From contig NZ_JARGET010000005.1 of the NCBI RefSeq assembly GCF_029210485.1, positions 62,001 to 126,000 on the forward strand: a stretch of DNA of 64,000 nucleotides, written 5' to 3'. The notes under the pieces were generated by a model, which worked only from the letters and a program-made list of their open reading frames with translations, was not told where the DNA came from and searched no databases. Position 1 is the first letter of the stretch; every line of letters starts with the position of its first letter. Positions 1 through 64,000 of this stretch are shown here, in pieces. Source of the DNA: Hoeflea sp. YIM 152468 (GTDB lineage: Bacteria; Pseudomonadota; Alphaproteobacteria; Rhizobiales; Rhizobiaceae). The translations under genes were made by a program, and so were the position numbers.

Positions 1-197
1 GGCGGAATCCGCACGGTCTGGCCCGGTTGCACCCTGGCGTCGGATTTCACCCTGCCGCCATCCACCCGGATTTGCCCGGATCTGAGCAGCTTTTGCAGCG
101 GCCCGAACCCCAGTCCCGGAAAATGCACCTTGAACCAGCGATCGAGCCGCATGCCGGCTTCGTCCGGTTCCACTTGTTTGAGCTGTACGCCCGCCAT
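1..197 (-). CDS. rluC: RluC/RluD-family 23S rRNA pseudouridine synthase, N-terminal part only
   Basis: The gene runs off the left edge of the window, so only about 65 N-terminal residues are visible, starting at the ATG at 195-197. They read as an S4 RNA-binding domain: MRLDRWFKVHFPGL followed by LQKLLRSGQIRVDGGRVK and a QPGQTVRIPP turn. That is typical of the RluA superfamily, whose members isomerise uridines in 23S rRNA helices. The catalytic domain (HRLD motif) is outside the window, so RluC versus RluD cannot be separated here. The position next to crcB, rarA and a Do protease behind rplQ is a rhizobial arrangement that favours the RluC-type name. Confidence 0.8.
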   Translation of the reverse strand, partial: MAGVQLKQVEPDEAGMRLDRWFKVHFPGLGFGPLQKLLRSGQIRVDGGRVKSDARVQPGQTVRIP

Positions 198-234
198 ATC
201 GATTATCTCTTTGTCCTGGGCTTGAAGGCTGGTC

Positions 235-609
235 TTAGAGCTGGCGCGCCAGCCAAAGCCCGCCAAACAACGCCAGGATGGAAACTGTTACGCTGGCAAT
301 CACATAGGCGGCCGCCGCCGTCAACGCACCGCGTTCGTAAAGCGTCACCGCATCAAGCGAAAAGGCGGAAAATGTGGTAAAACCGCCCAAAAATCCGGTT
401 GCAAGCAACAACCGCAGATCCGCATCGCCCGAGGAGCGCCGCGCCAGCCAGGCAATCAGCAGGCCCATGGCCAGTGAGCCGGCGATATTGACCAGCATCG
501 TGCCCCAGGGAAAGGCGGGGCCCGACAGGCGCAGCATCGCCATGCCCGAGAGATGGCGCGACACGGCGCCAAGACCGCCGCCGAGAAAAACGAGAAGCAT
601 TGCATACAT
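235..609 (-). CDS. crcB: CrcB/Fluc fluoride ion channel
   Basis: A 124-residue, very hydrophobic protein with four predicted membrane segments, the usual length for the family. It shows the Fluc hallmarks GGGLGAVSRH near the N-terminus, WGTMLVNIAGS in the second helix and GGFTTFSAFS in the third. Fluc proteins form dual-topology dimers in the inner membrane that export fluoride. I looked for a fluoride riboswitch in the 84 bases before the start and saw no convincing match; that space holds a terminator-like hairpin instead. It lies 37 bases upstream of rluC and is probably cotranscribed with it. Confidence 0.95.
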   Translation of the reverse strand: MYAMLLVFLGGGLGAVSRHLSGMAMLRLSGPAFPWGTMLVNIAGSLAMGLLIAWLARRSSGDADLRLLLATGFLGGFTTFSAFSLDAVTLYERGALTAAAAYVIASVTVSILALFGGLWLARQL

Positions 610-631
610 GGATGCTGCTTAGCCGAAAAGC

Positions 632-649
632 ACGGCTTGATAAAGCCGT
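632..649 (-). terminator. Terminator-like hairpin between hemG-like gene and crcB
   Basis: On the minus strand ACGGCTT, a four-base loop and AAGCCGT form a perfect 7-bp stem followed by GCTTTTCGG. It lies 45 bases past the flavodoxin stop and 23 bases before the crcB start, so it would end the flavodoxin transcript or attenuate crcB. The U-tract is short, so strength is uncertain. Confidence 0.45.
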
Positions 650-693
650 AGCCTCACAGGTGCGCAGGCATTGGGGCGACCGGTGCCCTCACC

Positions 694-1242
694 TTACCCC
701 GTCTCCGCCAGGGCGACATCGTCGGCGAATTCCTGCACGAACGCGTCAAGTGCGGCCCAATCGGTGAATTCGTGATCTCGGCTGGTGTCAACAGGGCCGC
801 CTTCCCTGGCGGCGATCTGGCGCATCAACATGCGCTTGAAGAAATCATACTCCAGAAACTTGAGCGCACCGGCGGCGTGGTGGACCTTGGAGATATGAAA
901 TCCGGTCTTCCTTTCCAGCTTTGCCGGATAGGTTTGTGCTTGCGCGCGCTCTTCGGCGCTGTCGCTGCGAATGCCGAGCGAAACCGAGACAAAGGCAGTG
1001 GGCACATCAGCAAGAGCGGCTTTCCAGTCGATCAGAAACTGGGCCACCGAGGATGGGTAGCGGCCAATGTGGATCGGCGCGCAAATCAGCACCCCGTCAA
1101 ACCGTCCCGGGACAGCAAATCCGGGGTCACGGACATCGGCCAGGATCACCCCCTGCCCCGCATTTTCGAGCTTGCCTGCCACGTGCTCGGCAATCTTGCG
1201 TGTATGGCCCTCAACCGTGGCATAAAGCACCAGAACAGTCAT
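694..1242 (-). CDS. hemG: Flavodoxin-domain protein resembling HemG protoporphyrinogen IX dehydrogenase
   Basis: A 182-residue protein that opens with VLVLYATVEGHTRKIAEHV, the phosphate-binding loop of flavodoxins. The rest matches the HemG layout rather than an electron-shuttle flavodoxin: FDGVLICAPIHIGRYPSSVAQF, the SVSLGIR block, an AGALKFLEYDFFKRMLM segment in the place of the HemG AGALRYPRYRWYD insertion, then GGPVDTSRDHEFTDW. HemG oxidises protoporphyrinogen IX in haem synthesis using FMN. Function here is inferred from pattern alone; a general quinone-linked flavoprotein is possible. It sits between panE and crcB, apart from any other haem gene. Confidence 0.72.
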   Translation of the reverse strand: MTVLVLYATVEGHTRKIAEHVAGKLENAGQGVILADVRDPGFAVPGRFDGVLICAPIHIGRYPSSVAQFLIDWKAALADVPTAFVSVSLGIRSDSAEERAQAQTYPAKLERKTGFHISKVHHAAGALKFLEYDFFKRMLMRQIAAREGGPVDTSRDHEFTDWAALDAFVQEFADDVALAETG

Positions 1243-1335
1243 GGATACGTCCTCCGTGAGTACTGGAAATCAGCATGCACCGCCCGGCCTCATCCGGCGT
1301 TGATGCAGATCAAACCCACTGAACGGTTTCAGCGC

Positions 1336-2373
1336 TCACGCGCTGTGTCGCGCTGCGTTTTGCGCCAGTGCCAAGAGGTCAGCGCCCGGCATTGCTGGCG
1401 AGGCCTTGGCGGCGAAGGCTTCCTCCACCAATTGGCAAATCAGCGCGTTGACCGGCGCAGCGCGGCCGTGCGCCTGGGCAAGGGCACACACGGCTCCATT
1501 GAGAAACCTTGTCTCGGGCTCCCTGCCCGCCTTGAGATCATCCCAGGACGATGACCTCGCGGTGTCGTCCATCTTCAATTGCTGCCGGGCGACAATCCGG
1601 AACAGCCAGGTTGGCAGGCGCAGGATCTTCGGGATCAGCTTGGGATTTGTGCGGGTTGCGCCAACAGCGCGGATCCCGGCCGCGTCGAGCGCTTGCAGCA
1701 ACTCCTCCATCGCCATGGCCAGAACGGTGCGATATCCCGGATCCTCGAACTGACGCCGCAGCGGCAGGCCGCTGATCACATTGAGACCGTTGTTGAGATT
1801 GAGCAGCAGCTTGCCCCATTGCAACGCTTGCAGATCGGGATGAATTTCCAGGCACAGGCTGGAGGTTGCGGCAAGCTCGGCCAGTGCGTCTGAAGCCGGG
1901 GAAGCGGCGAGGAGCACCTTGCCCTCCATCGCGCAATGGATCGCATTGGGCGACAACCGAACGACATTGAACGGAACCGTGCCGGCAACAATCTGATGAC
2001 CGGGCAACAGCGCCGTGAGCATCTCGATATTGCCGACGCCGTTTTGCAGGCTGATGATTGTGGCGCCGGGCTTGAGTGATCGTGCCAATTGCCGCGCGGC
2101 GGTCTCTGTGTCCCCGGATTTGGTGCAAAACAGCACCACATCGCAATCGAGCAGACTGTCGGCCCCGCCGGCCAGATAGTGCTGCGGCTTGAGCGCAGCC
2201 TTGAAGCCGTCATAGCGTGTCAGCGACAGCCCGCGCTGAAGCGCTTGCAAAGTCCGGCCTCGCGCAGCGAAGACGACCGGTGCACCGGCCTGAGCCAGCA
2301 TACCGCCGACATAGAGCCCGATCGCGCCGGCCCCCATGATACCGACGGTCGTGCCGCGGGTTCGATTATCCAT
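1336..2373 (-). CDS. panE: 2-dehydropantoate 2-reductase family protein (ketopantoate reductase, PanE/ApbA)
   Basis: A 345-residue protein with an N-terminal Rossmann fold: GIMGAGAIGLYVGGMLA at about residues 11-27 contains the GxGxxG NADPH loop. The family signature segments follow, including VLFCTKSGDTETAARQL, ISLQNGVGNIE and GTVPFNVV, then the KLLLNLNNGLNVISGLP helix with the expected Lys and Asn positions. The C-terminal dimerisation domain carries SSWDDLKAGREPETRFLNG. The enzyme reduces ketopantoate to pantoate for coenzyme A synthesis. The family also contains paralogues with other 2-keto-acid substrates, and no pantothenate gene is nearby, so exact substrate is uncertain. It is not part of the core rarA-crcB block. 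Confidence 0.85.
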   Translation of the reverse strand: MDNRTRGTTVGIMGAGAIGLYVGGMLAQAGAPVVFAARGRTLQALQRGLSLTRYDGFKAALKPQHYLAGGADSLLDCDVVLFCTKSGDTETAARQLARSLKPGATIISLQNGVGNIEMLTALLPGHQIVAGTVPFNVVRLSPNAIHCAMEGKVLLAASPASDALAELAATSSLCLEIHPDLQALQWGKLLLNLNNGLNVISGLPLRRQFEDPGYRTVLAMAMEELLQALDAAGIRAVGATRTNPKLIPKILRLPTWLFRIVARQQLKMDDTARSSSWDDLKAGREPETRFLNGAVCALAQAHGRAAPVNALICQLVEEAFAAKASPAMPGADLLALAQNAARHSA

Positions 2374-2688
2374 AAGCGATAGTTCCAGCAGAGATGACCA
2401 TGCCTAACTGATAGACAAAGCCTGGCAGGCTGGAAAGTCGTTTGCGCTGAGCCAGCTATTTGCGCGAACCTTCGAAATCCTCTTCCGGTGAAACTGCGGT
2501 CGACAATCCAATTCCTATCTGAGGACATTGATCGGCTGTGACCGGGCCACTGGTCCACAGCAATCGGCCATGCGGGCGGGCTCAGTTCGGTTGCCGGGCT
2601 GGGCACCCTGGCGACCCGTGATCCGCAACGTTGGGACCGGTGGCAACTGTTGTTGGTGGCAGCGCCGCTCTATTGACGCTCACGCACC
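2374..2688. other. Intergenic region, possible gene relic
   Basis: This 315-base gap lies between the panE start and the rarA stop. No intact gene is recognised. A plus-strand open frame without a start codon, about 2542-2676, has codon usage like real genes in this window and ends cleanly at a TGA (2674-2676). It may be the tail of a decayed gene. Confidence 0.3.
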
Positions 2689-4002
2689 CTACCCCTTGCC
2701 GCCGCGCTCTTTTCTCAGCCTTGACCAGAACTCCAGCCGCTTGCGGATATCGCGCTCGAAGCCGCGCTCGGGCGGGTCGTAGAAGGTCTTGCGGCCCATG
2801 GTTTCGGGGAAATAATCCTGGCCGGAAAAGGCATCAGGCTCATCGTGATCGTACCGGTAGCCCTCATTGTAGCCCTCGGCCTTCATCAGCTTGGTCGGTG
2901 CATTGAGGATGTGCTTGGGCGGCAGCAGCGATCCCCCTTCCCGGGCAGCCCGCATGGCCGCCTTGTAGGCGGTGTAGACCGAATTGGATTTGGGTGCCGT
3001 GGCCAGATAGACGCAAGCCTGGGCCAGCGCCAGCTCTCCCTCGGGCGAGCCCAGGAAATCATAGGCCTCCTTGGCCGCATTGGCGATGACCAGCGCCTGC
3101 GGATCAGCCATGGCGATTTCCTCCGACGCCATACGCACCAGCCTGCGGCACAAGAACAGCGGATCCTCGCCAGCATCGAGCATGCGGCAGAGATAGTAGA
3201 GTGCTGCATCGGGATCGGAGCCGCGGATGGATTTATGCAGCGCCGAGATCAGATTGTAATGGCCGTCCTGCCCCTTGTCGTAGAGCGGGGCCCGGCGCTG
3301 CACCACCTCGACCAGTGCTGCGGTGTCAAACACCTCGTCTTTGCGCGCGGACCGCCAGACTTCTTCGGCAAGGGTGAGAACAGCGCGGCCATCGCCATCG
3401 GCCATCCGCACCAGACTTAGCCGCGCACCCGGATCAAGAGGCAGCGGTGTGCCGGTTTCGGTTTCTGCCCGCACCAGCAGGCTCTCGAGGCTGTCCTGAT
3501 CATGGGGCTTGAAGGTCAGCACCCGGGCGCGCGACAACAGCGCCGCGTTGAGTTCAAAGGACGGGTTTTCGGTGGTCGCACCAACCAGCACGACGGTGCC
3601 GTCCTCCATCACCGGCAGAAAGCTGTCCTGCTGGGCCCGGTTGAACCGGTGGATCTCGTCGACAAACAGCAGAGTCTGGCGCCCGCCCATGCGCCGTGCC
3701 CGCGCCGCTTCAAAAACCTTCTTGAGATCGGCGACGCCGGAAAAAACCGCCGAAATCTGATCGAATGCCAGATCGGTCTCGCCCGCCAGCAACCGGGCCA
3801 CCGTGGTCTTGCCGGTTCCCGGAGGTCCCCAAAACACCATCGACCCGAGACTGCCGGAGCCGATCATCCGGGTGATGACACCATCCTTGCCGGTCAGATG
3901 CGGCTGTCCGGTCACCTCGGCAAGCCGTGCCGGCCGCAAGCGGTCGGCAAGCGGACGATGTCCGCTCATGGCGGCGTCTGGCGTGGCGAAGAGATCACTC
4001 AT
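2689..4002 (-). CDS. rarA: Replication-associated recombination protein A (RarA/MgsA AAA+ ATPase)
   Basis: A 437-residue AAA+ ATPase. Walker A is GPPGTGKTT at residues 59-67 and Walker B is LLFVDEIHRF at about 111-120, followed by the sensor motif VGATTENPSFELNAALLSRARV. The C-terminal half holds the MgsA/RarA tetramerisation domain, including HYNLISALHKSIRGSDPDAALYYL and PEGELALAQACVYLATAPKSN. RarA acts at stalled replication forks with RecA and SSB. The start lies 4 bases after the stop of the upstream Do protease gene, so the two are cotranscribed and probably translationally coupled. Length and motifs are normal. Confidence 0.97.
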   Translation of the reverse strand: MSDLFATPDAAMSGHRPLADRLRPARLAEVTGQPHLTGKDGVITRMIGSGSLGSMVFWGPPGTGKTTVARLLAGETDLAFDQISAVFSGVADLKKVFEAARARRMGGRQTLLFVDEIHRFNRAQQDSFLPVMEDGTVVLVGATTENPSFELNAALLSRARVLTFKPHDQDSLESLLVRAETETGTPLPLDPGARLSLVRMADGDGRAVLTLAEEVWRSARKDEVFDTAALVEVVQRRAPLYDKGQDGHYNLISALHKSIRGSDPDAALYYLCRMLDAGEDPLFLCRRLVRMASEEIAMADPQALVIANAAKEAYDFLGSPEGELALAQACVYLATAPKSNSVYTAYKAAMRAAREGGSLLPPKHILNAPTKLMKAEGYNEGYRYDHDEPDAFSGQDYFPETMGRKTFYDPPERGFERDIRKRLEFWSRLRKERGGKG

Positions 4003-4006
4003 CTGA

Positions 4007-5554
4007 TCACCTTAGAAACTGGCGGATGCGCTGGCCACCGCGGATGATCTCAAGCCGCCAGAATCCGGCATCCCTCGATACTGCCCGCTCGAGAGTATCG
4101 ACATTGGCGATTTCGACGCCGTTGATCTGCGAAATGATGTCGCCCGGGCGCACCCCGTAGCGGGCCGCAAGCGAACGGCGCGGCACCTCGATGACAACAA
4201 CCCCGCGCAGCGACTGGGGCAGCCGCAGCGTGGTGGCCAGGCGCGGCGTGATGTTGGAAACCACCGCACCGGCGAACGGGCTCTTGCCTGCAAGCGTGCG
4301 GCGGTCGCGCGGATCGTCGGCCGGCGGCGCCTGCAGCGTGATCGCCACCGTCTTTTGTCCCTTGCGGCTCAGCACATCGAGTTTGGCGGTCGCGCCAACC
4401 CCGGTGGTTGCCAGACGATAGCCCAGCGCATCGGGATGCTCGATACGCTGGCCGTTGAATCCCACCACGATGTCGCCCGCCCGCAACCCCGCCTTGCCGG
4501 CCGGCCCGCTGGCGGCGACATCGGATACCAGAGCGCCGCTTGCGCGATCCAGCCCGAGTGCTTCGGCAATCTCCGGTGTTACAGTTTCGAAGGTGGCGCC
4601 GATGTAGGGCCGCTCGAACACATTGCCACCGGATTCGGCGGTTTCGGCGACCGCGCGAACCAGATTGGCGGGAATGGCAAAGCCGATGCCGTTGGACCCG
4701 CCGGAGCGGGTGAAGATCGCCGTGTTGATGCCCATCAACCGGCCACTCATGTCGATCAGCGCACCACCGGAATTGCCCGGATTGATGGCCGCGTCGGTCT
4801 GGATGAAAAAACCGAAATCGGAGACACCGACACGATTGCGCGCCAGCGCCGAAACGATGCCGCTGGTCACGGTCTGGCCGACGCCGAACGGATTGCCGAT
4901 GGCGAGCACGATATCGCCAACCTCGATCGAATCGGTGTCGCCGAATTCAATTGCCGGAAACGGCCCTTCACCCTCGATCTGCAGGATTGCGAGGTCGAAA
5001 CGCTCGTCCTTGAGCAGAATGCGGCTCTTGAATTCACGCCCGTCGGCAAGGGCTACGCGAATGTCGTCAGCATCCTTGATGACATGATTGTTGGTGACCA
5101 CGATGCCGCGGCTCTCGATGATCACGCCGGAGCCGAGCGAAGACTGCCGCTCGGTTCGGTTGGGCATGCGCTGGCCGAAGAATTGCTCGAAGAACGGATC
5201 TCCGCCAAACGGCGACATGGAGCGTTGAACCAGGCGGTCCGCATAGACATTGACGACGGCCGGCGCGGTTGCCTTCACCAGCGGAGAGAAAGACTGCATC
5301 ACGTCGGCCTGAGAGCGCGGAACCTCGCGGCGCGGCAACGGAGCGGGATCGGGCGCCGGTGCTGGACTTGCCTGCTCCGGCGCCTCGGTTTTGCCGCCGC
5401 CCAGAACATCGCGAAAAATCTTGCCTATCGTGTCGCTGACTGTCTCTTCGGTCTTGGTCTGCGCGGACGCCGGAACAAAAAACGGCGCAGTCAGCATGCT
5501 GACCAGCAACACAACAACCGGAAGAGCGCGAAATCGCGAACGATCTGGAATCAT
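4007..5554 (-). CDS. degQ: Do/DegQ-family periplasmic serine protease with two PDZ domains
   Basis: A 515-residue HtrA-type protease. An N-terminal signal peptide (hydrophobic core LPVVVLLVSMLTAPFFVP, cleavage near ASA-Q) sends it to the periplasm. The trypsin-like domain carries the triad His157 (TNNHVI), Asp187 (FDLAIL) and Ser262 (NPGNSGGAL). Two PDZ domains follow, one around ATFETVTPEIAEALGL and a C-terminal one around GVRPGDIISQINGVEI. Such enzymes degrade or refold misfolded envelope proteins. DegP and DegQ cannot be told apart by eye. The gene leads the degQ-rarA pair beyond the end of the alpha operon. Confidence 0.93.
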   Translation of the reverse strand: MIPDRSRFRALPVVVLLVSMLTAPFFVPASAQTKTEETVSDTIGKIFRDVLGGGKTEAPEQASPAPAPDPAPLPRREVPRSQADVMQSFSPLVKATAPAVVNVYADRLVQRSMSPFGGDPFFEQFFGQRMPNRTERQSSLGSGVIIESRGIVVTNNHVIKDADDIRVALADGREFKSRILLKDERFDLAILQIEGEGPFPAIEFGDTDSIEVGDIVLAIGNPFGVGQTVTSGIVSALARNRVGVSDFGFFIQTDAAINPGNSGGALIDMSGRLMGINTAIFTRSGGSNGIGFAIPANLVRAVAETAESGGNVFERPYIGATFETVTPEIAEALGLDRASGALVSDVAASGPAGKAGLRAGDIVVGFNGQRIEHPDALGYRLATTGVGATAKLDVLSRKGQKTVAITLQAPPADDPRDRRTLAGKSPFAGAVVSNITPRLATTLRLPQSLRGVVVIEVPRRSLAARYGVRPGDIISQINGVEIANVDTLERAVSRDAGFWRLEIIRGGQRIRQFLR

Positions 5555-6108
5555 GACGGGAATCCTTGGTGATGTGACCAGTATGGCCTGAGTGACGCAG
5601 TAAAGTCATCAGGAGTTTGACCGCTTCATGGCAGGGATGAAAAACCTGCCCTTCAGAGGCGCTGGTCGACCGTCTCGGGGGCTATCACCTCCTGGACAGG
5701 AAAATGTGGGTGTCCCTGGCCTTCGCCCCGGCAGCGAGTTCAGTATGTCTCAATGTGATCCCCTGCCGGCTGCCGCGGCATGTGGTTGTCGAGGACCTCT
5801 TCCCAAGATGGTTGATCGGCATCGGCATGGCGGCAATTGTGCTGCGGGGCCCGCTGGCGCTGACATCTACCAGATGGTCGATCCGTACAGTCGGCCCCTG
5901 CCCGGCCCGGTTGCACCCGCTGGCCTCAACGGTCGCGGCAGCCGGTGCGCTGCGCTCCCGCCTGTCGGTGACACGGATTGGCCTTGTACAATGGCTCCAG
6001 GCGGGACTGCTCACGCTGCCGCCTGGCTGGCGGCTGTTGCGTCGGCGCCAGGTGCCGAATGGCAAGAAACCGCCATCGATGGCCGCATCAGATTGCCGAT
6101 ATGGCAAA
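5555..6108. other. Long intergenic region between rplQ and degQ
   Basis: About 550 bases separate the Do protease start from the rplQ terminator. Overlapping plus-strand frames occur, the most gene-like at 5704-6138 with an AGGAAA before its ATG. They match no family I know, have several proline- and arginine-rich shadow-like stretches, and the frame runs through the terminator. I regard them as noncoding. The region should contain the degQ promoter, but I could not identify a clear one. Confidence 0.4.
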
Positions 6109-6133
6109 GGCCGGGCGCTTGACGCACCCGGCC
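6109..6133 (-). terminator. Rho-independent terminator after rplQ
   Basis: GGCCGGGTGC and GCGCCCGGCC on the minus strand form a 10-position stem with one mismatch and a 5-base loop, followed by TTTGCC. It begins 34 bases past the rplQ stop and marks the end of the ribosomal superoperon. Confidence 0.7.
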
Positions 6134-6166
6134 CTTGATGTCGTTCGCATTGCCGGTTTGAAGCGC

Positions 6167-6595
6167 TTACGCGGCTTCTTCTTCGGCGGCGGCTTCGAGA
6201 GCCACGCGAGCGCGGTCCTTGGACCCCTTGGCGTCCGGGTCGCGATCGACGAATTCGACAACAGCCATCGGCGCATTGTCGCCGGTACGGTAACCGGCCT
6301 TCATGATGCGAATATAGCCGCCATGGCGAGTGGCGTAACGCGTTGCAATGCTGTCGAACAGCTTGCGCACCGCATCGTTGTCGCGGATCTGCGAAATCGC
6401 CTGGCGGCGAGCATGCAGATCACCGCGCTTGCCGAGCGTGACGAGCTTTTCGACGATCGGACGAATTTCCTTGGCTTTGGGCAAGGTGGTCACGATCTGC
6501 TCATGTTCGATGAGCGAAGCCGCCATGTTGGCGAACATCGCCTTGCGGTGGCTCGAGGTACGGTTCAGCTTGCGACCTGAATTTCCATGGCGCAT
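6167..6595 (-). CDS. rplQ: 50S ribosomal protein L17
   Basis: A 142-residue L17, last gene of the alpha operon, 106 bases after rpoA. It opens with [20 protein letters not shown], the conserved L17 start, and retains the [20 protein letters not shown] block. The protein sits near the peptide exit tunnel of the 50S subunit. A short acidic alanine-rich tail (EAAAEEEAA) extends past the core, as in other rhizobial L17 proteins. A GGAAAA/TTTTCC stem lies in the rpoA-rplQ gap at about 6667-6689. Confidence 0.98.
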
Positions 6596-6701
6596 GGCTA
6601 GTCTCCTTCACATGCAGGCGCACACCTGCCGTTTGAATAGTTTGCTCTTCGGACGCAACTCCGGACGGAAAACCGGAAACCGTTTTTCCAGGAATTGCGA
6701 G

Positions 6702-7712
6702 TTAATACTGGTCTTCGTAACGCTTGGCGAGGTCTTCGATGTTTTCCGGCGGCCAGGATGGAACTTCCATACCCAGATGCAGGCCCATGGAAGCCAGGAC
6801 TTCCTTGATCTCGTTGAGCGATTTGCGGCCGAAATTCGGAGTCCGGAGCATTTCGGCTTCGGTCTTTTGAATCAGGTCGCCGATATAGACGATGTTGTCG
6901 TTCTTCAGGCAGTTGGCCGAACGGACCGAAAGCTCCAGCTCGTCGACCTTCTTGAGAAGCGACGGGTTGAATGCGAGTTCGGCGACGGTTTCCTCCTGGA
7001 CTTCCTTCTGCGGCTCATCGAAGTTGACGAACACACCGAGCTGGTCCTGAAGAATACGGGCTGCATAGGCCACGGCATCCTCGCCGCTCACCGACCCATC
7101 GGTTTCGATGCTCAGCGTCAACTTGTCGTAATCAAGAACCTGACCTTCACGGGTGTTTTCCACCTTGTAGGAGCACTTCTTGACCGGCGAATACAGGCTG
7201 TCGACCGGAATCAGACCGATCGGTGCATCTTCTGCCCGGTTGCGATCCGCCGGCACATAGCCCTTGCCGTTGTTGACGGTGAATTCCATGCGGATTTCAG
7301 CGCCTTCATCGAGGGTGCACAGAACGTGGTCCGGATTGAGGATCTCGATATCGCCGACTGTCTGGATGTCTCCAGCCTTGACGACGCCCGGACCCTGCTT
7401 GCGGACAACCATGCGCTTGGCTTCGTCGCCTTCCATGCGGATGGCGATTTCCTTGATGTTCAAGATGATGTCGGTGACATCTTCCCGAACGCCGGGAATC
7501 GAAGAAAACTCGTGCAAAACGCCGTCGATCTGAACCGCAGTGACGGCAGCGCCGCGCAGCGAGGACAGAAGAACACGGCGCAGGGCATTGCCCAGGGTCA
7601 GACCAAAACCGCGCTCAAGCGGTTCGGCAACCACGGAGGCCTTCGTGCGATCAGTGGTATTGAACTCAACCTTGCTCGGCTTGATCAATTCCTGCCAGTT
7701 TTTCTGAATCAT
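6702..7712 (-). CDS. rpoA: DNA-directed RNA polymerase subunit alpha
   Basis: A 336-residue alpha subunit of normal length. The N-terminal domain (about residues 1-235) has the assembly motifs [20 protein letters not shown] and [14 protein letters not shown]. The C-terminal domain (about 255-336) contains the DNA- and activator-contacting block [19 protein letters not shown] and the [14 protein letters not shown] helix. The alpha dimer nucleates polymerase assembly and its C-terminal domain reads UP elements and contacts activators. The gene lies between rpsK and rplQ in the standard alpha operon order. Confidence 0.99.
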
Positions 7713-7813
7713 GTGTGTTGCCTTCCTGTTGCCGCACTATCCAATCGTGCGACCAAGTGAGAAGAGAATCAGACGGGCGCAGGCAAGCCTGACCCGTCCA
7801 GATCTGATATGGC

Positions 7814-8203
7814 TTAGACGCGGCGCTTCTTGCGCGGGCGGCAGCCATTGTGCGGGATCGGCGTCACATCACGGATCGAGGTGATGGTGATGCCGGCAGC
7901 CTGCAGGGCGCGAAGCGCCGATTCACGGCCCGAGCCGGGACCGCAGACCTCGACTTCCAGCGTCTTCATGCCATGTTCCTGGGCCTTCTTGGCCGCATCT
8001 TCAGCAGCCATCTGGGCGGCAAACGGCGTCGACTTACGCGACCCCTTGAAGCCCTTGGCACCGGCTGACGACCAGGAAATTGCATTTCCCTGTGCATCGG
8101 TGATGGTGATCATCGTGTTGTTGAAGCTGGAATTGACGTGGGCTACGCCTGACGAGATATTCTTGCGTTCACGCCGTTTAATACGGGTGGCTTCCTTGGC
8201 CAT
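7814..8203 (-). CDS. rpsK: 30S ribosomal protein S11
   Basis: A 129-residue S11. I chose the ATG at 8201-8203 ([16 protein letters not shown]) because an AAAGGA site sits 7 bases upstream and homologues begin there; the open frame extends about 33 codons further with no family similarity. Conserved segments include [19 protein letters not shown] and [15 protein letters not shown]11 lies on the 30S platform and helps shape the E-site mRNA path. It follows rpsM after 141 bases, a gap that contains a small CCACCT/AGGTGG hairpin. Confidence 0.98.
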
Positions 8204-8344
8204 AATTTTTCCTTTCGAGATATCATCACCGCCGTAACGCCAGCGGCTCCACCGGAATTCACCCGCCTGAACGATCCAGCCTCCAGGCGGCGATCGAGAC
8301 AATCGCCGCCATCAGGCTGTCGCCACCTGGCAGGTGGATCCCAA

Positions 8345-8713
8345 TTACTTCTTCTTGCCAGCAATCGCCTTTGCCGGACCCTTGCGGGTGCGGGCATTGG
8401 TATGGGTGCGCTGACCACGTACCGGCAGGCCGCGACGATGGCGCAGACCGCGGTAGCAACCAAGGTCCATAAGACGCTTGATGTTCATCGAGTTTTCGCG
8501 GCGCAGATCGCCTTCAACCTGGTAGTCACGGTCGATGGTTTCGCGGATCTGCAGAACTTCCGCATCGGAAAGCTGATTGACGCGGCGCTCCAGCGGAATG
8601 CCTACCTTTTCAACGATCTCGGAAGCGAACTTGCGTCCGATGCCGTGAATGTAGGTCAATGCGATCACAACGCGCTTGTTTGTCGGAATATTTACGCCTG
8701 CTATGCGGGCCAT
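8345..8713 (-). CDS. rpsM: 30S ribosomal protein S13
   Basis: A 122-residue S13 starting at the ATG at 8711-8713 ([20 protein letters not shown]); the frame is open 37 codons further upstream but that part is not S13-like. The family signature [20 protein letters not shown] and the basic tail [12 protein letters not shown] are intact. S13 sits in the 30S head and makes bridges to the 50S subunit. It is the first gene of the alpha-operon portion and lies 334 bases after adk, the largest gap in this block. Confidence 0.98.
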
Positions 8714-9047
8714 TTGCTTCTCCATGTGGGCCGGTCGTGCCGGCGGGTTATCGTTGACCCGCGTCCGGTGGAGGCCGGCCCTTGCGGGGTAGTCCATTGC
8801 AAACCGGATGAGAGGTATCTCCACCCCACCGGCTTGCGCCTTCCTGCACTCAACACACTAAAAGCGACCAGTGCCGTGTCCTCAAGCCTTCGAGGAAACG
8901 CGCCGGTCGCTTGCAAATTGCGAGGTGCGCAGGTCTTAACGGACTCGGAGGCCCTTCGTCAAGCTTTCCGTGTCCAAATGCTGCATTCAAAGTGCCTTGA
9001 AGACCGGCACCCCTCACAGGCACCGGCCCTGCCTTGCTCCGCGCCGA
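8714..9047 (-). other. adk-rpsM intergenic region
   Basis: A 334-base gap between the spc-type and alpha-type parts of the superoperon. It contains one clear terminator-like hairpin (given separately). About 150 bases then lead to rpsM and could hold a separate promoter, which I could not identify. No open frame looks like a gene. Confidence 0.5.
8863..8911 (-). terminator. Terminator-like structure after adk
   Basis: On the minus strand AGCGACC and GGTCGCT pair across a long loop that itself contains a smaller CCTCGAAGGCTTGAGG hairpin, and the outer stem is followed by TTTTAG. It lies 137 bases beyond the adk stop and would separate secY-adk from rpsM-rpsK-rpoA-rplQ. Confidence 0.5.
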
Positions 9048-9632
9048 TCAGAGCGAAGCCAGAACGGCATCAATCTCTTCGCTCACCGCATCGATTGCCA
9101 ACATGCCGTCGACGGAGCGCAGAATACCCTTGGCATAATAGTAGCCGGTCAATGGCGCGGTCTTCTTGTAATACTCGCGCAACCGTTCTTCGAACACCTC
9201 GGCATTGTCATCCTTGCGCACCGGCTGACCCGCCGCAGCGGCCTCCTCGGCACGCTTGATGATTCTGCCGACCAGCGCCTTGTCGTCAACCAGAAGCTCG
9301 ATCACGCAATCGAGCTTCTTGCCTTTGCTCGCCAACATGGATTCAACGGCATCGGCCTGCACCAGTGTCCTGGGGTATCCATCCAGGATGAAACCGTGGG
9401 CACAATCAGGCTGATCGATCCGCTCGGAGACAATGGCATTGACGATGTCATCGGACACCAGCTCGCCTGCATCCATCACCGACTTGGCACGCTTGCCGAC
9501 TTCGGTGCCGGCTGACACCGCAGCCCGCAGCATATCACCAGTCGACAATTGCGGTATTCGGTATTTCTCGACCAGACGCTGCGCCTGGGTTCCTTTGCCC
9601 GCGCCTGGCGGTCCCAAAAGAATTAATTTCAT
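9048..9632 (-). CDS. adk: Adenylate kinase
   Basis: A 194-residue adenylate kinase. The P-loop [10 protein letters not shown] is at residues 7-16, followed by the AMP-binding STGDMLRAA and the [10 protein letters not shown] segment. The LID is the short form without the zinc-binding insertion seen in longer enzymes. The enzyme interconverts ATP plus AMP and two ADP. Its start overlaps the secY stop by 4 bases (ATGA), the classic secY-adk coupling at the end of the spc operon. Confidence 0.98.
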
Positions 9633-10969
9633 CGCCCCTTCTTGCCTCCCCGAAGTTTGGACTTCTTGATCAACCCTTCATATTGCTGGGCAATCAGATG
9701 TCCCTGAATCTGCGCTACCGTATCGAGCGTCACCGAGACGACGATCAGCAGTGACGTACCACCCAGATAGAACGGAACGCCAGTCTGCGCGATTAGAAAT
9801 TCGGGTAAGAGACAAACGAAAATCAGGTACATGGCGCCAATCACGGTGATTCGCGTCAACACGAAGTCGATATATTCCGCAGTCCGCTCACCAGGGCGGA
9901 TGCCCGGGATGAAGCCGCCATGCCGCTTGAGATTGTCGGCCGTGTCCTTCGGATTGAACACGATGGCTGTGTAGAAAAACGCAAAGAAACCAATCATCAA
10001 GGCATACAGCACCATATAGGCGGGCTGACCATGGCCAAGGGAGGCCAACAGCGTTGTTGCCCAACCTGGCATATTGCCGGTGGCGGCAAAGCCGGCCACC
10101 GTAGCCGGCAGCAAAAGCAAGGACGACGCAAAGATCGGCGGAATGACGCCCGATGTATTCAGCTTGAGTGGCAGATGCGAGGTATCGCCCTGAAACATGC
10201 GCGAACCGACCTGGCGCTTCGGATACTGGATCAGCAATTGCCGTTGCGCCCGCTCGATGAAGACGATGAAGGCAATGACCGCAATGGCAACCACGATCAC
10301 GGCGATGATCAGACCCGTCGACAAGGCGCCAGTCCGGCCCAACTCGAGCGTGCCTGCGACCGCTGTCGGAAGCGCGGCAACAATGCCGGAGAAAATGATC
10401 AGCGAAATGCCATTGCCGATGCCGCGTGCCGTGATCTGCTCGCCGAGCCACATCAGGAACATCGTGCCGCCGACGAGGGTGATCACCGTAGCGATTCGGA
10501 AGAACCAGCCCGGATCGGTGACGATGCCATTGCCGGATTCGAGACCGACCGCGATCCCGTAGGCCTGCACGGTGCCGAGCAGAACGGTGCCGTAACGGGT
10601 GTACTGGTTGATGACCTTGCGGCCCTGCTCGCCCTCTTTCTTGAGCTGCTCAAGCGTCGGGACGACGGACGTCATCAACTGAATGATAATCGAAGACGAA
10701 ATATAGGGCATGATGCCGAGCGCGAAAATCGCCATACGCTCGACCGCGCCGCCTGAAAACATGTTGAACAGGCCGAGAATGCCGCCAGATTGTCCCTGGA
10801 AGGCCTGCGCAAAAGCTTCGGGATTGATGCCTGGAAGCGGAATGTAGGTTCCCAACCGGTACACCAGCAGTGCGCCAAGAGTAAACCAGATCCGCTTTTT
10901 CAGATCTTCCGCCTTGGCGAAAGCCCCGAAATTCAAATTGGAAGCGAGCTGTTCGGCTGCAGATGCCAT
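9629..10969 (-). CDS. secY: Protein translocase subunit SecY
   Basis: A 446-residue, ten-helix membrane protein. I chose the ATG at 10967-10969 ([20 protein letters not shown]); the frame extends 15 codons further. Recognisable SecY landmarks are [17 protein letters not shown] in helix 1 and plug, [16 protein letters not shown], the [12 protein letters not shown] stretch and the cytosolic loops with [14 protein letters not shown] and [13 protein letters not shown]. It forms the channel for secretion and membrane insertion with SecE, encoded at 39301, and SecG. A terminator-like hairpin lies in the 200-base gap before it. Confidence 0.98.
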
Positions 10970-11132
10970 TGCGTTCTCCGCGCGGCCCTTCCGGCGCCTG
11001 ATGAACCCGATCATCTCCGGAGGGGCTGAGTTGGTTTCACCGGGCGATGCGGCCTCTCCGGAGTTACCCGTTCCCGACGCCTGCCCCAGACGTCGCGTTG
11101 TGCCGCGGCGACCGATCCCATATGGGACGAAA

Positions 11133-11159
11133 ACCGTCCGATGTGAAGCACCGGACGGT
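11133..11159 (-). terminator. Intra-operon terminator or attenuator between rplO and secY
   Basis: ACCGTCCG and CGGACGGT form a perfect 8-bp stem on the minus strand with an 11-base loop, followed directly by TTTTCG. It begins 11 bases past the rplO stop and 164 bases before secY. Position and shape suit partial termination between ribosomal protein genes and secY-adk. Confidence 0.55.
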
Positions 11160-11169
11160 CAAATTTTTG

Positions 11170-11664
11170 CTATTCCTTGGCGGCTGCCTCGGAAGCCACA
11201 GGCGCAGGTGCGAGCAGCTTGATCTTGCCGCCAGCCTTTTCCACCTTTTCGATCGCAGCAGCCGAAGCGCCTGCAACTTCGAGGTTGAACTTGGCCGTGA
11301 CCTCACCATCAGCGAGGACGCGAACGCCATCCTTGACGCGGCGGATCACGCCGGCAGCCTTGAGAGCTGCCGCATCGATCATGCTCTTGCCGTCAAGCTT
11401 GCCCGCATCGATCGCCATCTGAATGCGACCAACCGATACCACGTTGAAATCGGTCGAGAAGATGTTGGTGAAGCCGCGCTTGGGGAGACGCCGGTAGATT
11501 GGCATCTGGCCGCCTTCAAAGCCCTTGATGGAAACACCACTGCGGGATTTCTGGCCCTTGACGCCACGGCCACCGGTCTTGCCCATGCCAGAGCCGATGC
11601 CACGTCCGACGCGCTTGCGGTTCTTGGTGGCACCTTGGTTGTCGGCGATATCATTGAGTTTCAT
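11170..11664 (-). CDS. rplO: 50S ribosomal protein L15
   Basis: A 164-residue L15 that begins [20 protein letters not shown] and carries the glycine-rich rRNA-binding stretch [37 protein letters not shown] is the family signature. A short Ala-rich C-terminal tail is typical for rhizobia. L15 is a late-assembling 50S protein. It lies 16 bases after rpmD. Confidence 0.98.
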
Positions 11665-11680
11665 GACAGTTCACTCCCAC

Positions 11681-11881
11681 TCACTTCTCGTCGACAACGC
11701 GAACGAGGTGGCTGACCGAACGGATCATGCCACGAACGGACGGTGTGTCCTCGAGGGTCCGGCGGCGGTGCATCTTGTTAAGGCCCAGGCCGATCAGCGT
11801 TTGACGCTGAACGTTCGGGCGGCGAATCGGGCTGCCGATCTGTTCGACGGTGACCGTCTTGCCCTTTTTTGTGTCAGCCAT
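11681..11881 (-). CDS. rpmD: 50S ribosomal protein L30
   Basis: A 66-residue L30 with the compact core [20 protein letters not shown] and the signature [20 protein letters not shown]. Length is normal for the bacterial form. It is placed between rpsE and rplO in the standard spc order, 38 bases after rpsE. Confidence 0.97.
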
Positions 11882-11919
11882 GATCTTGGCTCCTTAATAC
11901 GATAAAGGCGGAGGCCCGT

Positions 11920-12480
11920 TTACTCTTCGGCGCCGGCGGAAACTCCGCGGCGTTCCTGGAGCGTGGAATACTTCATGCCGCGCTGAGAAGCGATGTCCTT
12001 GGGATGAACCTGGTGCTTCAGTGCGTCAAAAGTAGCGCGGATCATGTTGTAGGGGTTTGAAGTCCCGGTCGACTTGGCCACCACATCCTGCATGCCCAGC
12101 GTTTCGAAAACCGCACGCATGGGGCCACCGGCGATGATGCCGGTACCAGCCTTGGCAGAGCGCAACAGCACCTTGCCCGCGCCGTGACGGCCATGCACAT
12201 CATGGTGCAGTGTACGGCCGGACCGCAGCGGAACGAAAATCAGATCGCGCTTGGCCGCTTCAGTCGCCTTGCGGATTGCTTCGGGCACTTCGCGCGCCTT
12301 GCCATGTCCAAAGCCAACGCGGCCCTTCTGATCTCCAACAACCACCAGGGCTGCAAAACCGAAGCGGCGTCCGCCCTTGACGACCTTGGCAACGCGGTTG
12401 ATGTGTACGAGCTTGTCAACGAATTCGCTATCGCGCTCATCGTCTCTACCGCGGTTGTCGCGGCGACCTTCCTTGGCCAT
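11920..12480 (-). CDS. rpsE: 30S ribosomal protein S5
   Basis: A 186-residue S5. A charged N-terminal extension ([20 protein letters not shown]) precedes the double-stranded RNA-binding fold with [20 protein letters not shown] and [20 protein letters not shown]. The C-terminal part has [21 protein letters not shown]5 lines the mRNA entry channel and affects decoding accuracy. The gene lies 45 bases after rplR. Confidence 0.98.
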
Positions 12481-12525
12481 TGTCCTGTTCCTTATTCTTT
12501 TCCGGAATCAATCGGCTGGTTAGAA

Positions 12526-12888
12526 TTAGAAGCTCAGACCGCCTTCGCGGGCTGCTTCTGCGAGTGCCTTGATGCGTCCATGATAGATGAATGCACCCCG
12601 GTCAAAGACCACTTCCTTGACACCGGCTTTGCTTGCACGTTCGGCAATCAACTTGCCAACCGCTGCTGCGGCGGAGACATCTGCGCCCGTCTTGAGATCG
12701 CCACGAAGGCCGGTATCAAGCGTTGATGCGGATGCAAGTGTCTTGCCTGCCGCATCGTCGATGACTTGCACATAAATGTTCTTCGACGAGCGATGAACCG
12801 ACAGGCGCGGGCGGCCATTGGCCACCGCTTTGATCTGACGGCGGACACGGTCGGCCCGACGCGTAAGGGATTGTTTCCTGCTAGCCAT
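12526..12888 (-). CDS. rplR: 50S ribosomal protein L18
   Basis: A 120-residue L18 of the usual length, binding 5S rRNA together with L5. It contains [20 protein letters not shown], the [20 protein letters not shown] core and the C-terminal [20 protein letters not shown]. It is 12 bases after rplF. Confidence 0.97.
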
Positions 12889-12900
12889 TTCGCGTCTTCC

Positions 12901-13434
<534 letters not shown>

Positions 13435-13472
13435 TGTTCAACCTGTCTGTTCGAGTTGGAGGGCCTGCGGGA

Positions 13473-13871
13473 TCAGAAGATCGAGCAGAGAACCTCACCA
13501 CCAACATTGTGCTCACGCGCAACGTGGTCGGCGACAACACCCTTCGGAGTCGAAAGGATCATGATGCCGAGACCGTTGGCGACCTGCGGAATGGACTTTA
13601 CGGAGACGTACACACGACGGCCTGGCTTGGAAACGCGCGCTATCTCGCGGATCACCGGTGCGCCTTCATGGTACTTGAGCTCGATGTTCAACTCAGCCTT
13701 GCCGTTGTCGAACGCGACTTCAGTGTATCCGCGGATATAGCCTTCGGCTTCCAGAACGTCGAGCACGCGGGCGCGCAGCTTCGAAGCGGGAGTCGACACC
13801 GATGACTTGCGGCGAGCGACGCCGTTGCGAATGCGGGTGAGCATATCACCCAATGGATCAGACATTGCCAT
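13473..13871 (-). CDS. rpsH: 30S ribosomal protein S8
   Basis: A 132-residue S8. I kept the first ATG ([17 protein letters not shown]) because an AGGAG lies 8 bases before it; the ATG two codons later is the alternative. The C-terminal [20 protein letters not shown] is the family signature. In enterobacteria S8 represses the spc operon by binding near the L5 start; whether that holds here is not visible. It lies 12 bases after rpsN. Confidence 0.98.
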
Positions 13872-13883
13872 ACTGCGCGCTCC

Positions 13884-14189
13884 TTACCAGCTCGACTTGA
13901 CAAGGCCGGGCACCTTGGCCATCGACCCGAGTTCACGCAAAGCAATACGCGACATGTTCAGCTTGCGGTAGAATGCGCGCGGACGGCCGGTAACTTCGCA
14001 ACGATTGCGAACGCGAATCTTGGCCCCGTTGCGCGGCATTTCTGCCAACCTCAGGGTTGCCCGGAAGCGTTCCTCGATAGGAAGCTCCTTGTTTTGCGTG
14101 ATCGCCTTGAGCTCGGCGCGCTTGGATGCGTCGCGTGCGACCAGCTTGCGGCGGCGCTTGTTCTTTTCGATTGCGCTGATTTTCGCCAT
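13884..14189 (-). CDS. rpsN: 30S ribosomal protein S14, zinc-independent form
   Basis: A 101-residue long-form S14. It lacks the CxxC pairs of the zinc-binding short paralogue, so it is the zinc-independent type. Conserved blocks are [20 protein letters not shown] and [19 protein letters not shown]. It binds the 30S head and lies 33 bases after rplE. Confidence 0.98.
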
Positions 14190-14222
14190 GATCAGATATC
14201 CTTTTTACGAATGCCGTTACGA

Positions 14223-14777
14223 TTACTGGCGGAATGGGAAGTTGAACTCTTTCAAGAGAGCGCGTGCTTCGTCATCCGTTGGTGCCGTCGTACAAACGAT
14301 GATGTCCATGCCCCAGATCTGATCAACCTTATCGTAGTTGACCTCCGGAAACACGATGTGCTCCTTGAGGCCCATGGCAAAGTTGCCACGGCCGTCAAAG
14401 CTCTTCGGGTTCAGGCCGCGAAAGTCACGAACGCGCGGAAGCGCGATGGTGATCAGGCGATCCATGAATTCAAACATGCGGGCGCCGCGCAAAGTCACCT
14501 TCGCACCGATCGGCATGTCTTCACGCAGCTTGAAACCGGCAATCGACGTGCGGGCGCGCGTAATCACGGGCTTCTGGCCGGCAATCGCGGCCAGGTCGGC
14601 AGCTGCAGTCGCAGGCTTCTTGGAGTCGGCAGTCGCCTCGCCAATACCCATGTTGATGACGATCTTGTCCATGCGCGGAATCTGCATTTCGTTCGCGTAA
14701 GCAAACTGCTCCTGCATGGCCTTGCGGATGCGCTCGACATAATCTTTCTTGAGCCGTGGCTCGTACTTATCAGCCAT
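14223..14777 (-). CDS. rplE: 50S ribosomal protein L5
   Basis: A 184-residue L5. The start is taken as the ATG at 14775-14777 ([17 protein letters not shown]); a further 69 codons are open upstream but only because they overlap rplX in another frame. The core has [14 protein letters not shown] and [18 protein letters not shown]5 binds 5S rRNA and contacts P-site tRNA. Its start lies inside the end of rplX, an 8-base overlap that implies translational coupling. Confidence 0.98.
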
Positions 14778-15081
14778 CGATGACCACTCCCGAACGCTTA
14801 GCGACGCGCACCTTCTTGTCACCCTCGATGCGGAAGCCGACACGGGTCGGCTTGCCATCCTTCGGATCGGCAATCGCGAGGTTGGAAAGGTGAAGCGAAG
14901 CTTCCTTGTTGATAATGCCGGCTTCCTGGGTCTGGGTCTGGCGCTGGTGGCGCTTGACCATATTGAGACCACGGACAACCGCACGGTCTTGCTTCGGCAT
15001 CACAGCCAGGACTTCGCCGGAACGGCCTTTGTCCTTGCCGGCCAGAACGACGACCTTGTCGCCTTTGCGGATCTTTTGCAT
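14770..15081 (-). CDS. rplX: 50S ribosomal protein L24
   Basis: A 103-residue L24 with the KOW motif [20 protein letters not shown] at the N-terminus, followed by [21 protein letters not shown]24 helps initiate 50S assembly. The end overlaps the rplE start by 8 bases, and it lies 11 bases after rplN. Confidence 0.98.
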
Positions 15082-15092
15082 CGGTTCGTTCC

Positions 15093-15461
15093 TTACAGCA
15101 CTTCAGGAGCCAGAGAGATAATCTTCATGTGGCTCTTGGCGCGCAATTCGCGCGGAACCGGTCCGAAGATACGGGTGCCGATCGGCTCTTTCTTGTTGTC
15201 GATCAGGACAGCTGCATTCCGGTCGAACCGGATCACGCTGCCATCGGCGCGACGAACGTCCTTGGCCGTGCGGACCACAACCGCCTTCATCACATCACCC
15301 TTCTTGACGCGACCGCGCGGAATGGCTTCCTTGATCGAAACGACGATGATGTCGCCGATGGAAGCATATTTCCGCTTGGAACCGCCCAGAACCTTGATGC
15401 ACATGACACGACGAGCGCCGGAATTATCCGCGACGTCGAGATTTGTCTGCATCTGAATCAT
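15093..15461 (-). CDS. rplN: 50S ribosomal protein L14
   Basis: A 122-residue L14 starting at the ATG at 15459-15461 ([20 protein letters not shown]), where homologues start. Ten upstream codons are open but unrelated. The fold-defining [20 protein letters not shown] and [18 protein letters not shown] are present. L14 forms an intersubunit bridge. The 232-base gap upstream, before rpsQ, is unusually large for this operon. Confidence 0.98.
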
Positions 15462-15598
15462 ATCAGGCCGCCTTCTTGTTGTTACCGACACGGTTGGACC
15501 AGAAGGCCCCCTTTGCCAGCTTATGAATCAATTCTCTTGCGCGGGAAGGATATTGCCAAGGTGGTTTCCCTAAGGGACCTTCCGTGCGCGGAAAGCAG

Positions 15599-15624
15599 AA
15601 GAACGCCCTTTACCGGGGCGTTCT
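15599..15624 (-). terminator. Terminator-like hairpin in the rpsQ-rplN gap
   Basis: AGAACGCCC and GGGCGTTCT form a perfect 9-bp stem on the minus strand with an 8-base loop, followed by TCTGCTTTCC. It stands alone in the 232 bases between rpsQ and rplN and may attenuate or mark a processing site. The U-tract is imperfect. Confidence 0.4.
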
Positions 15625-15693
15625 GCGCCAATGGCCTGCTTCTTACAGGATTCTCGGCAAGGTGCAATAGCCCCTGCCGCAAAACCTACTCAA

Positions 15694-15933
15694 TTAAGCC
15701 TGGACAGTCTCGATGACAGTCCAGCGCTTGTCCTTGGAGATGGGCGCGCATTCCTGGATGGAAACCGAATCGCCAACCTTGTGCTGATTGGTTTCGTCGT
15801 GCGCCTTGTAATTCTTGCTGCGACGAACAATCTTCCGCATGACCGGATGCGCGAAACGGCGTTCCACCCGGACAACCACGGTCTTCTCGTTCTTGTCACT
15901 GACAACAGTGCCCTGCAGGATGCGTTTTGGCAT
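15694..15933 (-). CDS. rpsQ: 30S ribosomal protein S17
   Basis: A 79-residue S17 with the OB-fold pattern [20 protein letters not shown] and the downstream [15 protein letters not shown]. It binds 16S rRNA early in 30S assembly. It follows rpmC after 12 bases and is the last gene of the S10 part before the large gap to rplN. Confidence 0.98.
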
Positions 15934-15945
15934 ATTATTCGGTCC

Positions 15946-16146
15946 TTAGGCCTTGATTTCCGCCGCCTTCTGGCGGGCGATAGTCTTGATGCGAGCGATA
16001 TCGCGGCGTACTTGAAGAACGCGCGATGTCTTTTCAAGCTGGCCGGTGGCGGCTTGGAAACGCAGGTTGAACTGCTCTTTCTTCAGCTTGGCAAGCTCAT
16101 CATTGAGTTGGTCGACGCTCAAGGCGCGAACATCTGCGGCTTTCAT
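15946..16146 (-). CDS. rpmC: 50S ribosomal protein L29
   Basis: A 66-residue, helix-hairpin L29 with the signature [20 protein letters not shown] and [14 protein letters not shown]. It sits at the peptide exit, a docking site for trigger factor and SRP. It lies 11 bases after rplP. Confidence 0.97.
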
Positions 16147-16157
16147 GATCCGTATCC

Positions 16158-16571
16158 TTACTCTGCGATGCGCTGCACGAAGCGGGTCTTGACCGAAAGC
16201 TTGGCTGCGCCGAGACGCAGGGCTTCACGGGCGAGCTCTTCGCTAACGCCGTCAATTTCGAACATGATCCGGCCGGGCTTAACCTTCGCAGCCCAGTAAT
16301 CTACCGAGCCCTTACCCTTACCCATGCGGACTTCCGTCGGCTTGGATGTGACAGGAACATCTGGAAAGATGCGGATCCACACACGACCAGCACGCTTCAT
16401 GTGACGTGTGATGGCCCGGCGGGCAGCTTCGATCTGACGCGCGTTGACGCGATCAGGCTCTTGTGCCTTCAAGCCGTAGGAACCGAAATTCAAGTCCGAG
16501 CCGCCCTTGGCGACACCCTTGATGCGGCCCTTGAACTGCTTGCGGTACTTTGTACGCTTTGGCTGCAACAT
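16158..16571 (-). CDS. rplP: 50S ribosomal protein L16
   Basis: A 137-residue L16 beginning [19 protein letters not shown] and containing [20 protein letters not shown] and [20 protein letters not shown]16 positions A-site tRNA and is needed for peptidyl-transferase activity. It lies 36 bases after rpsC. Confidence 0.98.
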
Positions 16572-16607
16572 TGTCTAATTCTCCGAATTGTCTGCCTGGC
16601 GCAATAA

Positions 16608-17312
16608 TCAGGCGTTTTCGCGCCGGCGATTGCCGCCCGATGCGTCACCTTCAGTCGCTCGACGTTCAGACGCCATGGGATCGTGCTCAAGAATTTCGCC
16701 CTTGAAGATCCAGACCTTGACGCCGCAAATCCCGTAAGCGGTCTTTGCTTCGGCAGTGCCGTAATCGATGTCGGCGCGCAGCGTATGAAGCGGCACCCGG
16801 CCCTCACGGTACCATTCGGTCCGTGCGATTTCAGCGCCGCCGAGACGGCCGCCACAGGTGATCTTGATGCCTTCGGCGCCAAGACGCATGGCCGACTGAA
16901 CCGAACGCTTCATGGCGCGGCGAAACGCGATACGGCGTTCCAGCTGCTGGGCGATCGACTGGGCAACCAGCACTGCGTCGACTTCCGGCTTGCGCACTTC
17001 AACAATGTTGAGGTGCGTTTCCGACTGGGTCATTTCCGACAGCTTGCGGCGCAGCTTTTCGATGTCTGCACCCTTCTTGCCGATGATGAGACCAGGACGC
17101 GCAGCGTGGATGGTCACGCGGCACTTCTTGTGCGGACGCTCGATGACGACCTTGGAAATACCTGCCTGCTTGAGTTCGGCCAGCAGGTACTTGCGGATCT
17201 TGAGGTCTTCGTGAAGCAGCTTGCCATATTCGGCATTGTCGGCGAACCAACGGCTGTCCCAGGTACGGTTAATGCCGAGGCGGAAACCGATTGGATTGAT
17301 TTTCTGACCCAT
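16608..17312 (-). CDS. rpsC: 30S ribosomal protein S3
   Basis: A 234-residue S3. The N-terminal KH domain has the GxxG loop in [20 protein letters not shown]; the C-terminal domain has [20 protein letters not shown] and the [20 protein letters not shown] block. A basic tail ends RRRENA. S3 is part of the mRNA entry helicase of the ribosome. Its ATG overlaps the rplV stop (TAATG), so the genes are coupled. Confidence 0.98.
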
Positions 17313-17701
17313 TACGCGGCCTCCTCTTTGGCTTCCATCTCACGCACAACGATGGTCAGGTGCGCAAATGGCTTCTCGATGCGCGAAGAGCGACCGCGAC
17401 CGCGGGCATGAAAGCGCTTCATGACGATGGATTTGCCAACGAACGCCTCGGCAACAACCAGCGAATCGACATCGAGATCGTGATTGTTTTCCGCGTTTGC
17501 GATAGCCGATTCAAGTGTCTTCTTGACGGTCACAGCGATACGCTTGCGCGAAAACTCAAGTTCGGCCAGGGCCTTATCAACCTTTTTGCCGCGGATGAGC
17601 GCTGCAACCAGGTTGAGCTTCTGCGGGCTGACACGAATTGTGCGGGCAACAGCCTGCGCTTCGTTGGTCTTGAGCCGGCGTTCGGTTTTTGCCTTGCCCA
17701 T
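17312..17701 (-). CDS. rplV: 50S ribosomal protein L22
   Basis: A 129-residue L22 with the conserved core [20 protein letters not shown] and the C-terminal [20 protein letters not shown]. Its extended loop lines the exit tunnel and is a known site of macrolide resistance; no insertion or deletion is visible there. It lies 2 bases after rpsS and overlaps rpsC by one base. Confidence 0.98.
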
Positions 17702-17703
17702 GA

Positions 17704-17982
17704 TTACTTCCTCTTCGCTTTCTTGTCGGCGCCGTGGCCATAATAGGTCCGCGTCGGGGAGTATTCGCCAAGCTTCTGACCGACCATGTCCTCGGACACA
17801 TTGACCGGAATATGCTTGCTTCCGTTGTAGACGCCGAAGGTCAGGCCGACAAATTGTGGCATGATGGTGGAGCGGCGGCTCCAGGTTTTGATCACTTCAT
17901 TGCGGCCGCCTTCGCGAACCTTCTCAGCTTTCTTGAGAAGATAGCCGTCAACAAACGGACCTTTCCATACTGAACGAGCCAT
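17704..17982 (-). CDS. rpsS: 30S ribosomal protein S19
   Basis: A 92-residue S19 beginning [20 protein letters not shown] and carrying the signature [21 protein letters not shown]19 forms a complex with S13 in the 30S head. It lies 15 bases after rplB. Confidence 0.98.
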
Positions 17983-17997
17983 TGGAGACTTCCTCTC

Positions 17998-18834
17998 TTA
18001 TTTCTTACGCTGATGGCGTGAGCGCATGATGAACTTGTCGGTCGACTTGTTCGAGCGCGTGCGCTTGCCCTTGGTCGGCTTGCCCCAGGGGCTGACCGGA
18101 TGGCGGCCACCCGAGGTGCGGCCTTCGCCGCCGCCGTGCGGGTGATCGACCGGGTTCATCGCAACGCCGCGGACATGCGGACGCTTGCCTCTCCAGCGTG
18201 TCCGACCGGCCTTGCCGTCGTTGATGTTGCCGTGATCGGGATTGGAGACAGCCCCGACGGTTGCAAGACAGGCGCCCTGAACCAGACGCTGCTCACCCGA
18301 GTTGAGGCGCAGGATCGCCATGCCCTGGTCGCGACCGACCAGCTGAGCATAGCCGCCAGCCGAGCGTGCCACCTGGCCGCCCTTGGCAGGCTTCATCTCG
18401 ATGTTGTGAATGATCGTGCCGACCGGCATGAACTGAAGCGGCATGCAATTGCCGGGCTTCACATCCACTGCCTTGTCCGAGGAAATCACCTTGTCACCGG
18501 CCGTCACACGCTGCGGCGCGATGATGTAGGACTTCTCGCCATCAGCATAGGTGATCAGTGCGATAAATGCGCTCCGGTTCGGATCGTATTCAAGACGCTC
18601 GATGGTGGCTTCGACGTCGAACTTGCGACGCTTGAAATCAACCAAACGATAGGTGCGCTTGTGACCGCCGCCGATCGACTGGGCTGTAATCCGGCCGGCG
18701 TTGTTGCGGCCACCCTTGTTGTGGAGACCCTGGGTCAAAGACTTGACCGGCTTTCCGCGATGAAGACCCGAACGATCAACGATGACCAGCTGACGCTGGC
18801 TCGGGGTCGTCGGATTGTAACTTTTCAGTGCCAT
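17998..18834 (-). CDS. rplB: 50S ribosomal protein L2
   Basis: A 278-residue L2. It opens [20 protein letters not shown] and contains the universally conserved [20 protein letters not shown] stretch with the histidine important for peptidyl transfer. L2 is one of the largest core 50S proteins and is required for subunit association. It lies 39 bases after rplW. Confidence 0.99.
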
Positions 18835-18873
18835 TTTCCTGTTCCCTTTTGGGGGCTTGTTCCCGCGCGACCC

Positions 18874-19167
18874 TTACAGACCGGTGGAGACGTCGATCGA
18901 CTGACCTTCGGCGAGCGTCACATACGCTTTTTTAACATCTGTCTGCCGACCGGCGATGCCGCGGAAGCGCTTGGTCTTACCCTTGCGCAGCAGTGTGTTG
19001 ACTGCCGTAACCTTGACACCGAACAACGCTTCAACCGCAGCCTTGATTTCAGGCTTGGAAGCATGGCGGGCGACATTGAAGACAACCTGATTCTGCTCAG
19101 ACACCATGGTCGACTTTTCGGTAATCGCCGGAGAGACGATTACATCATAATGGCGAAGATCCGTCAT
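18874..19167 (-). CDS. rplW: 50S ribosomal protein L23
   Basis: A 97-residue L23 with the N-terminal [15 protein letters not shown] and the extended loop [15 protein letters not shown]. It sits by the exit tunnel where trigger factor and SRP bind. Its start overlaps the rplD stop by 4 bases. Confidence 0.98.
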
Positions 19168-19784
19168 TTGAAGCGCTCCTCCAGAGCAGCAACCGCGTCC
19201 TTGGACAAGACAAGCTTGCCACGGCGCAGGATGTCATAGACGTTGATACCCTCGACCGACAGGACATCCACATTCGGAATGTTCTTGGCCGCAAGGCGGA
19301 AATTGTTGTCCAGCTCGGAGCCGCCGATGAACAGGGCATTCGTCAGCCCCAGCTTTGCCAGCGAACCGGTCAACGATTTGGTCTTGGCTTCGTTCGCCGT
19401 CAGATTGTCGATGACAATGATGTCGGAAGCCAGGGCCTTGGCCGAAAGCGCATGACGCAAACCGAGCGCACGAACCTTCTTGTTGAGGTCGTGGGAATGG
19501 TTGCGAACAACCGGACCATGAGCCCGGCCACCACCGCGGAACGGCGGCGCGCTTGCAGCGTGGTGACGAGCACGGCCTGTGCCCTTCTGTTTGTACATCT
19601 TGGCGCCGGTGAGCGAGACTTCAGATCGGCCGAGGGTCTTGTGACCGCCCTGCTGTCTCTTGGCAAGCTGCCAGCGCACGACGCGCTGGATCAGATCCTG
19701 GCGCGGGTCGAGACCGAAGATCGCATCGGAAAGTGAAATCTTTCCTGCGGCCTTGCCCTCGAGTGTGGTGACGGTGAGATCCAT
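19164..19784 (-). CDS. rplD: 50S ribosomal protein L4
   Basis: A 206-residue L4. The tunnel loop [20 protein letters not shown] is intact, preceded by [20 protein letters not shown]. In enterobacteria L4 represses the S10 operon by binding its leader; here the only strong structure upstream of rpsJ is the hairpin at 20904-20930. It overlaps both neighbours, rplC by 1 base and rplW by 4. Confidence 0.98.
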
Positions 19785-20488
19785 TATTCGGCTCCCTCAT
19801 TCGATACGGTGGCTGCTGCGCGAAGCGCTGCAGGGAGAGGCGCATCAGCCGGGATACCGGACTTGACGGCGTCACGAACGACAATCCAGGTGCCCTTGGA
19901 ACCCGGGACCGCGCCCTTGATAAGGATCAGGCCGCGATCGACATCGGTCGAGACAATTTCGAGATTCTGCGTGGTCACGCGGGTCTGACCCATGTGGCCG
20001 GCCATCTTCTTGCCCTTCCAGACCTTGCCCGGATCCTGGTTGGAACCGGTAGAGCCGTGCGAGCGGTGCGAGACCGAAACGCCGTGGGAAGCGTGCAGAC
20101 CGCCAAACCCGTGACGCTTCATGGCGCCGGCAAAGCCCTTACCCTGGGTGATGCCGGAAACATCGACCAACTGACCGGCAATGAAATGCTCAGCCGTGAT
20201 CTCGGAACCGATATCGATCAGGTTGTCCGCGCTTACACGAAACTCGACCAGCTTGGCCTTGGGTTCGACATTGGCAATGGCGAAGTTGCCGCGCATGGCC
20301 TTCGACGTATTTTTCACCTTGGCAACGCCAGCGCCGAGCTGAACAGCAGTGTAGCCGTTCTTCTCTTCTGTCCGCTGGGCCACAACCTGGCAGTTTTCCA
20401 TCCGCAGGACGGTTACGGGGACATGCTCGCCGGCGTCATTGTAGACCCGCGTCATTCCCAACTTTTGTGCAATCACACCTGAACGCAT
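19784..20488 (-). CDS. rplC: 50S ribosomal protein L3
   Basis: A 234-residue L3 from the ATG at 20486-20488 ([20 protein letters not shown]). Another 21 codons are open upstream without family similarity. The conserved [19 protein letters not shown] and [20 protein letters not shown] are present, including the Gln that PrmB methylates in other bacteria. L3 starts 50S assembly and reaches the peptidyl-transferase centre. It lies 78 bases after rpsJ. Confidence 0.98.
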
Positions 20489-20566
20489 CGGTTCATTCCT
20501 CTTGAGATGAGCCTGTCGGGGCGGAACCCCTTCATGCCTCGTTCCCTGCATTTAAGGCTTTGGGCC

Positions 20567-20875
20567 TTAAAGCTTGATTTCCACATCAACACCCGCGGCG
20601 AGATCCAGCTTCATAAGCGCATCTACCGTCTGGGGAGTCGGATCAACAATATCGAGCAGACGCTTGTGAGTGCGCATTTCGAACTGTTCGCGGCTCTTCT
20701 TGTCGATGTGCGGCGACCTGTTGACCGTAAATTTTTCGATCCGTGTCGGCAGCGGCACCGGGCCACGTACGCTTGCGCCGGTCCGTTTCGCCGTCGACAC
20801 GATTTCACGCGTGGAGGCATCAAGGATCCGGTGGTCAAACGCCTTGAGGCGGATGCGGATGTTCTGGCCGTTCAT
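20567..20875 (-). CDS. rpsJ: 30S ribosomal protein S10 (NusE)
   Basis: A 102-residue S10, normal length, with [20 protein letters not shown] and the loop [20 protein letters not shown] that binds NusB or the 30S head. As NusE it also links NusG to the ribosome. It is the first gene of the S10 block, 71 bases after tuf1. Confidence 0.98.
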
Positions 20876-20903
20876 TCGACTTGTCCTTGCTTGTGTGAGA
20901 ACC

Positions 20904-20930
20904 GCATGGTCCGGAACCTCCGGACCATGC
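20904..20930 (-). promoter_or_regulatory. Perfect 11-bp hairpin between tuf1 and rpsJ
   Basis: GCATGGTCCGG and CCGGACCATGC pair perfectly on the minus strand over a 5-base loop. It lies 16 bases after the tuf1 stop and 28 bases before rpsJ. No U-tract follows, so it is more likely an mRNA-stabilising, processing or leader structure than a strong terminator. Confidence 0.5.
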
Positions 20931-20946
20931 GCCCTAACCCAGTTTG

Positions 20947-22122
20947 TTATTCAATGATCGTTGCGACGATGCCGGCGCCGACGGTACGACCGCCTTCACG
21001 GATGGCGAAGCGCAGCTTTTCTTCCATCGCGATCGGCACGATGAGCGACACTTCCGCCGAAATGTTGTCGCCAGGCATGACCATCTCCGTGCCTTCCGGC
21101 AGCGTCACAATGCCCGTCACGTCGGTGGTGCGGAAATAGAACTGCGGACGGTAGTTGGTGAAGAACGGCGTGTGACGGCCACCCTCTTCCTTGGTCAGAA
21201 TATAGGCTTCCGCCGTGAACTTGGTGTGCGGCTTGACCGAACCCGGCTTGCACAGGATCTGGCCACGCTCGACGTCTTCACGGCCAACGCCGCGCAGCAG
21301 CGCGCCGATGTTGTCGCCGGCCTGGCCCTGATCGAGCAGCTTGCGGAACATTTCAACGCCGGTGCACACCGTCTTCTGGGTGTCACGGATGCCGACAATC
21401 TCGATTTCCTCGCCAACCTTGACAATGCCGCGCTCAACCCGGCCGGTGACAACCGTGCCGCGGCCCGAGATCGAGAACACGTCCTCGATCGGCATCAGGA
21501 ACGGCTGGTCGATCGGACGCTCTGGCGTCGGAATGTAATCGTCAACTGCAGCCATCAGCGCGCGGATCGCGTCCTCGCCCATGGCCTTGTCGCCATCGTT
21601 GAGCGCAACAAGCGCCGAGCCCTTGGTGATCGGAATGTCGTCGCCTGGGAAATCATAGGACGACAGCAGTTCGCGCACTTCCATCTCGACCAGCTCGAGC
21701 AGCTCTTCATCGTCAACCTGGTCGATCTTGTTCAAAAACACCACCAGCGAGGGAACGCCAACCTGGCGCGCCAGCAGAATGTGCTCGCGGGTCTGCGGCA
21801 TCGGGCCGTCGGCCGCCGAGACAACCAGGATCGCGCCGTCCATCTGTGCAGCGCCGGTGATCATGTTCTTGACATAGTCGGCGTGGCCCGGACAGTCGAC
21901 GTGGGCATAGTGGCGGTTCTCGGTCTCATACTCGACATGGGTGGTCGAAATGGTGATGCCGCGCGACTTCTCTTCCGGCGCCGCATCAATCTGGTCATAG
22001 GCCTTGAAATCACCAAAATACTTGGTGATCGCAGCCGTCAGCGATGTCTTGCCGTGGTCAACGTGACCAATCGTGCCGATGTTAACGTGCGGCTTATTGC
22101 GCTCGAACTTACCCTTTGCCAT
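20947..22122 (-). CDS. tufA: Elongation factor Tu, copy 1 (str operon)
   Basis: A 391-residue EF-Tu. G1 is GHVDHGKT at residues 19-26, G3 is in [13 protein letters not shown] and G4 is NKIDQVDD. Domain II has [19 protein letters not shown] and domain III ends [10 protein letters not shown]. It delivers aminoacyl-tRNA to the ribosome. It follows fusA after 101 bases in the str operon. The protein is identical to the copy at 41127-42302, and the DNA appears identical apart from the last sense codon (GAA here, GAG there). Confidence 0.99.
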
Positions 22123-22223
22123 CTTCGGCTCTCCATTCTCATTCAGCCCGTCACGGGCAAATTACAGTTTTGGTATCCGGGCCGGGCCTGCGCTCTGGAG
22201 CGCGAGCCCGGCTATCCGGAAAA

Positions 22224-24314
<2,091 letters not shown>

Positions 24315-24344
24315 CTTGGATGCCTTTCGATATTTGTTCGCTGA

Positions 24345-24815
24345 TTACCAGCGGTAATGCGAAAATGCGCGGTTGGCGTCGGCCATCTTGTGGGTATCTT
24401 CCCGCTTCTTGACCGCGCTGCCGCGATTGTTGGCCGCATCCATGAGTTCGCCCGAAAGGCGCTCGACCATGGTGGTTTCGTTCCGCTTGCGCGCGGCGGC
24501 AATCAGCCAGCGAATGGCCAGAGCCTGACGGCGCTCGGGGCGGACATCGACCGGAACCTGATAGGTTGCGCCACCGACACGGCGGGAGCGGACTTCCACG
24601 TGCGGAGCAACATTTTCAAGCGCCTGGTGAAACTGGGGAACCGGCTCCGACTTGGAACGGGCCTCCACCTGGTCCAGCGCTCCGTAAACAATCTGCTCGG
24701 CAACTGATTTCTTGCCGTGCATCATAATGGCGTTCATGAATTTGGACAGGACCAAGTCGCCGAATTTCGGATCCGGGTTGATCTCACGCTTCTCTGCACT
24801 ATGACGTCGTGACAT
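24345..24815 (-). CDS. rpsG: 30S ribosomal protein S7
   Basis: A 156-residue S7 that starts [20 protein letters not shown] and contains [20 protein letters not shown] and [21 protein letters not shown]7 nucleates the 30S head and, in E. coli, represses the str operon. It lies 67 bases after rpsL. Confidence 0.99.
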
Positions 24816-24882
24816 ACTTTTCGTCTTTCAACTGAAGGGTCGAAGCGACCAGCCGCACCTTGCGCGCGACCAGCCGACACAA

Positions 24883-25254
24883 TTACTTCGGACGCTTGGC
24901 GCCGTATTTCGAGCGGCGCTGCTTGCGGTTCTTGACGCCCTGGGTATCGAGAACGCCACGGACGATGTGGTACCGCACGCCGGGCAAGTCCTTGACGCGA
25001 CCGCCGCGGATCATGACCACGGAGTGCTCCTGAAGGTTATGACCTTCACCCGGAATATATCCGATCACTTCGAAGCCGTTGGTCAAACGGATCTTTGCGA
25101 CCTTACGAAGCGCCGAGTTCGGCTTCTTCGGGGTCGTGGTGTACACGCGGGTGCAAACACCGCGCTTTTGCGGATTCTGCTCCAGCGCAGGAACCTTGTT
25201 GCGCTTGACCGGCGCCTGGCGCGGCTTGCGGATCAGCTGGTTTACAGTTGGCAT
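24883..25254 (-). CDS. rpsL: 30S ribosomal protein S12
   Basis: A 123-residue S12. The decoding-site residues associated with streptomycin response are wild type: Lys43 in [18 protein letters not shown] and Lys88 in [16 protein letters not shown]12 monitors codon-anticodon pairing. It is the first gene of the long minus-strand superoperon that runs through fusA, tuf1 and the S10, spc and alpha blocks. Confidence 0.99.
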
Positions 25255-25724
25255 GTAACCATCCCTTTAGAACTCATGTTTCGCCCTCTCAGGCACCTAG
25301 CCCGCAAACCGCAAGCGCAAAACAGGGACCGATCCAGCTCCGCCGGAAGGCCCAGTAAAGCAGAGGACACAAATTACGGTGTCATGCGTGCAGCATTGTC
25401 GGTTCACAGTGCAGTCAGAAACCTTGTTTGAGGCAACTTTCAGGACGTGTCGTCCCGAAGAAAAGCGCCTCACATCGGTCTCGGTGGCTGCTAACTACTG
25501 ATTTCCCTGCAAGTCGTCAAGACCAAGGGTAAAATAAACGCATCTGATCGGGCACATGGCCCTGATCAGCCATCCGGCGACGGATTGTTGCGCCATCCGT
25601 CGCCTCTGCGGTGTTTAATGTCCCGCCGCAACTGGCCGCACGGCTCAGAGCCAGGCCGACGGCAGAATCACGTGCTTGTTCAATCCCGCGGCTTGCTGGT
25701 TGATCCGCACAACGGGCGCCAGAA
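25255..25724. other. Leader and promoter region upstream of rpsL
   Basis: This 470-base region lies between rpsL and the convergently placed end of the GlsB-like gene, and no gene is evident. It must hold the str-operon promoter; a candidate is listed separately. A GGCGACGGAT/ATCCGTCGCC hairpin (25576-25604, perfect 10-bp stem, no U-tract) lies nearer the GlsB stop and may end that transcript. Confidence 0.5.
25492..25520 (-). promoter_or_regulatory. Candidate promoter for the str-S10-spc-alpha superoperon
   Basis: On the minus strand TTGACG (25515-25520) is followed after 17 bases by TAGTTA (25492-25497). The -35 box fits the alphaproteobacterial housekeeping consensus well, the -10 poorly. 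It would give a leader of about 230 bases before rpsL. Confidence 0.3.
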
Positions 25725-25979
25725 TCAGGCTCTTCGCACAAGCCCGACAAGAAACAGCAAAATCACGGCGCCAATGGTGGCATGAATGATCGATGCGAGG
25801 ATGCCGCCACCGATGGAAACCCCGATCATCGGCAGGACCAGCCCGGCGACAAAAGCGCCGACGATGCCGACAACAATGTTGCCGATCAATCCGAAGCCGA
25901 AGCCCTTCATGATCACGCCTGCCAGCCACCCCGCTACCGCACCAATGAGCAGGAAAATGATAAGACCCTGAATACCCAT
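25725..25979 (-). CDS. GlsB/YeaQ/YmgE family stress-response membrane protein
   Basis: An 84-residue, glycine-rich membrane protein with three hydrophobic segments: LIIFLLIGAVAGWLAGVIM, then FGLIGNIVVGIVGAFVAGLV, then the C-terminal ILASIIHATIGAVILLFLVG. The GWLAG and GNIVVGIVGA patterns define the family once called transglycosylase-associated proteins. Members often respond to stress but their biochemical role is unknown. It stands alone on the minus strand beside two unrelated plus-strand small genes, between the str operon and rpoC. Confidence 0.9.
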   Translation of the reverse strand: MGIQGLIIFLLIGAVAGWLAGVIMKGFGFGLIGNIVVGIVGAFVAGLVLPMIGVSIGGGILASIIHATIGAVILLFLVGLVRRA

Positions 25980-26272
25980 GATAGCTACTCCCCTTCCCTT
26001 GTCATATTGCTCCCACAGAGGCGCTCAGTACAGATCGAAAGAGATTGCGTCTCAAGAACCAGTCACATCGGTTCCCGCCGCCGCGCCCCGTCAACTGGAG
26101 CAAACCAGAAAGACTGCCGAACCGCAAGCTCAACCTTGAGGGAGCATGGCGTGCTCCGCCTGGCTGCATGCCCGTGACCGGCATGATCGGTTGATAGAAT
26201 CAGAGCCCGCGTTGCGTTCTGCGTTGCGACATGGGAAACAGCCGCTGAACCTCACGCCGGAAAGGACGACCG

Positions 26273-26569
26273 ATGAACTCAGACAATGACAACGGACGTG
26301 TCGACGGGGAATCGCCAGCCGTCTTCATTATCATCGGCCAGGTCAGCCTGGAAAAAGACGGTGACAAGCGTCCGCTCCACGTCATGCTGACAGCACCTGA
26401 CGAAGACACCGCCGTGCGGCTGTGCCTCGACGCCTTGACGGCAAAGGGATTTGCGGAGGCGGATCTCGACCAGATCGGGTTGATGAGCGAAATGCCGGAC
26501 GAAGAACCGCACGCGTCCGCCTATCAGGGCGCTCTTGAGGGCGAAGTCGCAATCATTGCCTTCGAGTGA
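26273..26569 (+). CDS. Small acidic protein of unknown function
   Basis: A 98-residue soluble acidic protein. The start at 26273 is supported by GGAAAGGA 7 bases upstream. A compact alpha/beta fold is suggested by VFIIIGQVSLEKDGDKRPLH (strand-turn-strand), a helix TAVRLCLDALTAKGFAEADL and a final strand EVAIIAFE. I recognise no characterised family and assign no function. No signal peptide or membrane segment is present. It faces away from the GlsB-like gene and lies about 210 bases before the DUF302 gene, with which it may or may not be cotranscribed. Confidence 0.7.
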   Translation: MNSDNDNGRVDGESPAVFIIIGQVSLEKDGDKRPLHVMLTAPDEDTAVRLCLDALTAKGFAEADLDQIGLMSEMPDEEPHASAYQGALEGEVAIIAFE

Positions 26570-26780
26570 ACACGGCCTTCGGCTGAATTGGTGCCGCCTG
26601 ATCAGGCAGGTCGTTTCCGGCAGAGGCCTCAACCGGATGGTCGCGGCTTTGGGCGCACTCGCGGGCTACCAGGCCGGCACCGGGCGGGGCAGAGCCGCAT
26701 GGAGCCCGGGACCGCATGGAACCCGGAATGGCTTCAGTCGTTGACATCGCGAGATGCAACCACCGGGAGACCGCAAACCT

Positions 26781-27245
26781 ATGAAACTGTCCAGAACACT
26801 GAGTGCCGCACTCGCTGCGGCCGCATTTTTGACCGCAACCAGCGTCACGGCCCGGGCCGATGACGGCTGGATCGTCAAGACCAGCACCGCTTCGGTGGAG
26901 CAAACCGCCGACAGGCTGGTGGCGGCGGTGGAGAAGGCCGGAGCCACGGTCTTCGCCCGTGTTGACCACGCCGCCGGCGCCCGGCGTCTTGATGCCGAAT
27001 TGGCCGGGATGACACTGGTGATGTTCGGCAATCCGAAAATCGGGACACCGATCCTGCAGGCTGCTCCCCGCACCGGCCTCGATCTGCCAAACCGGGTGCT
27101 GATCTGGGATGACCAAGGTGAGACGCGCATCGGCTATCTCGATCCGGCCGAACTCAAGCAGCGGTACGATGTTGAAGGCGCGGACCAGGCGTTCGACACC
27201 ATGGCCGGAGCGCTTGGCAAACTGACCGATGCGGCGTCGCAGTAA
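26781..27245 (+). CDS. Secreted DUF302-domain protein
   Basis: A 154-residue protein from the ATG at 26781 (MKLSRTLSAALAAAAFLTA), which starts a clear signal peptide ending near ARA-DDG. The mature part is a DUF302 domain: IVKTSTASVEQTADRLVAAV, FARVDHAAGAR, then LVMFGNPKIGTPILQAAPRT and GLDLPNRVLIWDD, which is the family pattern. The role of DUF302 proteins is unknown; some lie near thiol or metal stress genes. Nine codons upstream are open with no good ribosome site. It converges with rpoC across a shared terminator. Confidence 0.9.
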   Translation: MKLSRTLSAALAAAAFLTATSVTARADDGWIVKTSTASVEQTADRLVAAVEKAGATVFARVDHAAGARRLDAELAGMTLVMFGNPKIGTPILQAAPRTGLDLPNRVLIWDDQGETRIGYLDPAELKQRYDVEGADQAFDTMAGALGKLTDAASQ

Positions 27246-27274
27246 CGCCGTCCCCTCCAGACCCGCAACGAAAA

Positions 27275-27296
27275 AGGCCGCCTCGAAAGGCGGCCT
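27275..27296 (-). terminator. Terminator after rpoC, possibly bidirectional
   Basis: AGGCCGCC and GGCGGCCT form an 8-bp perfect stem with a 6-base loop, and on the minus strand TTTTTCG follows directly. It lies 26 bases past the rpoC stop and so ends the rplKAJL-rpoBC transcript. On the plus strand it also follows the DUF302 gene by 29 bases, with a weaker tail (GATTCTG). Confidence 0.85.
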
Positions 27297-27321
27297 GATT
27301 CTGTAGTCTCACGCTTTCCGT

Positions 27322-31530
<4,209 letters not shown>

Positions 31531-31714
31531 GCCTGTCTCCTTTAAGGGCTGTTCGCCCTTGGCTTGCGACGGCGCCGGCGCCGGCTGACCCCCGGCAACA
31601 GACCATCGCCTGAAATTCGTGTTCACCGCGCCAATCGCGGAAGCATCTCCTGCCCGCAACCGGCGGGAAGGATGATGGCGCGAGGAACTTCAAGTCCCCC
31701 GCGCCTTCCAGGCT

Positions 31715-34700
31715 CTATTCAGCCGCGTCCGTCAACTGGTCATGATCGGTGACCGCATCGATCTTGTTGGCTTCCAGTTCGACGTTGAGGCCAAGTGAAC
31801 GCATTTCCTTGACAAGCACGTTGAAGCTCTCCGGAATACCGGCCTCGAAGGTGTCGTCTCCACGCACGATGGCTTCGTACACCTTGGTACGGCCGGCCAC
31901 GTCGTCCGACTTGACCGTCAGCATTTCCTGCAGGGTGTAGGCAGCGCCATAGGCTTCCAGCGCCCAGACCTCCATTTCCCCGAAACGCTGACCGCCAAAC
32001 TGCGCCTTACCGCCCAGCGGCTGCTGGGTGACCAGCGAGTACGGACCGATGGACCGGGCATGGATCTTGTCATCGACCAGGTGGTTGAGCTTGAGCATAT
32101 AGATATAGCCCACGGTCACCGGCCGGTCGAAGGTTTCGCCGGTCCGCCCGTCATAGAGCGTCGACTGACCCGAGACATCAAGACCTGCCTGTTCAAGCAT
32201 GATGTTGATGTCGGCCTCGACCGCGCCATCAAACACCGGTGTGGCGATCGACACGCCACGGCGTGTCTGCTCGGCCAGCAGGACGATCGAAGGATCATCG
32301 TACTGCTTGATCGGCTCGCCCTTCGGGCCTGTTCCGATGACGCTGTCGATGGTGTCCCGCAAAGGCTGAATATCGGCCCCGGCATTGTAGGCGTCCAGCA
32401 TCGCACCGATCTTCTTGCCCATACCGGCGCAAGCCCACCCGAGGTGGGTTTCAAGGATCTGGCCGACGTTCATGCGCGACGGCACGCCCAACGGGTTAAG
32501 CACGATGTCGACATGGGTTCCGTCTTCAAGGAACGGCATGTCTTCGCACGGCAGGATGCGGGAAACCACACCCTTGTTGCCGTGACGGCCGGCCATCTTG
32601 TCGCCCGGCTGGATCTTGCGCTTCACAGCGACAAAAACCTTGACCATCTTCATCACGCCAGGCGGCAGTTCGTCGCCGCGCTGAACCTTTTCGACCTTGT
32701 CCATGAAGCGGCTTTCGAGCAACTTCTTGGAATCGTCGTACTGGCCACGCAGCGCTTCAATTTCGCCCTGCAGCTTTTCGTCCTCGACAGCGAACATCCA
32801 CCACTGCGAACGCGGATAGTCCCCAATCGTGTCGGCGCTGACTTCGGAGCCCTTCTTGAAGCCCTTCGGCCCGGCGATCGCGACCTTGCCGGCGATCATG
32901 TCCGACAGGCGGCCATAGACGTTCCGGTCCAGAATAGCCTGCTCGTCGTCGCGGTCCTTGGCCAAGCGCTCGATTTCCTCGCGCTCGATGGCCATGGCGC
33001 GTTCGTCCTTTTCAACGCCGTGGCGGTTGAAAACGCGAACTTCCACGATCGTGCCATAGGTTCCCGGCGGCATCCGCATCGACGTATCGCGGACATCGGA
33101 GGCCTTTTCACCGAAGATGGCGCGCAGAAGCTTTTCTTCCGGCGTCATCGGGCTTTCACCCTTTGGCGTGATCTTGCCGACGAGGATATCGCCAGGCGCA
33201 ACTTCGGCACCAATATAGACGATGCCGGCCTCATCGAGGTTTCTCAGCGCTTCTTCCGAAACGTTGGGAATATCCCGGGTGATTTCCTCAGGCCCGAGCT
33301 TGGTGTCACGCGCCATCACTTCGAACTCGTCGATGTGAATGGAGGTGAACACGTCGTCGGAAACGATGCGCTCGGACAGAAGGATCGAGTCTTCGTAGTT
33401 GTAGCCGTTCCAGGGCATGAACGCGACGAGCACGTTGCGGCCAAGTGCCAGATCGCCGAGATCGGTCGATGGACCATCGGCAATGATGTCACCCTTGTTC
33501 AACACGTCACCCACGGTGACCAGCGGACGCTGGTTGATGCAGGTGTTCTGGTTGGACCGCTGGAACTTCTGCAGCCGGTAGATATCAACGCCGGACTGCG
33601 AGGCGTCCATATCCTCGGTGGCGCGGATCACGATACGGGTCGCATCGACCTGGTCGACAACACCGCCGCGGCGCGCCGCGATGGCAGCACCGGAATCACG
33701 GGCCACAACCGGTTCCATGCCGGTGCCGACAAACGGAGCCTCGGCGCGAACCAGCGGAACCGCCTGACGCTGCATGTTCGATCCCATCAATGCGCGGTTG
33801 GCGTCATCGTTTTCAAGGAACGGAATCAAGGCAGCGGCCACAGACACCAGCTGGCGCGGTGACACGTCCATCAGATCGATGTTTTCGCGTGGCGTCATCA
33901 TCACGTCGCCGGAATGGCGGCAGACGACAAATTCATCGACCAGATGTCCCTCGGGGCTGAGCTCCGCATTGGCCTGCGCCACGAAGTACTTCGCTTCTTC
34001 CATCGCCGACAGATAGATCACTTCCTTGGTGACCGCGCCGTCCTTGATCTTGCGATAGGGGCTTTCGATGAAGCCATACTTGTTGACGCGCGCAAATGTG
34101 GCGAGCGAGTTGATCAGACCGATGTTCGGGCCTTCCGGCGTTTCAATCGGGCAGATGCGGCCATAATGGGTCGGATGCACGTCACGGACTTCAAAGCCCG
34201 CGCGCTCGCGGGTGAGACCGCCCGGTCCAAGCGCGGAAAGACGGCGCTTGTGGGTGATCTCGGAGAGCGGATTGACCTGGTCCATGAACTGCGACAACTG
34301 CGAGGACCCGAAGAACTCACGCACCGCGGCGGCAGCCGGCTTGGCGTTGATCAGATCCTGCGGCATCACCGTGTCGATCTCGATGGATGACATGCGCTCC
34401 TTGATGGCGCGCTCCATCCGCAGCAGGCCGAGGCGATACTGATTTTCCATCAGTTCGCCGACCGAGCGCACCCGACGGTTGCCGAGGTTGTCGATGTCGT
34501 CGATTTCGCCCTTGCCATCGCGCAGCGAAACCAGTGTGCTGACCACAGCGACGATGTCTTCCTTGCGCAACACGCGCACCGTGTCTTCGGCATCCAGGTC
34601 GAGGCGCATGTTCATCTTGACCCGACCGACGGCCGACAGGTCGTAGCGTTCGGAATCAAAAAACAGCGAATTGAACATGGCTTCGGCTGTTTCGATGGTC

Positions 34701-35887
34701 GGCGGCTCACCGGGGCGCATGACGCGGTAGATATCGAACAAGGCTTCCTGACGGGTCGAATTCTTGTCAACGGCCAGGGTATTGCGAATATAGGCGCCGA
34801 CATTGATGTGGTCGATGTCGAGCACCTTGATGTCGTCATAGCCGGCTTCAATCAGATCAATCAGATTGCCCTTGCGCTCGCCGGTCTTGGCGTCGACAGT
34901 GACTTCCAGCTCGTCTCCGGCCTCGAGATAGACTTCGCCGGTCTCGGGATTGACAATGTCTTCAGCCAGATAGGAGCCAACCAGATCTTCGTCGGTCGCC
35001 TTGATCGACTTGAGACCCTTATCCGCCAACTGCTTGAGCAGACGCGGCGTCAGCTTCTTGCCTGATTCGACAACGACCTCGCCGGTGTCGGCGTCAATTA
35101 TGTCGGTCATTGCCTTCTGACCCTTGAGGGTCTCGGGCCGGAACGGAATCCGCCAGGTTTCGCCATCACGCTCGTAGACCGAATGGGTGTAGAACGTCGA
35201 CAGGATTTCCTCGGGATCCATGCCCAGCGCCAAAAGCAGCGACGATGCCGGAATCTTGCGCCGGCGGTCGATACGGGCGTGAACAATGTCCTTGGCATCA
35301 AATTCGATATCAAGCCAGGAACCACGGTAAGGAATCACGCGCGAAGCAAACAGCAGTTTGCCGGACGAATGGCTCTTGCCCTTGTCGTGATCGAAGAACA
35401 CGCCTGGCGACCGGTGCATCTGGGACACGATGACCCGCTCGGTGCCGTTGACGATGAAGGTACCATTGTCCGTCATGAGCGGCATGTCGCCCATATAGAC
35501 ATTCTGTTCCTTGATATCCTTGACCGATTTCGCGCCGGTATCCTCGTCGATATCGAACACGATCAGACGCAGTGTCACCTTGAGCGGCGCAGCATAGGTC
35601 AAATCGCGCTGGCGGCATTCCTCGGTGTCGAATTTGGGGTTTTCGAACTCGTAGGACACGAATTCCAGCATGGCGCTGCCCGAGAAATCCGAAATCGGGA
35701 AAACCGATTTGAAAACCGCTTGCAGTCCTTCGTCAGACCGGCCGCCGAGCGGCTCGTCCACCATAAGGAACTGGTCGTAGGATGCCTTTTGAACCTCGAT
35801 GAGGTTCGGCATCTCCGCCACTTCCGGGATTTTTCCGAAGAACTTGCGTACGCGCCTGCGACCGTTGAAGGAAAGGGTCTGAGCCAT
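31715..35887 (-). CDS. rpoB: DNA-directed RNA polymerase subunit beta
   Basis: A 1390-residue beta subunit beginning [20 protein letters not shown]. The rifampicin-binding cluster reads [20 protein letters not shown] followed by [20 protein letters not shown], with no obvious resistance substitution. The catalytic Lys/His block [19 protein letters not shown] and the C-terminal clamp segment ending in [20 protein letters not shown] are present. Length is slightly above the E. coli protein, as usual in rhizobia. A strong hairpin lies upstream of it, between rplL and rpoB. Confidence 0.99.
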
Positions 35888-36050
35888 CGTCGCTCCTTGT
35901 CAATTTGCATCCGGGCCTGCAACAGACGATCGCCGCTGGCCAAGCGACTCCGTCATATAAATGAATTCATTCAATCTCGTCTCATTTCCCAGAGCAGCGT
36001 GGCCGGAGTGCCTTGCAGTCTGGTTCAAGACTATCCTTTTGAAGAACCCA

Positions 36051-36084
36051 TTACCCAAAAGCCGTTTGACGGGCTTTTGGGTAA
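36051..36084 (-). terminator. Strong hairpin between rplL and rpoB (attenuator or processing site)
   Basis: TTACCCAAAAGCC and GGCTTTTGGGTAA pair perfectly over 13 bp on the minus strand with an 8-base loop. It lies 62 bases past the rplL stop and 164 bases before rpoB. No clean U-tract follows, so partial termination or RNase III-type processing, both known at this junction in E. coli, are alternatives. Confidence 0.6.
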
Positions 36085-36145
36085 TCCGTTCGTCGCCAGA
36101 AACATCCGGGGGCAAGGCAACCCCGCCCCCGGACGCAATTTCGTC

Positions 36146-36517
36146 TTACTTGACGGTGACCTTGGCGCCAGCGTCTTCAAGCTTCTTCTTGATGTCGTCA
36201 GCTTCACCCTTGGAAACGGCTTCCTTGACTGCCTTTGGCGCAGCTTCCACCAGATCCTTGGCTTCTTTGAGGCCGAGACCGGTGATGGCGCGGACTTCCT
36301 TGATGACGTTGATCTTGTTCGCGCCGGCTTCGGCGAGAATGACGTCAAATTCAGTCTGCTCTTCAGCAGCTTCGGCCGGAGCAGCAGCAGCGGCAGCGGC
36401 AGCAACCGGTGCAGCGGCGGACACGCCCCAGGTTTCTTCAAGCATCTTCGAAAGCTCTGCAGCTTCCATGACGGTCAGGGCGGAAAGTTGTTCCACGATT
36501 TTGGCGAGATCAGCCAT
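36146..36517 (-). CDS. rplL: 50S ribosomal protein L7/L12
   Basis: A 123-residue L7/L12. I chose the ATG at 36515-36517 ([19 protein letters not shown]) because AAGGA lies 8 bases before it; an ATG two codons upstream is only 2 bases from that site. The N-terminal dimerisation helices are joined by an alanine-rich hinge ([19 protein letters not shown]) to the factor-binding C-terminal domain with [20 protein letters not shown]. Several copies form the ribosomal stalk that recruits translational GTPases. It lies 57 bases after rplJ. Confidence 0.98.
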
Positions 36518-36574
36518 TTTCATATTCCTTGTATTCGGTTCGAACCGGTTTTGACTAGTTATGCGAAGGTCTGC

Positions 36575-37093
36575 CTATGCAGCCTCGTCCTTGCGGGCAT
36601 ATGCGCCGATGACACGCGCGACGGAACCCGCCGGTGCGTTGACGATCTGGGCAATGCGCGTTGCCGGCGTGGTAATCATACCGACCAGCTTGGCGCGCAG
36701 CTCGTCGAGCGATGGGAGCGTGGCCAAAGCCTTGACCCCGTCGGCGTCGAGCATTGTTGACCCCATCGCGCCACCAAGGATGACCAGCTTGTCGCTGACC
36801 TTGGTGAACTCGATGGCGACTTTTGGAGCAGTCACCGGATCATCGCTATAGGCGATGAGCGTCTGACCGGAGAAGAGGTCTGTGACCGCTTCGGACTCCG
36901 TGCCCTGAAGAGCGATTTTGGCAAGGCGGTTCTTCGCAACCTTGACGGTGCCGCCGGCTGTGCGCATGCGCGACCGAAGGTCGGTCATTTGCGCAACCGT
37001 CAGACCGGCGTAGTGGGCTACGACAACCGAACCTGCGTTCTTGAAAACGCCGTTCAGTTCCGCGACGAATTCGCGTTTTTCCGCTCTATCCAC
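36575..37093 (-). CDS. rplJ: 50S ribosomal protein L10, GTG start
   Basis: A 172-residue L10 whose start is a GTG at 37091-37093 (reads [20 protein letters not shown]); GGAG lies 8 bases upstream and homologues begin at this point. The frame is open 59 codons further without similarity. Conserved blocks are [19 protein letters not shown] and [21 protein letters not shown]10 anchors L7/L12 and in many bacteria represses its own operon through a leader RNA. The 334-base upstream gap fits such a leader. Confidence 0.97.
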
Positions 37094-37427
37094 TGCGTTT
37101 CTCCAGTTGGCAGATGATGCATGCACCACCTGCCGGGTTTGCCTTTGCCACAAGGGATTCTCAACGAATCCACAAGCGACGCTTGAGGATCCTGTCCCCT
37201 TACACCGACACCGAATATCGGCAGCGGCACAAGGCAAGCGAGGTTCGAACCGTAAGAGCATGTGCTCCAAACAACGGATCGTACCCGTCTCATGCAGGCC
37301 TTAACGATTAAGGCGAACCACCCGCAATCTCGGACAGGGAGCCCGGAATTTCTTCCGGACCTTTCCGGCCCGAAGGCCGGAAACTGAAGAAAACCGGATG
37401 ATGATTCCGGTTTTCTGAAATTGGCAA
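37094..37427 (-). promoter_or_regulatory. rplJL leader region with three hairpins and a palindrome
   Basis: Reading from the rplA stop, the RNA would first form AGAAAACCGGA/TCCGGTTTTCT (37388-37416), then TTTCCGGCC/GGCCGGAAA with a 4-base loop (37362-37383), then a small CCGGAA/TTCCGG hairpin (37343-37358). The palindrome GCCTTAA-TCG-TTAAGGC follows at 37298-37314, and about 200 bases remain before the rplJ GTG. The first hairpin can end or attenuate the rplKA message. The last part is where an L10-binding leader is expected, but I cannot confirm its kink-turn by eye. Confidence 0.5.
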
Positions 37428-38126
37428 TCAGGCGACGCTGAGCGTCGACGGATCAATCTTGACGCCGGGGCCCATGGTCGACGAAATCGCCACGCGCTTG
37501 ACGTAGTTGCCTTTGGCGCCGGTAGGCTTGGCCTTGATGACCGCATCAGCAAAGGCGCGGATGTTTTCTTCGATCTTGTCGGAACCAAACGAAGCCTTGC
37601 CGATGCCGGCATGCACGATGCCGGCCTTTTCAACGCGAAACTCGACCGCGCCACCCTTGGACGCATTGACCGCAGCGGTCACATCCATGGTTACCGTGCC
37701 AACCTTCGGGTTGGGCATCATGCCGCGCGGGCCGAGCACCTTGCCGAGACGGCCGACCAGCGGCATCATGTCAGGCGTGGCAATGCAGCGATCGAATTCG
37801 ATCGTGCCCGCCTGAACGATTTCCACCAGATCCTCGGCGCCGACAATGTCCGCACCGGCAGCACGGGCTTCGTCAGCCTTGTCGCCACGAGCGAAGACGG
37901 CGACGCGGACGGTCCGACCGGTTCCGTTGGGCAGATTGACCACACCCCGAACCATCTGGTCGGCGTGACGCGGGTCAACGCCGAGATTCATCGAGACTTC
38001 AATGGTCTCGTCGAACTTGGCGATGGCGCGTTCCTTGATCATCGATACGGCTTCGCCGAGCGGGTAGTACTTGTCACGATCAACGCCTTCGTTGACCTTC
38101 TGCATGCGTTTTGCAATCTTGGCCAT
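37428..38126 (-). CDS. rplA: 50S ribosomal protein L1
   Basis: A 232-residue L1. It has the two-domain pattern with [40 protein letters not shown] and the RNA-binding [12 protein letters not shown] region, ending [21 protein letters not shown]1 forms the mobile L1 stalk that moves E-site tRNA and can repress its own mRNA. It lies 4 bases after rplK. Confidence 0.99.
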
Positions 38127-38130
38127 GATC

Positions 38131-38559
38131 TTATCCCGTCACTTCCAGGCCCAGGGAGCGGGCAGAGCCCTCAACCATGGCCATCGCGCCTTCGATGTCG
38201 GCGGCGTTGAGGTCCTTCATTTTTGCTTCAGCAATCGTACGGACCTGATCACGGGTGATCGAACCTGCAATTTCCTTGCCTGGCAACTTTGAGCCCGTCT
38301 TGAGCTTGGCTTCCTTTTTGAGGAAGTAAGTCACAGGCGGCTTCTTCATGACAAAGTTGAAGGACTTGTCCTGGTAGTAGGTGATGACGACCGGAATCGG
38401 CATGCCCTTTTCCATTTCCTGCGTGGCGGCATTAAAGCCCTTGCAGAATTCCATGATATTGATGCCGCGCTGACCAAGTGCTGGACCAATCGGGGGCGAC
38501 GGTGTCGCTGATCCGGCCGGTACCTGCAGCTTGAGCTGGCCTGCAACTTTCTTAGCCAT
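38131..38559 (-). CDS. rplK: 50S ribosomal protein L11
   Basis: A 142-residue L11 with the thiostrepton-region motif [20 protein letters not shown] and the [20 protein letters not shown] segment. It belongs to the GTPase-associated centre and is needed for RelA activation. It lies 197 bases after nusG. That gap holds a repeated GCAAAACCC (38704 and 38746) flanking a weak CCCGC/GCGGG stem but no gene. Confidence 0.99.
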
Positions 38560-38756
38560 TGTCTCTCTGCCTCTCGTTGTCGCGACGCCGTAGCGCCACT
38601 TTGTGCCGGAAAACCGGCGGCTGCGGTTGCGTGGTTCGGTTAGACAGACCGGCTACAGCCTGCTTGCCTCCCACGCGAATGCATCACCAGACCCGCTGGC
38701 CATGCAAAACCCGACCCGCGATCTCTTGTCGAAACCGCGGAGCGGGCAAAACCCTG

Positions 38757-39287
38757 TCAGACCTTCTCGACCTGACCGTATTCGAGCTCGACCGGTGTAG
38801 CCCGCCCAAAGATCGAAACTTCGACCTTGAGGCGCGACCGCTCCTCGTCGACTTCCTGCACGGTTCCGTTGAACGAGGCGAAGGGGCCATCGGACACGCG
38901 AACCTGCTCGCCGATCTCGAAGGAAATCGACGGCTTTGGACGCTCGACACCTTCCTGAACCTGAGTCAGAATCCGGTCCGCTTCCGAATCCGGAATCGGA
39001 ACAGGCTTGGAATCGCTGCCCAGAAACCCGGTCACCTTCGGCGTGTTCTTGATCAGGTGAAACGCCTCGTCGGTGAGGTCGGCACGAACCATCACGTAAC
39101 CGGGGAAAAACTTGCGCTCGGCATCAACCTTGCGGCCACGGCGAACCTCGACAACCTTCTCGACCGGAACAAGAATCTTTTCGAAAAGATGGCTCAAGCC
39201 CTTCTGGCGCGCCTGCTCCTCAATCGATTCAGCAACCTTCTTCTCAAAATTCGAATAGGCGTGAACGATGTACCAGCGTGCAGTCAT
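38757..39287 (-). CDS. nusG: Transcription termination/antitermination factor NusG
   Basis: A 176-residue NusG. The NGN domain is at the N-terminus ([20 protein letters not shown] and [20 protein letters not shown]); the KOW domain at the C-terminus reads [20 protein letters not shown]. NusG binds the RNA polymerase clamp and links it to Rho or to S10 on the ribosome. It lies 13 bases after secE. Confidence 0.99.
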
Positions 39288-39300
39288 GTCTTCTCCCGCC

Positions 39301-39501
39301 TCAAGCGCCGACGTTCAGGATGAGGCCAATGACCCACCCCAACACCTGGTCCGCAGTAAAAAAGAAAATGGAGGCCAGCAGCACCATCACAAGAACCATG
39401 ATCGTCGAGATCGAGGTCTCGCGGCGCGACGGCCACTTCACTTTCGCAGTTTCAGCTCGAACCTGCTGGAGGAATGTAAACGGATTTGTCTTGGATGCCA
39501 T
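39301..39501 (-). CDS. secE: Protein translocase subunit SecE
   Basis: A 66-residue short-form SecE from the ATG at 39499-39501 ([20 protein letters not shown]). The conserved amphipathic [20 protein letters not shown] leads into one membrane helix, the form found in most bacteria apart from the longer E. coli type. It clamps SecY, encoded at 9629. Sixteen upstream codons are open but not conserved. Confidence 0.97.
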
Positions 39502-39576
39502 TTTTTGTCCACGCTTATACGGCGCGTAAAGCCGGTATCCCAGCTCCACGCACCGCGTGTCTGTTAACGCCTACAT

Positions 39577-39616
39577 AAAGCCCGAATCCCTAAACCACAA
39601 GAGGGAAACAGGCTTT
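39577..39616 (-). terminator. Hairpin between tRNA-Trp and secE
   Basis: AAAGCC and GGCTTT enclose an inner CCCT/AGGG pairing within the 221-base gap between tRNA-Trp and secE. T-runs occur on both strands near it. It may partly end the tRNA-Trp transcript or mark 3-prime processing. Confidence 0.35.
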
Positions 39617-39722
39617 TTTCACAAAAGACCAGCGAACTGGCCCGAAGCTTGCTACCCAGCCCTGGGTCATCGGCATGCCGTTCGGCGGCGGATCAACTCG
39701 CGCCAGATCAGAACACCCGGGC

Positions 39723-39798
39723 TGGCAGGGGCAGCAGGACTCGAACCTGCGACCTACGGTTTTGGAGACCGTCGCTCTACCAACTGAGCTATACCCCT
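39723..39798 (-). tRNA. trnW: tRNA-Trp (anticodon CCA)
   Basis: A 76-base cloverleaf on the minus strand with CCA encoded. The acceptor AGGGGTA pairs with TGCCCCT, the D arm contains GCTCAGTTGGTAGAGC, the anticodon arm ACGGTCTCCAAAACCGT exposes CCA, and the T arm is GCAGG-TTCGAGT-CCTGC. It precedes secE-nusG, the usual alphaproteobacterial place. Confidence 0.97.
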
Positions 39799-39814
39799 AT
39801 GCCGATGGCCGACC

Positions 39815-39843
39815 TGATAGCGTCAAATGCAGGAGGAATGCAA
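39815..39843 (-). promoter_or_regulatory. Candidate promoter for tRNA-Trp and secE-nusG
   Basis: On the minus strand TTGCAT (39838-39843), 17 bases, then CTATCA (39815-39820). The -10 is close to the alphaproteobacterial CTATAT. Transcription would begin only about ten bases before the mature tRNA-Trp. Confidence 0.4.
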
Positions 39844-40282
39844 CAAAGAAGTGACCGCAATCGCATTGCCGGCCTGTTTTTCTGCATCAGCCTGCCATTT
39901 GCTGCCCCGGCCGGGCAGAACAGACCCGGCGCAACCCGCCACCGCCCGGTATGCCGGCGCCGGCGGGCGACCGATTCGTGCTGCCGTCGGCCTTGGCGGA
40001 AACCATTCGCCAGGAACCTGCGGTCATCATACCACGGATTCCACCGCTTCGATGTTGGCCCTGGAGACAGAATCGGCGCTGCGGCCGATCGTGTGCGTGG
40101 TGCTGCCACGATCGTCTCTTCGTGCAGGTCGGCGGTCGCGACCGGAGGCGCGGCTCCGGTGACGCCACTGCCGTTGCACAGTCACCGTTTCAGCCGCGAT
40201 TCGAAACCGGGACAGGCAGCCTGACCAATTTCGCGCGGTGCGCGATCAATTTCCCATCCGGCCGCCCGGGATTTCCATGCAG
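39844..40282. other. Intergenic region upstream of tRNA-Trp
   Basis: About 440 bases between the tRNA-Trp promoter and the end of the cysteine-rich protein gene. Several overlapping frames are open on both strands because of high GC, but none resembles a known protein or has a convincing ribosome site. I see no RNA gene or repeat here. Confidence 0.4.
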
Positions 40283-40561
40283 TCAGCCCGAATCGTCGCT
40301 TAAGGCGCACTGCTTGTTGCGGCCGGTGCCGGGTGCATTTTCGAATGTGCATCTCAGGCTCGGCGGGTCGCCGCACTTGGCCTTCAGGGCCTTGAAGCCC
40401 ACGCATTTGCCGGTCGCGTTGATCCGGTAACCGGGCCCACCCTTGCAGCCACATCCCTGGCATGGCGGCCGCTGAGGACAGCCCGCGCCCTGCGCCATTG
40501 CGACAGGCATCAGCAGTCCCATCACCGCGACCGTCACCGCGATCCACGCCCTGCGTCCCAA
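40283..40561 (-). CDS. Small cysteine-rich secreted protein of unknown function, TTG start
   Basis: A 92-residue protein. The start is a TTG at 40559-40561 with GGAGG 6 bases upstream; from there the sequence gives a complete signal peptide, GRRAWIAVTVAVMGLLMPVA then MAQ-GA, with an Arg-Arg n-region. The mature part has eight cysteines, in C-x5-C-x2-C-x-C-x13-C-x8-C-x6-C-x13-C spacing, suggesting disulphides or metal binding in the periplasm. I recall similar uncharacterised proteins in rhizobia but know no function. It stands alone between the tuf2 repeat array and tRNA-Trp. Confidence 0.72.
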   Translation of the reverse strand: MGRRAWIAVTVAVMGLLMPVAMAQGAGCPQRPPCQGCGCKGGPGYRINATGKCVGFKALKAKCGDPPSLRCTFENAPGTGRNKQCALSDDSG

Positions 40562-40930
40562 TCACCCCTCCCCGGTGCCACTGCATCTTCCGCAGCACCG
40601 CCCACCCGACCGGCTGTGCGGTGCGGTAGCTCCCCGGCTCGCTGCAAACGCCGGCGTTCAGTTGAGCACAGGCGAACGCGACGAGCACAGGCCGCACCCG
40701 CCACTCTACACCCCGCCCCGTCCCGGCCAAGCCATGGCCAGGGTCAGTGCCCCTCACCCCCCCGCCCGTCAGTCTGCGGTCAGCCCCCGCGACACCGCCC
40801 ACCACTCAGTCAGCAGGTCAAAAGACCCACGTTTTGCAGTGCCATACATTTGCCGCGGCAGGCTGGCGCCATCGCCGAAGCGGTCCTTGATTATTCAATG
40901 ATCGTGGCGACCATGCCGGCGCCGCCAAAA

Positions 40931-40954
40931 CAAAACGCGCCGAAGCGCGTTTTG
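40931..40954 (-). terminator. UUCG-loop terminator, distal copy
   Basis: CAAAACGCGC, TTCG loop, GCGCGTTTTG: a perfect 10-bp stem on the minus strand followed by TTTTGGC. The loop is the extra-stable UUCG tetraloop. It lies at the junction of repeat units 1 and 2. Confidence 0.8.
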
Positions 40955-41048
40955 CAGTGTCATACATTTGCCTCGGCAAGCTTGCGCCATCGCCGAAGCG
41001 ATCCTTGATTATTCAATGATCGTGGCGACGATGCCGGCGCCGCCAAAA

Positions 41049-41072
41049 CAAAACGCGCCGAAGCGCGTTTTG
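41049..41072 (-). terminator. UUCG-loop terminator after tuf2
   Basis: The same CAAAACGCGC-TTCG-GCGCGTTTTG structure with TTTTGGC, at the junction of units 2 and 3 and 54 bases past the tuf2 stop. This is the main terminator of the tRNA-Tyr-tRNA-Gly-tuf2 transcript. Confidence 0.85.
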
Positions 41073-41126
41073 CTGAGTCATACAATTCCGTCGGCAAGCT
41101 TGCGCCATCGCCGAAGCGATCCTTGA

Positions 41127-42302
41127 TTACTCAATGATCGTTGCGACGATGCCGGCGCCGACGGTACGACCGCCTTCACGGATGGCGAAGCGCAGCTTTT
41201 CTTCCATCGCGATCGGCACGATGAGCGACACTTCCGCCGAAATGTTGTCGCCAGGCATGACCATCTCCGTGCCTTCCGGCAGCGTCACAATGCCCGTCAC
41301 GTCGGTGGTGCGGAAATAGAACTGCGGACGGTAGTTGGTGAAGAACGGCGTGTGACGGCCACCCTCTTCCTTGGTCAGAATATAGGCTTCCGCCGTGAAC
41401 TTGGTGTGCGGCTTGACCGAACCCGGCTTGCACAGGATCTGGCCACGCTCGACGTCTTCACGGCCAACGCCGCGCAGCAGCGCGCCGATGTTGTCGCCGG
41501 CCTGGCCCTGATCGAGCAGCTTGCGGAACATTTCAACGCCGGTGCACACCGTCTTCTGGGTGTCACGGATGCCGACAATCTCGATTTCCTCGCCAACCTT
41601 GACAATGCCGCGCTCAACCCGGCCGGTGACAACCGTGCCGCGGCCCGAGATCGAGAACACGTCCTCGATCGGCATCAGGAACGGCTGGTCGATCGGACGC
41701 TCTGGCGTCGGAATGTAATCGTCAACTGCAGCCATCAGCGCGCGGATCGCGTCCTCGCCCATGGCCTTGTCGCCATCGTTGAGCGCAACAAGCGCCGAGC
41801 CCTTGGTGATCGGAATGTCGTCGCCTGGGAAATCATAGGACGACAGCAGTTCGCGCACTTCCATCTCGACCAGCTCGAGCAGCTCTTCATCGTCAACCTG
41901 GTCGATCTTGTTCAAAAACACCACCAGCGAGGGAACGCCAACCTGGCGCGCCAGCAGAATGTGCTCGCGGGTCTGCGGCATCGGGCCGTCGGCCGCCGAG
42001 ACAACCAGGATCGCGCCGTCCATCTGTGCAGCGCCGGTGATCATGTTCTTGACATAGTCGGCGTGGCCCGGACAGTCGACGTGGGCATAGTGGCGGTTCT
42101 CGGTCTCATACTCGACATGGGTGGTCGAAATGGTGATGCCGCGCGACTTCTCTTCCGGCGCCGCATCAATCTGGTCATAGGCCTTGAAATCACCAAAATA
42201 CTTGGTGATCGCAGCCGTCAGCGATGTCTTGCCGTGGTCAACGTGACCAATCGTGCCGATGTTAACGTGCGGCTTATTGCGCTCGAACTTACCCTTTGCC
42301 AT
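41127..42302 (-). CDS. tufB: Elongation factor Tu, copy 2
   Basis: A 391-residue EF-Tu whose protein is identical to the copy at 20947-22122; the ATG is at 42300-42302. As far as I can read, the DNA is identical too except for the final Glu codon (GAG here, GAA in copy 1), while sequences outside the gene are unrelated. That pattern is typical of continuing gene conversion. AGGA lies just upstream. It follows tRNA-Gly by 550 bases and is followed by the repeat array with terminators. Confidence 0.99.
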
Positions 42303-42852
42303 CGTCCTGTATCCTGTAATTCTGTTGGCAGACTGTAGGTCCGGACGTATTTGAACCGGGACCCGCGAGAAGTTAACGCGACATAAGGCTTTCGCTCCGG
42401 TTTCGCAAGCCCAAATCTGGACACGGGACAAGCCCCGGATCGGGGCTGCTGGCGCGATCACAGCCTCTACCCATTGGTTCGGCTGGCGCCCCAATCCTGT
42501 GCCGTGGCCGATGCCGGGCCGGTGGCTCTCGCTCAGAATACCGGCAAGCCATACCGGGAGACCCGGCCCACAAACAGGCTCCGAACGATTCGCGATGCGG
42601 CGGGGTGCCGTCGAATCTCTGGTCAATGGCCAGGCGGGCTGGAGCGGTGACGCAAACGGTCAGCGCCACCGGCTCGCTTGATAGCGGCGGGGACCCGGCG
42701 ACACACAGCACGGTTCAAATGACCGCGCAAGGCAATCGCCGTGACGGGCTGCACACTGGCCGGGTCATCGCCTTGGCCCGTGCTGAAAAGCGCAGCAAGA
42801 CCTTTGAATGAAACGGCAATGAAATGGATGAGCACGAAAGCCTTGAAATTCT
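42303..42852. other. Spacer between tRNA-Gly and tuf2
   Basis: A 550-base spacer on the transcript from the tRNA-Tyr promoter to tuf2. No open frame looks real, and no tRNA or strong hairpin is evident. The tuf2 frame stays open far upstream (to about 42626), but that part has no EF-Tu similarity. A tuf2-specific promoter could lie here; I found no clear -35/-10 pair. Confidence 0.4.
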
Positions 42853-42926
42853 TGGAGCGGGTAGAGGGAATCGAACCCTCGTATTCAGCTTGGAAGGCTG
42901 CTGCTCTACCATTGAGCTATACCCGC
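42853..42926 (-). tRNA. trnG: tRNA-Gly (anticodon TCC)
   Basis: A 74-base cloverleaf on the minus strand including CCA. The acceptor GCGGGTA pairs with TACCCGC; the D arm is GCTCAATGGTAGAGC; the anticodon stem GCAGCCTTCCAAGCTG exposes TCC; the T arm is GAGGG-TTCGATT-CCCTC. It reads codons GGA and GGG. Confidence 0.97.
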
Positions 42927-42945
42927 ATTCATGACCCCGCGACGG

Positions 42946-43030
42946 TGGTGGAGGAAGTTGGATTTGAACCAACGTAGGCGAAGCCAACGGATTTACAGTC
43001 CGTCCCCTTTAACCACTCGGGCATTCCTCC
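42946..43030 (-). tRNA. trnY: tRNA-Tyr (anticodon GTA)
   Basis: An 85-base class II tRNA on the minus strand with encoded CCA. The acceptor GGAGGAA pairs with TTCCTCC; the anticodon arm ACGGACTGTAAATCCGT exposes GTA; the long variable arm contains GGCTTCGCC; the T arm is GTTGG-TTCAAAT-CCAAC. It precedes tRNA-Gly by 19 bases. Confidence 0.97.
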
Positions 43031-43129
43031 GGTCCAGCCGTCAGGGTCATGCATCCAAGATGGACAACCCGAAAACGCTCGGGCTTCGCGTGCCGGGTGA
43101 TTGGGTAAATCACCAAGCTCGCGGTCGGC

Positions 43130-43158
43130 GTTATGACGGCGCACGGTTCCCGTGTCAA
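43130..43158 (-). promoter_or_regulatory. Promoter for the tRNA-Tyr, tRNA-Gly, tuf2 unit
   Basis: On the minus strand a perfect TTGACA (43153-43158), a 17-base spacer, then CATAAC (43130-43135). Transcription would start about 90 bases before tRNA-Tyr. This is the best consensus promoter I found in the window. Confidence 0.6.
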
Positions 43159-43313
43159 CAAGCTTTGCCACAAAAACAACCGGTTCCGGTCAGCTTCTTC
43201 GCCCAGCCACACACAGATGGCCTTGCCGGCCGGCCGGCGCCAGTCCGGTTGCGTCGCTTCGCAGCTTACTGCGCCATGTTGCGCCGCGGAGCAATAAGCG
43301 TATAAAGCGCGCC

Positions 43314-44216
43314 ATGAGCAAAGATGACGATGCCGGCGAGCCCGGTTCAAACCGCGACACCCATTATGCCAAGCTGCGTCGCGCTCACCGCGACGCCAAG
43401 CGCGATCAGCAGGGCTTGCCACCGGCGCAACCACGCACCAGGCGTGAGCTGCCGGCCCGCAAGGGCTCGCTCTATGCCGGCCGCGTCGCACCCGAGACAG
43501 TCTATCTCTACGGCCTGCACACGGTGCGCGCGGCGCTGGACAACCCGGCCCGGCGCATTGCCAGCCTCAAGGCCACCCGCAATGCCTTGACCCGCCTGGA
43601 GATCGCCGAGGATGCGGCCCTGCCCTTCGCGCTCGACCTTGTCACACCGCAGGACATCGACCTGCTGCTGGGCGACGATGCCGTGCACCAGGGCGTTCTG
43701 CTGCAGACTGCTCCGCTCAAGCCGCGGCCGCTGTCGGCCCTTGGCGAGACCAATCTGCTGGTGATTCTCGACCAGGTCACCGATCCGCACAATGTCGGCG
43801 CCATCATGCGCTCGGCAGTGGCGTTCGGCGCCGGCGCGCTGATCACCACCCAGCGCCACAGCCCGCAGGAATCGGGCGTGCTGGCGAAGGCGGCCTCCGG
43901 CGCACTGGAACTGATCGATCATATCGAGGTCCGCAACCTCGCGACCGCCATCGAGGAGATCAAGGCGCAGGGTTTTGTCACCATCGGACTTGATTCGGCG
44001 GCTCCCGCCCCCATCGAAGCCGGGCTTTCTGGCGAGCGCATCGCGCTGGTGCTCGGCGCCGAGGGCAAGGGCTTGCGCCACAAGACCCGAGACACCGTCG
44101 ACAGGCTGATCCGGCTCGACATGCCCGGGGCAATCAAGTCCCTCAATGTGTCCAATGCCACGGCCATCGCGCTTTATGCCGCACGCCAACACCTCGCCGG
44201 GGCCGAGCGGCGCTGA
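43314..44216 (+). CDS. rlmB: TrmH/SpoU-family 23S rRNA 2-O-ribose methyltransferase (RlmB type)
   Basis: A 300-residue protein from the ATG at 43314 (MSKDDDAGEPGSNRDTHYAK). After a basic, low-complexity N-terminal tail comes the substrate-binding domain (VYLYGLHTVRAALDNPARR) and the SPOUT methyltransferase domain with all three motifs: LDQVTDPHNVGAIMRSA, IALVLGAEGKGLRHKT and KSLNVSNATAIALY. RlmB modifies a guanosine in the peptidyl-transferase region of 23S rRNA. The frame is open 54 codons upstream but those lack similarity. The ribosome site before 43314 is weak. It is divergent from the tRNA-Tyr unit. Confidence 0.92.
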   Translation: MSKDDDAGEPGSNRDTHYAKLRRAHRDAKRDQQGLPPAQPRTRRELPARKGSLYAGRVAPETVYLYGLHTVRAALDNPARRIASLKATRNALTRLEIAEDAALPFALDLVTPQDIDLLLGDDAVHQGVLLQTAPLKPRPLSALGETNLLVILDQVTDPHNVGAIMRSAVAFGAGALITTQRHSPQESGVLAKAASGALELIDHIEVRNLATAIEEIKAQGFVTIGLDSAAPAPIEAGLSGERIALVLGAEGKGLRHKTRDTVDRLIRLDMPGAIKSLNVSNATAIALYAARQHLAGAERR

Positions 44217-44317
44217 GAAGCCCCGGTTCCGGGCCGATTGCGGGCTTGCCGGAGAGCATCCGGGCGAGCCGCGCTTGACGACTGGGGACGAAAGTCACCA
44301 GATTGCACGAATTTCGC

Positions 44318-44345
44318 TTTACAGGCGCGGTGAATATGCTATCCG
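44318..44345 (+). promoter_or_regulatory. Candidate promoter for tRNA-Thr
   Basis: TTTACA (44318-44323), 16 bases, TATCCG (44340-44345), placing the start a few bases before the mature tRNA at 44356. Confidence 0.35.
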
Positions 44346-44355
44346 CATCCCCGCT

Positions 44356-44431
<76 letters not shown>

Positions 44432-44444
44432 TTCCTTTCATGTA

Positions 44445-44672
44445 CAGCCCGGAGACATGGGTAACAGATTGCACCTAAGACATGGGTGACAACCTCGTGC
44501 CGAACGGGTTGTCGATGGTCTGCAAGGTTCTCTGTTCCAAGTCGATATTTCCCGGATCACAGCGCATAAAGCTGATCAGCCAAGTCTCATCATCGACCTT
44601 CTTGAGGCCGGGCCAGCAAGCGCCGGAAGCCGGAGCGGGATGCGGGTTCAGAACATCGCCCTGACGCAGCAT
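44445..44672 (-). pseudogene. Remnant of an IS481-type transposase, C-terminal end
   Basis: On the minus strand the frame ending at 44475 reads LKKVDDETWLISFMRCDPGN then IDLEQRTLQTIDNPFGTRLS, which I recognise as the C-terminus of IS481-type integrase-core transposases. The part before it (about 44610-44672) looks frameshifted: the +1 frame gives the expected Leu-Ala-Gly. Beyond the stop, two GACATGGGT(A/G)AC copies about 26 bases apart resemble an IS481 terminal repeat. The catalytic core is absent. It is an old deletion relic lying between tRNA-Thr and an ABC transporter operon. Confidence 0.65.
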
Positions 44673-44710
44673 TTGACGCAGCGCACAATAGTTCTTTGGG
44701 TTTTATGGAT

Positions 44711-44738
44711 TTGCATTGCCGTCAATCTGTCTTAACCT
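44711..44738 (+). promoter_or_regulatory. Candidate promoter for the iron-type ABC operon
   Basis: TTGCAT (44711-44716), 16 bases, TAACCT (44733-44738), with the substrate-binding protein gene starting 44 bases later. I found no clear RirA or Irr box overlapping it. Confidence 0.3.
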
Positions 44739-44781
44739 CGCATTCGGCCTGCACAGTCAGGCTCAAGGGGAGGACAACATA

Positions 44782-45804
44782 ATGAAACAGATTCTGGGCA
44801 CTGCGGCGCTTACCGCTTCTTTGCTGGCGGGCACGGCGATTGCCGCCGCTGACAGCCTGACGCTTTACTGTTCTGCGGACGAGGCCTGGTGCCAGTTGAT
44901 GGCCCGCGGTTTCGAGGAGGAAACCGGGATCAAGGTCGACATGACCCGCAAGAGTTCCGGCGAGACATTTGCCCAGGTCAAGGCCGAGGCTGCCAACCCG
45001 AAAGGCGACGTCTGGTGGGGCGGCACCGGCGACCCGCATTTGCAGGCGGCCGAGGAGAACCTGACCGCCGAGTACCTGTCGCCGATGCGCGACGAGCTCA
45101 ATGACTGGGCGATCCGGCAGGCGGAATCGGCCGGCAACAGGACCATCGGAATTTACTCCGGTGCGCTCGGTTTCGGCTACAACAAGGATCTGCTGGAAAA
45201 AGCCGGCCTGCCGGCACCAGCCTGCTGGAAGGATCTGACCAAGCCCGAATACAAGGGACAGGTGCAGATGGCCAATCCCAATTCCTCCGGCACCGCCTAC
45301 ACCACGCTCGCCACCATGGTGCAGCTGTTCGGCGAAGAGGATGGCTTCCAGTTCATGAAAGACCTGCACAAGAACATCAACCAGTACACCAAATCCGGTT
45401 CCGCACCGATCAAGGCCGCGGGCCTGGGCGAAAACATGATCGGCATCGTCTTCATGCATGATGCCGTGGCGCAGGCAGCCAGCGGTTTCCCGATCGTGAC
45501 CGTCGCTCCGTGCGAGGGCACCGGATATGAAATCGGTTCGATGTCGATCATCGCCGATGCCCGCAATCCCGAATCGGCGCAGACGTTCTACGACTGGGCT
45601 CTGACCGCCGATGTGCAGTCACGCGCCAAGGACGTCAATTCGTTCCAGGTGCCCTCAAACACCGCTGCCGTGCAATCTCCGATGGCACCGGATCTGTCCG
45701 AGATCAAGCTGATCGATTACGACTTCAAGAAGTACGGATCCTCCGACGAGCGCAAGCGCTTGTTACAGAAATGGGATGAAGAGGTCTCCAATCTGCCGCA
45801 ATAA
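44782..45804 (+). CDS. ABC transporter substrate-binding protein, ferric-iron type
   Basis: A 340-residue periplasmic protein starting at the ATG at 44782 (GGGGAGGA before it), with a signal peptide MKQILGTAALTASLLAGTAI ending near AAA-DS. The mature part has the FbpA/AfuA layout: LTLYCSADEAWCQLMARGFE, GDVWWGGTGDPHLQAAEENL, and a GTAYTTLATMVQLFGE hinge. It should deliver its ligand to the permease encoded 2 bases downstream. Ferric ion is the likely ligand from family resemblance, but relatives bind other anions or phosphonates, and the tyrosine pairs of classical ferric proteins cannot be confirmed by eye. Confidence 0.88.
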   Translation: MKQILGTAALTASLLAGTAIAAADSLTLYCSADEAWCQLMARGFEEETGIKVDMTRKSSGETFAQVKAEAANPKGDVWWGGTGDPHLQAAEENLTAEYLSPMRDELNDWAIRQAESAGNRTIGIYSGALGFGYNKDLLEKAGLPAPACWKDLTKPEYKGQVQMANPNSSGTAYTTLATMVQLFGEEDGFQFMKDLHKNINQYTKSGSAPIKAAGLGENMIGIVFMHDAVAQAASGFPIVTVAPCEGTGYEIGSMSIIADARNPESAQTFYDWALTADVQSRAKDVNSFQVPSNTAAVQSPMAPDLSEIKLIDYDFKKYGSSDERKRLLQKWDEEVSNLPQ

Positions 45805-45806
45805 TC

Positions 45807-48047
45807 ATGCGGCAAGTCCAGCATCAGTCGGCGTTCCACCCCACCGTCATCCTGTGGATGATGGTGGGGCTGAGCGGCTTCGTGCTTTTGCCGTGGTACA
45901 TGCTCGACGACGGCCTGTTCTCGTTTTCCTGGGTGAGCGACGGTTATCCGTTTGACAGCGATGTCGCCCCGGCGCTGTTTCTTGTTCTGCAGGGCCAGAA
46001 GATGTGGCTGGCGCCACTGGGGGGGTTGCTGGTCTTGCCGCTGGCGCTCTGGGGCAGACGGAAGAATGATCCGGTCTTCGGCAATGTGCTGATCGCGGTT
46101 GGGCTTTCAGGCCTCGTCTGGTTCTTCGCCCAAGGCTACGGCATCAGCCTGCGTGGCTGGAACGCTGCGTTTCTCACCGACATGTTCGGCAAATTGCCCG
46201 AACGGCAATTCGGCATGGGCTGGGGCGCCGGGCTCGTCGGCAGCGCATTCCTGTTTTTACTCACCCTTGGCATCGCCGCACGCGGTGCCGTCGGCGGCGA
46301 TGTCTTCGTGGTCAGTTCGATCGGCCTCATCGTCGGCCTGGTGACCTTGTTTATCCTCTTGCCGATTCTCAAAATGCTCGGCAGCGCACTGATCACCGAA
46401 GATGGCGGCTACTCGCTGTCGTCCTTTGCCGGCAAATTCCTCTCCTTGCGGATCTGGGGCCTGGGCTGCATCACCGGCGGGTCGCGGTGCGGGGTTGCCT
46501 GGAATTCGCTGTTTCTGGCGGTCATTGTCGGCATCGTGACGACCTTGCTGGGTCTTGTGTTCGCACTTATCGCCACACGCACCAATGCCCGCTTTCAGAA
46601 GCTGCTCCGCGCCCTGACTGTGCTGCCGGTGATCACGCCGCCCTTCGTGATCGGTCTTGCCATCATCTTGCTGTTTGGTCTGTCCGGCGTGTTCACCCAG
46701 GGCTGGGCCTGGCTGTTCGACATCCAGCCGACACGCTGGGTCTACGGTCTGCCAGGCCTTCTGATCGCACAGACCCTGGCCTTTACCCCGATCGCTTTCC
46801 TCGTGCTGATCGGGGTGGTCGAGGGCGTCAGCCCGTCGATGGAAGAAGCCGCACAGACACTTCGCGCCAACCGCTGGCAGACCTTCTGGACAGTTTCGCT
46901 TCCGTTGATGCGGCCCGGACTCGCCAACGCCTTCCTGCTCGGGTTCATCGAGAGCATGGCCGATTTCGGCAATCCGCTGGTACTGGGCGGGAACTTCGAT
47001 GTGCTGTCGACCGAGATTTTCTTTGCCATTGTCGGCGCCCAGTATGATCAGGCCCAGGCGGCCGTTCTGGCCATTGTGCTGTTGGTGTTCACGCTGTCGG
47101 CCTTCTATGCGCAACGCTTCTGGCTCGGCAAGAAATCCTACACCACCGTCGCCGGCAAGGGGGATGCAGGGGTTCATCCGCCGTTGCCTCGCGGCTTCAC
47201 CCTCTCCATCGGATCGGTTGCAGCATTCTGGCTGATGCTGACGGTCCTGGTTTACGTGACGATCCTGTATGCCAGCTTCGTCAAATTGTGGGGTGTCGAT
47301 TTCTCGCTGACATTCGGCCATTACATCCAGGCCTTCTCGGTGGGCTGGAACGAGTTCGGCCTTCACTGGAACGGTTCTGCCTGGGATTCGTTTTTCACCA
47401 CGCTCTGGATCGCCCTTGTATCAGCTCTGCCGACCGCGATCATCGGCCTGCTGACCGCCTATCTGCTGGTGCGCCAGCGCTTTGCCGGCAAGGGCGCCTT
47501 CGAATTCGGGACGATGCTGTCCTTTGCCATACCCGGCACCGTGATCGGCGTGTCCTATGTCATTGCCTTCAATGTGCCGCCGATCGAAATCACCGGAACG
47601 GCAATCATCCTGATCGTGTCCTTCATCTTTCGCAACATGCCGGTGGGTGTGCGCGCCGGTGTCGCTTCCATGTCCCAACTCGACAAGAGTCTCGATGAGT
47701 CGTCGCTGACGCTTGGCGCCAACTCGTTTCAGACCTTCATCCGCATCATCCTGCCGCTGCTCCGTCCGGCCATCCTTGCGGCTCTGGTGTATTCTTTCGT
47801 GCGCGCCATGACCGCAATCAGCGCCGTGATCTTCCTTGTCAGCGCCCGCTACGACCTGTCCACGAGCTACATCATCGGCCGTGTCGAAAACAACGAATAC
47901 GGCATTGCCATCGCCTATGCGACCGCGCTGGTCTTCGTCATGCTGGCGGTGATCGGATGCATGCAAATGATTGTCGGCCGCCGCAACATCGGCCGGCGGG
48001 GACAGGCGGGCTCGGCCAACCAGATACAAGTTCCAGGGGGCGGATAG
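45807..48047 (+). CDS. ABC transporter permease with two fused permease domains, ferric-iron type
   Basis: A 746-residue inner-membrane protein. Two binding-protein-dependent transport domains are fused, as in FbpB/AfuB: the first contains the coupling loop EEAAQTLRANRWQTFWTVSL, the second LDESSLTLGANSFQTFIRII. About 220 residues precede the first domain and contain extra membrane segments (HPTVILWMMVGLSGFVLLPW, MWLAPLGGLLVLPLALWG and others), so the protein is longer than the roughly 500-560 residues usual for FbpB. It starts 2 bases after the binding-protein gene and its TAG overlaps the GTG of the ATPase gene. Confidence 0.9.
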   Translation: MRQVQHQSAFHPTVILWMMVGLSGFVLLPWYMLDDGLFSFSWVSDGYPFDSDVAPALFLVLQGQKMWLAPLGGLLVLPLALWGRRKNDPVFGNVLIAVGLSGLVWFFAQGYGISLRGWNAAFLTDMFGKLPERQFGMGWGAGLVGSAFLFLLTLGIAARGAVGGDVFVVSSIGLIVGLVTLFILLPILKMLGSALITEDGGYSLSSFAGKFLSLRIWGLGCITGGSRCGVAWNSLFLAVIVGIVTTLLGLVFALIATRTNARFQKLLRALTVLPVITPPFVIGLAIILLFGLSGVFTQGWAWLFDIQPTRWVYGLPGLLIAQTLAFTPIAFLVLIGVVEGVSPSMEEAAQTLRANRWQTFWTVSLPLMRPGLANAFLLGFIESMADFGNPLVLGGNFDVLSTEIFFAIVGAQYDQAQAAVLAIVLLVFTLSAFYAQRFWLGKKSYTTVAGKGDAGVHPPLPRGFTLSIGSVAAFWLMLTVLVYVTILYASFVKLWGVDFSLTFGHYIQAFSVGWNEFGLHWNGSAWDSFFTTLWIALVSALPTAIIGLLTAYLLVRQRFAGKGAFEFGTMLSFAIPGTVIGVSYVIAFNVPPIEITGTAIILIVSFIFRNMPVGVRAGVASMSQLDKSLDESSLTLGANSFQTFIRIILPLLRPAILAALVYSFVRAMTAISAVIFLVSARYDLSTSYIIGRVENNEYGIAIAYATALVFVMLAVIGCMQMIVGRRNIGRRGQAGSANQIQVPGGG

Positions 48048-49123
48048 TGAGTGTGATCAAAAGCAATGCGGCATCGGTGGAATTCCGAGGGGTCAGCAAG
48101 GTCTATCCCGGCTCCAAAGTGGCCGCGGTCGACGATGTGTCGATCACGGTAGAACAAGGCAAACTGGTCACGCTGCTGGGCCCCTCCGGCTGCGGCAAGA
48201 CCACAACCTTGCGGATGATCGCCGGGCTCGAGTTTGTGACATCCGGCAAGATTGTCATCGGCGGCATGGATGTGACCACATTGCCTGCGACCGAACGCGA
48301 TGTGTCGATGGTTTTCCAGTCCTATGCCCTGTTTCCACACATGACCGTTCGCGAAAACGTCGAGTACGGATTGAAGTTCTCGGGCTTTCCCAAAAAGGAA
48401 ATCGGCGAGCGCGCCATGGCCGGGCTGATGCTGGTCGGTCTGCAGGATTACGGCGCCCGTCTGCCAAGCCAGCTTTCAGGTGGGCAGCAGCAGCGTGTCG
48501 CGGTGGCGCGGGCACTCGTGCTCGAGCCACAGGTGCTGCTTTTCGACGAGCCGCTTTCAAACCTTGATGCCAAACTGCGCAGACAGGTGCGCGAAGACAT
48601 TCGTGATCTGCAGATCAAGCTTGGCCTGACTGTCGTCTATGTCACCCATGACCAGGAAGAAGCGCTCGCGGTGTCCGACCGTATCATCGTCATGAACAAT
48701 GCCGTGGTGGCCCAGGAAGGCACGCCGCGCGATCTCTATGATGCGCCGGCAAATGCCTTCGTTGCCGACTTCATCGGCGAGGCGAACCTGCTTGACTGCG
48801 AGGTGACCTCGGTCGAGAACGGTGAAGCAAGCGTGAGGCTGGGGCCGGTCAGCCTGGCCATGTCGGCCCGCGGCCGGGCGCCCGGTCCCGCAAGGCTGGC
48901 AGTACGCCCCGACCGGATTGATCTGGTCAACCCGTCAACCAAGAACACGCTACCTGCGACGCTGACGAAAGTGACCTATGTCGGCAAGCACCTCGAATGC
49001 CTGGCGGAAACCGAAGTCGGTACATTCTTCGCCATCTGCCATGATGTCGATGCGCAGGTTAAACCGGGTGATATGGTCGGCCTGGATTTCCGCGGGCGCG
49101 GGCCGGTGCTCATCGGCGATTAA
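48047..49123 (+). CDS. ABC transporter ATP-binding protein, ferric-iron type
   Basis: A 358-residue ATPase. The GTG at 48047 is preferred: it overlaps the permease stop (TAGTG) and follows a GGGGG site; another GTG two codons on is possible. Motifs in order are Walker A GPSGCGKTTT, Q-loop FQSYALFPHMTV, signature LSGGQQQRVAVARAL, Walker B VLLFDEPLSNLDAKLR and H-loop VYVTHDQEEALAVSD. A C-terminal TOBE-type regulatory domain runs from about residue 250 (ANLLDCEVTSVENGEASVRL onward). It powers the importer encoded upstream. It ends 4 bases from a convergent phosphatase gene. Confidence 0.93.
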   Translation: MSVIKSNAASVEFRGVSKVYPGSKVAAVDDVSITVEQGKLVTLLGPSGCGKTTTLRMIAGLEFVTSGKIVIGGMDVTTLPATERDVSMVFQSYALFPHMTVRENVEYGLKFSGFPKKEIGERAMAGLMLVGLQDYGARLPSQLSGGQQQRVAVARALVLEPQVLLFDEPLSNLDAKLRRQVREDIRDLQIKLGLTVVYVTHDQEEALAVSDRIIVMNNAVVAQEGTPRDLYDAPANAFVADFIGEANLLDCEVTSVENGEASVRLGPVSLAMSARGRAPGPARLAVRPDRIDLVNPSTKNTLPATLTKVTYVGKHLECLAETEVGTFFAICHDVDAQVKPGDMVGLDFRGRGPVLIGD

Positions 49124-49126
49124 AGA

Positions 49127-49915
49127 TCACCGCTCAAAACAGTCATCGGCGATCTGCTTGATCGAGGCAAAGACCCCTGGCCCACCTGCGATCACCACCG
49201 TGCCGTTGTCCAGAGCGGTCGCGGGGTCAGGCTCAACAATGTGGCCGCCGGCCTCCTCGATCATCAAGAGACCGGCGACACAATCCCAGCTGTTCATGTG
49301 CTCTTCGAGATAACCCAGCAGCCGTCCGCCGGCGACATAGGCGAGCATCAGTGCGCCCGATGCATTGCGAAAGAAAACGCCGCCGCCGTCAACAATTCGT
49401 TCAATCACCTTGACGATATTTGTGCCATGGACGCGGCCGGAAAAGCCGGTTCCGACAGATCCCTCACCGATGCTGGGGGCCTGGGAAACGCTGATCGGTT
49501 TGCCATTGCAGAACGCGCCACCGCCTTTCGACGCATGAAACAGTTCACCCGAGCACGGTTCATTGATGACGCCGATGACCGCTTTACCGTTGTGTGCCAC
49601 CGCAATGGCCACGCACCACTGGGGAATGCCGCGAACGAAATTGGCTGTCCCGTCAATCGGATCGATCACCCAGTCAAACCCGCTGGTGCCGTGTTTGCGG
49701 CCGTGTTCCTCGCCAACAATACCGTCGTCAGGCCAGCGCTCTTCAATAGCCTTGCGGATGAGTGTCTCTGTATCCTTGTCCGCATTGGAAACCATATCCT
49801 GATGCCCCTTGCTCTCAATGACGAGAGAGTCGAAAGCATCGAAATGGTTTTTTGCAAAACTGCCGGCGCGCCGGGCCAACTCTATTGTGAACTCAAGTCT
49901 GTCAGACAAAATCAT
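49127..49915 (-). CDS. Inositol monophosphatase family protein
   Basis: A 262-residue member of the lithium-sensitive Mg-dependent phosphatase family. Metal ligands are visible in GEEHG (residues 68-72), the signature WVIDPIDGTANFVRGIPQW (Asp85, Asp88) and NSWDCVAGLLMIEEAGG (Asp211). Substrates in this family include inositol phosphate, 3-prime phosphoadenosine phosphates, histidinol phosphate and fructose bisphosphate. The context, convergent with an iron-type transporter, does not choose among them, so I give no specific name. Confidence 0.9.
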   Translation of the reverse strand: MILSDRLEFTIELARRAGSFAKNHFDAFDSLVIESKGHQDMVSNADKDTETLIRKAIEERWPDDGIVGEEHGRKHGTSGFDWVIDPIDGTANFVRGIPQWCVAIAVAHNGKAVIGVINEPCSGELFHASKGGGAFCNGKPISVSQAPSIGEGSVGTGFSGRVHGTNIVKVIERIVDGGGVFFRNASGALMLAYVAGGRLLGYLEEHMNSWDCVAGLLMIEEAGGHIVEPDPATALDNGTVVIAGGPGVFASIKQIADDCFER

Positions 49916-50123
49916 ACCGCTCCGCTCAATCCGTGTCTCCCAAAGCGCGTCGCATCAAACCGGTTCCGGGTGACGCACTTTAGGCTCTTTGTTGATGCAG
50001 GTCGTTGTCGCAAAACCGCTGCACACTTTTGCGCGACATGCATATTAGGCCAGTATCAGTTTGCCAGCTTCGAGCCAATGGATATTCCATCCAGGCAGCG
50101 GGCAAGCGCGGCAGGAATGCCGG

Positions 50124-51632
50124 CTACCCGCCCAGAAGCCGGTCGATCGGGGCGTAGTCATCGGTCAGGATCGCCGGCGAACTGCGGGCCACCAGGCGGT
50201 CGGTGAAACTCTGTGCCATGACGGCAAAGCGGGTTGCGTCCGGCGCTGCAGCGGTGATGGTTGAAAACTCTGTCGGCGTGACTGCCGCAACAAGCACAAA
50301 GACCCTCTGTTCGCCGGGGGTAGGAAGGCTTGCCTGGGTCCAGATCTCGACACTTGGGAACACTGACTGCAGCGTTGCGGTGATCGCGCCAAGCGCCTGC
50401 AGTCGTTCGGGAAAATCGACGACGTTCATCAGGAAGACGCCATTCTTTGAGAGCTGCGAGCGGACAAGCTGGAAGAACTCGCGGGTGATCAGATGCGCCG
50501 GCACGGCAATGTCACCAAAGGCATCGCCGACGATGACGTCGTAGCGGGCGTCGGGCCGCCGCTGCAGTGCCACCCGCGCGTCTTCATCGAGAATGGTGAT
50601 GCCGGCAGGATCGAGCCAGAAATCGCGCACTGCAGTGCGGGTCACCTCCGGATCGATTTCAGCCACCGTGATGGGCCCGGTGTTGCGGTCAGCCCAGGCG
50701 CGCGGGACCGAATAGGTTCCCCCGCCGATGAAGAATGCCGAAAATGGTCTGGACTGCATCCGCTGCCGGGCAATCGCATCAAGCATTGCGGTAAATTCCG
50801 AAAACATCGTCCGCGGCAGGTCCCTCGCGCTGGTGCCATGGGAGAGATGGTCTAGAACCAGACGCCGCACCGGCGACCCCGACGTGGCCGACATGTCGAG
50901 GACCCGGATGCAGAAATACTGGCTTTCGCTGGTGCAGCTGGATAACCGGGTGACCGAGAGCGTGCCCAGCACGATTGCCAGCGCCGCCAGGGCGATCGTC
51001 GCCACCGGACGCGACAGCGGGCGGGCAAGCCAGAATATAAGCGCGGCGGCACCCAGATAGACCGCAGTGACAATGGCAAGCGTCACCGCCGTGCCCAGCC
51101 AGGGGATGAACACGAACCCTGCCAGCAGTGTGCCTGCGATCGCGCCGACTGCGCCGGCGGTAAACATCGCTCCGAGCGCCCGGCCGGACTGGTCCGCCTG
51201 CGCGGTGACGGCAATCTGCGCCAGCACCGGTGCCGGCACACCGGCAAACAAGGATGGAAGAAAAAACACCCCGCCCGTCAAGGCGACGATGCTCCAGACC
51301 GGATGACTGACCGCTTCCAGCACAGGACCGCCAATCAGACGCAACACCAGCAAGGCGGAAGCTGTCGATATCGCCGCTGCCAGCAGGATCCAGCCGGTGA
51401 TGATCAGCGCCTGCCTGGGCGGGCGCGACGCAATATGGCCACCCCACCAGTGGCCGGCCGAAAAGCCTGCCAGCACGACGGCGATGATCGACGTCCAGGA
51501 GTAAAGCGACATGCCGACATAGGGCGCCAGCATCCGGCCGGCAACGATCTCGACCACCAGACTGACGCCAGATACAGCGGCCTGTATCGCCACAAGCAGG
51601 CCGAGTGGCACATGAAGTCGGGGGGTCGGCAT
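50124..51632 (-). CDS. Membrane protein fused to a spermidine-synthase-like domain
   Basis: A 502-residue protein. I chose the ATG at 51630-51632 (MPTPRLHVPLGLLVAIQAAV) with AGGAG nine bases upstream; 80 more codons are open but are proline- and arginine-rich shadow sequence. The first about 230 residues hold seven or so membrane helices of the fused MFS/spermidine synthase type (SLVVEIVAGRMLAPYVGMSL and SIIAVVLAGFSAGHWWGG). The C-terminal half is a SpeE-like fold with FFIGGGTYSVPRAWADRN, VAEIDPEVTRTAVRDFW and DVIVGDAFGDIAVPAHL. It is probably a membrane-bound aminopropyltransferase-like enzyme; activity is unproven. Confidence 0.87.
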   Translation of the reverse strand: MPTPRLHVPLGLLVAIQAAVSGVSLVVEIVAGRMLAPYVGMSLYSWTSIIAVVLAGFSAGHWWGGHIASRPPRQALIITGWILLAAAISTASALLVLRLIGGPVLEAVSHPVWSIVALTGGVFFLPSLFAGVPAPVLAQIAVTAQADQSGRALGAMFTAGAVGAIAGTLLAGFVFIPWLGTAVTLAIVTAVYLGAAALIFWLARPLSRPVATIALAALAIVLGTLSVTRLSSCTSESQYFCIRVLDMSATSGSPVRRLVLDHLSHGTSARDLPRTMFSEFTAMLDAIARQRMQSRPFSAFFIGGGTYSVPRAWADRNTGPITVAEIDPEVTRTAVRDFWLDPAGITILDEDARVALQRRPDARYDVIVGDAFGDIAVPAHLITREFFQLVRSQLSKNGVFLMNVVDFPERLQALGAITATLQSVFPSVEIWTQASLPTPGEQRVFVLVAAVTPTEFSTITAAAPDATRFAVMAQSFTDRLVARSSPAILTDDYAPIDRLLGG

Positions 51633-51924
51633 GCCTGTTGCTCCTGGGCAATGATTCTGTGGCATCTTTATCCGCCCCCGGCTTTCAGGCAAGCCGGCGT
51701 CGGGTCTGCAGCATGCGGATGGCCCCGACCCGGGCCAACGCGCGGAAAACAAGCCTGAAGCGGAGGCCGGATGCCTCCCGAAGTTCCGCGGCCTGGTGCT
51801 TTGCCAGTGGCCGGCTTGCCCTGGTGAGGGGGGCGGTTCCTGTACCCCTGTGGCCGCTGACCACTCTTGCATCCCGGCTCCGCAATCGCCATTGTCCCCT
51901 GAAGAGTGGGAGTAACCTCATCAC

Positions 51925-52689
51925 ATGACTTGTAAATTTAGTTTCATCGCGTCAACGGCACCTGACGCTCAGGCGGCGGCGAAGCACTTGGCTGCGCTTT
52001 ATGGCAACACCCGCCAGCAAGACGCGGATGTGATCGTGGCGCTCGGCGGTGACGGGTTCATGCTGCAGACCCTGCATGCCCAGATGAACAGCGGCCGGAT
52101 GGTCTACGGCATGAACCGCGGCTCAATCGGGTTCTTGATGAATGACTACTCCGACGAGGATCTGGCCGGGCGGATCGATGCGGCGGTCGAAAACATCATC
52201 CGTCCGCTCGAAATGGTCGCCACAGATGCACACGGCGCCGAGCACAAGGCGATGGCCATCAACGAGGTCTCGCTGCTCAGACAAAGCTATCAGGCAGCCA
52301 AGTTGCGTCTGTCCATCGATGGCCAGGAGCGCATGGAAGAACTGATCTGCGACGGGCTGATGGTGGCGACGCCGGCAGGATCGACCGCCTATAATTTGTC
52401 AGCCCACGGCCCGATCCTGCCGCTTGATGCCCAGCTTCTGGCGCTGACGCCCGTCAGCCCGTTCCGGCCGCGGCGCTGGCGTGGTGCCTTGCTGCCCAAC
52501 AAGGTGACCGTTACAATAGATGTGCTGGAAAGTGACAAGCGACCGGTCAACGCGGTGGCCGATCACATCGAAGTCAAATCCGTGACCCAGGTTCAGGTCT
52601 CGGAATCCAAGGAATGCACCGTGCGAATCCTCACCGATTCGAGCCATTCATGGAATGACCGTATATTGGCCGAGCAATTCCTCTACTGA
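51925..52689 (+). CDS. nadK: NAD kinase
   Basis: A 254-residue NAD kinase of the short proteobacterial type. The nucleotide-binding GGDGFM is at residues 41-46, followed by MVYGMNRGSIGFLMNDY, the AINEVSLLRQSYQAAKL region and the signature DGLMVATPAGSTAYNLSAHG. The enzyme phosphorylates NAD to NADP in the cytosol. The gene is divergent from the spermidine-synthase-like gene with 292 bases between, and it precedes an unknown secreted protein gene by 20 bases. Confidence 0.96.
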   Translation: MTCKFSFIASTAPDAQAAAKHLAALYGNTRQQDADVIVALGGDGFMLQTLHAQMNSGRMVYGMNRGSIGFLMNDYSDEDLAGRIDAAVENIIRPLEMVATDAHGAEHKAMAINEVSLLRQSYQAAKLRLSIDGQERMEELICDGLMVATPAGSTAYNLSAHGPILPLDAQLLALTPVSPFRPRRWRGALLPNKVTVTIDVLESDKRPVNAVADHIEVKSVTQVQVSESKECTVRILTDSSHSWNDRILAEQFLY

Positions 52690-52709
52690 GGCCCACAAAC
52701 AGGAAGGCT

Positions 52710-53252
52710 ATGCTGATGTTCCGCACCGCGTCAAAAATCCTGCTGCTGTTGGCGTGCCTTTCCCCGGCCATGCCGGTTCCGGGCTTGACCCAGGACATTC
52801 CGGACCTGGCCGATACGCTGCCGGCCCGGGTTCTCTTTGTCACCAGCGGTGGATACTGGGAGGGCACGATTGCGGACACTCCGCTCGCCGATGATGCCGG
52901 CACCACATCCGGTGCGGTTCCGGACGCGGAGGATGCAGCAGCTCAAAAGCGCGGTTATTACCGGCTGATCGCCATTCGTGGGGCCGACAACCGTTCGCTG
53001 TTGCAGCTCCAGCAGATCATGCTGGCGCCAGATGGGCCGGAACTGGCAACCTCGGTCCCGGTCGAGGAGATCAATAGCCTTGGCGGTTATGTCACCGATA
53101 TCAGGCCGGAGGATTCCACAGGCTCGGCAAGCCAGCCGGGCTTTGCCGCCTATATCTACCTCAAGACCGATCCGTCGGTGGGTGAACCGGATACCTGGGC
53201 CTTGTTCATCGACGAGTTTGGCGACGTCAGCGTCGAGCAGACAACCAACTGA
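52710..53252 (+). CDS. Secreted protein of unknown function
   Basis: A 180-residue protein starting at 52710 or, two codons on, at a second ATG; AGGAAGG precedes both. It has a signal peptide (FRTASKILLLLACLSPAMPV, cleavage near LTQ-DI) and so is probably periplasmic. The mature part is acidic with mixed strands: ARVLFVTSGGYWEGT, a low-complexity acidic-alanine stretch, GYYRLIAIRGADNRSLLQLQ and GFAAYIYLKTDPSVGEPDTW. I do not recognise a characterised domain. It lies 20 bases after nadK, so it may be cotranscribed, and it converges with prfB. Confidence 0.78.
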   Translation: MLMFRTASKILLLLACLSPAMPVPGLTQDIPDLADTLPARVLFVTSGGYWEGTIADTPLADDAGTTSGAVPDAEDAAAQKRGYYRLIAIRGADNRSLLQLQQIMLAPDGPELATSVPVEEINSLGGYVTDIRPEDSTGSASQPGFAAYIYLKTDPSVGEPDTWALFIDEFGDVSVEQTTN

Positions 53253-53364
53253 TACATGCCGCATTCACCTGTAGTCCGTTGGACGAAACCCTGCATGCCC
53301 GCATCAATCAGCCCGGACCGGCCTGGCATCTCCGAACCACGATGTCACCTCCGGATGGACAGGT

Positions 53365-54493
53365 CTAATCGATGTCCTCGACATCGCCGGCGCCGCCATA
53401 GACACGCTGGGCAAGAGCTGCTTCCATGAAGGCATCGAGATCGCCGTCGAGCACGCCTTGCGGATTGGTGCTCTCCGTGCCGGTGCGCAGATCCTTGATC
53501 AGCTGGTATGGCTGGAGCACGTAAGACCGGATCTGATGGCCCCATCCGATATCGGTCTTCGACGCTGTTTCAACGTTTGCCGCTTCCTCGCGCTTCTTCA
53601 GTTCCGCCTCGTAAATCCGGGCCCGGAGCATGTCCCAGGCCTTGGCGCGGTTCTTGTGCTGGGAGCGTTCCTGCTGACACTGCACCACAATTCCGGTGGG
53701 GTTGTGGGTGATCCGCACCGCAGAATCGGTGGTGTTGACGTGCTGACCGCCGGCGCCGGAGGCGCGGTAGGTGTCGATGCGGCAATCGCTTTCGTTGATG
53801 TCCACTTCGATCGAATCGTCGATGACCGGATAGACCCAGATGCTCGAGAAGGAAGTGTGGCGGCGGGCCTGGCTGTCATAGGGCGAAATCCGGACCAGAC
53901 GATGAACGCCCGATTCGGTCTTGAGCCAGCCATAGGCATTGTGGCCCTTGATCAACAGCGTCGCCGACTTGATGCCGGCTTCTTCGCCATCGTGAATTTC
54001 CATCAGCTCGACCTTCATGCCGTGCTGCTCGGCCCAGCGGGTGTACATCCGCAACAGCATGTTGGCCCAGTCCTGGCTTTCGGTGCCGCCGGCACCGGAG
54101 TGCACCTCGACATAGGCGTCGTTGCTGTCGGCCTCCCCCGACAGCAGCGATTCAATCTGCTGCCTTGAAACCTCTGTGCGAAGCTCCTTGAGCGCGGCTT
54201 CAGCCTCGGTGACGATAGCCCTGTCACCTTCCTCCTCACCCATCTCGATAAGCTCGAGGTTGTCCGACAGCTGCGCCTCCAGACGCTTCAATCCATTGAT
54301 CGAATCGTCAAGCTGCTGGCGCTCGCGCATCAGTTTCTGGGCCTCCTGGGGATCATCCCAGATCGACGGATCTTCGGCCTTTACGTTAAGCCATTCCAAG
54401 CGTTTCTGAGCCGGTTCCCAGTCAAAGATGCCTCCTCAGCAGGCTTATGGCCTGCTTGATTTCGTCGACAACGACCTGGGATTCTGCACGCAT
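53365..54493 (-). CDS. prfB: Peptide chain release factor 2, with programmed +1 frameshift
   Basis: The gene is read in two frames. The first starts at the ATG at 54491-54493 and gives [20 protein letters not shown] then RHL, followed by an in-frame TGA (54422-54424). The slip site CTTTGAC with AGGAGG just upstream matches the classic RF2 autoregulatory frameshift. Skipping base 54424 continues as [19 protein letters not shown] to the stop at 53365, 375 residues in all. The GGQ loop is intact in [19 protein letters not shown]. The stop-codon-reading tripeptide is Ser-Pro-Tyr in place of the textbook Ser-Pro-Phe. RF2 ends translation at UGA and UAA. Confidence 0.95.
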
Positions 54494-54612
54494 GGATCTG
54501 TGTTTCCGTCATGTTTTCAGGCAAGCGTTCTTGCCAAAGCGGGCGGACCATAAGGGCGCACCGTGATGATGTAAAGCCGTCGAGGCGTGTGTTTTCCATT
54601 CCAAAGAAATGG

Positions 54613-57075
54613 TCAGTACAATCCGCCGACACCGTTGTTCACGGCCTGATTGGCCTGTGGGGAAATCGTTGTGATGGCATCACCAGTTGCAAATTCCTCA
54701 AGGCCGATGACCGAGTAGACATCGGAAGGACCGGTGCCAGGCTTGAAGGCTTCCATGATCACACCGCCCTCACCTTCGAAGGCCTGCATTCCGGTCTGGC
54801 GGTTGATGGCGATCAGCTTCATTCCCTGCGGTACGCGGAAATCGGCGGGCCGTGTGCCTTCCAGCGCTCCGAGCATGAATTCGTTGAACACCGGAGCGGC
54901 GAGCGCGCCGCCGGTCGAGCCACGCCCCATGGGGGTCGGGTTGTCGAATCCGATGAAGACACCGGCCACCAGATCGGCGGTGTAGCCCATGAACCAGGCG
55001 TCCTTTTCCTCGTTGGTGGTTCCGGTCTTGCCCGCGGTCGGACGATCAAGATTGACCTTGCTGGCGGCGGTGCCGCGGGTCACGACCCCCTCCATCATCG
55101 AGGTGATCTGATAGGCGGTCATCGGATCGAGCACCTGCTCGCGGGTATCGACCACTTCAGGCTCTTCCTGGGTCAGCCAGGCGGTCGCCACACAGGCATC
55201 GCAACTGCGCTCCTCATGTTTGAAGATGGTCTTGCCGTAGCGGTCCTGGATGCGGTCGATCAGCGATGGCTTGATCTGCTTGCCACCATTGGCAAGCACC
55301 GAATAGGCCGATGCCATGCGCATGACCGTGGTTTCGCCCGAACCGAGCGACATCGCCAACACCGGCAACATGTCGTCATACAGGCCAAACCGCTCTGCAT
55401 ATTCAGCCACAAGGTTCATGCCCATGTCCCTGGCAAGCCGCACGGTCATGAGATTGCGCGACCGCTCGATTCCGAGCCGCAGCGTCGAGGGACCGGCAGA
55501 GCCGCCGCCATAGTTCTTCGGCTTCCAGATTTCTCCGCCCGACACAATCTCGATCGGGGCGTCGAGCACCACCGAAGCCGGGGTGTAACCATTGTCGAGC
55601 GCGGCAGCGTAGACGAAAGGCTTGAACGCAGAGCCCGGCTGGCGCATCGCCTGGGTGGCGCGGTTGAACTCGGACTGGGCAAATGAAAATCCGCCGACCA
55701 TCGCCAGCACGCGCCCGGTGTGCGGATCCATGGCCACCAGGGCGCCCTGAACCTTTGGCGGCTGCCGCAGGCGCAAATGCTTGACGCCTTCTTTTTCAAT
55801 GGTTTCGACGTAGACCACATCGCCCGGATTGAGAACCTCGGCAGCCGATTTGACGTTTCGGCGCTTGTCACCGGCGATATCCAGCCGGAACGCCCATTTC
55901 ATGTCTTCCGGCAGGATGGTTCCGGTGCGTCGCTCGCCTGCGACAGCGCCGGAAACCTCGCGATCGGGCTGCAATCCGACATCAACGCCGTCGCTGGACG
56001 CGGCGAGCACCACAGCCAGCTGCCATTCGGGCACATCCCGCAGTGATTCCACTTCGCTCAGCGGCGCGCCCCAATCAGCCGACACATCAATGCGCGTCAC
56101 CGGGCCGCGGAATCCACGGCGTTCATCGTAGGAAATCAAGCCTTTCTGCAGCGCCTTGCGGGCAATGGCCTGAAGCTTCGGGTCAAGCGTGGTGCGAACC
56201 GACAGCCCCCCCTCATACAGGGCATCATCGCCGTAGCGGTCGATCAACTCACGCCGGACCTCCTCGGCAAAATATTCCGATGCGAACAAATAGGAACCGG
56301 TCTTGCGCGGTGTCACGCCAAGCGGCAGGGCCTTCGCATCAGCCCCATCAGCGGTACGGACATAGCCGTTCTCAACCATGCGATCGATGACCCAGTTGCG
56401 GCGCTCGATGGCGCGCTCGGGGTGGCGAAACGGATGATAATTCGACGGGGCCTTGGGCAAAGCCGCCAGATAAGCGGTCTCAGCGATCGTCAATTCGTTG
56501 ACCGACTTGTTGAAATAGGTCAGCGCGGCGCCGGCGATACCGTAGGCGTTCTGTCCAAAAAAGATCTCGTTGAGATAAAGTTCGAGAATCCGGTCCTTGG
56601 AGTAGGCCTGCTCGATGCGGAACGACAGAATCGCTTCCTTGACCTTGCGGTCGATGGTCTGGTCGGATGACAGCAAGAAGTTCTTGGCAACCTGCTGCGT
56701 GATGGTCGACGCGCCGACCGGCCGGCGGCCCGACCCGAGATTTTGAATGTTGACGACAACTGCACGTGCAAGACCGACAGGGTCGACGCCCGGATGAGAG
56801 TAGAAATTCTTGTCTTCGGCAGAGAGAAATGCGGCCTTGACCCGGTCCGGAATCGCCTGAATCGGGAGGAACAACCGACGTTCGCGCGCATATTCGGCCA
56901 TCAGTTCGCCTGAAGCCGCATGCATGCGCGTGGTCACCGGCGGCTCATAGCTGTTGAGCACTTCGTAATCGGGCAGGTCCTTGGAGACATCGCCGATATA
57001 CCAGGCAACGCCAGCTGCGACGACCAGAAACAAGACGGTCCCAATCCCGAAGAAATATCCAATCAGTCGTATCAT
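54613..57075 (-). CDS. mrcA: Penicillin-binding protein 1A (bifunctional transglycosylase/transpeptidase)
   Basis: An 820-residue class A PBP. One N-terminal membrane anchor (LIGYFFGIGTVLFLVVAAGV) is followed by the GT51 domain with the catalytic Glu87 in SAEDKNFYSHPG, then GASTITQQVAKN and the RKVKEAILSFRIEQAYSK motif. The transpeptidase domain has Ser482 in the SAFK motif, SRN at 539-541 and KTGT at 683-686. A long OB-like insertion lies between the domains, as in other PBP1A proteins. It builds peptidoglycan in the periplasm. The amidase gene upstream runs in the same direction, 315 bases away. Confidence 0.97.
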   Translation of the reverse strand: MIRLIGYFFGIGTVLFLVVAAGVAWYIGDVSKDLPDYEVLNSYEPPVTTRMHAASGELMAEYARERRLFLPIQAIPDRVKAAFLSAEDKNFYSHPGVDPVGLARAVVVNIQNLGSGRRPVGASTITQQVAKNFLLSSDQTIDRKVKEAILSFRIEQAYSKDRILELYLNEIFFGQNAYGIAGAALTYFNKSVNELTIAETAYLAALPKAPSNYHPFRHPERAIERRNWVIDRMVENGYVRTADGADAKALPLGVTPRKTGSYLFASEYFAEEVRRELIDRYGDDALYEGGLSVRTTLDPKLQAIARKALQKGLISYDERRGFRGPVTRIDVSADWGAPLSEVESLRDVPEWQLAVVLAASSDGVDVGLQPDREVSGAVAGERRTGTILPEDMKWAFRLDIAGDKRRNVKSAAEVLNPGDVVYVETIEKEGVKHLRLRQPPKVQGALVAMDPHTGRVLAMVGGFSFAQSEFNRATQAMRQPGSAFKPFVYAAALDNGYTPASVVLDAPIEIVSGGEIWKPKNYGGGSAGPSTLRLGIERSRNLMTVRLARDMGMNLVAEYAERFGLYDDMLPVLAMSLGSGETTVMRMASAYSVLANGGKQIKPSLIDRIQDRYGKTIFKHEERSCDACVATAWLTQEEPEVVDTREQVLDPMTAYQITSMMEGVVTRGTAASKVNLDRPTAGKTGTTNEEKDAWFMGYTADLVAGVFIGFDNPTPMGRGSTGGALAAPVFNEFMLGALEGTRPADFRVPQGMKLIAINRQTGMQAFEGEGGVIMEAFKPGTGPSDVYSVIGLEEFATGDAITTISPQANQAVNNGVGGLY

Positions 57076-57390
57076 CAGTCAGCTACCGTTTGCTTTGCGT
57101 GTTGACCTGCCGGACTGGCCCAAGCCATGGACCGACTATGTCGAGTGTCCGGTTAGCCCGGACAATGCGTGTAAAATAGGGCGCAATTGCACCTGATCCA
57201 TCATCAACGACCGAACCGGCGCACCTGAGCGCTTTGGATCGGCTCTGAATCGCCGCCTTAAACCAATTCCGGTCGAAAGACTTATGCTCATGCTCCGGCT
57301 TGACCATCGAGCAGTGCCGCACCCCATGCGCCGTTGCCAATCTACCACACTGCTGCAGTCGAACGGATTCGGCATCTGCTTTATCGGCCA
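57076..57390. other. Amidase-mrcA intergenic region
   Basis: A 315-base gap between the amidase stop and the mrcA start, both on the minus strand. I see no gene, RNA or strong hairpin. It probably holds the mrcA promoter. Confidence 0.35.
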
Positions 57391-58656
57391 TCATTGCCTG
57401 CCCGCCAAGATCGTTGCCCGGTATTTTTCAACCGACTGAGCCAACAGCCTTGCCGTGTTTTCCCGCCATTCCTCATCGTTGAGCAATTTCTCGTCCTCGC
57501 GATTGGACAGGTAGCCCATCTCAACCAGAACAGACGGGACATCGGGGGCTTGCAGCACCCTGAACCCGGCATGCCGGAGCGGATTGTTGATCAGCTTGAC
57601 CTGCCCCTCAAAGGAACTGATCACCTGCTGCGCCAGTCCGGTGGAAAAGACACGGGTTTCAGTGCGGGCAAGATCGACAAGAATCGCAGCGATCGCTTCG
57701 GGAGCATTGTCCAGGCTTGCGCCGACGATGGCATCCTCGCCGTTTTCCTGATCGGCCAGCGATTGGGCCACCGCATCAGAGGCCTTGTCAGACAGCGTGT
57801 AGACCGTGGCTCCACGCAGCGATTTCAACGAAATCGAATCTGCGTGCAACGAAATCAGCAGGTCCGCATCCACCTCGCGGGCCCGGCGTACCCTTGCGGA
57901 AAGCGACAAGAAACTGTCGTCGGTTCGTGTCATCTCGACCCGGAAGCCGCTTTGCGCCTCCAGTGCGCTCTTCAGATCCTGCGCAAATGCCAGCGTGATA
58001 TCCTTTTCCATAGAGCCGGCCGCCCCCTCGGCGCCGCCATCAATGCCGCCATGCCCGGCGTCAATGACGATTGTCAGCGTGTCACGGGCACGGTCCGTCG
58101 CGCGGGTGCGGGCGGTCTTTTGATCGGGATCTGCCCATTCAGTCCGTGCCACCTCATCTAAGAAAGCCGCCCGGTCCACACGCATGATGTCAAATACGGT
58201 GCGATGGATGACGCCCGAGGCCTCCTTGCTCGATTCAGCCAGTTCCATGCGAGCCGGGGACGTGAACTCGAACACGAGACGCGCCCTGCCCTTGCCAGAA
58301 TTCCCATAGCGGACGGCTGATACCAGACCGCGGGGCGCCAGCGATCCCTCGGGAAAGGCAAACACCGTTTCGGGCAAGTCAATGACCGCGCGATAGGGAT
58401 TTTCCAGATAACGCAGCGAAAATTTCGGTGCTCGCTCGAAATCGATAACCAGCCGGACGCGATTCTCATCACCGGCCATGCGTGCGCCGATGGCAACGTA
58501 GCGGGTCTCGGTGGCGGCCTCCGGTTCAGCGAGCACATTGACCGGCAGGGTCATCACCAGGGTCAGGGCGCACAATGCCCTCAAAGCGCGGCTCCAGCGC
58601 GCCCACCGGACTGCTGCAAACCACCCCTTCTTCGCAAAAAACCGTGCTTGCCTCAT
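57391..58656 (-). CDS. amiC: N-acetylmuramoyl-L-alanine amidase (AmiC type, with AMIN domain)
   Basis: A 421-residue protein from the ATG at 58654-58656 (MRQARFFAKKGWFAAVRWAR), which has GAGGG five bases upstream; a TTG six codons earlier lacks one. A long basic signal sequence with core ALCALTLVMTLPVNVLA precedes an AMIN domain (about residues 60-150, VRLVIDFERAPKFSLRYL). The zinc amidase_3 domain carries IDAGHGGIDGGAEG (His), EKDITLAFA (Glu), SLHADS (His) and VEMGYLSN (Glu). It cleaves the amide bond to muramic acid in the periplasm, typically at the septum under control of EnvC-like factors. Confidence 0.93.
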   Translation of the reverse strand: MRQARFFAKKGWFAAVRWARWSRALRALCALTLVMTLPVNVLAEPEAATETRYVAIGARMAGDENRVRLVIDFERAPKFSLRYLENPYRAVIDLPETVFAFPEGSLAPRGLVSAVRYGNSGKGRARLVFEFTSPARMELAESSKEASGVIHRTVFDIMRVDRAAFLDEVARTEWADPDQKTARTRATDRARDTLTIVIDAGHGGIDGGAEGAAGSMEKDITLAFAQDLKSALEAQSGFRVEMTRTDDSFLSLSARVRRAREVDADLLISLHADSISLKSLRGATVYTLSDKASDAVAQSLADQENGEDAIVGASLDNAPEAIAAILVDLARTETRVFSTGLAQQVISSFEGQVKLINNPLRHAGFRVLQAPDVPSVLVEMGYLSNREDEKLLNDEEWRENTARLLAQSVEKYRATILAGRQ

Positions 58657-59452
58657 CCAACCCTCAAACCACAATGCCGCAGTGCGACGCGTTCCGGACG
58701 GTCACCAGCGATCAATGCCATAGGGATGGCTTGATTCGATCTGCCAGCCTGATACCAGCATCGCTCATTCGGGTTAACCATTCGTTCACCATGTCTCACC
58801 CCTTCAAAACCTGCCGAAAAAGAGCCTTATTCATCCATACAACTGAACATTCCGACGCGCAGATGTTTTCAGTTGCCAGATCGATGCTCACCCCATAAAA
58901 GCTTGCATAGGGTAAGTGTATTGACGGGATAGAACTGTCACCCTTCCGGCCGCCGCCTGAACCAGGCTAAGGGCGCCAGGAGCGCGGATCGTCCGTCGTC
59001 TAATAAAAATCTTCCCCGGAGTGGCCAGTTCTTTGTTTTCAAGTCGGGAACCTGATCGGACTGCTTCTGCTAGGCAATATGGCCCAAAATGCGGCGAGGC
59101 TACTCAAGCCGTTGGTCGCATCAGGGCTGGACAGTGATTAAACCCGGCGGGCGAGGACTCCTGCCACAACCTTCGCGGCGGTTTGCCGCTAGCCTCTTCT
59201 GGGGCTTTCATCGGTCCGTAAGGACTATACGCAAATGATTTTCCGGCCGGCTGTAATGGTGCAAATGCGGATTTCCCCAAGTATGAACAGGCCCCGGGCA
59301 TACCCTGCCCCGGCTATGGCCCTGCGATACACCGCACTATGCCGAGTACCGGAATGTCTATCATCCGGCGCAACCCCACCTGAGTATCCCCTGCCCCGAC
59401 CTACGGGGCCATGGAGGCTTGGTTCGAGGGCGCGCCGAGGAGCTTACATTCA
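58657..59452. other. Divergent region between amiC and rne, with long rne leader
   Basis: Nearly 800 bases without a convincing gene. It must hold divergent promoters. RNase E messages often have long autoregulatory leaders, and small hairpins occur at 59175-59189 (GCGGC/GCCGC) and around 59213-59223 (GTCC/GGAC). I could not identify a clear -35/-10 pair or a known RNA family. Confidence 0.4.
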
Positions 59453-62437
59453 ATGGCAGAAAAAATGCTTATCGACGCCTCCCATCCCGAGGAGACACGC
59501 GTCGTTGTCGTTCGTGGAACCCGCATAGAAGAATTCGACTTCGAGTCGGAGCACAAGAAGCAAATTCGCGGAAATATCTATCTGGCTAAGGTCACCCGTG
59601 TGGAGCCGTCGCTTCAGGCCGCATTCGTCGATTACGGCGGCAACCGTCACGGCTTCCTCGCGTTTTCAGAAATTCATCCGGACTATTATCAGATCCCGCT
59701 GGCGGACCGTCAGGCACTGCTTCAGGCCGAGGCCGAAGATGCGGAAAACGATCCTGATTTTGAAAGTGCTGACGAAGCCGATAACGGCCCCAGCAAAACC
59801 AGATCCAGCTCAAAGGCAAAGCCGGCCGAGGCAGATGAATCGGGCGAGGAAGCCAAGACTTCGAAATCCCGGCCCCGCCGCAGCCGCCGCGGCAAGAAAG
59901 CCGACGAAGAGACAGTGAGCGAAAGCGCCGGTGCTGATTCCGATCACGCGGGAGACGAAGCAGCCGCGCTGACCGCAAGCGAGTCAGGCGACGCACCGGC
60001 AGTCGAAGACGCCGCACAATCGGACACGCCCGCCGATGAGGTGGAGACGGATTCGAGCGACAATGATGACAAGCGGGATGACAAACCGGATGACAAGCCG
60101 ACGGAAATAGCGGCCGATGTCGAAGGTGACGAGATTTCCGAGCCGGTTTCGCGCCGCAGGCGCAAGACCAGCGATGACGACGATTCCAACGATAATGAGG
60201 ATTCGGTCGATTCGGTCGGCTCGGAAGACGCAATGGAAGAAGTTCCGTCGCGGTCGCAGCGCAAGCCGCGCAAGCAGTATCGCATCCAGGAAGTCATCAA
60301 GCGCCGCCAGATCCTGCTGGTTCAGGTGGTCAAGGAAGAACGCGGCAACAAGGGCGCGGCCCTGACAACCTATCTGTCGCTGGCGGGCCGCTATTCGGTT
60401 CTGATGCCCAACACCGCCCGTGGCGGCGGCATTTCGCGCAAGATCACAAATCTTCCCGACCGCAAGCGTCTCAAGGAGATCGCCCGCGAGCTCGAAGTGC
60501 CGAAGGGCATGGGCGTGATCCTTCGCACCGCCGGCGCCAACCGCACCAAGGTCGAAGTCAAGCGTGACTTCGAATACCTTATGCGGCTGTGGGAGAATGT
60601 CCGCAACCTGACGCTCAAGTCGACAGCACCAAGCCTCGTCTATGAGGAAGGCAGCCTGATCAAGCGTTCGATCCGCGATCTTTACAACAAGGATATCTCG
60701 GAAATCATCGTTTCGGGCGAGGAAGGCTATCGCGAAGCCAAAGATTTCATGAAGATGCTGATGCCCAGTCATGCCAAGGTGGTTCAGCCCTACCGTGACC
60801 TGCATCCGATTTTTGCCCGTGCGGGCATTGAATCGCAGCTTGACCGCATGCTGCAGCCGCAGGTCACGTTGAAATCCGGCGGCTACATCATCATCAACCA
60901 GACTGAAGCGCTCGTCGCCATCGACGTCAACTCGGGCCGCTCGACGCGCGAGCATTCGATCGAAGATACGGCCTTGCAGACCAATCTGGAAGCAGCGGAT
61001 GAAGTTGCACGCCAGCTCCGGCTGCGCGACCTGGCCGGCCTGATCGTCATCGACTTCATCGACATGGAAGAAAACCGCAACAACCGTGCGGTTGAAAAGC
61101 GGATGAAGGAATGCCTCAAGCATGACCGCGCCCGCATTCAGGTGGGCAGGATCTCGCATTTCGGTCTTCTGGAGATGTCGCGTCAGCGGATCAGGGCTTC
61201 GGTGCTCGAAAGCACCATGAGACTGTGCCCGACCTGTGGCGGCAATGGTCATATCAGGTCGCAATCTTCGGTGGCCCTGCATGTCCTGCGCGGCATTGAG
61301 GAGTATCTGCTCAAGAACACCACCCATGACATTGTCGTGCGCACCACGGCTGAAACAGCGGTGTACATGCTCAATCACAAGCGTGACACCGTTGTCGATC
61401 TGGAGAAGCGCTTCGGAGTTGCCATCAGCTTCTCGGCCGACGAGTCGGTTGGTGCAAACCACTTCGCCATCGATCGTGGCGGCGCGGTGGAAAGCCCGGT
61501 CAACATCGAGCACATCACGGTCAACTCACCGGCCTATGAAGATGATGACGATGATGTCGTGATTGCCGAAGAACCCGATGACGAGAATTCAGAGTCCGAT
61601 GCAAGTTCGGAAGCCCGGAGCGACGAGCAGTCCGAGCGGGAAGACGGTCAGGGCAAGAAGCGGCGCAGACGCCGCCGGCGTGGCGGACGCAAGTCCGGTG
61701 ACGAGAACGGCAATGGCGACGAGAACAAGGCTTCGGCAGACGAGCGCTCTGATCAAGACGACAACGGCTCCGACGCAAATGGTGATACCGCCTCGGATGA
61801 CGGCTCCGCATCGGCAGAATCGGACGCGGATGGTGACGAGCAGCGGCGCGGCAAGCGGCGCCGCCGTGGCAAGCGTGGCGGACGGCGGAATCGTGAAGAG
61901 GATGCGAACGGCGCGGCAGAGTCGGCAGATCAGTCTGCCAAGACCGACACTGTAGAGACTTCGCCCGAGGAAACGCCTGCGGCAACCGGCGAACCGGTCG
62001 CACCGGTCGAACCGGAGCCTGCGGCGCAGGCTTCAGCGGATGAGGGGCAGCCGTCGGCTGCAACAGACCAGGTTGGAGAAGCGACGGCACCGGCAGAGCA
62101 ACCCGCCGCCAAGCCGGCACGGCGCAAGCGCCGCACCAAGGCCGAAATCGCGGCGGACAAAGCTGCGGCAGAAGCTGCAGCAAATGCTGCCGCCGAACCT
62201 GATGCCGGTGGCGAAAGCGCTGCCGAAGCGGACCCCGCAAGCGAGGCTGCAGCTCCGATTGCCGAACAAGCTGTGGCTGAAGATGCCGCAAGCAGCGATG
62301 AAACCGCGGATGCCGACCAGGTGCGCACTGACATCGCCGCAGTGGCAACTGCACCGGTGGTGACGTCCTCGAGCGCGCCGGACGAGGCCAAGAAGCCCAA
62401 GAAGGGTGGCTGGTGGCAAAAGCGCGGGTTCTTTTGA
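59453..62437 (+). CDS. rne: Ribonuclease E
   Basis: A 994-residue RNase E starting at the ATG at 59453 (MAEKMLIDASHPEETRVVVV), with GAGGAG upstream. The S1 domain is split: residues 1-90 and about 276 onward flank an acidic/basic low-complexity insertion of about 185 residues, a known alphaproteobacterial feature. The catalytic DNase I-like domain has VAIDVNSGRSTREHSIEDTA and GLIVIDFIDMEENRNNRAVE; the zinc link is CPTCGGNGHI. The C-terminal scaffold has arginine-rich patches (KKRRRRRRRGGRKSG) and ends KKGGWWQKRGFF. In Caulobacter such a GWW motif binds PNPase, so a degradosome role is likely. Confidence 0.97.
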   Translation: MAEKMLIDASHPEETRVVVVRGTRIEEFDFESEHKKQIRGNIYLAKVTRVEPSLQAAFVDYGGNRHGFLAFSEIHPDYYQIPLADRQALLQAEAEDAENDPDFESADEADNGPSKTRSSSKAKPAEADESGEEAKTSKSRPRRSRRGKKADEETVSESAGADSDHAGDEAAALTASESGDAPAVEDAAQSDTPADEVETDSSDNDDKRDDKPDDKPTEIAADVEGDEISEPVSRRRRKTSDDDDSNDNEDSVDSVGSEDAMEEVPSRSQRKPRKQYRIQEVIKRRQILLVQVVKEERGNKGAALTTYLSLAGRYSVLMPNTARGGGISRKITNLPDRKRLKEIARELEVPKGMGVILRTAGANRTKVEVKRDFEYLMRLWENVRNLTLKSTAPSLVYEEGSLIKRSIRDLYNKDISEIIVSGEEGYREAKDFMKMLMPSHAKVVQPYRDLHPIFARAGIESQLDRMLQPQVTLKSGGYIIINQTEALVAIDVNSGRSTREHSIEDTALQTNLEAADEVARQLRLRDLAGLIVIDFIDMEENRNNRAVEKRMKECLKHDRARIQVGRISHFGLLEMSRQRIRASVLESTMRLCPTCGGNGHIRSQSSVALHVLRGIEEYLLKNTTHDIVVRTTAETAVYMLNHKRDTVVDLEKRFGVAISFSADESVGANHFAIDRGGAVESPVNIEHITVNSPAYEDDDDDVVIAEEPDDENSESDASSEARSDEQSEREDGQGKKRRRRRRRGGRKSGDENGNGDENKASADERSDQDDNGSDANGDTASDDGSASAESDADGDEQRRGKRRRRGKRGGRRNREEDANGAAESADQSAKTDTVETSPEETPAATGEPVAPVEPEPAAQASADEGQPSAATDQVGEATAPAEQPAAKPARRKRRTKAEIAADKAAAEAAANAAAEPDAGGESAAEADPASEAAAPIAEQAVAEDAASSDETADADQVRTDIAAVATAPVVTSSSAPDEAKKPKKGGWWQKRGFF

Positions 62438-62460
62438 ACCTGAGTGACATGCAAGACGAA

Positions 62461-62487
62461 AAAGCCGGCGGTCACCCCGCCGGCTTT
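62461..62487 (+). terminator. Terminator between rne and the aminotransferase gene, probably bidirectional
   Basis: AAAGCCGGCGG and CCGCCGGCTTT pair perfectly over 11 bp with a 5-base loop, followed by TTT on the plus strand; the mirrored A-run gives a U-tract on the minus strand too. It starts 24 bases past the rne stop and serves both convergent genes. Confidence 0.9.
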
Positions 62488-62600
62488 TTTATCCTCTCCC
62501 GTCCAGCCCAGTCTGCAACGCCCACGGCATGCCACAGCGACCGCCGCGGCCGCCCCGGTATTGCCAGGCGCTGGCGTGTGCCGCTGGCTGGCTGTGCCAG

Positions 62601-63761
62601 TCAGCGCTTGCCGAGCCAGTCTTCCATGCGCGCGAGCCCGGTTGTCATCTCTTCGTGGCTGCCGGCATAGGAAAGCCGCAGGTAACGGCCGCCGTCGATC
62701 GGATCAAAATCCCTGCCCGGCGTTGTCGCCACATGGATGTCGGCGAGCATTTGCCGGGCAAAGGCCATCGAATCATTGGTGTGCCCGGAGGCATCAACCC
62801 AGGCATAGAACGCCCCGTCCATCGGGGCTGCAAACGGCAAGCCGAGCGCCGGTAGCCGGTCTGCAAGCAAAGACCGGTTCTGCCGGTAGCCATCCCGCAC
62901 CGCATCCATCTCTTCAGTCCCGTCAAGCGCTGCTTCGGCGGCAATCTGGGACAGCTCCGGCGGGCTGATATAGAGACTTTGGGCGAGACATTCGACCGGC
63001 CGCACCAGATCGGCGGGCAGCACCATCCAGCCGATTCGCCAGCCGGTCATGCAAAAATATTTCGAGAAGGAATTGATGACGACCGCGGTGTCCGAGACGG
63101 CCAGCGCTGTGGTCTCCTCTCCGCTCCAGGTCAGGCCATGGTAGATTTCGTCGGAGATGAAGGCCACGCCGCGGTCGGCACACCAGGCATCGAGAGCAGC
63201 GATCGCATCTCTGGTATGGACTGCGCCGGTGGGGTTTGCCGGACTGGCGATCAGCACACCTGCCACACGCGCGCCCTGCTCGCGTTCAGCCGCCTCGAGG
63301 GCCGCCGGGGTCAAAGCGTGCCCGGTCTCCGGCCCTACCGCGATTTCGACGACCTTGAGACCCAGCGCTGCGAGGATGTTGCGGTATGCCGGATAGCCGG
63401 GCCGGGTGATGACAACCAGATCACCGGGATTGAACAATTGCAGGAAGGCGAGATTGAAGGCCGCAGAAGACCCGGTGGTCACGGCAACACGATTGGGATC
63501 GAGATCGATGCCATGTTCGCGCTTGTAGCGCGCAGCAATTGCCTGCCGCAGGCTTTTCAGTCCCAATGCATCGGTATAGCCCAGACGTCCGGCCTCAAGC
63601 GCGCGCGCAGCGGCCGTCCGCGCCACAGCCGGCGCCGGATGCGCAGGTTGCCCGACGGCCATCGAGATCACCTGATGGCCTTCACCCCTGAGCCGGGTCG
63701 CTTCAGCCAGGATATCCATGGCATGAAACGGCTCGACCGATGGCTTGCGATGAATCGACAA
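62601..63761 (-). CDS. Class I/II pyridoxal-phosphate aminotransferase
   Basis: A 386-residue aminotransferase. I prefer a TTG start at 63759-63761 (then SIHRKPSVEPFHAMDILAEA) because AAAGGAG lies 7 bases before it; a GTG 17 codons upstream is the alternative and has a weaker site. Fold type I landmarks are GQPAHPAPAVARTAAARAL, LGYTDALGLKSLRQAIA, TTGSSAAFNLAFLQL, SPANPTGAVHTRDAIAAL, and the PLP lysine in NSFSKYFCMTGWRIGWMV. It transfers amino groups between amino acids and keto acids. The substrate cannot be read from sequence; it converges with rne and has no biosynthetic neighbour. Confidence 0.9.
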   Translation of the reverse strand: MSIHRKPSVEPFHAMDILAEATRLRGEGHQVISMAVGQPAHPAPAVARTAAARALEAGRLGYTDALGLKSLRQAIAARYKREHGIDLDPNRVAVTTGSSAAFNLAFLQLFNPGDLVVITRPGYPAYRNILAALGLKVVEIAVGPETGHALTPAALEAAEREQGARVAGVLIASPANPTGAVHTRDAIAALDAWCADRGVAFISDEIYHGLTWSGEETTALAVSDTAVVINSFSKYFCMTGWRIGWMVLPADLVRPVECLAQSLYISPPELSQIAAEAALDGTEEMDAVRDGYRQNRSLLADRLPALGLPFAAPMDGAFYAWVDASGHTNDSMAFARQMLADIHVATTPGRDFDPIDGGRYLRLSYAGSHEEMTTGLARMEDWLGKR

Positions 63762-64000
63762 AACTACAACTCCTTTTCCCGACACCGCCGCAACGGATGG
63801 GATATCAACCACAGAAACCTATCTTGACCGCGCTGAGCGACGGGTGGCCGCACAATTGCCCGATTGTCATGCCCATCACAAGTGCGAGAGCACGGCGCGA
63901 CTGACGGTCAAGACAATTGCTTTTCCGGGCACAGCCGCTAGTTTTCATGGCCATGATCAGGACACGTTTATCGATGACGAGCAAAATTGCGACAGTACGC

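Follow-up and report, generated by a model that had tools for sequence, protein, structure and literature searches.

The tandem array behind tuf2 of Hoeflea sp. YIM 152468 is probably one local instance of a tuf 3'-end cassette that is found across an alphaproteobacterial family, is moved and homogenised by recombination, and is perhaps kept for the sake of its folded 3' end. This reading draws on several kinds of sequence evidence: the anatomy of the locus, its recurrence, the position of the repeat unit as judged from unit-free relatives, signals of base pairing, the likeness of the gene-end copies within a locus, and the presence of identical cassettes on tuf1 and tuf2. What looks like a copying accident is a recurrent feature of a bacterial family.

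The window, by which we mean the whole analysed stretch of 64,000 nucleotides, contains the array at 40830-41160 (period 118, 2.8 copies, 93% matches, score 571; Tandem Repeats Finder over the whole 64 kb). A repeat search of the window also gives spacings of 118 and 118, so that the period reported in the initial annotation, which had proposed a self-comparison as a check, is real. The annotation had described three units, each carrying the last ten tuf codons plus the stop, with a TTCG-loop hairpin at the junctions. Three 33-nt copies of the gene end (“tails”) are indeed located, and the hairpin is found at 41049-41072 and 40931-40954. Because tail 3 precedes a leader of the same type but only a degraded hairpin, the array consists of two complete units and a decayed third, not three complete ones. 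Two short-period arrays lie elsewhere in the window, at 60065-60100 and 61984-62015, with periods of 12 and 9 (Tandem Repeats Finder). The parts of the locus are the following.

41127-42302, minus strand: tuf2 (EF-Tu), the gene with the duplicated 3' end (open reading frame and Pfam EF-Tu domains).
41127-41159, minus strand: tail 1, the functional end of tuf2, last 10 sense codons plus stop, 33 nt (sequence reading).
41009-41041, minus strand: tail 2, a non-coding copy of the tuf end (Tandem Repeats Finder, locus parsing).
40891-40923, minus strand: tail 3, the last non-coding copy of the tuf end (Tandem Repeats Finder, locus parsing).
41117-41140, minus strand: stop-codon hairpin S0 of unit 1, with coding arm, GUAA loop and non-coding arm (fold of the unit).
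41088-41106, minus strand: conserved motif M of unit 1, GGCGCAAGCTTGCCGACGG (conserved columns of alignment A1).
41049-41072, minus strand: long hairpin S2 of unit 1 with UUCG loop, CAAAACGCGC-TTCG-GCGCGTTTTG (reading, fold, repeat search, helix compensated across genera).
41044-41126, minus strand: post-stop part of unit 1 (match to model R1, 62.9 bits).
40926-41008, minus strand: post-stop part of unit 2, with its S2 hairpin inside at 40931-40954 (match to model R1, 53.5 bits).
40819-40890, minus strand: decayed third unit, hairpin reduced to CAAAACGTGGGTCTTTTG at about 40819-40836 (sequence reading).
20947-22122, minus strand: tuf1, which has no array; its coding sequence is 1 nt from that of tuf2, the last sense codon being GAA versus GAG in tuf2 (locus comparison).

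An assembly artefact or collapse is an unlikely source of the array, since it sits in a contig of 384,964 bp, its units differ from each other, and the congener G007, assembled as a single contig of 4,468,465 bp, has a two-tail array. For the fold of the window's unit, z=-2.78 was obtained. No sigma-70-type promoter was found inside the array region (0.3 expected). Of the families in Rfam 15, searched over 39300-42600, tRNA-Trp alone passed the gathering threshold, and istR, rsmX and STnc420 stayed far below it; a known Rfam family was therefore rejected as the identity of the unit. A dispersed repeat of the RIME, REP or MITE kind was rejected as well, because a search of the whole genome yielded no second array, but one array, next the tuf1 tail, and then weak matches. 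When 18 genomes were searched for the hairpin pattern with up to 3 mismatches, it occurred at 20 places in 11 genomes; the 19 that were viewed are all at tuf, the other being in G276 at 1065318. Between tuf2 and tRNA-Trp, at 40283-40561 on the minus strand, lies a cysteine-rich open reading frame of 92 residues (CPQRPPCQGCGCKGGPGYRI...) that matches no Pfam family; similar coding stretches are visible 3' of tuf2 in several congeners and in genus g15.

Within the genus of the window, 16 of 18 genomes were matched, the window's own included (G003 and G013 gave no match). The tuf2 locus is readable in 14 of these, G009 and G015 being known from tuf1 only. At least two tails occur at 10 of the 14 loci, with G008 among them degenerate, and a single tail in G001, G010, G014 and G002. 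The decayed third unit of the window resembles the sole terminator of three of these one-tail congeners (G010, G014 and G002). A terminator of the type seen in single-tail species also comes after the last tail in G017 and G012, where the inner units have the other type of hairpin. The duplicate always starts in this genus at the GGCGCC of the eleventh codon from the end, counting the stop. The first tail of G012 (L100) is strongly recoded (GGCGCAGGGATTGTTGCATCCATCATTGAATGA) after an ordinary tuf body; this genome is listed with 9% contamination.

The search of relatives that the annotation had recommended for counting copies shows that arrays recur across the family and that the number of tails varies. 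The two-tail pattern, which requires a first tail with GGCATCGT and tails 94-124 bp apart and so misses G308, G275 and variants, is present in 37 of 394 family genomes and in 18 of 109 genera, which does not support a local, one-off accident as a general reading. Outside the family it gave no match in the 376 of 397 genomes searched, a weak negative result, since the pattern is blind to tails reading GGCGTCGT. We also used a covariance model, R1, which was built from alignment A1 (41 post-stop stretches) and covers the post-stop stretch only, without a tail. With a cut-off of E up to 1e-6, it matches 50 of 297 family genomes and 29 of 109 genera, with 67 hits. Among 199 genomes of the order, matches outside the family reach at most 29.6 bits, which is noise level. 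Three genomes outside the family attain E below 1e-4, and we have taken such matches, most of which were not looked at individually, to be chance hairpins.

The surroundings of 65 of the 67 R1 hits were examined (G276 at 1065275 and G169 C24 are not included), with a tail defined as 24 of 33 matches or better. A tuf tail stands on both sides in 43, only before the hit in 6, only after it in 2 and on neither side in 9, and 5 lie at a contig edge. As the other parsed loci were found by their two tails, this is the only independent test of the second tail. Of the nine tail-less hits, six are fossils in the spacer between tuf1 and rpsJ, one (G217) comes from a broken assembly, and two lie away from tuf. 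One of the latter, in G147, lies inside a coding region and scores 34.8 bits; the other, in G117 (L271 1337-1417), is an M-like motif with hairpin that scores 50.6 bits with R1 and is not beside tuf. The specificity of the model is therefore less than perfect, as 2 of 65 hits are not at tuf and one of these reaches 50.6 bits. Leaving out G147, 49 genomes have an R1 hit at or near tuf, in G223, G272 and G283 as fossils only. Most family genomes lack the unit by both the R1 and the two-tail searches, and it is therefore dispensable.

An ungapped tail search covered 79 of 80 tuf loci, one per organism (L030 omitted; for L078 and L085 the position assigned to the gene end was wrong), and its sole positive was Fulvimarina. 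The sequence of Fulvimarina manganoxydans (L034) is identical to that of the family genome G208 over 3139 of 3139 bases. We infer that the carrier family is Rhizobiaceae in the wide GTDB sense.

Of 49 loci attempted, 46 were parsed (all but G306, G765 and G693), and they share one anatomy across genera: a tail with its stop, a variable leader, motif M (consensus GCCGAAAGCTGCCGACGGC), a spacer, S2, and then the next tail, with intervals of 100-129 bp between tails. The unit comprises the last 11 tuf codons (stop included) and about 70-90 nt of post-stop sequence, predicted to be able to form S0, M and S2. In alignment A1, 93.3% of the S2 cells are paired, compared with at most 59.1% in slid controls, and 63 cells are changed on both sides versus a mean of 17.7 after shuffling. 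Wobble cells give no clear strand bias, with 14 G-U against 9 A-C in S2 and 12 against 8 in S0, so that the hairpins may be selected as RNA or as DNA. Units on both tuf genes of G020 (L268, L269) have an enlarged hairpin loop that is identical in the two copies.

The stop-codon hairpin S0 varies in register between genera. It is better than shuffled sequences at p<0.05 in 41 of 45 units (four have no significant S0) versus 19 of 45 last copies, a set in which some resemble units; in the window's genome the signal is modest (p=0.037). When arms were swapped across genera, the unit's own arms folded better in 39 of 43 units (p=3.5e-6), and in the control on last copies in 21 of 43 (p=0.15). Through S0, the choice of synonymous codons in an essential gene is tied to an arm that is itself non-coding and has been rebuilt in different registers across genera.

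Comparison with unit-free relatives places the unit. Among 20 comparisons in six genera, 19 show the sequence that flanks a unit-free tuf gene to be more like the last-tail flank than like the unit; the exception, a pair from g18, points in the opposite direction with both values near zero, and two comparisons from g94 are close. Because unit-free relatives carry the last-tail flank, the unit stands between the tuf gene body and the native tail. The unit's tail ends in TGA in genera g25, g60, g41, g85 and g20, and the native tail ends in GAATAA in g25 and in G292 of g85. In G238, G034 and G306, the codons before the unit are synonymous variants that agree with the hairpin arm of this unit but not with the native tail, which indicates that the tail belongs to the unit. 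A reading of the single window overlooked both the position of the unit between gene body and native tail and the pairing of its non-coding part with the last tuf codons.

The tails of one locus are alike beyond kinship. Over 33 sites, they differ on average by 1.23 within a locus, 2.14 between congeneric species and 4.46 between genera (n=44 loci, without the aberrant G012 and the Fulvimarina duplicate of G208), and none of 20000 within-genus permutations gave a within-locus difference as low as that observed. The differences fall on codon positions 1, 2 and 3 in the numbers 1, 11 and 33. Together with tuf1 and tuf2 of the window, which differ at 1 of 1176 nt, this bears out the link to gene conversion made in the annotation. 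In the window, GCA is found in tail 1 and tuf1, GCC in tails 2 and 3, and GAG in tail 1 alone, as if tuf2 had recently been converted by tuf1 to within one codon of the gene end. Since a non-coding tail keeps earlier versions of the gene end, as tails 2 and 3 do with GCC, the arrays are a natural record of conversion events. In G020 and G737, both tuf genes bear the same cassette; its two copies have a single mismatch, which lies in tail 2, and the sequences just past tail 2 are unrelated. Near-identical paralogues, a shared tract and a sharp end of identity are what marks gene conversion of tuf, and a conversion that ended on its right in the spare tail would leave this pattern.

Comparison of units by nearest neighbour places most of them closest to their own genus, and only G005 is clearly apart. 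Its unit is 0.83 like those of g15 and g10, 0.47-0.66 like those of its own genus, and stacked on a genus-type end, which suggests either transfer or retention of an old type. Units could be compared with tuf genes for part of the loci, and the tuf gene of G005 is also close to that of one g54 genome (0.896 against 0.899).

Together, these data suggest a model in which the unit's tail would serve as the gene end, the native tail remaining behind as a non-coding copy. Units most likely pass from one tuf gene to the other, and perhaps from strain to strain, through homologous recombination, for which the gene body would be the left arm and the spare tail the right arm; the spare tail would thus be footprint and arm at once. 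Neighbouring units would expand and contract through slippage or unequal exchange, by which tails would be homogenised and a unit could also be removed precisely. As for why units persist, a folded 3' end may help to end or to protect the very abundant tuf mRNA, an idea whose chances we put a little below even. It is also conceivable, if rather doubtful, that the cassette is a protein-free, homing-like structured 3' module of 100-129 bp, for which the end of an essential duplicated gene is its own recombination arm. Ordinary homologous recombination would bring such a module into any of the family's tuf genes, where it would swap the last codons for a synonymous version fitting its hairpin, leave the old end as the arm for the next transfer, and be able to exit precisely. 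It would spread between paralogues and, as G005 hints, between genera.

Could the arrays instead be neutral? Slippage or unequal crossing-over might have doubled a gene end and its terminator many times, each time independently, and drift might have kept the copies. In the window, G007 and G004, adjacent units are near-identical, as the slippage or unequal crossing-over invoked in the annotation would have it. Copy number varies, with three tails in the window, G278, G750, G036, G085, G239 and G059 (7 of 46 parsed loci) and also in G762, and instability is to be expected of 33-bp direct repeats at a distance of about 100 bp. The post-stop part does match the native 3' flank (0.7-1.0 ungapped identity over 40 nt) at a small number of loci, which include the window's and those of G007, G004, G208 and G750, but at most of 44 loci, and for the most part outside the window's genus, it does not, which is unexpected for a simple local tandem duplication. 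The recurrence of the same motif and hairpin across genera, the matching of S0 to its tail, and the G005 unit, with its greater likeness to other genera than to its own, also speak against neutral duplication, which we therefore consider unlikely. Equally unlikely is the idea that the hairpins are mutational palindromes, with S0 and S2 created and repaired by DNA template switching, recombination doing the rest, and no function involved. Template switching can create and maintain perfect hairpins, according to passages in PMC8794818, and the lack of a clear G-U over A-C bias is in line with it; the conserved unpaired motif M and the restriction of the recurrence to tuf are left unexplained.

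Selection for redundant intrinsic terminators after a very highly expressed gene, a possible benefit named in the annotation, is quite improbable. The hairpin has a UUCG loop, a TTTT run follows 37 of 43 last copies, and such a run is present in the second half of the unit at 9 of 10 loci of the window's genus. Elsewhere this holds for just 4 of 33 loci, so that a GC-rich hairpin with a T-run, the mark of an intrinsic terminator, is far from present in every unit (TTTT in 13 of 43). A simple terminator scan of the window did not list the hairpin, and neither the tail copy nor the stop-codon hairpin is explained; stacked intrinsic terminators fit the window's genus at most. An attachment-site footprint, left by a mobile element that would use the tuf 3' end as its integration site and rebuild that end, is extremely improbable. 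Some integrases target the 3' ends of genes and restore the end with direct repeats, and the precise restoration seen here resembles their action. However, the 100-129 bp between tails leave no room for a gene, the tail pattern is without a match in 2.9 million viral contigs and the unit without one among phage records, and the plasmid matches above noise are rhizobial tuf loci and a Shinella record (99% of the unit query covered at 88% identity). With no integrase, no viral or phage copy and no plasmid match beyond these, a phage or island attachment site was rejected.

The cassette has likenesses to several known systems. When an integrative element restores the 3' end of the gene it targets, the incoming DNA supplies the last codons and the displaced end stays downstream. 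The cassette likewise brings the last codons of the gene and leaves the displaced end 3' of them, but it is without an integrase, none is longer than one unit, and no phage or viral copy was found. The duplicate tuf genes of Salmonella undergo concerted evolution by gene conversion, as cited in passages of PMC8262849 and PMC1780047 (Abdulkarim and Hughes, 1996; Hughes, 2000). Here, too, sequence passes between tuf1 and tuf2, which are nearly identical, and the cassette would ride on this exchange; different from Salmonella, the exchange also takes in a structured cassette and a non-coding copy of the gene end, and its right-hand limit apparently lies in the spare tail. Among the intergenic repeats of Rhizobium, RIME, the Sm repeats and the A/B/C palindromes are described in parts of PMC2573895 and PMC2873474 as short, palindromic and dispersed. 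The cassette's hairpin, judged by those parts, is likewise a short palindromic intergenic element of the same bacteria, but in the genomes searched it is found at tuf loci only. With the hairpins made and maintained by template switching, as passages of PMC8794818 portray them, the cassette has in common perfect stems that are rebuilt in different registers; its conserved motif and its tuf-only location are not predicted there. Gene conversion between tuf genes is thus already known from the passages cited (PMC8262849, PMC1780047). For tuf-tail arrays or this cassette, we found no description in the open-licence literature (subscription journals were outside the scope), and the annotation gave none. 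The cassette links the concerted evolution of tuf genes, the structured 3' ends of highly expressed mRNAs and the spread of short non-coding DNA, which are usually separate topics.

The unit is old at tuf1 too, given the fossil units downstream of this gene. A motif and hairpin without intact tails stand 3' of tuf1 in L010, G230, G283, G070, G737 and G026, with a decayed tail still recognisable in some. In Ensifer sp. LC163 (L010, 1262-1312), the fossil lies in the tuf1-rpsJ spacer and has kept the motif and the hairpin, with its tails decayed. The loci with fossil units in this spacer also include L156, L157, L118, L183 and L185.
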